From an uncultured Bacteroidales bacterium (GTDB lineage: Bacteria; Bacteroidota; Bacteroidia; Bacteroidales; Bacteroidaceae): 33,953 nucleotides of DNA. The stretch covers positions 1 to 33,953 of the forward strand of contig CALZJF010000026.1 of assembly GCA_945787885.1 (NCBI GenBank), read 5' to 3'. The position numbers and the translations under genes were made by a program. Numbering within the stretch: position 1 is the first letter of the stretch; each line of letters begins with the position of its first letter. Under the pieces are notes generated by a model. It was not told the origin of the DNA. It was given only the letters and a program-made list of their open reading frames with translations, and did not search any database. Positions 1 to 33,953 of the stretch are shown one piece after another.

Positions 1-374
1 CGCAGGGCTTTTGGCAGGAAAGCGGGAGAAACGCGCTCCCAGGGGCTGGGAGGGGGCGGGAAAATGAAGGGGAAGGGAGGGGCTCCTATATATAATAATA
101 GAAAAAGAGGGAGGGAACGGAGAAAAGGGCATGGCAGGGGGCAACAAAAAAGCCAAACAGGGGCTCTCAACCGCCGACTGAGAGAACGGAGGCAATGGGA
201 AGGGAGGCTCAGGATGACCATTTTGAGGGGGCAAAGTGAATACTTTGAGGGGGCATTATGGCCACATTTGGGGGAGAAAATGGCCACTACCAGGGGCGGA
301 AGTGGCCATGCGGGAGGCTGAAGCTCTGGGGATGGGAGGAAAACGCTCCGTGGATGGAGGCGCAAAGCTCTGAA
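1..374. other. Gene-free left edge, purine-rich
   Basis: No credible gene was found here. The plus strand is very G/A-rich. An 85-codon open frame at 64-321 is low-complexity, rich in Gly and Arg, and runs straight through the repeat array at 215-323, so it is not called as a gene. The repeat array is listed separately; nothing else is recognisable. Confidence 0.6.
215..323 (+). repeat. 22-nt tandem repeat array A
   Basis: Four consecutive units of exactly 22 nt (215-236, 237-258, 259-280, 281-302) are followed by a 21-nt unit (303-323). The units are degenerate around TGACCACTTTGAGGGGYGAAAR; the first reads TGACCATTTTGAGGGGGC followed by AAAG. The same unit, period and shorter closing unit recur at 14568-14676 and, inverted, at 27339-27425. 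The units abut with no spacers, so this is not a CRISPR array. The period is not a multiple of three, which argues against a coding repeat. Confidence 0.8.
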
Positions 375-379
375 ATCAG

Positions 380-418
380 AAAAAAAAAATCCTCTCACCA
401 CGCAGCAGGGATGAGAGG
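380..418 (-). terminator. Intrinsic terminator, yqiA-like transcript
   Basis: Read on the minus strand, the stem CCTCTCA/TGAGAGG (412-418 with 391-397) is followed by A and then about ten T. It fits a Rho-independent terminator for the cmk-yqiA transcript ending at 682. The MITE at 439-627 lies between that stop codon and this terminator. Flanking ATCAGAAAA/TTTTCTGAT arms lengthen the stem. Confidence 0.75.
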
Positions 419-438
419 AATTTTCTGATTCTACTAAT

Positions 439-627
439 GGTAGGTTCTATAAATTAGTTTTCAATGTAAGGCAGTGTTTCTGTTTTACTTGGATGTCTTC
501 ACGCCTCTCGCACCGTATCTTTTTGTCTTTCATTCAGTCACGTAGCCCGCTACGCTCCTTCGTGAAAAACAAAAACCTACGGCACGATAGTCGCAAATAC
601 ATCGCAAGCTAATTGATAGAACCTACC
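439..627 (+). mobile_element. MITE copy 1, 189-bp foldback element
   Basis: The terminal inverted repeats are GGTAGGTTCTATAAATTAG at 439-457 and its complement with one mismatch at 609-627. The flanking 4-bp direct duplication is TAAT (435-438 and 628-631). Inside, 492-532 and 563-603 are inverted copies of each other matching at about 30 of 41 positions, and the centre has the palindrome CGTAGC-CC-GCTACG (541-554), so most of the element can fold into one hairpin. It has no open frame. A second full copy, inverted, lies at 25542-25730, and the first 53 bp of a third lie at 33901-33953. It is non-autonomous, and no transposase is present in the window. Confidence 0.88.
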
Positions 628-681
628 TAATGTTTTTGACCAATAAACCAAAGTTATCTCGTTCAACTAAAGAGGATGCGG

Positions 682-1293
682 TCAGAGCTGCAATATTTCC
701 CGAACGACGGGGAGGACGCTCCGCGAGAGGACTTTGTCGTTCAGGAAGTGTTCACCATCGAAGACCACGAAATGCTCGCGGCCATAGTGCTTCAGGAAAT
801 CCTTCTGATGATTCACTTTCTTGTCTTTATCGCCAAAGAGCCCCCAGACGCACTGCTTGTCGGCCGCATCAATGCCCTTGAAGGAGTCTTTCTCCAACGT
901 CCGGAATTGTGCTATCATCTCCTTATCTACCTTGAAATCCCGTGCGCCGTCTGCACGCTTGTTGCGAAACTCCTGACGGCCCATGCCTCCGAACGTCAGC
1001 AGACGCGCCATCTGGAAGGAGGGGTTGACGAGAATGCGGGGGAAGCCACGCAATTGTTCGGCATAGAAGGCTCCCATGGATGTGGCGAGGATGAGGTCGG
1101 GCTTTTCCGCTTCGAGTATCTCACGCAACAGCGCCATCGCCTCAAGGGGCATGACGGGGAGGTCAGGAGCCAGCACACGGAGCTCGTTCGGAGTGTCGGC
1201 AGCCGCGGGGTCGTAGAGCATTTGCCGAAGCGTGGCCACCGTTCCGCTTGCGCCGGACGATGCGAAGCCGTGGGCAAAGAGAATTTTCTTCAT
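682..1293 (-). CDS. YqiA-like alpha/beta-hydrolase (putative esterase)
   Basis: This 203-aa protein matches the small UPF0227/YqiA esterase family in length and layout. It opens with the beta-strand and oxyanion motif ILFAHGFASSG (about residues 4-14). The likely nucleophile is Ser72 in ATSMGAF, a nucleophile elbow with Ala in place of the first Gly. Asp155 or Asp157 (FGDKDKKV) and His182 (FDGEHFLND) would complete the triad. There is no signal peptide, so it is probably cytoplasmic. It starts 23 bp after the cmk stop codon and is probably co-transcribed with it. The substrate is unknown; YqiA of E. coli acts on short acyl esters and palmitoyl-CoA in vitro. A MITE sits 54 bp past its stop codon. 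Confidence 0.8.
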   Translation of the reverse strand: MKKILFAHGFASSGASGTVATLRQMLYDPAAADTPNELRVLAPDLPVMPLEAMALLREILEAEKPDLILATSMGAFYAEQLRGFPRILVNPSFQMARLLTFGGMGRQEFRNKRADGARDFKVDKEMIAQFRTLEKDSFKGIDAADKQCVWGLFGDKDKKVNHQKDFLKHYGREHFVVFDGEHFLNDKVLSRSVLPVVREILQL

Positions 1294-1316
1294 CGTTGTA
1301 GGAAATTAAGGATGAG

Positions 1317-2015
1317 CTATTCAGCCATCGCCTCGCGCGCCTTCTGCAGCAGCCACTGGCTTTGCTCCTCACGCGTGAGGTCAGAATTGTCGAGCAGGAG
1401 GGCATCGTCGGCCTGCTTCAGGGGTGCTACGGCGCGGTGTGAATCGAGATAGTCGCGCTCGCGAACGTTCTTCAGGATATCATCGTAGGCAGCAGGCTGA
1501 CCTTTGGCAAGCAATTCGTCGTAGCGACGCTGTGCGCGGACCTCAGCCCTCGCCGTGACGAAGACTTTGAGTTCGGCGTGGGGGAAGACGACGGTGCCGA
1601 TGTCGCGGCCGTCCATGACGATGCCACCCTCTTCGCCCATCTTCTGCTGCTGCAGCGTCAGCGCAGCGCGCACGAAGGGCAGTGCGGCAATGATGCTCAC
1701 ACGGCTGGAAACGTCGATGCCACGGATGTATGCCTCCACGACCTCACCGTTCAGAGAGGGCTCGGGCAGGCGAGTCGTGGGGTTGAGCACGAAGCCCACC
1801 TGCACCTTTCCGCCTTCGATGTCGGCTCTGAGGGCAGCTTCATTGAGCGAAGAAGCCTCATCGAAGAAGCCTTGGCGGAGGGCGTAGAGCGTGACGGTGC
1901 GGTACATGGCACCCGTATCGACATAGATGTATCCGAGTTCGCGAGCAAGCTGTTTGGCCATCGTGCTCTTTCCGCACGAGCTGTGGCCGTCGATGGCTAT
2001 GGTGATATTCTTCAT
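1317..2015 (-). CDS. cmk: Cytidylate kinase
   Basis: This 232-aa enzyme phosphorylates CMP and dCMP with ATP in pyrimidine nucleotide synthesis. The P-loop GHSSCGKST is at residues 10-18, followed by the typical YVDTGAMYR segment (about 31-39). The CMP-binding insert and the [20 protein letters not shown] motif are also present. Length and architecture are normal for bacterial Cmk. The start codon lies about 28 bp downstream of the transcription start predicted from a TACCTTTG box at 2049-2056. The esterase gene follows at 23 bp and probably shares the transcript. Confidence 0.95.
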
Positions 2016-2048
2016 AGGAATTGGGGGATATTACGATTGATTTCGGGG

Positions 2049-2056
2049 CAAAGGTA
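2049..2056 (-). promoter_or_regulatory. Predicted -7 promoter box of cmk
   Basis: On the minus strand the sequence is TACCTTTG, a full match to the Bacteroidetes -7 consensus TAnnTTTG, about 34 bp before the cmk start codon. No good -33 TTTG is seen at the expected distance, so this is a moderate call. Confidence 0.5.
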
Positions 2057-2106
2057 CAAAAAAATCGGCCACGAATGCGCAGAATCATGGCGGAAATCGT
2101 GAGGTT

Positions 2107-5100
2107 TCAGAGAACGACGTCCCTGAGGAGTGCCATCATCTCCTCTCGACTCATGCTGGCACTGATGTCGCCGCCTTCGAGGAGGGCATCGGCCATGTTT
2201 TTTTTCGTCTGATGGAGATGGATGATTTTTTCTTCAATGGTGCCGGTGGCAATCAGGCGATAGACGGTGACGGACTTATGCTGCCCGATGCGGTAGGCGC
2301 GGTCGCTGGCCTGGTCTTCGATGGCAGGATTCCACCAAGGGTCGAGATGCACCACATAGTCGGCGGCAGTGAGGTTGAGTCCCACTCCGCCGGCTTTCAG
2401 ACTGATGAGGAAGAGGGGCATATCGCCGTGCTGGAACTCTTCTACGAGGCGGATGCGCTCCTTGGCGGTGACGGAACCGTCGAGATAGAGATAGCTGATG
2501 CCTTCGCTGTCAAGACGCTGGCGCACGAGGGCGAGATGGGATGTGAACTGGCTGAAGACGAGGGCGCGGTGATGGTTGGAATGAAGTTCGCCCACGAGCT
2601 GCATGAACCGTTCCAGCTTGGAGGATGGGATGTGGAGCGAGGCTTCTACGAGGCGGACATTGCAGACAGCCTGCCTCAGGCGCGTGATTTCTGCCAAAGC
2701 CTGCACGGCGGTGGCGGCATTGTCTTCCATTTCGGCGATGGCTTTCTGACGGATGTTGTCGTAGAAAGCCCATTCCTCGGGCGACATCTCTACCTGAAGG
2801 GTGATTTCGGTCTTTTCCGGAAGTTCGCTGAGCACTTCGCTCTTCGTGCGGCGTAGGATGAAGGGCGTGATGATGCGTTTGAGCTGTCGCTGGCTCTCCT
2901 TGTCGTGGTCGCGCTCGATGGGGAGGAGGAACCGTTCGGTGAAGGCTTGGAAGGTGCCGAGCAAACCGGGATTGGCAAACTGCATGAGATTCCAGATTTC
3001 GCTCACATGGTTCTGGAGCGGCGTGCCGGTGAGGAGGAGGCGGAAGTCGGCTTGGAGCTTCATGGCCGCCTGCGACATTTTCGTATCGCGGTTCTTGATG
3101 TTGTGAGCCTCGTCGAGGACGATGGTGTTCCAGACGAGCGATGTGAGGATTTCCTCTTCGTTGGAGAGGAGGCCATAGGTGGCGACGACGATGTCGAAAG
3201 CCTCCGCCTTCTTGACGACCGCTTTGCGTTGTTCGCCCGAAATGTTGAGGATTTTCACATTGAGCGATGGGGCGAAGCGCTGGATTTCATCGCGCCAGTT
3301 CATCACGACGGACGTAGGCACGACCACAAGTTGCGGCCCCTGGGCAGCCCGGCTGAGGAGGAGGGCGATGGCTTGCAGCGTCTTTCCCAATCCCATATCG
3401 TCGGCCAGCAGGGCTCCCGCCCCCCAGAGTGCGAGCCTCGACATCCAGAAAAATCCGTCCTTCTGATAGCTGCGCAGCTCGGCATTGATGTTTTTGGGGA
3501 TTTTTATTTCGGCCGCATTGGATTGCCCGATTCTTTCCACGAGTTGCCGGAACGTCTTGTCGGCTTCGAGTGGCACCCCGCTGTCGGCGAGGGTTTCGAG
3601 CATGGGGGCATTGAAGGAGGAGAGCCTGATTTTGCCTTTTTCGATGGTGGCCACACGGCCGATGATGTCGATCTGACGTCGCAGCTCGGAGGTGAGGCGT
3701 ACGAACTCTTGGTCAGAGAGCTGAATGAAAGAGCCCTTGGCATGGGAAGCCTTTTCGATGAGTTCGGCAATCTTCACCTTCTTCTCCGCACTGATCTGAA
3801 TATCGCCGGAAAGTTCGAACCAGCTTGCCACACCTTTGATTTTCACCTTGATATCGCCGGGCTTGATGGATGCCCGCGCCACTCTCAGCTTTTCGCCCTC
3901 GGGCCATTCCACGACGGCAATGTCGCCCCGTCCCTGCAGCCGTTCGAGCAGCATCAGGCAGTCTTCGGGGGTGAGGTCCCAGAGATACGTATCGACGGCA
4001 TTCTCTTCAAAATCCGTCATCATCTGTTCCACCTGCTCATAGCATTCCCTTTCCTTTTTCAGATTCCGCTTCGTCAGCACCTGCCGGCCGTTGATGGTGG
4101 TCGTGATGGTCTGCATGCCCTTTCCCGGCTTGCACAGAGGCGGCACATCGCCAAAGGGCCGTACGGCGATTTGGCAGCGGAAGCCTTCGCCCGCAGGCTG
4201 CAGGCGGACAATCGTCTCGGGGTGAGGCTCGATGGTGGCAATGTCGTCGCTCTCATCGAGGAGGTCGCTCATGACGACGGATTCTCCACTGAGGTTTTTG
4301 AGCAGGACGGTGAGTTTGTCTTTGGCTTTTTCGGGAATACGGACAGACTTCAGCCCATCGATGGTTCTGAGCAGTTTGGCGTTCACCTTCATGACCTTTA
4401 TCTCACTGCCGTCTATTTGCACGAAACAGTCATTTTCCACCTTGCCGGTATCGACATTCGAGGTCACGACGTATCTTTTGCCCGCCAACTTTACGCTCAA
4501 CTGCGGCTTTTCGGCAATGATATCAAGATGAACGCCCGACTGCGCATCGAAGACATAGGGGTGGCCTACCATAGCGGCAATGGCCTTTACTCCCGACAAC
4601 GAATAGGACACGTTGCTGCCATACCAGCCGTAGCCATAAGATTCCACACACGAGCCGATTCTTCTGTCCAATTCAGACATGCCATCCACCTTGCCCGCCA
4701 AGAGCTTGTCCAGCGCAATGTTGCGTCCGGCAGTCCAGTTGATGCCGTCCTTGCTCTTCTGGAGCTTGGGCTGTATGTGCAGGCCAGCAGTGTTGACCAT
4801 ATAGGCAATTCTCTGCATCGCCACGCTCTTTGAATCCGCCTTCTTGCCGGCAGCATGGCAGCTGTTCAGCACGAGAAGCTCATCGAGCTTGATTTCCCAC
4901 TCTTCCCTGTCAATCTGACTGAGCAGTGTGGGCACGATGCCGTTCGTCGGGATGTCCTGATAGCGTTCGAAGTCGGAGGAGAGCTCTATCTGCATGAGTC
5001 GGAGGCCTTTTTCGTCCACCTTGTCAAGGACATCGCTGTAGGGCGGCTCGGAGAGAAGATGATAGTGCTTGCAGACGAGCGTAAGGAGGATTTTCTCTGA

Positions 5101-6105
5101 AAACATCTCGACGTTGCCCAAACACGTCCGGATGTTGATATTCGATTTCTTTCCCTGCGATATGAGGAGCAGGATTTTCAAGACGACCGACTCATGCTGC
5201 CCCACGTGAGGATTCTGCAACAGATTCCTGATCATCTTTTGCGCAGCGGCCAACGTGGAATTGACAAGCGCCACAGCATAGTAGAAATTCAGAATGGGTT
5301 CGGAGAAACAGATGGCACCAAAAATTTTCAGGAATTCGAGGAACAGCTTTGCCGCCTTGTTGTATTCCCCCCGCTGCAAACAGCTGAAGGCTTCGATGCA
5401 GACGTCATATTTCGAATAGCCGGATGCGTCATACTCTGCGCTCGCCCTGTCAGCATCACCGACGAAATGCCTGTAAAAGCCTACCGCCGCACCTATTTTT
5501 TCTTTCAGTTCTGAATTGAAATTCGGGTTGTTGACATAGAGTTTGTCAATATACTCAAAGTCGTCGGCATTGAAATTGAACGCCACGAGCCGAGTATAAT
5601 GGTATCCATACAGACTCTTCAGACAATCATCATTGAGGTGCATGAGGAAGGGGAGATTCTGCTTCGGGCCGGACGAAGCAGGATTGAAAAGTGACCATAC
5701 GATACTCTGCAAATAACCGGTGTAAGAATTGGTGTTCACCTGCTTCAAGGCAGCCTGGAAACTCTCTCCGCGCATGAACTGATAGTAAGCCAGTGCGAAC
5801 TCAGGGTGACTGCCGATTACATTGTTCCTGACGATTTGAACGATGGGATTTATATGCTCAGGGTCGATGACAGCAATGATGTCTTTCCAAACGACGGGGT
5901 TGATGTAGAACACATTGACGCCATAATCCCTCTTTTCCTCTATAACGACCTGTTCAGCCGAATATTTGTCGATGAACCCATTTGAGTTTTTCTTCTTGTG
6001 CCCCAATGCTCTGGCCACGTTCAGGACATCGCTTCTGGAAAAAGGCACGCAGACGCAGGCCAGGGCCTGCAAGACAGTGTCGTTGGAGTATTCTTTCTGT
6101 TTCAT
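2107..6105 (-). CDS. Large SNF2-family DEAH helicase
   Basis: I start this gene at the ATG at 6105 (1332 aa, MKQKEYSNDTV). The upstream extension to 6153 would need a TTG start and adds an atypical leader. The C-terminal third is a clear SNF2/Swi2 double-stranded-DNA translocase: motif I LADDMGLGKTLQA with Lys908, DEAH at 998-1001, LLLTGTPLQN, then the helicase-C domain with VFSQFTSHL, LISLKAGGVGLNLT and QASDRAYRIGQ (about 1265-1275). The first ~860 residues are not recognised. They include a helical, repeat-like section (about 230-400) and a central section of mixed character. It may remodel protein-DNA complexes or RNA polymerase as RapA does. No methylase or nuclease partner lies beside it, so a defence role is not supported. 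Confidence 0.88.
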   Translation of the reverse strand: MKQKEYSNDTVLQALACVCVPFSRSDVLNVARALGHKKKNSNGFIDKYSAEQVVIEEKRDYGVNVFYINPVVWKDIIAVIDPEHINPIVQIVRNNVIGSHPEFALAYYQFMRGESFQAALKQVNTNSYTGYLQSIVWSLFNPASSGPKQNLPFLMHLNDDCLKSLYGYHYTRLVAFNFNADDFEYIDKLYVNNPNFNSELKEKIGAAVGFYRHFVGDADRASAEYDASGYSKYDVCIEAFSCLQRGEYNKAAKLFLEFLKIFGAICFSEPILNFYYAVALVNSTLAAAQKMIRNLLQNPHVGQHESVVLKILLLISQGKKSNINIRTCLGNVEMFSEKILLTLVCKHYHLLSEPPYSDVLDKVDEKGLRLMQIELSSDFERYQDIPTNGIVPTLLSQIDREEWEIKLDELLVLNSCHAAGKKADSKSVAMQRIAYMVNTAGLHIQPKLQKSKDGINWTAGRNIALDKLLAGKVDGMSELDRRIGSCVESYGYGWYGSNVSYSLSGVKAIAAMVGHPYVFDAQSGVHLDIIAEKPQLSVKLAGKRYVVTSNVDTGKVENDCFVQIDGSEIKVMKVNAKLLRTIDGLKSVRIPEKAKDKLTVLLKNLSGESVVMSDLLDESDDIATIEPHPETIVRLQPAGEGFRCQIAVRPFGDVPPLCKPGKGMQTITTTINGRQVLTKRNLKKERECYEQVEQMMTDFEENAVDTYLWDLTPEDCLMLLERLQGRGDIAVVEWPEGEKLRVARASIKPGDIKVKIKGVASWFELSGDIQISAEKKVKIAELIEKASHAKGSFIQLSDQEFVRLTSELRRQIDIIGRVATIEKGKIRLSSFNAPMLETLADSGVPLEADKTFRQLVERIGQSNAAEIKIPKNINAELRSYQKDGFFWMSRLALWGAGALLADDMGLGKTLQAIALLLSRAAQGPQLVVVPTSVVMNWRDEIQRFAPSLNVKILNISGEQRKAVVKKAEAFDIVVATYGLLSNEEEILTSLVWNTIVLDEAHNIKNRDTKMSQAAMKLQADFRLLLTGTPLQNHVSEIWNLMQFANPGLLGTFQAFTERFLLPIERDHDKESQRQLKRIITPFILRRTKSEVLSELPEKTEITLQVEMSPEEWAFYDNIRQKAIAEMEDNAATAVQALAEITRLRQAVCNVRLVEASLHIPSSKLERFMQLVGELHSNHHRALVFSQFTSHLALVRQRLDSEGISYLYLDGSVTAKERIRLVEEFQHGDMPLFLISLKAGGVGLNLTAADYVVHLDPWWNPAIEDQASDRAYRIGQHKSVTVYRLIATGTIEEKIIHLHQTKKNMADALLEGGDISASMSREEMMALLRDVVL

Positions 6106-6202
6106 TACAAAAGTTTGTGGATGGGGGAAACATGATACGAAGATTGCTGGCAAACTTCATTCTCCGGGAGAAAACGGGAAAATGCCGGCAACCAGCCTCT
6201 GT

Positions 6203-7627
6203 TCAATAGAGAAGCCGTGCGAGGAGCATGGAGACGAGGGTGGCAACGCCCACGCTGACGAGGCCGGGCATCATGAAACTATGGTTGAGGAGATACTTTC
6301 CGATGACGGTCGTCCCGCTGCGGTCGAAGTTGACGGTGGCGATGTCTGAAGGATAGTTGGGAATGAAGAAATAGCCATAGACGCTGGGGAAGACACCGAG
6401 GAGGACTTCGCCGGGAATGCCTAAGGAATATGCCAAGGGCAACATCGAAACGACGACGGCACCCTGGGAATTGATGAGGACGGAGACGGTGAAAAAGACG
6501 ATGGCGATGCTCCAGGGATAGTCTGCGACGATGACGGAGAGCATCTGCTGAATGTCAGCCATATAGTTTGCGAAGAGCGTATCGGCCATCCATGCAATGC
6601 CGTAGATAGCCACGACAGCCACCATGCCGCTCTGCCAAACGGCGCCTGCTACCGCCTTCTTCGGGCTCGCCTTGCAGCAGATGACCATCAGTGCCGCTGC
6701 CACGAGCATGACCACCTGAATGACGATGTTCATCTTCAGCGGCTTCGCTACACACTGCGTCAGCCCCTCCTGCACGATGCCCAGCTGTGCCAATTGCGTG
6801 GGCGTGATGCCGTGGAAGCCGGCCGTCGCTCCGCTGACGGGCACCACCTGGGGATAGGATGGCAGAAGATTCTGAAAGGATGCGAAGACGACGATGACGA
6901 TGATGGCGGCGAAGAAGATGCCGACGGCGCGGCGAGCATCGGGGGAAATCTCGCGGTTGAGGAGAGTCTGCTCGCTGCCAAACATCTCTTCGCGCAGGGC
7001 AGGGTCGTGCAGCCGCTTCTGGAAGTCGGGGTCGAGGTCGAGGTCCAAGCCCCGGCGATAGGAGCAGGCGCAGGCAGCGAGGAGCCCGGCGAGTGTGGCG
7101 GGAATGGTGACCATGAGCACGCGCGGTATGCTGATGTCGAAACCATACTGGGCGGAAATGGTGGTGAAGGCCACTACTGCGGCGGCGATGGGGGAGCAGG
7201 TGATGCCGAGCTGGGAGGCGATGGATGCCACGGCGCAGGGACGCTCGGGACGAATGCCTTTCCGGAGCGCGATGTCGGCGATGATGGGCATGAGGGTATA
7301 GACCACGTGGCCCGTCCCGACGAGGACGGTGAGGAAGAAGGTGCAGAGGGGAGCGAAGAGGGTGATGTGCGCGGGATGGCGGCGGAGCAGGCGTTCGGCA
7401 ATCTGTATGAGCCAGTCCATGCCTCCCGATGCCTGCAACATGCCTGCACAGGCTACGGCGGCAACGATGATATAGATGACATCGGTGGGCGGGGTGCCGG
7501 GTTTCAGGCCGAAGGCCAGGACGAGGATGGCGAGGGCGATGCCGGAGATGGCACCCAAAGCCAGACTGCCATAGCGGGAGCCGACGTAGAGGGCTACGAG
7601 GACGATGAGGAGTTGCAGCAGGAACAT
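6203..7627 (-). CDS. dcuB: Anaerobic C4-dicarboxylate antiporter, DcuA/DcuB family
   Basis: The chosen start at 7627 (MFLLQLLIVLVALYVG) gives 474 aa. An in-frame extension to 7711 would add a polar leader ahead of the first membrane helix, so I reject it. The protein is a multi-helix inner-membrane carrier with strong DcuA/DcuB signatures: LQASGGMDWLIQIAERLLRR, VGTGHVVYTLMPII, IRPERP and a C-terminal FDRSGTT. The family exchanges external fumarate, malate or aspartate for internal succinate during anaerobic growth. It lies 184 bp downstream of frdB on the same strand, which supports a role in fumarate respiration and succinate export. It is somewhat longer than E. coli DcuB. The dcuB name rests on family similarity, and dcuA cannot be excluded. 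Confidence 0.9.
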   Translation of the reverse strand: MFLLQLLIVLVALYVGSRYGSLALGAISGIALAILVLAFGLKPGTPPTDVIYIIVAAVACAGMLQASGGMDWLIQIAERLLRRHPAHITLFAPLCTFFLTVLVGTGHVVYTLMPIIADIALRKGIRPERPCAVASIASQLGITCSPIAAAVVAFTTISAQYGFDISIPRVLMVTIPATLAGLLAACACSYRRGLDLDLDPDFQKRLHDPALREEMFGSEQTLLNREISPDARRAVGIFFAAIIVIVVFASFQNLLPSYPQVVPVSGATAGFHGITPTQLAQLGIVQEGLTQCVAKPLKMNIVIQVVMLVAAALMVICCKASPKKAVAGAVWQSGMVAVVAIYGIAWMADTLFANYMADIQQMLSVIVADYPWSIAIVFFTVSVLINSQGAVVVSMLPLAYSLGIPGEVLLGVFPSVYGYFFIPNYPSDIATVNFDRSGTTVIGKYLLNHSFMMPGLVSVGVATLVSMLLARLLY

Positions 7628-7750
7628 GACGAAGACAGATATGGAGCGAGAAGGAGTGAAGAGGTGAAGAAAAAAAGGTGGGTTCTGACTATCCGAAGCA
7701 CAGTTATGCACTGCGTGGTAGTAGAACTCACCTTTGAATGATTATCTCAT

Positions 7751-7796
7751 GCCTCCCTCTCCAGCCTCAGCGTTGGGCCGGCCGGAGTAAGGGAGC
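7751..7796 (-). other. Imperfect hairpin between frdB and dcuB
   Basis: The arms GCTCCCTTACTCCGGCC and GGCTGGAGAGGGAGGC (minus strand) can pair imperfectly. No T-run follows, so a standard intrinsic terminator is not supported. It could stabilise the frdCAB message or partly separate it from dcuB. Confidence 0.3.
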
Positions 7797-7811
7797 GCGA
7801 GGAACAGCGAA

Positions 7812-8570
7812 TCAGTCAGCCAGCTTTGCGCTGATGAACTCACGGTTCAGGCGTGCGATGTTGGCGATGGTCTCGTTCTTCGGGCATACAGCCTCGCAAG
7901 CGCGGGTGTTGGTGCAGTTTCCGAATCCGAGTTCGTCCATCTTGGCCACCATGGCCTTCGCACGCTTGGCAGCCTCCACGCGTCCCTGCGGGAGCAGTGC
8001 GAACTGGCTCACCTTGCTCGAGACGAAGAGCATGGCCGAACCGTTCTTGCAGGCAGCCACACAGGCACCGCAGCCGATACACGTGGCGCAGTCCATAGCC
8101 TCGTCAGCGTCGGCCTTGGGGATGAGGATGGCATTGGCATCCTGAGCCTGGCCGGTGCGGATGGTGGTATAGCCGCCGGCAGCCTGAATCTTATCGAATG
8201 CCGAACGGTCAACCATGCAGTCCTTGATGACGGGGAATGCGGCAGAACGCCAGGGCTCGACGGTGATGACATCGCCATCGTTGAAGCGGCGCATATAGAG
8301 CTGGCACGTGGTGGCGCCGCGCTCCGTCTTGCCGTGGGGCGTACCGTTGATATAGAGAGAGCACATACCGCAGATACCCTCGCGGCAGTCGTGGTCGAAG
8401 GTGAACGGCTCCTTACCCTCGTTGATAAGCTCTTCGTTGAGGATGTCGAGCATTTCGAGGAAACTGGTATCATCGGGAATGTTGCTCATCTGCTTCTCTT
8501 CGAAGTGGCCGGCATCCTTCGGACCGTTCTGTTTCCAGTATTTTACAGTGAAAGAAATATTCTTTGCCAT
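7812..8570 (-). CDS. frdB: Fumarate reductase/succinate dehydrogenase iron-sulfur subunit
   Basis: This 252-aa electron-transfer subunit passes electrons from the membrane cytochrome b to the flavin subunit. The N-terminal 2Fe-2S ferredoxin domain has DCREGICGMCS (Cys62, Cys67, Cys70). The C-terminal domain has CATCIGCGACVAAC (Cys161, 164, 167, 170, 174) and NCTNTRACEAVCP (Cys219, 225, 229), which supply the 4Fe-4S and 3Fe-4S clusters. It is the last gene of frdCAB and starts 53 bp after the frdA stop codon. In anaerobic Bacteroidales this complex works mainly as a fumarate reductase; direction cannot be read from sequence, and the sdhB name is equally used. Confidence 0.95.
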   Translation of the reverse strand: MAKNISFTVKYWKQNGPKDAGHFEEKQMSNIPDDTSFLEMLDILNEELINEGKEPFTFDHDCREGICGMCSLYINGTPHGKTERGATTCQLYMRRFNDGDVITVEPWRSAAFPVIKDCMVDRSAFDKIQAAGGYTTIRTGQAQDANAILIPKADADEAMDCATCIGCGACVAACKNGSAMLFVSSKVSQFALLPQGRVEAAKRAKAMVAKMDELGFGNCTNTRACEAVCPKNETIANIARLNREFISAKLAD

Positions 8571-8623
8571 TGTTGTTGTTGCTTGTTAGAATTCTACAAA
8601 TTTGATTCGCGTAAAATAATGGA

Positions 8624-10570
8624 TTACGACTTGTAGTTACGCGTCTGTACCTTAATGATTTCGTACTCAAGCGGTTCTTTGTGGAGGACGGGCTTCTTGT
8701 CGTCGGCACCCTGGTATTCCCAGCATCCCACGTAGAAGAAGTTCGCGTCGTCGCGCTTAGCCTCGCCTTCCTCCGTCTGGTGTTCCTCGCGGAAGTGTCC
8801 GCCGCAGGATTCCTCGCGGTGGAGGGCATCGTTAGCGATGAGCTGGCCCATGAGGAGGAAGTCTTCGAGACGGAGAGCCTTTTCGAGTTCGACGTTCACG
8901 CCCTCGGTGGTTCCGGGCACGAAGAGGTTGGTATAGAATTCCTTGCGGAGAGCATCGATCATCTTGATGCCTTCTTCCAGTCCGGCCTTCGTGCGTCCCA
9001 TTCCCACGTGCTCCCACATGATGTGTCCGAGTTCCTTGTGGATGGAGTCAACGGAGCGCTTGCCCTTGATGGCGAAGAGGCGTTCGATGCGGGCCTTGAC
9101 AGCCTTCTCTGCCTCATCAAATTCAGGCAGGTCGGTAGAGAAGCGGGGGACGGTGATCTGGTCAGCCAGATAGTTCTGGATGGTATAGGGGAGCACGAAG
9201 TAACCATCGGCCAGACCCTGCATGAGGGCCGATGCGCCGAGGCGGTTGGCACCGTGGTCAGAGAAGTTGCACTCGCCGATGGCGAAGAGACCCCGGATGG
9301 TGGTCATGAGTTCATAGTCAACCCAGATACCGCCCATGGTGTAGTGAACGGCGGGGAATATCTGCATCGGAGTCTCGTAGGGGCTCTCGTCGGTGATTTC
9401 CTCATACATGTCGAAGAGGTTGCCGTAGCGGGCCTCGATCTCCTTCTTTCCGAAGTCTTCGATGGCCTGTCCGAAATCGAGGAATACGGCAAGTCCGGTG
9501 TTGTTCACGCCGAAGCCCTTGTCGCAACGCTCCTTGGCGGCGCGGCTGGCAACGTCGCGGGGCACGAGGTTACCGAAGGCGGGATAGCGGCGCTCGAGAT
9601 AATAGTCGCGGTCAGCCTCGGGGATGTCCTTACCCTGGATTTCGCCGCGCTGCAGACGCTTGGCGTCCTCCAGTTTCTTGGGCACCCAGATGCGTCCGTC
9701 GTTACGGAGCGACTCGGACATCAGGGTGAGTTTCGACTGCTTGTCGCCGTGAACGGGGATACACGTGGGGTGGATCTGCACGTAACTGGGGTTGGCGAAG
9801 AAGGCGCCCTTGCGATAGCAAGCGATGGCAGCGGAGCAGTTGCAACCCATGGCGTTGGTGGAGAGGAAGTAGGTGTTTCCGTAACCGCCCGTACCGATTA
9901 CTACGGCGTGGGCAGCGAAGCGCTCGATATTGCCCGTGACGAGGTTGCGTGCGATGATACCGCGAGCACGTCCGTCGATGATGACGACGTCGAGCATCTC
10001 ATAGCGCGTGTAGAGCTCCACGGTGCCGGCGTTCACCTGGCACATCAGTGAGCTGTAGGCACCGAGGAGGAGCTGCTGGCCCGTCTGTCCCTTGGCGTAG
10101 AACGTACGGCTCACCTGTGCACCACCGAAGGAACGGTTAGCGAGCATACCGCCGTATTCGCGGGCGAAGGGTACACCCTGTGCGACACACTGGTCGATGA
10201 TGTTGGCGCTGACCTCTGCAAGACGATATACGTTGGCCTCGCGGGCGCGGTAGTCGCCGCCCTTCACCGTGTCGTAGAAGAGGCGATAGACGCTGTCGCC
10301 GTCGTTCTGATAGTTCTTGGCGGCGTTGATACCACCCTGGGCAGCGATGGAGTGGGCGCGGCGGGGTGAATCCTGGATGCAGAAGTTCTTTACCTTGAAT
10401 CCCATTTCGCCGAGAGAAGCTGCGGCTGATGCTCCGGCAAGACCCGTACCGACGATGATGACGTCGAGCTTACGCTTGTTCTTCGGGTTTACGAGTTTCT
10501 GGTGTGCCTTATAGTTGGTCCATTTTTCAGCAACGGGACCTTCAGGTATGCGGGAATTAAGAGTTGCCAT
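8624..10570 (-). CDS. frdA: Fumarate reductase/succinate dehydrogenase flavoprotein subunit
   Basis: This 648-aa catalytic subunit interconverts fumarate and succinate. It shows the FAD-binding dinucleotide fold [13 protein letters not shown] (Gly41, Gly43, Gly46) and the [17 protein letters not shown] segment with His73, the expected covalent FAD attachment. Further family motifs are [15 protein letters not shown] and a C-terminal half with [20 protein letters not shown]. The length fits the Wolinella/Bacteroides type B enzymes rather than the shorter E. coli FrdA. It sits between frdC (41 bp upstream) and frdB (53 bp downstream), the standard Bacteroidetes order. Confidence 0.96.
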
Positions 10571-10611
10571 TTTAATGCTTTGTTATTGCTTTTACGATAG
10601 AGAAATGGGAA

Positions 10612-11292
10612 TTAGCAGCATGCTCCGCAGCAGAGTGCGCGAGCCTGGAAGCAGACCACTACGGCAGCGAACATGAGGATGATGACGGTAGCATACACAT
10701 TGCCGATGCACTTCCAGCGGTTGAACCAGATCTTTCCGCTCCATCCCAGCGTCTGGAGAGCGCTCCAGAAACCGTGGGTAAGATGGAACCAGAGAGCCAC
10801 GAGCCATACGAGGTAGAGGACGGTGTAAACGGGGCAGGAGAAGGTCTGCTCAATCCAGTAGGCACCGTCAGCGGCATAGAGGGTTTCTGCACCAACGAGT
10901 TCGGCAAACATCATGTTGTACCAGAAGTTGTAGAGGTGGAGCAGCATGCCGAGGATGACGATGACGCCGAGCACGAACATGTTCTGGCTGGCCCATTCCA
11001 CCTTGGCAGGACGGTCAGTCACCTGATACTTGCTGTTACCGCGAGCCTTCTGGTTCTGAAGGGTGAGGATGATGGCATAAACAAAGTGGAGAGCGACGAG
11101 GGCGGCGAGGCCGAGGGTGGCCACTACGGCATACCAGTTGGCACCGAGCATTTCGCAAATCCAATTGTAGCATTCAGCAGAGAAGAGAGCCACAACGTTC
11201 ATGCAACCATGGAAGGTGAGGAACAAGATGAGGGCGATGCCGGAAACTGACATGATCACCTTGCGTCCGATAGAGGAGTTTGTTAACCACAT
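10612..11292 (-). CDS. frdC: Fumarate reductase/succinate dehydrogenase cytochrome b subunit
   Basis: This 226-aa membrane anchor carries heme and oxidises menaquinol for the complex. About five hydrophobic helices are visible, with candidate heme histidines in LFLTFHGCMNVV (His28), ALVALHFVYA and ALWFHLTHGFW. This matches the single-polypeptide type B cytochrome b. It is the first gene of frdCAB; its promoter is predicted at 11454-11484, leaving a leader of about 155 nt. The last residues form an odd cysteine cluster, CFQARALCCGACC, just past the final helix. Confidence 0.93.
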   Translation of the reverse strand: MWLTNSSIGRKVIMSVSGIALILFLTFHGCMNVVALFSAECYNWICEMLGANWYAVVATLGLAALVALHFVYAIILTLQNQKARGNSKYQVTDRPAKVEWASQNMFVLGVIVILGMLLHLYNFWYNMMFAELVGAETLYAADGAYWIEQTFSCPVYTVLYLVWLVALWFHLTHGFWSALQTLGWSGKIWFNRWKCIGNVYATVIILMFAAVVVCFQARALCCGACC

Positions 11293-11453
11293 AGGTGTTG
11301 AATGAATTAAGTGTTTGTAATTTGAATGATAGATTTATTGGTTTTTCACAGTGTGGATAGGGGCAAGCCGTGCAGACGGGCCGGGCTGTGCAGGAAGGTT
11401 TGCCCTTTGTCTCTTCTCAACTCGCGGTTCAGAAATGACACTTTTTTCCACGG

Positions 11454-11484
11454 CAAAATTAAATTATTTCTGTGGATTAACAAA
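11454..11484 (-). promoter_or_regulatory. Promoter of the frdCAB operon
   Basis: On the minus strand a -33 TTTG (11481-11484) and a -7 box TAATTTTG (11454-11461) are separated by 19 bp, which fits the Bacteroidetes sigma-70 consensus. The predicted transcript starts near 11447, leaving a leader of about 155 nt before frdC in which I see no known riboswitch. Confidence 0.75.
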
Positions 11485-11577
11485 AAAAATCGTCTGTTTT
11501 CCTTTTTTAGGTCTTCTGAAAAGGGTGTTTCCACCTGTTTTCCGCTTTTTTTTACGTCTTTTTCCCGGGGTCAGCAA

Positions 11578-11636
11578 CAAAAAAAACGGCATCAGCCCGC
11601 GCCCCCCGCAGAAAGGGGGGATGCGGGCTGATGCCG
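11578..11636 (-). terminator. Strong intrinsic terminator after waaA
   Basis: On the minus strand the outer stem CGGCATCAGCCCGC/GCGGGCTGATGCCG (14 bp) encloses a CCCCCC/GGGGGG inner stem and is followed by eight or more T. It ends the gltX-waaA transcript just before the frd promoter. Confidence 0.9.
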
Positions 11637-11662
11637 GCAAGGGGAAAGCAAAGAGGGAGGGA

Positions 11663-12925
11663 TTACTCTCCGAAGATGGCATTGAAGATCTGGTCGGCCG
11701 CGCCGGCATGGTCGGCGATATATTCGCGCGATGCCGTCCCGGACGTTTCTATCAGGTCAGGGTGGGCCATGAAATCATTGATGAGCGTATTGAAATCCTT
11801 CGCCCGGCGTATTTCGTGGCAGCCTCCGGCAGCGAGCAGGTCCTGCGCTTCGCGGAAACGGCGGTTGTTCGGACCGATGACGACGGGCACGCCATAGACG
11901 GCGGCCTCCGGCACATTGTGGATGCCCACGCCGAATCCACCGCCGATGTATGCCACCGTGGCATACCGGTAGATGCTTGAGAGCAGCCCGTAGCAGTCGA
12001 TGATGACGCATTCGGCGTTCTCCGGCAGTATCTCGCCGCTGAGAAGTTGGCTGTAGCGGGCGAAGGGGCGCGCCAGTTTGCGCTGGATGGCATCCAGATG
12101 CTCTGCGCTCACCACATGGGGTGCGAGGATGAGCCGCACGGCAGGATGGGCGTTGAAATAGGGGATGAGGATATCCTCGTCAGGAGCCCACGAACTGCCC
12201 GCCACGATGGTGAAGTGGGGGGCATAGATTTGCGCAGCATCGTCGGAGACGCGTCCGGCAAAGCGTTCGATGAGGGGAAGAGGCTTGGCAGCATCCTTGA
12301 TGTCGATGACGCGGTCAAAGCGAGTGTCGCCGACGACGGTGGTCTGCTCGATGCCCAGACTGCCCAGCAGCTCCACGCTCTCCTCGTTCTGCACGAAGAA
12401 GTGGGCAATCTTGCGCAGCGACCCTGCGCTCCCGCTGCCCCACCATTTGAAGTAGTACTGGCTGGGGCGGAAGATGCTGGAGACGCTATAGAGGGGAATC
12501 TCCAGCTTCGCCAGGCGGTCGATGTAATTCCGCCAGAATTCATATTTTATGAATATGGCGATTTCGGGCCGCGCCAGGCGTATGAAGCGTCGGGCGTTGA
12601 GGGGCGTGTCGATGGGCAGATAGGTGATGATGTCTGCCACCTCGTAGTTTTTCCTGACCTCATAGCCCGAGGGCGAGAAGAAGGTCAGGAGGATTTTGTA
12701 TTCCGGGCGTTCCCTCCTCAGTCGCTCCATCAGCGGCCTGCCTTGCTCAAACTCTCCGAGCGATGCGGCATGAAACCACACCACCTTGTCGCCGGGCTGG
12801 ATTTTATCCTTCAGCGTCTGGCTGACCATCTTATGGCCATTGACCATGAGCCGCGCCTTCTTGTGTCCGAGGAGTGCTGCAAGGCGAATGAGGAGCCAGT
12901 ATGTCAGAATGGCTAAGTTGTACAT
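11663..12925 (-). CDS. waaA: 3-deoxy-D-manno-octulosonic acid (Kdo) transferase
   Basis: The chosen ATG at 12925 gives 420 aa (MYNLAILTYWLLIRLAALLG), placing the usual N-terminal membrane anchor at the start. The longer frame to 12985 would overlap the end of gltX. WaaA/KdtA moves Kdo from CMP-Kdo onto lipid IV-A in the inner membrane during lipopolysaccharide core assembly. The GT-B fold is recognisable: VWFHAASLGEFEQGRPLMERL with the conserved catalytic-type Glu, TFFSPSGYE, PIDTPLNARRF, IKYEFWRNY, and the C-terminal AYIGGGFGVGIHNVPEAAVYG and IGPNNRRFREAQDL. It lies 40 bp after gltX and is probably co-transcribed with it. Confidence 0.95.
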   Translation of the reverse strand: MYNLAILTYWLLIRLAALLGHKKARLMVNGHKMVSQTLKDKIQPGDKVVWFHAASLGEFEQGRPLMERLRRERPEYKILLTFFSPSGYEVRKNYEVADIITYLPIDTPLNARRFIRLARPEIAIFIKYEFWRNYIDRLAKLEIPLYSVSSIFRPSQYYFKWWGSGSAGSLRKIAHFFVQNEESVELLGSLGIEQTTVVGDTRFDRVIDIKDAAKPLPLIERFAGRVSDDAAQIYAPHFTIVAGSSWAPDEDILIPYFNAHPAVRLILAPHVVSAEHLDAIQRKLARPFARYSQLLSGEILPENAECVIIDCYGLLSSIYRYATVAYIGGGFGVGIHNVPEAAVYGVPVVIGPNNRRFREAQDLLAAGGCHEIRRAKDFNTLINDFMAHPDLIETSGTASREYIADHAGAADQIFNAIFGE

Positions 12926-12965
12926 CTTTATATTGAGGGTGTATAGGGAGGCTTGAAGACTACGG

Positions 12966-14522
12966 TCAGAGCTGTTCGATGGCAAAGTCCATGCGGCGGA
13001 GCGTCTCTTCGCGTCCTAAGAAGGCTGCCAGTTCGTGCATATCCGGACCCTTGCCCTGCCCGACGAGGCATACGCGCCAGGCATTCCAAGGCTTCACGCC
13101 CGTCTCTGCCACCCACGCATCGACGGCGGCACGCTGCGTCTCGACTTCGAAGTCAGGGAGGGCAGCGAGGATGTCGCGCAGGCGGCGCATATCCTCCGCG
13201 CTGTGGTCCGTCCAGTTCTTGCGGACGAACTTGTCTTCGCGGTCGAAGCGGGCGGGAGCTATGAAGAAGAAGTCGCACAGCGGCCACAGGTCGGCGATGA
13301 AGCTGACATTGCGCTTCTTCGTCTGTCCGCTCTGTCCGTCGGTGTATTCGATGTTCTTCATCTTCATCATCTCAAAGACGGCGGCAGCCTGCTCCTCCGT
13401 GGCGGTCACGCCCTGCCGTGCCAGCAGTTCGACGAACTGTGGGGCCACCTCGGCAGCAGGACGCTTCAGGAGGTATTCGCGGTTGAACCACCAGCCCTTG
13501 ACATAGTCGAACTTCGCGCCTGCCTTCGAGCATTTCTTCAGGTCGAACTTGGCAATCATCTCGTCCATCGTCATGATTTCCTGATCGTCGCCGGGGTTCC
13601 ATCCCAAGAGTGCGAGGAAGTTGAGGACGGCTTCGGGGAGATAGCCGTCTTCGCGGTATCCGCGGGAGATGTTGCCCGTAGCGGGGTCAGTCCAAAGGAG
13701 CGGGAACACGGGGAATCCGAGCTTGTCGCCATCGCGCTTCGAGAGCTTGCCGTTGCCCGTGGGCTTGAGGAGGAGGGGCAGATGGGCAAACTGCGGCATC
13801 GTGTCTTCCCATCCGAAGGCGCGGTAGAGGAGCACATGGAGCGGCGCGCTCGGCAACCACTCTTCACCGCGGATGACGTGGGAAATCTTCATCAGATGGT
13901 CGTCAACGATGTTGGCAAGATGGTAGGTGGGGAGTTCTTTCGTGCTTTTATAGAGCACCTTGTCGTCCAGCACGGAAGAATTGATGACCACATCGCCGCG
14001 GATGATGTCGTTGATATGGATATCCTCGCCCGGCTCCACCTTGAAGCGCACGGTGTAGGGTGTGCCCTCGGCCATGAGCCGCTGCGTCTCCTCTTCGCCG
14101 AGCGTCAGGGAGTTGCGCATCGACATGCGCGTGCTGGCATCGTACTGGAAGTTGTCCTGTGCGGCGCGTGCGGCATCGAGCTCTTCGGGAGTATCGAAGG
14201 CTATGTAGGCATGGCCGCTGGCAAGGAGTTCGCCTACGTATTTCTTATAGATTTCGCGGCGGTCGCTCTGCCGGTAGGGGCCGTATTCACCACCGAACGA
14301 CACACCCTCATCAAAGGTGATGCCTAACCATTTGAACGATTCGATGATGTATTCTTCTGCCGTCGGCACGAAACGCTCGGTGTCGGTGTCTTCGATGCGG
14401 AAAATCATCTCGCCGCCGTTCTGGCGCGCGAAGAGATAATTGTAGAGAGCGGTGCGAACGCCGCCGATGTGGAGAGGTCCGGTAGGGCTTGGAGCGAATC
14501 GGACGCGTACTTTTGCTGACAT
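12966..14522 (-). CDS. gltX: Glutamyl-tRNA synthetase
   Basis: This 518-aa class I aminoacyl-tRNA synthetase charges tRNA-Glu. The ATP-binding HIGH-type motif is [20 protein letters not shown] (His18), and the KMSKS-type loop is KLSKRDGDK near residue 260. The [19 protein letters not shown] segment is the normal glutamate-binding region, followed by a C-terminal anticodon-binding domain. The length is normal. The upstream sequence has only a near-consensus -7 box (GATATTTG, minus strand, 14544-14551), and the 22-nt repeat array B lies immediately beyond it. waaA follows at 40 bp. Confidence 0.97.
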
Positions 14523-14567
14523 ATTGAGGTATTAAGTAGATGACAAATATCAGGTTACCGAAGGAAG

Positions 14568-14676
14568 CTACTCCTCTGAGGGGTCGGAGCAATCATTTTA
14601 AGGGGTGAAAACGAACGCTTTGAGGGGCGAAGGCAATCACTTGGAGGGGCGGAAGCAATCACTTGGAAGGCCCAAG
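14568..14676 (+). repeat. 22-nt tandem repeat array B
   Basis: Four units of exactly 22 nt (14568-14589, 14590-14611, 14612-14633, 14634-14655) are followed by a 21-nt unit (14656-14676). A typical unit is CAATCACTTGGAGGGGCGGA plus AG. This is the same family and layout as arrays A (215-323) and C (27339-27425). It fills much of the 236-bp gap between the AspT-type exchanger and gltX, upstream of gltX. Confidence 0.85.
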
Positions 14677-14758
14677 CCCTGAGGGAGGGGCGCGGGGCTT
14701 AGGCACAGGCCCCGCCGTCACGCCTTATTCCAGCCTGCCGCAAGCCTGCCCGCCGGCC

Positions 14759-16417
14759 TTACGCAAACCACCACAGCACCATCACCTGTGCGATGATGAC
14801 GCGGAGGAACATGGCGAGGGGATAGACCGTGACGTAAGCCACGGAGGCCTTGTCGCCCGGAATATTGTCGTTGACGTAGCTCAGCGCGATGGGGTTCGCC
14901 ATGGCTCCGCAGAGCATTCCCGCCGTGCTGCCCAATGACTGCCGGAAGCGCGTCACTGAGATGAGGGCGACGATGACCACGGGCACCACGCAGATGACGA
15001 GCGAGACCAGCATCCAGCTCAGGGCGGCGGGCTGCATGACGGTGGAGATGAACTCGCCTCCGGCGCTCAGGCCGAGGCATGCCAGATACGTGGTCAGGCC
15101 GAGACTGCGCAGCATGAGGTTGGCAGACGTGGTGGTGTAGCTGACCATGTGCAGGCGCGGGCCGTACGAACCTATGAGGATGCCCATGATGACGCTGCCG
15201 CCTGCCAGTCCGAGGCGTAGGGGATAGTCCAGCCCCACCTCTATGGGCAGGCTGCCTAAGATGAGGCCGAGGAAAATTCCCACGAAGATGGCCACGAGGT
15301 TCGGGTCGTCGAGGCTCTTCACCACATTGCCAAGTTCGTCGCTGACGTGCGAGATGCCCTCTTCCGTGCCGACGACGGTGATGCGGTCGCCCAGGCGCAG
15401 CATGAGATTCGGCGTGGCCACGAGCTGAATGCCCGTTCGCTTCACGCGCGTGACAGTCACGCCGTAGCGTTCGCGGAAGTGGAGCGAGGAGAGTTTCCTG
15501 CCGTTGATGTTCGGCCGCGTTACGACGAGGCGCTGCGAGATGAGGTTCTTGTCGAGCGAGTTCCAGTCGATGCCGGCCTTGTTCCAGTCCGTATCGTCGA
15601 GTTGTCCGAAATAAATGGTCAGGGCATCCACGAATTTCTGCTCCGTGATGACGAGTATGCGGTCATCGTCTTGCAGCGTGGTCTGTGCGGCAGGCATCAT
15701 CGTCGTGCCATGCCTCCACAGCCGGCTGACGACGAATGGGATATGGCTGTGCTGCGCTATCTCGCTGAGGGTTCGGCCGCAGACGGCGGGATTCTTGACA
15801 TGGAAGGAGAAGACCGTCGCCTGCTGCTGCTCCTGCTCCTTCTCGCCGCTATGGTCGTGGGCGGCGAGCCAGCGCTTCATGGCAGCAATGGCGAGAATGA
15901 CTCCGACGGTGCCGATGGGATACGTGACAGCGCACGCCAGTGCTGCCACTGCGTCCGGCTGCCCGAGGTCAGCGAGCGTCTGCTGCGCGGCGCCGAGGGC
16001 GGGCGTGTTCGTAGTGGCTCCGCTCAGCACGCCCATCGTGTCGGCTATGGGGAGGAATCCTGTCAGGAGTACGCCCACTGCCATGCACGTGCCAAGGGCA
16101 AGAATCATCAGCGAGAGCACATTCAGCGGACCGCCGCCACTGCGGAAGGCACTGAAAAATCCGGGGCCCACCTGCATTCCCAGCGAATAGATGAAGAGCA
16201 CGAGGCCGAAACTCTGGGCATACGCCAGCATCTGGGCATCAATGTTCAGCCCCACCGCTCCGGCAGCAATGCCGGCGAAGAACACGAAGGTGCTGCCCAG
16301 CGAGAGTCCGCGCAGGCGGAACTTTGCCAACGAGAGCCCTGCGGCACAGATGGCAGCGATGATGGTCACCGCTTGCAGGGGTGAAGGGGTCAGGAAAAAG
16401 TCTGTGAGCCACATCAT
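14759..16417 (-). CDS. AspT/YidE-type putative transporter with two RCK_C domains
   Basis: This 552-aa membrane protein has the aspartate:alanine exchanger (AAE) family layout. An N-terminal membrane block (about residues 10-190) includes FGLVLFIYSLGMQVGPGFF. Two tandem TrkA-C/RCK_C regulatory domains follow (about 205-285 and 290-370, with DDDRILVI and LGDRITVVGTEEG). A second membrane block (about 380-550) includes GGEFISTVMQPAALSWMLV. Family members exchange amino acids or organic anions; the substrate cannot be assigned here. Two adjacent ATG codons (16417 and 16414) are possible starts. It is divergent from the Lrp-type gene 261 bp away, which could regulate it. Confidence 0.85.
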   Translation of the reverse strand: MMWLTDFFLTPSPLQAVTIIAAICAAGLSLAKFRLRGLSLGSTFVFFAGIAAGAVGLNIDAQMLAYAQSFGLVLFIYSLGMQVGPGFFSAFRSGGGPLNVLSLMILALGTCMAVGVLLTGFLPIADTMGVLSGATTNTPALGAAQQTLADLGQPDAVAALACAVTYPIGTVGVILAIAAMKRWLAAHDHSGEKEQEQQQATVFSFHVKNPAVCGRTLSEIAQHSHIPFVVSRLWRHGTTMMPAAQTTLQDDDRILVITEQKFVDALTIYFGQLDDTDWNKAGIDWNSLDKNLISQRLVVTRPNINGRKLSSLHFRERYGVTVTRVKRTGIQLVATPNLMLRLGDRITVVGTEEGISHVSDELGNVVKSLDDPNLVAIFVGIFLGLILGSLPIEVGLDYPLRLGLAGGSVIMGILIGSYGPRLHMVSYTTTSANLMLRSLGLTTYLACLGLSAGGEFISTVMQPAALSWMLVSLVICVVPVVIVALISVTRFRQSLGSTAGMLCGAMANPIALSYVNDNIPGDKASVAYVTVYPLAMFLRVIIAQVMVLWWFA

Positions 16418-16530
16418 GCGTACAGGATGGGGGAAAAGGGAATGTGAGGGGATTTGAGAATGCTATACGGAAGGCTGCCTGCCGCCATCGGGCTGCGCAG
16501 GAAGCCAAAAACCAAAGTTGTTCCGACTTG

Positions 16531-16538
16531 CAAAGTTA
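16531..16538 (-). promoter_or_regulatory. Predicted -7 box of the AspT-type gene
   Basis: The minus strand reads TAACTTTG, a full TAnnTTTG match. No -33 element is evident at 19-22 bp. It lies about 50 bp from the divergent promoter of the Lrp-type gene, so a protein bound there could affect both. Confidence 0.45.
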
Positions 16539-16586
16539 GTGCAAAAACGCCACATTATCCTGAGAAAATGCAAAAAAGAAGGTCAA

Positions 16587-16620
16587 TTTGGCACATTATG
16601 GGATTTTATCCTTATCTTTG
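16587..16620 (+). promoter_or_regulatory. Promoter of the Lrp/AsnC gene
   Basis: TTTG (16587-16590) and TATCTTTG (16613-16620) are separated by 22 bp, close to the Bacteroidetes consensus. The predicted transcript begins near 16627, giving a leader of about 50 nt. Confidence 0.7.
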
Positions 16621-16678
16621 CACCGCTTTTACGCAGTAAGGCTGACAAGACGCAGCCTGTAGTGCAACGAAGGAAACC

Positions 16679-17203
16679 ATGAAAAAAGTAGATAAGTTAG
16701 ACAGGAAGATACTGCGGGTCATATCGGTCGATGCGAGGCGCAGCTTCAAAGAAATCGCAGAACAATGTGGCGTGTCGAGAGCCGCCATTCACCAGCGGGT
16801 GGTGAGAATGTTTGAACGAGGCACTATCACTGGTAGTGGCTATCAGATTAACCCGAAATTCCTCGGTTTCGGCACTTGTTCCTATATCGGCATCAAGCTC
16901 GAGAAAGGCAGCATGTATAATGCCGTCGTGCAGGAACTGATGAAGATTCCCGAAGTCGTGGAGTGCCACTTCACCACGGGGCCCTACACCATGCTCATCA
17001 AGCTCTATTCGCACGAGAACGAGCATCTTAAGGACTTGCTTAACAATCGCATACAGAGCATTCCCGGTGTTAATTCCACTGACACCATGATTAGCCTTGA
17101 GCAGAGCATTCAGCGCAACATTCCCATCAACATAGAAGAAGAAGAGGAGGAGGAAGAGGAAGGAATGTGCGAGGCGGGCGAGGGCTACGATGCTGAAATC
17201 TGA
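16679..17203 (+). CDS. Lrp/AsnC-family transcriptional regulator with poly-Glu tail
   Basis: This 174-aa protein has the family's N-terminal helix-turn-helix (LDRKILRVISVDARRSFKEI through GVSRAAIHQRVVRM, about residues 7-44). The ligand-binding RAM domain (about 66-145) follows, with VVECHFTTGPYTMLIKLYS. Family members form octamers or larger rings and sense amino acids. The tail is unusual: nine consecutive Glu (153-161, encoded at 17135-17161 by mixed GAA/GAG codons) and then GMCEAGEGYDAEI. Typical Lrp/AsnC proteins end near residue 150-165. It is divergent from the AspT-type exchanger, a plausible target. Confidence 0.92.
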   Translation: MKKVDKLDRKILRVISVDARRSFKEIAEQCGVSRAAIHQRVVRMFERGTITGSGYQINPKFLGFGTCSYIGIKLEKGSMYNAVVQELMKIPEVVECHFTTGPYTMLIKLYSHENEHLKDLLNNRIQSIPGVNSTDTMISLEQSIQRNIPINIEEEEEEEEEGMCEAGEGYDAEI

Positions 17204-17299
17204 CTTTGCCGCTCTGTCAATTGCAAACGGGAAGGGGGGCCACGCAGTGGTTCCCTTGTCCTTCTTTTTTTCTTTTACCATAAATTTTCCCCCGTGCAA

Positions 17300-17593
17300 A
17301 TGCCCATTTATTTCGAAGGAGCCCTGCTTGGCTTGGCCACGTTCCTGATTATCGGACTTTTTCACCCCATCGTCATCAAGACGGAATACTACACTGGCAC
17401 CCGCTTCTGGTGGGTCTTCCTCGTGGCAGGCGTGGGCTTTGTGGCGGCGGCACTGTTCGTTGCCCACATTGTCGCCAGCGCCTTGCTCGGCATCGTGGGG
17501 TTTTCGTGTCTTTGGAGCATCCTCGAGCTTTTTGAGCAGAGAGAGCGGGTAAGGAAAGGATGGTTCCCGAAAAATCCGAAACGGAAGTACTGA
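17300..17593 (+). CDS. Small membrane protein, DUF4491 family
   Basis: The ATG at 17300 gives 97 aa (MPIYFEGALLGLATFLIIGL); a GTG two codons upstream is the alternative. Three hydrophobic helices are visible (about 6-22, 38-58 and 60-78), with a basic C-terminal tail, KGWFPKNPKRKY. It resembles the DUF4491 family found mainly in Bacteroidetes, whose function is unknown to me. It ends 36 bp before the dipeptidase fusion gene and may share its transcript. Confidence 0.75.
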   Translation: MPIYFEGALLGLATFLIIGLFHPIVIKTEYYTGTRFWWVFLVAGVGFVAAALFVAHIVASALLGIVGFSCLWSILELFEQRERVRKGWFPKNPKRKY

Positions 17594-17629
17594 AGAAGGC
17601 TCTCTCCTATTTTTATTTTTGCATACATC

Positions 17630-19375
17630 ATGTCACGTCCTATCATTGGCATCACCACCAATCTCGGCAGCAAAGGTGCCGAACTGGCTGAGGGCTACTG
17701 GCACTCCATAGAGCGTGCGGGCGCAACGCCGCTCCTGCTCGTCCCTACCGACGACACAGCGACCCTCATCTCGCAGGTGGAGCAACTGGATGGCCTGCTG
17801 CTCTCGGGCGGAGGCGACATCAATCCGATTCTCATCGGCGAAGAACCCATCCCCGAACTCGGCGGCATCAATCCGCGCCGTGATACCTACGAGCTGCGTC
17901 TCCTCGACGAAGCCCTCCGCCGCAGCCTGCCCGTCCTGGGCATCTGCCGCGGAATGCAGGTCATCGCACTGGGGTGCGGCGGCAAGGTGGCGCAGGATAT
18001 GCGCGTCTGGTGGGGCGCTCATCCCGCGACGTCTGACGACGGAGCTCCCCTGACACTGCTGAAGCACAGTCAGGATGCGCCGCGCGACTGTGCCACACAT
18101 CATGTCAGCGTCCTCCCTGACACGATGCTCGCCGAGGCAGTGCAGGCACCGCGCTTCCCCGTCAATTCGTTCCACCATCAGGCGGTGGTCGATGCGGGAA
18201 GCCTCCGCGTGGCTGCCACGGCGGCTGACGGGTGTATCGAGGCGATTGAGAGTCGTCCGTCGCGGAGCTTCATCATGGGCGTACAGTGGCATCCTGAGTG
18301 CATGGCGGACAGGCATAGCCAGCAGATTTTCAGGCGTTTCGTCGAGGAGGCGGAATATTTCTGCCGGGCGCTCAATCTGCACGCCTCCATCACCACGCTC
18401 GACAGCCATTGCGACACGCCGATGACCTTCGAGGCTGCCCTCGAAGCCCACGACGGCGATGAGACGATGGCGCTCGACTATACCGACAAGCGCCACGAGA
18501 CTGACGGCAAGCCTTATCTCGTAGATGCCGAACGGATGGATGTGGGACATCTGGACGAGGTCTTCATGGTGAGCTACATCCCGCAAGGGCAGCGCACCGA
18601 GGAGGGATATGCCGCAGCGAAGAAAATGGTGGAGGAGACTTACCGCCGCATCAGCATCATGGAGTCCGTGACCCCGAGACTGCGCGGACGCATCCATCGG
18701 GGCATCGAAAACGGCTATGCGATGGGGACGGACTTGGAGCTGATAGCGCACTACAAACGTATGGGCTGCGAATACATTACGCTATGCCACAATGGGCACA
18801 ACGACCTCTGCGACTCGGCAAAGCCCAAGGCGGACGAGCCTGCGGCAGAGCACGGCGGACTCTCCGAACTGGGGCGCAAGGCGGTGCGCGAGATGAACCG
18901 ACTGGGGATGCTGATCGATGTGAGTCATGCTGCCGAGAAGTCGGTGATGGATGTGCTGGAATGCTCGTCAAGACCCATCGCCGTGACGCACACCTGCTGC
19001 CGCGCGCTGCGCAACCATCCGCGAAATCTCTCTGACAAGGTGCTGAAAGCCGTCGCCAGTCAGGGCGGCGTCGTGCAGTGTACGATGTACGAGGATTTCG
19101 TAGCGCTCGATCATCCCGAAGCCTATGGCATAGCTCCTGAAGACAACGCTTCGATACTGACGTTCATGGTGCATCTCGAACATCTGATTCGCCTCTGCGG
19201 CATCGACCATGTAGGCATCGGCAGCGACTTCGATGGCGATGGCGGTGTGGCAGGGCTGGAAGATGTGTCGAAAGCCATCGGTATCACCGTCCGACTGCTG
19301 AAGGCGGGATATTCCGACGATGACATCTGCAAAATCTGGGGCGACAATTTCCGGCGCGTGCTCTATAGTTGCTGA
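17630..19375 (+). CDS. Glutamine amidotransferase-like (C26) / M19 dipeptidase fusion
   Basis: This 581-aa two-domain protein joins two hydrolases. Residues 1-250 are a PuuD-like class I amidotransferase or gamma-glutamyl hydrolase: LLLSGGGDINP, the nucleophile Cys106 in LGICRGMQVIALGCGG, then NSFHHQAV and VQWHPE (His221, Glu223). Residues 255-580 are a renal-dipeptidase-like M19 zinc peptidase: the HxD ligands in LDSHCDTPMTF (His260, Asp262), LIDVSHAAEKSV, PIAVTHTCCRAL and VGIGSDFDGDGG. No signal peptide is visible, so both domains should act in the cytoplasm. A plausible joint role is breaking gamma-glutamyl compounds and the released dipeptides, for example in glutathione or peptide salvage; this is inferred. 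A TATTTTTG box lies only 8 bp before the ATG. Confidence 0.88.
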   Translation: MSRPIIGITTNLGSKGAELAEGYWHSIERAGATPLLLVPTDDTATLISQVEQLDGLLLSGGGDINPILIGEEPIPELGGINPRRDTYELRLLDEALRRSLPVLGICRGMQVIALGCGGKVAQDMRVWWGAHPATSDDGAPLTLLKHSQDAPRDCATHHVSVLPDTMLAEAVQAPRFPVNSFHHQAVVDAGSLRVAATAADGCIEAIESRPSRSFIMGVQWHPECMADRHSQQIFRRFVEEAEYFCRALNLHASITTLDSHCDTPMTFEAALEAHDGDETMALDYTDKRHETDGKPYLVDAERMDVGHLDEVFMVSYIPQGQRTEEGYAAAKKMVEETYRRISIMESVTPRLRGRIHRGIENGYAMGTDLELIAHYKRMGCEYITLCHNGHNDLCDSAKPKADEPAAEHGGLSELGRKAVREMNRLGMLIDVSHAAEKSVMDVLECSSRPIAVTHTCCRALRNHPRNLSDKVLKAVASQGGVVQCTMYEDFVALDHPEAYGIAPEDNASILTFMVHLEHLIRLCGIDHVGIGSDFDGDGGVAGLEDVSKAIGITVRLLKAGYSDDDICKIWGDNFRRVLYSC

Positions 19376-19455
19376 AGTGCTGCCTTGCATTTTGGGAGTG
19401 CTGCCCCGCCCTATTATATATATATGTGTATTCCATTCGTATTTATACCCTTCGT

Positions 19456-20469
19456 ATGAAAAATCTTAGCATCCGCCCTCTCCTCCTTCTCCTGCCTTTT
19501 CTGGCAATCATGCTGACGGGCTGCAAAGGCCAGAAGCCCGCGAGCGAGAGCAGCAATGGCATTGACTCCATGCGCATCTGCGCCGTCAGGTTTTCTGCCG
19601 ACAGCGCATACCGCTTCGTCAAGGACCAGTGCGACTTCGGGCCGCGCGTGCCAGGCTCAAAGGCTTGGGAGCAGTGTGGCAACTATATCGCCGGAAAATT
19701 TGAGGGCTACGGCCTGAAGGTGGTCAGCCAGCGCACCACCATCAAGGCATGGGACGGCAAATCGCTGCCATGCCGCAACATCATCGCTGCCTACAAACCT
19801 GAGCTCGCGGAGCGCGTCATCGTCTGCGCCCACTATGACAGCAGGCCCTGGGCTGACAACGATGAGAACCCCGACAACCATCGCACGCCCGTCATGGCAG
19901 CCAACGATGGCGCATCGGGCATTGCCGTCATGATGGAAATTGCCCGGAATATCCATACGCTCGCCCCCAAGGTGGGAGTAGATTTCATCTGTTTCGACGT
20001 TGAAGACTATGGCGCACCTGACTGGGCACCCGACGAAGTGCAGCAGATGGGCGACACATGGTGTCTCGGCAGCAAATACTGGAGCGAAAATCCCCACGCC
20101 GAGGGCTACGCTGCCCGCTATGGCATCCTGCTCGACATGGTGGGCGGACGGGGTTCGACCTTCGCCCACGAGGGTTTCTCACTGAAATATGCCCAAAGCA
20201 TCGTCGTCAGAACCTGGGAGGCAGCGCGCTATGCTGATGCCGAGGCCTACTTCCCGCAGAAGCCCGGCGGATACATCACCGACGACCATGTGCCGATGAA
20301 CGAAATTGCCATGATTCCCACCATCGACATCATTCCGTATTATGCCGATGGCGACAATTCCTTCGGCCCCCACTGGCACACCACGCATGACACCGTGGAG
20401 AACATCGACCCGCAAGTGCTGAGGGCAGTCGGTCAGACCGTCATGCAGCTCCTTTCGGAAGAGGAATAA
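19456..20469 (+). CDS. Glutaminyl-peptide cyclotransferase-like M28 lipoprotein
   Basis: Starting at 19456 (MKNLSIRPLLLLLPFLAIML) gives 337 aa with a lipoprotein signal peptide and lipobox LTGC (Cys23). The longer frame from 19369 would bury that signal, so I reject it. The fold is M28 zinc peptidase. CAHYDSRPW (His126), AANDGASG (Asp151), DVEDYG (Glu183) and FGPHWHTTHDT (His308) correspond to the animal-type glutaminyl cyclase pattern of Asp, Glu and WHT metal ligands. Such enzymes turn N-terminal Gln into pyroglutamate on exported proteins. An M28 aminopeptidase is the alternative. It is probably anchored in a membrane facing the periplasm. Confidence 0.85.
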   Translation: MKNLSIRPLLLLLPFLAIMLTGCKGQKPASESSNGIDSMRICAVRFSADSAYRFVKDQCDFGPRVPGSKAWEQCGNYIAGKFEGYGLKVVSQRTTIKAWDGKSLPCRNIIAAYKPELAERVIVCAHYDSRPWADNDENPDNHRTPVMAANDGASGIAVMMEIARNIHTLAPKVGVDFICFDVEDYGAPDWAPDEVQQMGDTWCLGSKYWSENPHAEGYAARYGILLDMVGGRGSTFAHEGFSLKYAQSIVVRTWEAARYADAEAYFPQKPGGYITDDHVPMNEIAMIPTIDIIPYYADGDNSFGPHWHTTHDTVENIDPQVLRAVGQTVMQLLSEEE

Positions 20470-20496
20470 GCTGCGTGCCGAAGCCATTTCATGCTA

Positions 20497-20580
20497 ATTC
20501 ACTGACAGACAGAAACATCTCTCTGACAGACAGAAACACCTCTCTGATAAAAAGAAAAAACTCTCTAACAGACTGAAACA
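20497..20580 (+). repeat. Four 21-nt tandem repeats before sufE
   Basis: The units are 20497-20517, 20518-20538, 20539-20559 and 20560-20580. The core is TCTCTGACAGACAGAAACA, intact in the first two units apart from their first few bases and degraded in the third. The array occupies most of the 133-bp gap between the cyclase-like gene and sufE and ends 22 bp before the sufE ATG. It is unrelated in sequence to the 22-nt family. Confidence 0.8.
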
Positions 20581-20602
20581 CACCCCATAACAGTTTTACC
20601 CA

Positions 20603-21025
20603 ATGACCATCAACGAATCGCAAGACGAAATCATCGAAGAGTTTGCAGAACTGGAAGATTGGATGGACCGCTATCAGCTCCTGATTGACATGGGAGAGGA
20701 TCAGCCGCCCCTCTCAGACAACGAGAAGACGGACGACAACCTCATCGATGGTTGCCAAAGCCGCGTCTGGATTGTCTGCCAGCGCCATGCCGACCATACG
20801 CTGTCGTTCAGGGCAGAGAGCGATGCGCTCATCGTGAAAGGCATTGTCGCCCTCGTCATTCGCGTATTGAGCGGACACACTCCGCAGGAAATTCTCGATG
20901 CCAAACTGTACTTCATAGACCGTATCGGGCTGACGGAGCATCTTTCGCCCACGCGCTCGAACGGACTCTTGGCAATGATTCGCCAAATTCGCCATTATGC
21001 CATGGCATATTCCGCCCTCGCATAA
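20603..21025 (+). CDS. sufE: SufE-type cysteine desulfuration protein
   Basis: This 140-aa protein has the standard SufE length and fold. The sulfur-accepting Cys51 lies in NLIDGCQSRVW, the conserved GCQS loop. SufE accepts persulfide sulfur from the SufS cysteine desulfurase and passes it to the SufBCD scaffold for Fe-S cluster assembly. No sufS or sufBCD gene is nearby, and a lone sufE is common in Bacteroidales. A strong terminator follows 22 bp after the stop codon, and a 21-nt repeat array precedes the start. Confidence 0.93.
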   Translation: MTINESQDEIIEEFAELEDWMDRYQLLIDMGEDQPPLSDNEKTDDNLIDGCQSRVWIVCQRHADHTLSFRAESDALIVKGIVALVIRVLSGHTPQEILDAKLYFIDRIGLTEHLSPTRSNGLLAMIRQIRHYAMAYSALA

Positions 21026-21047
21026 GGAAAGCTCGCATCATGAAATT

Positions 21048-21089
21048 GGGCGGCTGCCTCCGGATTCCCTCCGGGCAGCCGCCCTTTTT
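21048..21089 (+). terminator. Intrinsic terminator after sufE
   Basis: The stem GGGCGGCTGCC/GGCAGCCGCCC (21048-21058 with 21074-21084) has a CCGG-containing loop and is followed by five T. It separates sufE from the fucose operon. Confidence 0.92.
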
Positions 21090-21195
21090 CGCTCCGCCCT
21101 GCCGCCGCAGCCGCCAGCTACGCTGAAGGCGCAGCTTCCGCTGCTGGCGCCCGAGGCTCCACGCACAGGCTTTGCACGCCTTTCAAAGTCAAAAA

Positions 21196-21234
21196 GTGGT
21201 CAGTTTATCATCCGGAAATAACATTTTTGATCAC
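21196..21234. promoter_or_regulatory. Possible operator upstream of fucI
   Basis: Inverted arms GTGGTCA (21196-21202) and TGATCAC (21228-21234) match at six of seven positions with a 25-bp spacer, just upstream of the fucI promoter box. A regulator site is possible, but the spacer is long and chance cannot be excluded. Confidence 0.25.
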
Positions 21235-21262
21235 TATTCCTGCCGTTTTTCCCAACTTTGAT

Positions 21263-21270
21263 TATATTTG
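21263..21270 (+). promoter_or_regulatory. Predicted -7 box of the fucose operon
   Basis: TATATTTG matches TAnnTTTG. The nearest clear TTTG upstream (21226-21229) is 33 bp away, too far for a standard -33, so activation by a regulator is plausible. The predicted leader is about 125 nt. Confidence 0.55.
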
Positions 21271-21402
21271 CGCCTGCAACACAATGGCAGAAACGCCTGA
21301 GCTGCGCCTGAGCTGAGGGAGGTTCTGACTATTTCCCGCCCGTGATGATGCCTTGAATCCTGAGATTTTCCCCAGAATAAAAACCTAATACCACAAAACA
21401 CC

Positions 21403-23175
21403 ATGAAATACCCCAAAATTGGAATCCGCCCCACCATTGACGGCCGTCAGGGTGGTGTCCGCGAAAGCCTGGAAGAAAAGACGATGGCATTGGCCCACGC
21501 CGTAGCCGAACTGATTTCTGCCAATCTGCGCAACGGCGATGGCACGCCCGTGGAGTGCGTCGTCGCCGACACGACCATCGGACGCGTGGCAGAGACGGCT
21601 GCCTGCCAAGAGAAATTCGAGCGCGAGGGTGTCGGCGCCACCATCACCGTCACTTCCTGCTGGTGCTATGGCAGCGAAACCATGGATATGCACCCCCATT
21701 GGCCCAAGGCCGTCTGGGGATTCAATGGTACGGAGCGTCCCGGCGCCGTCTATCTCGCTGCCGTCCTCGCCGCACACGCCCAGAAGGGACTTCCCGCATT
21801 CGGCATCTACGGGCACGATGTGCAGGATTTGGCTGACAACACGATTCCTGCCGATGTGGCAGAGAAGATTCTGCGCTGGGCAAAGGCTGCCATGGCCATG
21901 GCAAACATGCGCGGCAAGAGCTATCTCTCGTTCGGAAGCGTTGCCATGGGTATTGCCGGAAGCATCGTCAATCCTGATTTCTTCCAGGAATATCTCGGCA
22001 TGCGCAATGAGCAGGTGGACGAAACGGAGATTCTGCGCCGCATGGACGAGGGCATCTATGACCACGATGAATACGCGAAGGCAAAAGCGTGGGTGGATGC
22101 CCACTGCCGCGTCAATGAGGGATGGGACAAAAACCGCCCCGAGAAGCAGAAGACGCGCGAGGAAAAGGATGCGGACTGGGACTTCGTCACGAAAATGTTC
22201 CTCATCATGCGCGACCTCATGAAGGGCAACCCCAAGCTCCGCGAGATGGGATTCCCCGAGGAGGCTCTCGGACACAACGCCATCGCCGGCGGATTCCAGG
22301 GTCAGCGCCAATGGACTGACTGGAAGCCCAACGGCGATTTCTGCGAGGCCATGCTCAACACGAGCTTTGACTGGAACGGACGGCGCGAGCCCATCATCGT
22401 TGCCACGGAGAACGATGCGCTGAACGGCGTGACCATGCTCTTCATGCACCTCCTCACGCAGAAGGCCCAGATGTTCTCAGATGTCAGGACATATTGGAGC
22501 CCCGAAGCGGTGGAACGCGTCACGGGCAAGCGGCTCACTGGCGTGGCTGCTCAGGGAATGATTCATCTTATCAACTCCGGCGCCACCACCCTCGATGCCA
22601 ACGGCTATGCCGAGGACGCTCAGGGACAGCCTACGATGAAACACTGGTGGGACCTCACGGACAAGGACGAGGCTGCCATCCTCGAACACACCATCTGGCC
22701 TCCTGCCGACCGCGACTATTTCCGCGGCGGCGGCTTCTCCAGCTGCTTCCTCACGCGCGGCGGCATGCCGATGACGATGGCTCGCCTGAATCTCGTGAAG
22801 GGTCTGGGGCCCGTCCTTCAGATTGCCGAGGGCTGGACTGCCGACGTTGATCCGGAAATCCACGAGGTGCTCAACCAGCGCACTGACCCCACCTGGCCCA
22901 CCACCTGGTTCGTGCCGCGCCTCGATGCCTCGAAGGACTGCTTCAAGGATGTCTATAGCGTCATGAACAACTGGGGCGCCAACCACGGTGCCATCAGCTA
23001 CGGCCACATCGGTGCCGACCTCATCACCCTCGCCTCCATGCTCCGCATCCCCGTCTGCATGCACAATGTGCCGGAGGACAAGATTTTCCGCCCCGCTGCA
23101 TGGAATGCCTTCGGAATGGACAAGGAGGGCGCCGACTTCCGCGCCTGCCAGAACTTCGGACCGACGTATAAATAA
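21403..23175 (+). CDS. fucI: L-fucose isomerase
   Basis: This 590-aa enzyme isomerises L-fucose to L-fuculose, and D-arabinose to D-ribulose, using Mn2+. The length equals the known FucI family size. Recognisable stretches include [19 protein letters not shown] at the N-terminus, [41 protein letters not shown], and the C-terminal [20 protein letters not shown]. It heads the fucose block with its own promoter box, and fucA follows 54 bp downstream. It is cytoplasmic and hexameric in the family. Confidence 0.97.
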
Positions 23176-23229
23176 CCCCCTCGGGCTCTTTCAGAAAAGC
23201 CACACACCACTCAGAAATCCGATAACCAC

Positions 23230-23889
23230 ATGATCAAGAAATATCATTTTGAAGAATTTGTACGCCAGTCGCGCCGCGTTGGCGATGCTGGCCTTACCAT
23301 CTGCTCCAGTGGCAACATGAGTTGGCGTCTGGGCGATGAGGTCCTCGTCAGCGGCACGGGCAGCTGGCTGCCCTCGATAGCCGAACACCAGGTGTCGCAG
23401 CTGTGCCTGCAGACGGGCGAAGTGCTCAACGGCGTGAAACCCTCGATGGAGAGCGTCTTCCACCGCGGCGTCATGCTGGAGCGTGAGGACGTGAACGTCG
23501 TGCTCCACTTCCAAAGCCCCTTCGCCACGATGCTCGCCTGCTGCAAGGACCGCCCCGCCAGCATCGCCGTCACGGCAGAAGTGCCCCTCCACGTGGGGCG
23601 CGTCATCCCCGAAATCCCCTTCACCACGCCCGGCAGCCCCGAATTGGCTGAAGCCGTCGTGAACGCCCTGCGCAACCGCAATGCCGTGCAGCTGCTGAAG
23701 CATGGCCAGGTGGTGTGCGGACGCAACTTCGACGATGTCTTCCAGCGCGCCATGTTCTTCGAGATGGCCTGCCGCACCGTCTGGCAGGCTCTGGCAGCCG
23801 GGCTCCAGCCCAACGTGCTGACCGAAGAGGAGATTGACGCCTTGGAAATGCACTTCGTCGGACATCTCACCAAAGACGGACTCTTCTAA
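23230..23889 (+). CDS. fucA: L-fuculose-1-phosphate aldolase (class II aldolase/adducin)
   Basis: This 219-aa zinc aldolase splits L-fuculose-1-phosphate into L-lactaldehyde and dihydroxyacetone phosphate. Family landmarks are the phosphate-binding SSGNMSWR (about 26-33), the catalytic Glu74 in KPSMESVFHRG, and the metal-site histidines His93 (VLHFQSPFAT) and His158 (LLKHGQVVCG). The usual H-x-H pair reads H-F-Q here, so the ligand equivalent to E. coli His94 is Gln95. The assignment follows from position between fucI and fucK; another class II sugar-phosphate aldolase activity is possible. A terminator lies 15 bp past the stop codon. Confidence 0.9.
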   Translation: MIKKYHFEEFVRQSRRVGDAGLTICSSGNMSWRLGDEVLVSGTGSWLPSIAEHQVSQLCLQTGEVLNGVKPSMESVFHRGVMLEREDVNVVLHFQSPFATMLACCKDRPASIAVTAEVPLHVGRVIPEIPFTTPGSPELAEAVVNALRNRNAVQLLKHGQVVCGRNFDDVFQRAMFFEMACRTVWQALAAGLQPNVLTEEEIDALEMHFVGHLTKDGLF

Positions 23890-23903
23890 TCCTTTCCCTC
23901 ATC

Positions 23904-23956
23904 GCGGCAGTATGGAGTGCAGTTTCACAGCAGTCCATACTGCCGCCTTTCTTTTT
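23904..23956 (+). terminator. Terminator between fucA and fucK
   Basis: The stem GCGGCAGTATGGA/TCCATACTGCCGC (13 bp) is followed by CCTTTCTTTTT. It sits inside the fucose gene block, so fucI-fucA may be made in excess over fucK and fucP, or fucK has its own start. A further GC-rich hairpin follows at 23969-23993. Confidence 0.8.
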
Positions 23957-24033
23957 CAGGGGGAGCAAGGCAGCTGCCCGTGCGCGGGCTGCCGATTATT
24001 GACATCCCCCCTCCCCACCTACCTTAAATCTAC

Positions 24034-25437
24034 ATGAAACAGAAGAAAAACACCTTCCTTGCCATAGACTTCGGAGGCGGCTCCGGACGCGTCATGGCAG
24101 GATACATTGTTGACGGACAGCTGCAGACCGAAGAGATTCACCGTTTCAAGAATCAGCAGGTACGCATCGGCCTGCACGTCTATTGGAATTTCCCCTCTCT
24201 CTTCGCCGAAATGAAGGAGGGCATTCGCAAAGCGGCTGAACGCCCCGACCTGAACATCAGGAGCATTGGCATCGACACATGGGGTGTGGACTTCGCGCTG
24301 ACCGACCGTTTCTGCAATCTCCTCTCCCTGCCCGTCAGCTATCGCGACAGGCGCACCGAGGGCCTGAGCCAAGCATTCCTGAACGACGGCTGCGACCCCG
24401 ATGCCCACTATGCCGAGGCGGGCGTGCAGACCATGGACATCAACACGCTCTTCCAGCTTCAGGCCATGCAGCGCGACCAGCGCAGCCTCCTCGACATAGC
24501 CCACCGCCTGCTCTTCATGCCTGACCTCTTCAGCTTCTATCTCTGCGGATGCTACTCCTGCGAATACACCATCGCCAGCACTTCGGAGCTTTTGGATGCC
24601 CGCACGCGCGACTGGAACGTGCCGCTCATCCGCCGCCTGGGACTGCGCCCGGAGCTCTTCCCCACCGTCATCATGCCCGGCACGAAGCGCGGAAAGCTCA
24701 TACCCTGCGTGGCTGAGGAGCTGGGGCTCAGCTGCGAGGTGGATTTGATAGCCGTCGGCAGCCACGACACGCAGAGCGCCGTCTTCGCAGCCCCCATTCC
24801 TGCCGAAGAAGCTGCCACGACGGCATTCATCAGCAGTGGCACATGGTCGCTGCTCGGCATCGACTTGCCCGAGCCCATCCTCACCCCCGAGGCGCGGAAG
24901 GCGGGATTCTCGAACGAGGGAAGCGTGAGCGGAGGCGTCAACTTCCTGCAGAACATCACGGGCCTCTGGTTCTTGCAGCAATTGCAGGCTGAATGGCAGC
25001 GGCGCGGAGACTGCTGGAGCTATCAGCAACTGGTGGAAATGGCTGAGCAGCAGCCTTGCGCCACCGTCATTGACGTGGACGATGCCGCCTTCAGCAGTCC
25101 GGCAAGCATGGAGCAAGCCATTGCCGACTATTGCCAGCGCCATCAGCTTGCCGTGCCGGAGAGTGTCGGCGAGATGTGCTACTGCGTCATCAACAGTCTG
25201 GCACAACGCTATGCCAAGGGCATTCGCCAGCTGAACGGCCTGCTGCCGGAGCCTGTCCGGAAAATCTGCGTCATCGGAGGCGGCAGCCGCAACGCGCTGC
25301 TCAACCGCCTGACTGCCGAGGCCACGGGGCTCGAGGTTTACACCGGGCCCGCCGAGGCCACTGCCATCGGCAACCTGCTGGTGCAGGCCATCGCCATGGG
25401 CGAAATCAGCAACAAGAATGAGGCGACGTATTGCTAA
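24034..25437 (+). CDS. fucK: L-fuculokinase, rhamnulokinase-like FGGY kinase
   Basis: This 467-aa FGGY-family sugar kinase has the N-terminal ATP-binding signature FLAIDFGGGSGRVMAG, then SIGIDTWGVDFAL, the catalytic Asp245 in AVGSHDTQSAVFAAP, TAFISSGTWSLLG, and the C-terminal ICVIGGGSRNALLNRLTA. It is closer in type to RhaB than to E. coli FucK, but its place between fucA and fucP indicates phosphorylation of L-fuculose at C1; L-rhamnulose is the alternative substrate. It starts 144 bp after fucA, beyond a terminator. MITE copy 2 begins 105 bp after its stop codon. Confidence 0.9.
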   Translation: MKQKKNTFLAIDFGGGSGRVMAGYIVDGQLQTEEIHRFKNQQVRIGLHVYWNFPSLFAEMKEGIRKAAERPDLNIRSIGIDTWGVDFALTDRFCNLLSLPVSYRDRRTEGLSQAFLNDGCDPDAHYAEAGVQTMDINTLFQLQAMQRDQRSLLDIAHRLLFMPDLFSFYLCGCYSCEYTIASTSELLDARTRDWNVPLIRRLGLRPELFPTVIMPGTKRGKLIPCVAEELGLSCEVDLIAVGSHDTQSAVFAAPIPAEEAATTAFISSGTWSLLGIDLPEPILTPEARKAGFSNEGSVSGGVNFLQNITGLWFLQQLQAEWQRRGDCWSYQQLVEMAEQQPCATVIDVDDAAFSSPASMEQAIADYCQRHQLAVPESVGEMCYCVINSLAQRYAKGIRQLNGLLPEPVRKICVIGGGSRNALLNRLTAEATGLEVYTGPAEATAIGNLLVQAIAMGEISNKNEATYC

Positions 25438-25511
25438 CCCTTGCCAAACAGGGTAATCCGTCTGATTTTTTCAGCAGGCTTTGAAAGTTAGTCTTAGGGT
25501 GGGGGCTATCA

Positions 25512-25541
25512 AAACACTGCCTTCCCCTGAAAACCTATTTA
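25512..25541 (+). mobile_element. Left fragment of an older MITE relative
   Basis: These 30 bp match 28 of 30 positions of the right arm inside MITE copy 2 (25690-25719), including the core AACACTGCCTTCCCCTGAAA. They end with TTTA, the duplicated target. The missing end of this older element resumes on the other side of copy 2 at 25731-25745. Confidence 0.8.
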
Positions 25542-25730
25542 GGTAGGTTCTATAAATTAGCTTGCGATGTATTTGCGACTATCGTGCCGTAGGCTTTTGT
25601 TTTTCATGAGGGAGCGTAGCGGGCTACGTGACCGAATGAAAGACAAAAAGATACGGTGCGAGAGGCGTGAAGACATCCAAGTAAAGCAGAAACACTGCCT
25701 TCCCCTGAAAACTAATTTATAGAACCTACC
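25542..25730 (-). mobile_element. MITE copy 2, inserted between fucK and fucP
   Basis: This 189-bp element has the same length as copy 1 and is in the opposite orientation in the window. Its ends are GGTAGGTTCTATAAATTAG and the matching complement at 25712-25730, and the 4-bp target duplication is TTTA (25538-25541 and 25731-25734). The central palindrome and the imperfect hairpin arms are conserved. It reads CTTCCCCTG where copies 1 and 3 have the equivalent of CTTACATTG. It lies in the 369-bp gap between fucK and fucP and could affect transcription into fucP. Confidence 0.88.
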
Positions 25731-25745
25731 TTTACAGAACCTGCC
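25731..25745 (+). mobile_element. Right terminal fragment of the older MITE relative
   Basis: TTTACAGAACCTGCC aligns with the element terminus TTTATAGAACCTACC with two changes. Joined to 25512-25541 across one copy of TTTA, it restores an uninterrupted right end of an element, which shows that copy 2 inserted into a relative. Confidence 0.75.
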
Positions 25746-25806
25746 TGCTTATTGCCTGCTTGTCCTCCACTTCCCTTTCCTCCCCATTTTTTATCTCTAC
25801 ACCCCC

Positions 25807-27135
25807 ATGAGTCAAAAAGCATCCATCCTGCATCATAACGGCGTCTCCTATGTGCTGCCCTTCATCGTCATCACCTCCCTCTTCGCACTATGGGGTTTTG
25901 CCAATGACATCACGAATCCCATGGTGGCGGCGTTCCAGACCGTCATGGAACTTCCTGCCCGCCAAGCCTCGATGATTCAGTTTGCCTTCTACGGCGGCTA
26001 TGCCACGATGGCCATTCCTGCCGCACTCTTCATCCGCCGCTATAGCTATAAGTCGGGCATCCTGCTCGGCCTCTCGCTCTATGCCGTCGGGGCCTTCCTC
26101 TTCATCCCTGCCGCTGCCCAGCAGAGCTTCACGTTCTTCTGCTGCTCGCTCTATATCCTGACCTTCGGACTGGCATTTCTGGAGACGACGGCCAACCCCT
26201 TCATCCTCTCCCTCGGCTCGAAGGAGACCTCCACGCGCCGCCTCAACCTGGCGCAGGCCTTCAACCCCATGGGCTCGCTCTGCGGCATGGCTGTGGCATC
26301 GCTCATCGTCCTGCCCAACCTCTGGAGCGACCGCCGCGATGCCGCAGGAAAAATCATCTTCGGCACGCTCTCCGAGGCTGAGAAGGCCGACATCCGCCTC
26401 CACGACCTTGCCATCATCCGCGACCCCTACGTCTGCATCGGCATCATCGTCGTCATCATGCTCGTCGTCATTGCCGTCATGAAAATGCCCAAGACGCAGG
26501 AGACGGAGGCAAAGAGCAGCGATGCCAGCGTGCGCACCACGCTCTCCCATCTCTTCCACAACAGGATTTACCGCGAAGGCGTCATTGCACAGTTCTTCTA
26601 CGTCGCTGCGCAAATCATGGTCTGGACGTTCATCATCCAGTATGCCGACCATCTGGGCATCAACAAGGCCACGGCGCAGACGTACAACATCGTCGCCATG
26701 TCGCTCTTCCTCTGCTCGCGCTTCCTCGCCACGATGCTGATGAAGTATCTCAACGGCCGCCTGCTGCTCTCCATCTTCGGCATCGGCGCTGCCCTTGCCA
26801 CGGCGGGCTGCATCCTCATTGAAGGCATGACGGGGCTCTACTGCCTCATCGCCATCAGCTTCTTCATGAGCCTGATGTTCCCCACGATTTATGGCATTGC
26901 GCTTGAGAACGTGGAGCCCTTCGACACGACGCTCGGCGCTGCCTTCCTCGTCATGGCCATCGTGGGCGGTGCCTGCATGCCCGTGCTGCAAGGCTCCATC
27001 ATTGACATGGGCGGTGCTGAACACGTCATCTGCGGGCTTCCCAGCGTCAATGTCAGCTACGTCCTGCCCTTCGTCTGCTTCCTCATAATCACGCTCTACG
27101 GCTTCCGCTGCTATCTGGCACGCGACAAGAAATAA
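25807..27135 (+). CDS. fucP: L-fucose:proton symporter (MFS)
   Basis: This 442-aa inner-membrane carrier of the FucP branch of the major facilitator superfamily has about 12 hydrophobic helices. Diagnostic segments are LFALWGFANDITNPMVAAFQ at the start of helix 1, FAFYGGYATMAIPAALFIRR, ETTANPFILSLG, and MFPTIYGIALENV in the second half. It imports L-fucose with protons to feed FucI. It starts 76 bp after MITE copy 2, and I see no good promoter between them, so expression may rely on read-through. A close relative could carry another hexose; position favours fucose. Confidence 0.94.
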   Translation: MSQKASILHHNGVSYVLPFIVITSLFALWGFANDITNPMVAAFQTVMELPARQASMIQFAFYGGYATMAIPAALFIRRYSYKSGILLGLSLYAVGAFLFIPAAAQQSFTFFCCSLYILTFGLAFLETTANPFILSLGSKETSTRRLNLAQAFNPMGSLCGMAVASLIVLPNLWSDRRDAAGKIIFGTLSEAEKADIRLHDLAIIRDPYVCIGIIVVIMLVVIAVMKMPKTQETEAKSSDASVRTTLSHLFHNRIYREGVIAQFFYVAAQIMVWTFIIQYADHLGINKATAQTYNIVAMSLFLCSRFLATMLMKYLNGRLLLSIFGIGAALATAGCILIEGMTGLYCLIAISFFMSLMFPTIYGIALENVEPFDTTLGAAFLVMAIVGGACMPVLQGSIIDMGGAEHVICGLPSVNVSYVLPFVCFLIITLYGFRCYLARDKK

Positions 27136-27338
27136 CCCCTGCGCCCCCGCCCGGCATGGCCTCAGGGGTGAGGCCATTCCCTACCACGTTCCGGGGCGCA
27201 ACCATGCGGCGCGTTTGCCCGTCCCGCTATGGTTCGCATACAACGAACACATTTTGAACATACGGCTTTCAGGCGCATATGCCCATCCAACTGCGGTTCG
27301 CGTCTGACGCACGCTATATGCCTCCCCCGCCTTCATGG

Positions 27339-27425
27339 CATCTGCCTTCCTGCTGATTGCTTTCACCCCGATAACTGATTGTTTTCACCCCGCAGAGTGA
27401 CCATTTTCACCCTGCAAAATGGTCA
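27339..27425 (-). repeat. 22-nt tandem repeat array C
   Basis: On the minus strand three units of exactly 22 nt (27404-27425, 27382-27403, 27360-27381) are followed by a 21-nt unit (27339-27359). Units read like CAATCAGTTATCGGGGTGAA plus AG. This is the same consensus and closing unit as arrays A and B. It lies in the 384-bp gap between fucP and the GH85 gene. The rest of that gap (27136-27338) shows only a short TGGCCTCA/TGAGGCCA hairpin at about 27158-27177 without a T-run. Confidence 0.85.
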
Positions 27426-27438
27426 CTCCAAGATGAAA

Positions 27439-27474
27439 CGCGCCGTTGAAAAAAAATGAAATGCCAACGGCGCG
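27439..27474 (+). promoter_or_regulatory. Perfect 10-bp hairpin before the GH85 gene
   Basis: The arms CGCGCCGTTG and CAACGGCGCG enclose a 16-nt A-rich loop. CTTTCC follows, with only three consecutive T, so it is a weak terminator candidate. Placed 46 bp before the GH85 start, it could be a transcript stabiliser or attenuator. Confidence 0.5.
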
Positions 27475-27484
27475 CTTTCCTACT

Positions 27485-27518
27485 CACTATCGCACAACCA
27501 TCACTATCACACAACCAT
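27485..27518 (+). repeat. Tandem 17-bp repeat at the GH85 start site
   Basis: CACTATCGCACAACCAT (27485-27501) and CACTATCACACAACCAT (27502-27518) are adjacent direct repeats with one difference. They end two bases before the GH85 start codon and so span its translation initiation region. Confidence 0.85.
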
Positions 27519-27519
27519 C

Positions 27520-30500
27520 ATGAACACGCACAAACTGCTTCTTTCACTACTCTCCTGCTCCGCACTCACTGCGGCAGCACAGAACAAATCCGTCTATTCG
27601 CTCGATGCCTTCGGCCCTGACCTCATGGAACTCTTCGCAAAAGTAGAGGCGGAGGGGCGGAAATATCCTACCATCGAAGAACTGGAGGAAGTGGGAGTCC
27701 ACCAAATGGACCTCGCCTTCGTACGCTCACACGAACAGGTGCGCCCCATCCTCAGCAATGCTGACATGAACGCCGTAAACGGCGTGGTGCCCACCCGGAA
27801 ACTATGGATGAACATCCCCATCGGCATCGGAAAATATCAGGGCGGCTACCCCACCAGCAATTGGAGCGACGATCCTTACACGGGCTGGAACTATACCGCC
27901 GTCTTCGGCACGTGGAACCACGGGCTCTTCAGTGCGCCGGGCTGCGTGGTCGATGCTGCTCACCGCAATGGCACGGACATCTACAGCGGCATCAAGTTCT
28001 TCGAGAGCTGGACGCCGGGCTCCACGCCGGAGGGATGGCTGGCATTCATCAAGACCAAGGACAGCAAGGGCTACGATGGCTTCAAATACGTTCGGCCGCT
28101 GGTCAATGCCATGCGATTCTTCGGACACGACGGCCTGAACTACAACTTCGAGGCATCGGGATATGCTGACTCCGACGTGGTAAAATTCCATCAAGCCTGC
28201 TATAAGTATGCGAAGGAGATAGGATTTTCCAACTTCCACATCGGCATCTACACTCAGGCCTCCAGCCTCAACAGCGGCAACTGCGAGGCGCTGCTGGGCA
28301 AGAACGGCGTGAAGACTGCCGACGCCTTCCTCAACTATGTGGGCGGAAACTTCAACAGCGCCACGAACATGCGCAAGAGCATACAGGCAGCCGAGCAATA
28401 TTTCGGCAGCAGCGAGGGCGTATATCAGGGCGCGCTCCTCTCGGGCTTGGAGCGCGGCTGGACCAACTTCATCGAGAACGAAGACGCCAAGAAGATGGGC
28501 ATCGTGGTCTGGGGCGAGCATGGCGAGAGCCGTATCCACAGCTGGTGTCTGGGCGAGGACGGCATCGACTTCCAAGAGGCTTACCAGAGGCGGCAGGAAT
28601 ACTTCTTCAGCGGCGGCAACCGCAATGTGGCTGCACTGCCCAACTTCTGCCTCGACGTGCCTTGGCGCAATGAGTCGGACCTGAAGCGTTTCCACGGCCT
28701 GGCCAAGCTCGTGCCCGAACGCTCCACCGTGCAGCAGGATTTGCCCTTCAACACCTTCTTCAACATCGGCAACGGCGAACGCTATTACTATAAGGGAAAG
28801 GCCACGCTGGGCGGATGGTACAACATGGGCGCGCAAGACATCCTCCCCACGTATCGCTGGATGGTCTATAAGAAGGGGACTACGTTCGACGCGAACGGCC
28901 GAGTGGAGGGCACGGCGCTGGGCAACGAGGTGCCTGCACTGACGAATGCCGACGCCTACACGGGAGGTTCGTGCATCCGACTGGAGAATACGGCCGACGC
29001 CGACATCATCCTCTATCGCTGCGAGCTGACCGTAGGCGGAGCGAACCCCACAGCCACGCTGGCATGGAAGGTGCCGCAGACGGCGCAGGGCGTGGACGGA
29101 AAACTCACCATGCTGCTGCGCAAGCGGGGCGGCACTGACTGGATTGAAGTGCCCTTCGGGCGGGCTGAGGGCCATGCGTGGAATGCGGCTTCGATGCCCG
29201 TCGGCGAATTGCAGCAGGGCGATGTCATCGAATACATCGCGCTCCGGACTTCGGGCATCGTGAATGGTATGCTCGTAGGGCAGGTGGGCATCAGCGACGA
29301 CACGAAGCGCGCCCCCGCTGCCGTGACGAACCTCATCGCCGAGGTGAAGGAGGAGACGCAGCAAAGCCTCTCCGTGCGCCTCTGCTGGGACATCAATGCC
29401 ACGCCCTCGCTGCCGGACTTCGACATGACGCTCAATGCCGACGGAAACATTGACCATTATGAGATTCTCTATAAGAACGGCGAGAAAGGCCGAGTCAGCG
29501 AGGTGGCACGCACGACGAGCTGGGGAGCCTACGTGGGCAACATCCCCATGGCTGAAGATGAGAAGCCCTTCGTCGGCGTACGCGCTGCCAGCACCGACGG
29601 CTGCTCCTACAGCGACATCGAATGGGTGGAGATTCCGCGCGCCGCTGCTGCCGAACTGCCGGCAGGCAGCATCATGACGGACGACTATCCCGCCATCTAT
29701 CTCGACCTCAACGCCGAGGACACGGACGTTGCCCTGAAGGAACGCTGGGTGAAGAGCCTGACGGCGAAGAATGCTGACGAACCCTACACGTACACCAACA
29801 ACGTGGGTACGCCCTATATGCGCGACATTGCCGCCGGAATGTCGGACGACAAGGCAGACAAGACGAACTATCTGCTGGCTGAAGAGCCGCTGCGCGTGAC
29901 GCAGGGGCAGCAGTTGGTCTTCACCATCAATGTCTCGCCCAAGATGGCCGAACAGACGGTGCGCGCCTATGTGGATTGGGATGGCGACCATCGCTTCAAT
30001 GTCCACAACGATGAGCTGGCATGGCAGAGCGGCATATCGAACGACAAGAAGTCGAACACGGCGTTCAAGGCCACTACTACCTTCGGCTTCAACGTGCCTG
30101 CCGATGCGAAGCCCGGCCTCAGCCGCCTGCGCATAGCTACGGCCCATCCTTGGTTCCCCCACTCCGGCCCCACGGGCGGCATGCCTGCGGGATTCGCGCT
30201 GGATGTCCCCGTGGTCATCAGTGGTGACAATGCGCCCCGCGAGGCTGCCATCGACACTCACGACGCGGGCATTGCCGACGAACCGGAAGGCATGGTGCGC
30301 CCCGATGCCATCCATCCTGCCACGCCCATGGTCAGCCGTGCCGAAATCTGCGGCAAGCTCCTGAAGCTGGAGCATGTGGAGAAGGTCTGGGTGTACGCTG
30401 CCGACGGCCGTCTGGCACGCCATTCCGCAGCCTCCCCTCAGAGCCTCCCACTCGATGGCCTGGCATCGGGTGTCTATGTCGTGCGTATGCAGTGTGGCAG

Positions 30501-30534
30501 CATCATCCGCTCGCAGCAGCTGATTCTCCCATAA
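27520..30534 (+). CDS. Secreted GH85 endo-beta-N-acetylglucosaminidase with T9SS-type tail
   Basis: This 1004-aa protein begins with a Sec signal peptide (MNTHKLLLSLLSCSALTAAA). The catalytic domain (about 60-380) matches glycoside hydrolase family 85: GTWNHGLFSAPGCVVDAAHR, NGTDIYSGIKFFESW, and GLNYNFEASGY carrying the Asn209-x-Glu211 pair used for substrate-assisted cleavage. GH85 enzymes cut between the two GlcNAc residues of N-glycan cores. Beta-sandwich regions follow (about 430-720), then a GEVED-like domain (about 805-895, VRAYVDWDGDHRFN). The last ~70 residues end GVYVVRMQCGSIIRSQQLIL, resembling a T9SS sorting domain, so surface display or release is inferred. No SusC/SusD pair is nearby. 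Its position after fucP suggests a joint role in host-glycan use. Confidence 0.88.
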   Translation: MNTHKLLLSLLSCSALTAAAQNKSVYSLDAFGPDLMELFAKVEAEGRKYPTIEELEEVGVHQMDLAFVRSHEQVRPILSNADMNAVNGVVPTRKLWMNIPIGIGKYQGGYPTSNWSDDPYTGWNYTAVFGTWNHGLFSAPGCVVDAAHRNGTDIYSGIKFFESWTPGSTPEGWLAFIKTKDSKGYDGFKYVRPLVNAMRFFGHDGLNYNFEASGYADSDVVKFHQACYKYAKEIGFSNFHIGIYTQASSLNSGNCEALLGKNGVKTADAFLNYVGGNFNSATNMRKSIQAAEQYFGSSEGVYQGALLSGLERGWTNFIENEDAKKMGIVVWGEHGESRIHSWCLGEDGIDFQEAYQRRQEYFFSGGNRNVAALPNFCLDVPWRNESDLKRFHGLAKLVPERSTVQQDLPFNTFFNIGNGERYYYKGKATLGGWYNMGAQDILPTYRWMVYKKGTTFDANGRVEGTALGNEVPALTNADAYTGGSCIRLENTADADIILYRCELTVGGANPTATLAWKVPQTAQGVDGKLTMLLRKRGGTDWIEVPFGRAEGHAWNAASMPVGELQQGDVIEYIALRTSGIVNGMLVGQVGISDDTKRAPAAVTNLIAEVKEETQQSLSVRLCWDINATPSLPDFDMTLNADGNIDHYEILYKNGEKGRVSEVARTTSWGAYVGNIPMAEDEKPFVGVRAASTDGCSYSDIEWVEIPRAAAAELPAGSIMTDDYPAIYLDLNAEDTDVALKERWVKSLTAKNADEPYTYTNNVGTPYMRDIAAGMSDDKADKTNYLLAEEPLRVTQGQQLVFTINVSPKMAEQTVRAYVDWDGDHRFNVHNDELAWQSGISNDKKSNTAFKATTTFGFNVPADAKPGLSRLRIATAHPWFPHSGPTGGMPAGFALDVPVVISGDNAPREAAIDTHDAGIADEPEGMVRPDAIHPATPMVSRAEICGKLLKLEHVEKVWVYAADGRLARHSAASPQSLPLDGLASGVYVVRMQCGSIIRSQQLILP

Positions 30535-30558
30535 TCCTTTCTGCCTAATACAAAAATC

Positions 30559-30600
30559 GAGGCTGCCCCGCCATTCAGCATGACGGGGCAGCCTCTTTTT
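30559..30600 (+). terminator. Intrinsic terminator after the GH85 gene
   Basis: The stem GAGGCTGCCCCG/CGGGGCAGCCTC (12 bp) has the loop CCATTCAGCATGA and is followed by five T. Part of stem and loop recurs, inverted, in the typA terminator at 30875-30918. Confidence 0.92.
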
Positions 30601-30874
30601 CCGTAGTAGGGCAGGAATGTCTGAATGCTTATCTGCTTCACTGCTTAATGCCTGTTTTTCATCATCGATAACTAACTGCCAGACTCATGGGTTACTCGCG
30701 TTCTACCATCGGTCGCTGACTATCTGTCTTGCCAAAGAATCTGCTGGATGATACTACGGTTCATGATGCTCTGTAAATATCGCGAATGAGATTAGTGGAC
30801 AAACCGCCATAGCCTGACATGCAGCCCCTTGCCTTTCCCTTCGTCCGACTGTCCTCGGTTCTGTCTGCACTTGA
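30601..30874. other. Gene-free spacer between convergent terminators
   Basis: About 270 bp with no open frame of note, no tRNA-like fold and no promoter consensus that I can see. It may be decayed sequence, but nothing identifies a former gene. Confidence 0.5.
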
Positions 30875-30918
30875 CAAAAAAGTCTGCCCCGTCATGCTGA
30901 ATGACAGGGCAGACTTTT
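30875..30918 (-). terminator. Intrinsic terminator after typA
   Basis: On the minus strand AGTCTGCCCTGTCAT pairs with ATGACGGGGCAGACT apart from one mismatch, around a short TCAGC loop, and is followed by six T. A T-run on the other strand means it may act both ways. Confidence 0.85.
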
Positions 30919-30937
30919 TCCTTTCTTATTATATTTC

Positions 30938-32740
30938 TCAATCGCGGTTGGCGCGCTTGCGTGCCAGATGGTCAAGGATGACCTTGCGCATACGCATCGA
31001 CTGGGGCGTCACCTCCACGTATTCATCAGCCTTGATGTATTCCAGCGCTTCCTCCAGACTGAAGATGACGGGAGGAATGATGCGCGCCTTCTCATCCGTG
31101 CCCGAAGCACGCACGTTCGTCAGCTGCTTTGCCTTCGTGACATTGACCACGAGGTCGTTCTCATGCACATGCTCGCCCACCACCTGTCCGGCATAGACCT
31201 CGTCCTGCGGATGGATGAAGAATTTTCCGCGGTCCTGCAGATGGTCGATGGCGTAGGCAAAGGCGGTTCCGCTCTCCAGGGCTATCATCGAGCCATTCGT
31301 GCGACGCTGGAGCTCGCCCTTGTAGGGCTGATATTCCTTGAAACGGTGTGCCATGATGGCTTCGCCCTGCGATGCCGTCAGCACATTCGTGCGCAGGCCG
31401 ATGATGCCGCGCGAGGGGATGAGGAACTCCAGATCCACGCGCTCGCCCATGGTGAGCATGGAGGTCATCTCGCCCTTGCGGCGCGTCACCATGTCGATCA
31501 TCTTCGAGGCAAACTCCTCGGGCACGTTGATGGTCAGCTCCTCAATGGGTTCGCAGCGCTGCCCGTCGATTTCCTTGTAAATCACCTGCGGCTGCCCCAC
31601 TTGCAGCTCGTAGCCTTCGCGACGCATGGTCTCGATGAGGATGCTCAGATGGAGCACGCCTCGCCCGCTGACCATCCAGCGGTCCGTGGAGTCCTCCACC
31701 TCCGTCACGCGCAGGGCGAGGTCTTTCTCCAGCTCCTTGCGCAGGCGGTCGCCGATGTGGCGCGAGGTGCAGAATTTGCCTTCCTTGCCGAAGAGGGGGC
31801 TATCGTTGATGGTGAAGAGCATTGACATCGTCGGCTCGTCGATGGTAATCGTCGGCAGTGGCTCCGGGCGTTCGGGGATGGTGATGGTGTCGCCAATCTC
31901 GAAGTTCTCCAGACCGACGATGGCGCAGATGTCGCCACTCTCCACGCTTCCCACTCTCTGGCGGCCCATGCCCTCGAAAGTGTGCACCTCCTTGATTCGC
32001 GTGTTCTCCATCGTGCCGTCGCGGTGGCAGATGGTGATGTTCATGCCCTCGCTGATCGTGCCGCGGTGTACACGTCCGACGGCAATGCGCCCCGTATAGT
32101 TCGAATAGTCAAGGCTCGTGATGAGCATCTGCGCGTCGCCCTCCAGCTGCTGCGGGGCGGGAATCTCTTCGAGGATGGTGTCGAGCAGATAGTGGATGTT
32201 GTCCGTGGGCGCGTTGTAGTCTTCGCCCATCCATCCATTCTTTGCCGAGCCATAGACGACTTTGAAATCCAGCTGCTCCTCGGAGGCCCCGAGGTCGCAC
32301 ATGAGGTCAAACACCATTTCATACACCTCCTCGGGGCGGCAATTCGGCTTATCCACCTTATTGACGACGACGATGGGCTTGAGCCCAATCTCCAGCGCCT
32401 TTTGCAGCACGAAGCGCGTCTGCGGCATCGGGCCTTCGAAGGCATCCACGAGGAGGATGCACCCGTCTGCCATATTGAGCACGCGCTCCACCTCTCCGCC
32501 GAAGTCGGAGTGTCCCGGAGTGTCGATGATGTTGATTTTCGTATCTTTATAGCGTATGCTGACGTTTTTCGAAAGAATCGTGATGCCACGCTCCCGCTCC
32601 AAGTCATTATTGTCAAGCATCAATTCTCCTGTCTGCTGGTTAGCGCGGAAGAGGTTTCCTGCCAGCAGCATCTTGTCAACGAGGGTCGTCTTGCCGTGAT
32701 CGACGTGGGCGATGATGGCGATATTCCTAAGATTTTGCAT
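30938..32740 (-). CDS. typA: Ribosome-associated GTPase TypA/BipA
   Basis: This 600-aa translational GTPase binds the ribosome near the EF-G site and assists 50S assembly and growth under stress or cold. The G1 loop is AHVDHGKTT (residues 11-19), with the switch segment [11 protein letters not shown]3 in [14 protein letters not shown], and G4 VNKVDKPN. The EF-G-like domains II, III and V follow, and the C-terminal BipA-specific region has [20 protein letters not shown]. The length is standard. A TAACTTTG box lies about 70 bp upstream, and an intrinsic terminator follows 20 bp past the stop codon. Confidence 0.97.
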
Positions 32741-32808
32741 AATGTAAGATTGTAGTCTTTCACATGGACGGTGGGGGTTTCTGCCCCTGCCTGTATATTT
32801 TTAACGCG

Positions 32809-32816
32809 CAAAGTTA
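32809..32816 (-). promoter_or_regulatory. Predicted -7 box of typA
   Basis: The minus strand reads TAACTTTG, a full match to TAnnTTTG, about 70 bp before the typA start codon. No clear TTTG is found at the -33 position. Confidence 0.5.
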
Positions 32817-32970
32817 CTTTTATTTTTCCACTTCCCGGCTTCTCTCTCTCCCAGTTTTTGAAATCAGGCGGACCGTTGTCCGCAAAATATAAAATTCATA
32901 AAGCAACTATCCCCGTTTTCTGCGAAAAAAAATCTACAACCATTTGTCTGGCAATGCCATGCGATGTCCT

Positions 32971-33861
32971 TCATGATGCCCTTCTGTATGCGGAAGGAGT
33001 GGTGCCCGTGTGCGCCTTGAAGAAGCGGACGAAATGCTGCGGATATTCAAATCCCAGCCGCTCGCTCACCATTGCGATGCTGAGGGAGTCGTCGTTCAGC
33101 AGCTGCTTGGCATGGGCGAGCAGACGGTCGGCTATGATGTCCTTGGCAGTACGCCCAGTCTCCGTCTTCACCAATGTGCCGAAATACCCCGTGGACAGGC
33201 AGCACTTGTCGGCAAACCATGCTACGGAAGGCAGGCCCTCCCGCGTGGCTTTCGTGGCGATATAGTCGTCGAGCAAGGCCATGAACTTCTTCACCACGCC
33301 GTGGTTCACCTCCTCGCGGGTGATGAACTGGCGGTCGTAGAAGCGCAGGCAATAGTTGAGCAGCAGCTCGATGTTCGAGACGATGAGTTCGCGCGTGTGC
33401 CTGTCGATGGCATGGCGCAGCTCCTGCTCTATCATGGCGAGCACCCCCCTGAACACGTCCACCTCCTGAGCTGAAAGGTGTAAGGCCTCCGTACTGCTGT
33501 AGCCGAAGAACTCATAGCGGCTCATCTGCCTTGCCAGCGGGGTGCGGTTGAGCAGGTCGGGATGGAAAGCCAATGCCGTATATTTTGCAAAAGGCACTGC
33601 GGGGTTAGGCTCCACCGTCACCGTCTGCCCCGGTGCGAAGCTCGTCACGGTCATCTCGTCGAAGTCGTAGGGCGTGCGGCCATAGGAGAGCTTGCAGCCC
33701 TTGGTCTCCTTGAGGTAGATGGCATAGAGCCCATAGTGCATCAGGCTCTTCTGTATATGCTCCGTGCTGTCCACGTGCAACACGCTGACCAAGGGATGAA
33801 GCGTCTCCATCCCGTTATAGTCGTTGAAGTCCTGTATGGTGTTCAGAAATATCTCTTGCAT
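32971..33861 (-). CDS. AraC-family transcriptional regulator
   Basis: I choose the ATG at 33861 (296 aa, MQEIFLNTIQDFNDYNG). Four further codons reach a TTG at 33873 and are less likely. The C-terminal ~100 residues are the paired helix-turn-helix domain of AraC/XylS proteins: LPSVAWFADKCCLSTGYFGT and, in the second motif, LSIAMVSERLGFEYPQHFVRFFKAHTG. The N-terminal part (about 30-130) looks like a cupin-type sensory domain with YGRTPYDFDEMTVTSFAPGQ. The effector and targets are unknown; the fucose or glycan genes upstream are possible but unproven. MITE copy 3 begins 39 bp before the ATG, so the native promoter may be displaced or lie within it. Confidence 0.88.
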   Translation of the reverse strand: MQEIFLNTIQDFNDYNGMETLHPLVSVLHVDSTEHIQKSLMHYGLYAIYLKETKGCKLSYGRTPYDFDEMTVTSFAPGQTVTVEPNPAVPFAKYTALAFHPDLLNRTPLARQMSRYEFFGYSSTEALHLSAQEVDVFRGVLAMIEQELRHAIDRHTRELIVSNIELLLNYCLRFYDRQFITREEVNHGVVKKFMALLDDYIATKATREGLPSVAWFADKCCLSTGYFGTLVKTETGRTAKDIIADRLLAHAKQLLNDDSLSIAMVSERLGFEYPQHFVRFFKAHTGTTPSAYRRAS

Positions 33862-33873
33862 ATATACATGCAA
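33856..33873. promoter_or_regulatory. Near-palindrome at the araC-type gene start
   Basis: TTGCATATATACATGCAA is an 18-bp imperfect palindrome overlapping the start codon at 33861. It could be an autoregulatory site or chance AT-rich sequence. Confidence 0.25.
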
Positions 33874-33900
33874 CGCACAAACGTCTGATTTATTGTATTA

Positions 33901-33953
33901 GGTAGATTCTATAAATTAGTTTTCAATGTAAGGCAGTGTTTCTGTTTTACTTG
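33901..33953 (+). mobile_element. MITE copy 3, cut by the window end
   Basis: The first 53 bp match copy 1 (439-491) at 52 of 53 positions, beginning GGTAGATTCTATAAATTAG. The preceding ATTA (33897-33900) is the expected 4-bp target duplication, but its partner lies outside the window. It is in the same orientation as copy 1. Confidence 0.85.

What the first reader, a model, noticed from the sequence alone, without database searches (positions are those of the whole stretch)
439..627. A 189-bp foldback MITE family with clean 4-bp target duplications
Two complete copies (439-627 and 25542-25730) have exactly the same length, 18/19-bp inverted ends GGTAGGTTCTATAAATTAG, different flanking duplications (TAAT and TTTA), and an almost element-long imperfect hairpin with a conserved central CGTAGC-CC-GCTACG. 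A third copy starts at 33901 after ATTA. The equal length, near-identical ends and intact duplications point to recent movement by a transposase supplied from elsewhere. Three copies in 34 kb is dense. The AT-rich 4-bp duplication may hint at the transposase family, but I do not assign one.
Basis: seen in the sequence. Interest (0 to 1): 0.75.

Follow-up and report, generated by a model that had tools for sequence, protein, structure and literature searches.

The report
Jumping DNA with a conserved fold
Short gene-less stretches of DNA have copied themselves some two hundred times into a gut bacterium's genome, and their middle part keeps the same one-strand hairpin fold in related elements across an order of gut bacteria, although its letters and the elements' ends have changed.

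Summary
In detail: two complete 189-bp elements (439-627, duplication TAAT; 25542-25730, TTTA) and a third cut off by the contig end at 33901. The genome holds 426 matching ends (about 213 elements; control 0), and 49 of 60 paired copies have an exact 4-bp duplication. Three in 34 kb is this genome's average. It is a MITE.

34 aligned elements from Bacteroidales share a ~122-nt hairpin core with strong pair-preserving change: 42 of 42 pairs have changes on both sides, 345 cells against 109 in shuffles. The fold belongs to one strand: G.U mispairs outnumber A.C 108 to 48 and, in other families, 98 to 27. A covariance model finds the core in 13 of 247 Bacteroidales genomes, own included, and in none of the other 295 of a phylum sample. 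The same core sits behind other ends: a TA-flanked family here and GAGYCTGTTTAAATTT ends with 3-bp duplications elsewhere.

No autonomous partner was found. An IS5-type transposase in trans is my inference; the fold's function is open. ERIC and NEMIS are the closest known kind.

The parts
439..627 (-). Copy 1, complete 189-bp element; folded strand (strand A) is the window's - strand
   Evidence: (core scores 91.9 bits on -, 26.8 on +)
435..438 (.). Left 4-bp target duplication TAAT of copy 1
628..631 (.). Right 4-bp target duplication TAAT of copy 1
439..457 (+). Terminal inverted repeat GGTAGGTTCTATAAATTAG
   Evidence: 18/19
609..627 (-). Terminal inverted repeat GGTAGGTTCTATCAATTAG (read on -)
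486..608 (-). Conserved hairpin core of copy 1
541..554 (.). Central palindrome CGTAGC-CC-GCTACG of copy 1 (inner helix of the core)
25542..25730 (+). Copy 2, complete 189-bp element; strand A is the + strand
25538..25541 (.). Left target duplication TTTA of copy 2
25731..25734 (.). Right target duplication TTTA of copy 2
25562..25683 (+). Conserved hairpin core of copy 2
   Evidence: 89.5 bits
33901..33953 (-). Copy 3, first 53 bp, cut off by the contig end (strand A inferred from its match to copy 1)

Best explanation
It is a recently active family of non-autonomous DNA transposons (MITEs), moved in trans by a DDE transposase that recognises the ~19-bp ends and makes 4-bp AT-rich target duplications. 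Movement is shown by duplications and an internal empty site; the trans-acting transposase is inferred. By analogy with related elements elsewhere in the order I think an IS5-type enzyme most likely, at about even odds. The ~122-nt interior is not filler: it is a long interrupted hairpin kept by selection on one strand in many Bacteroidales (shown by pair-preserving change and G.U bias). It acts as folded RNA or, less likely, single-stranded DNA. I think it most likely acts when an insertion is read through into a transcript, as an RNase-processed or stabilising stem-loop that makes insertions tolerable or helps the element persist, as in ERIC and NEMIS; this last step is inference.
For: 426 ends, control 0. 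4-bp duplications in 49 of 60 pairs. Internal empty site. Fold: 85.6% of cells paired, 42 of 42 pairs with changes on both sides, 345 such cells against 108.7 +/- 10.4 in shuffles and at most 105 in slid controls. Elements from other families: 39 of 42 pairs, 487 cells against 158.7 +/- 11.1 (an alignment fitted to the model). Consensus fold -36.7 kcal/mol on strand A, -16.8 on the other. With wobble-blind arm alignment, G.U against A.C is 108:48 in the aligned set (26 elements against 5), 98:27 in the other-family set (30 against 1; one per type 48:17, 14 against 1), and 43:6 in the second own family (8 elements against 0). Core in 13 of 247 Bacteroidales genomes, own included. IS5 link: G055 elements with GAGYCTGTTTAAATTT ends have 3-bp TAA/TTA duplications in 10 of 12. 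An IS5-type element (NF033580, 213.9 bits) in G276, whose MITEs carry GAGCCTGTTTAAATTT ends, has ends GAAACYGTYTSAAAA and duplication TAA, as I read the flanks (for the family).
Against: No autonomous element with these ends was found in what I examined. Own stretches gave 16 longer outer pairs (0.4-2.8 kb), all joining neighbouring elements as I read the positions; only one has matching flanks, and it is two complete elements with their own duplications around an ATPase-nuclease gene. In the complete genome G004 all 61 listed ends give no pair of 0.3-4 kb by eye; pairs of 5.0 and 6.9 kb were not examined. In the 83 loci one long pair has matching flanks (L281), enclosing DUF6029 and Omp28 genes, and is taken as chance. 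The own assembly lacks PF01609, PF13586 and PF13358 matches. The link from the 4-bp family to IS5 rests only on the shared core and a loose resemblance of ends. Strand A shows no preferred direction relative to flanking genes (7 with, 7 against), which speaks against a strong cis role in mRNAs. G292 elements show a 3-bp duplication in only 2 of 8. Orientation in the other-family set was chosen by the model, which itself credits G.U.
Confidence: 0.72

Rival explanations
1. Plain MITE: only the ends matter. The interior is a long inverted repeat whose arms are kept alike by DNA-level processes (template switching, cruciform repair), not by selection on a folded strand.
For: Both strands fold well; mobility needs only ends and a transposase; no gene-orientation bias.
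Against: Arm correction should favour perfect Watson-Crick arms and treat the strands alike. Instead G.U exceeds A.C on one strand in each correctly oriented set, and a 2x2 internal loop (G.A then R.G) is kept in 17 of 34 sequences, two standard pairs standing there in 9.
Confidence: 0.2
2. The folded strand is used as single-stranded DNA, for example as a hairpin recognised during replication or transposition, rather than as RNA.
For: Strand specificity and wobble tolerance fit ssDNA too; random direction to genes fits a role in the element's own movement; the core persists behind different ends.
Against: Target duplications and inverted ends fit ordinary double-strand DDE transposition; no HUH or tyrosine recombinase link is known to me, and none was searched for.
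Confidence: 0.2
3. A stationary regulatory or structural repeat (terminator, REP-like) rather than a mobile element.
For: Largely intergenic: 22 of 24 examined overlap no called gene by 40 bp or more.
Against: Sharp 4-bp duplications, internal empty site, and 98-100% identity of the 40 best-scored copies.
Confidence: 0.03

Closest known systems
ERIC (enterobacterial repetitive intergenic consensus)
   Same: Small, mostly intergenic MITE, stem-loop transcript, copy number varying widely between taxa (PMC10969869 and PMC2229807, passages).
   Different: 127 bp with TA at termini, in Enterobacteriaceae and Vibrionaceae; here 189 bp, 4-bp duplications, Bacteroidales. No sequence relation was tested directly.
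Correia / NEMIS elements of Neisseria
   Same: MITE whose transcribed stem-loop is processed by RNase III (passages).
   Different: TA at termini per the table of PMC2229807; different host group; pair-preserving change across an order was not described in the passages I saw.
Porphyromonas gingivalis MITEs (BrickBuilt, MITE239, MITEPgRS/464)
   Same: Same order; several have ends matching insertion sequences that the paper assigns to IS5, e.g. GAGACTGTTGCA (PMC4596501, passages), reminiscent of the GAGYCTGTTTAAATTT ends here.
   Different: No shared interior known; the core was not searched in P. gingivalis by name. Around 10-20 copies each against about 213 here.
IS5 family (NF033580 group)
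   Same: In G276 an IS5-type element has GAAACYGTYTSAAAA ends and a 3-bp TAA duplication, like the MITEs of that and related genera.
   Different: No such transposase found in the own assembly; own duplications are 4 bp. IS5 subgroups with 2-4 bp duplications are recalled, not looked up.

Membership tests
MITE (non-autonomous DNA transposon) | Short, no transposase ORF | tested here: met
   189 bp holds at most 63 codons; no ORF of 80 aa or more is listed inside
MITE (non-autonomous DNA transposon) | Terminal inverted repeats | tested here: met
   18/19 and 19/19
MITE (non-autonomous DNA transposon) | Target site duplication of fixed length | tested here: met
   4 bp in 49 of 60; 5 bp in 0 of 60
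MITE (non-autonomous DNA transposon) | Autonomous relative with the same ends | tested here: not met
   None recognised in about 0.52 of 2.70 Mb of own sequence, in G004's listed ends, or in the loci. Not always found for MITEs; the draft breaks at these repeats (16 of 40 ends of 20 small contigs)
IS5 family-mobilised MITE | IS5-type transposase in the same genome | tested here: not met
   Own genome: 0 for PF01609 and PF13586. G276, G196, G055 and G032 each have one PF13586 match
IS5 family-mobilised MITE | Ends and duplication length like a resident IS5 element | tested here: inconclusive
   Similar, not identical, in G276; not testable in the own genome
ERIC / NEMIS-like structured MITE | Conserved stem-loop of the transcript | tested here: met
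   Fold with pair-preserving change; transcription itself not tested
ERIC / NEMIS-like structured MITE | TA at the termini | tested here: not met
   4-bp AT-rich duplications in this family; TA does flank the second own family, 7 of 9 pairs
Any Rfam family | Match to a covariance model | tested here: not met
   0 at gathering in the window; 0 at E up to 1 in five loci

The most novel reading that the evidence does not exclude
The ~122-nt core is a mobile functional RNA module of Bacteroidales that is the true unit of selection. It has kept its fold across about ten families while sitting behind different ends (4-bp, TA and 3-bp duplications), so it either swaps ends and transposases or gives the elements that carry it an advantage with any transposase.
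Probability: 0.3. Interest if true: 0.78.

Novelty: new variant of a known kind. Interest (0 to 1): 0.56.

Why it matters
MITE interiors are often thought of as leftover filler (my view of the field). Here the interior has a fold with strong pair-preserving change, specific to one strand and shared by members of an order of gut bacteria, in a family that reaches about 200 copies in one genome. That makes testable whether miniature transposons can depend on a folded RNA. It also gives a covariance model for annotating intergenic repeats in Bacteroidales, and one reason why such drafts break: 16 of the 40 ends of the 20 smallest contigs here lie within 250 bp of an element end.

Tried and rejected
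Partner transposase. IS1380 (NF033539) was tried because of a recalled likeness to ISEcp1 ends; IS1380 elements in the genus end in CCTTAATTCCGCA or near variants, so it was rejected. Ends near 30 PF01609 loci did not match. A 2.7-kb pair with TTTA flanks in L281 holds DUF6029 and Omp28 genes and has a poor left end; taken as chance. L222 (2.1-kb pair, no duplication) holds three ORFs without a Pfam match, and L302 (1.5-kb pair, no duplication) lies across two longer ORFs; neither was followed further. PF13358 (IS630) was absent from the own genome. Phage and plasmid collections: no match to the element; viral contigs: no match to its ends; a looser pattern gave 3 viral contigs, none with a duplicated pair.

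A mistake corrected: the other-family set was read on the + strand of unoriented loci and gave G.U 44 to A.C 41. One search repeats it on the strands given (98:27). One search has the same fault; I used its end types as leads and took duplications.

Rows dropped: of 62 elements of 170-200 bp, 36 were kept below 85% identity. Of these I left out five from alignment A1 (L083, L122, L127, L144, L231: chimeric, divergent or with an insertion; L127 shows no clear core) and added three (L256, L292, L294), giving 34. In one search the other-family set was 36 of the 45 matches; nine weak or partial ones were left out.

Full report
What is there. The window is the whole of contig C26 of a 2.70-Mb, 96-contig draft genome. 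It lies in the same genus as a genome, G032, whose 179,242-base contig has the same length, and the same 188-bp element with the same flanks, as a Prevotellamassilia timonensis An873 record. Two complete 189-bp elements and the first 53 bp of a third are present as described. Genome-wide there are 426 ends at up to 3 mismatches, none for the reversed control, so about 213 elements. The window's three are average, not dense.

It moves. Among 60 paired elements in the stretches and loci I held, 43 are exactly 189 bp; others are 61-105, 186-203 and 258 bp. The 4-bp flanks are identical in 49 of 60 against a shuffled mean of 4.7, and 5-bp flanks in none. Targets are AT-rich (TTAA, TAAA, TTTA and so on). 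A 189-bp copy at C1:57260-57448 sits inside an older element. Taking it and one AAAA away leaves a 191-bp element that aligns from end to end with a copy on C3: an internal empty site. Of 24 elements examined, 22 overlap no called gene by 40 bp or more, and among 14 between co-directional genes strand A runs with the genes in 7 and against in 7 (genes called by a simple longest-ORF rule).

Who moves it. Not shown. The own assembly has no PF01609, PF13586 or PF13358 match and only a 47-aa IS1380 fragment at a contig end; other transposase families were not searched. In the held own stretches, ends 0.3-3.5 kb apart belong to neighbouring elements (16 pairs). In the complete genome G004 the 61 listed ends give no pair of 0.3-4 kb, judged by eye. 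Because this draft breaks at the repeats, a multi-copy transposon could be missing from it. Elsewhere in the order the same core lies between ends such as GAGYCTGTTTAAATTT with 3-bp TAA/TTA duplications (10 of 12 in G055). In G276 an IS5-type transposase gene (NF033580) sits between GAAACYGTYTSAAAA ends with duplication TAA. From this I infer, at about even odds, an IS5-type enzyme for the order and hence for this family.

The interior. Of 61 genomes searched (own, 36 of the same genus, 24 of other genera of the order) 14 match the element at E up to 0.001, all in the own genus, and 13 of 58 genus genomes, own included, carry exact GGTRGGTTCTATAAATT. A pattern of this length in 257 Gb should also give some 15 chance hits (my estimate), and records from other phyla in the list may be such. 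Elements in these loci share an internal architecture. On an alignment of 34 diverse cores a 42-pair structure has 85.6% of cells paired, changes on both sides in all 42 pairs and in 345 cells; shuffles give 108.7 +/- 10.4, slid controls at most 105. In 42 further distinct sequences found by the model in genomes of other families, 487 cells show it against 158.7 (this alignment was fitted to the model, so it leans towards it). The structure was partly chosen on the same alignment, which favours it over the slid versions, and related sequences inflate all such counts.

One strand. The consensus folds at -36.7 kcal/mol on strand A and -16.8 on the other. The same window copy scores 91.9 bits on strand A and 26.8 on the other. 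Aligning the two arms with no credit for wobble, G.U exceeds A.C 108 to 48 in the 34 cores, where orientation was set by sequence similarity, and 98 to 27 in the other-family set, where orientation was set by the model. The second own family gives 43 to 6. A tandem G.A / R.G internal loop is kept in 17 of 34, and two standard pairs stand there in 9. These points argue for selection on a single-stranded form of strand A.

Same core, different ends. In this genome a second family begins AGTAGGTAATGAAAATTA, is flanked by TA on both sides in 7 of 9 pairs and carries the same core. Its end is 14 of 19 like the first by my count, so the ends may be related by descent. G292 has GAAGTGATTTAAACTT ends with no clear duplication (2 of 8 with 3 bp). 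The core therefore looks older than any one end type.

Distribution. The model finds the core in 13 of 247 genomes drawn from the order, own included (12 of 174 genera, ten family labels). In a phylum sample of 296 only the own genome matched. Filters were strict, so these are lower bounds.

Known or new. No Rfam family matches. Reviews describe ERIC, Correia/NEMIS, CIR and other MITEs with stem-loop transcripts, some acting on mRNA decay (passages of PMC10969869 and PMC2229807). P. gingivalis has MITEs with IS5-like ends (passages of PMC4596501). Searches for the ends as text, for MITE with Bacteroidales, Bacteroidetes or Prevotella, for Prevotellamassilia with transposable elements, and for structured RNA with Bacteroidales gave, in their listings, no description of this family; only open-licence papers are held. 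I call it a new variant of a known kind.

Noticed in passing
L062:17087-17470 (C1); C3:25292-25483 and others: Second MITE family in the same genome: ends AGTAGGTAATGAAAATTA, TA flanks, same hairpin core; 43 ends at up to 4 mismatches in about 0.52 Mb.
   Followed up: partly
L064:4324-6316 (C1:84324-86316): A 553-aa ORF with AAA-ATPase_like and PDDEXK_9 domains lies between a 61-bp and a 189-bp element; the outer flanks are both TAAA, but so are each element's own duplications. Probably chance; a gene-carrying unit is not excluded.
   Followed up: partly
C1:78554-78592 (L063): A 39-bp near-palindrome with GGCGTGTTCTATAAAT / GGAGTGTTCTATAGAT ends, perhaps a minimal end-to-end derivative.
   Followed up: no
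L211:2049-2444 (G004): Three same-direction copies of a GGGGTGTTCTATAATT end spaced 197-198 bp, each after TAAT: a tandem array of element-length units.
   Followed up: no
L158:1-200 (C86): IS1380 transposase fragment at the very start of the contig.
   Followed up: partly
window 27520-30534: 1004-aa ORF with a GH85-like domain and a GEVED domain, downstream of the MFS transporter ORF that follows copy 2.
   Followed up: no
L281:4531-7226: DUF6029 and Omp28 genes lie between a weak end and a true end with matching TTTA flanks; probably chance, but a gene-carrying unit is not excluded.
   Followed up: partly
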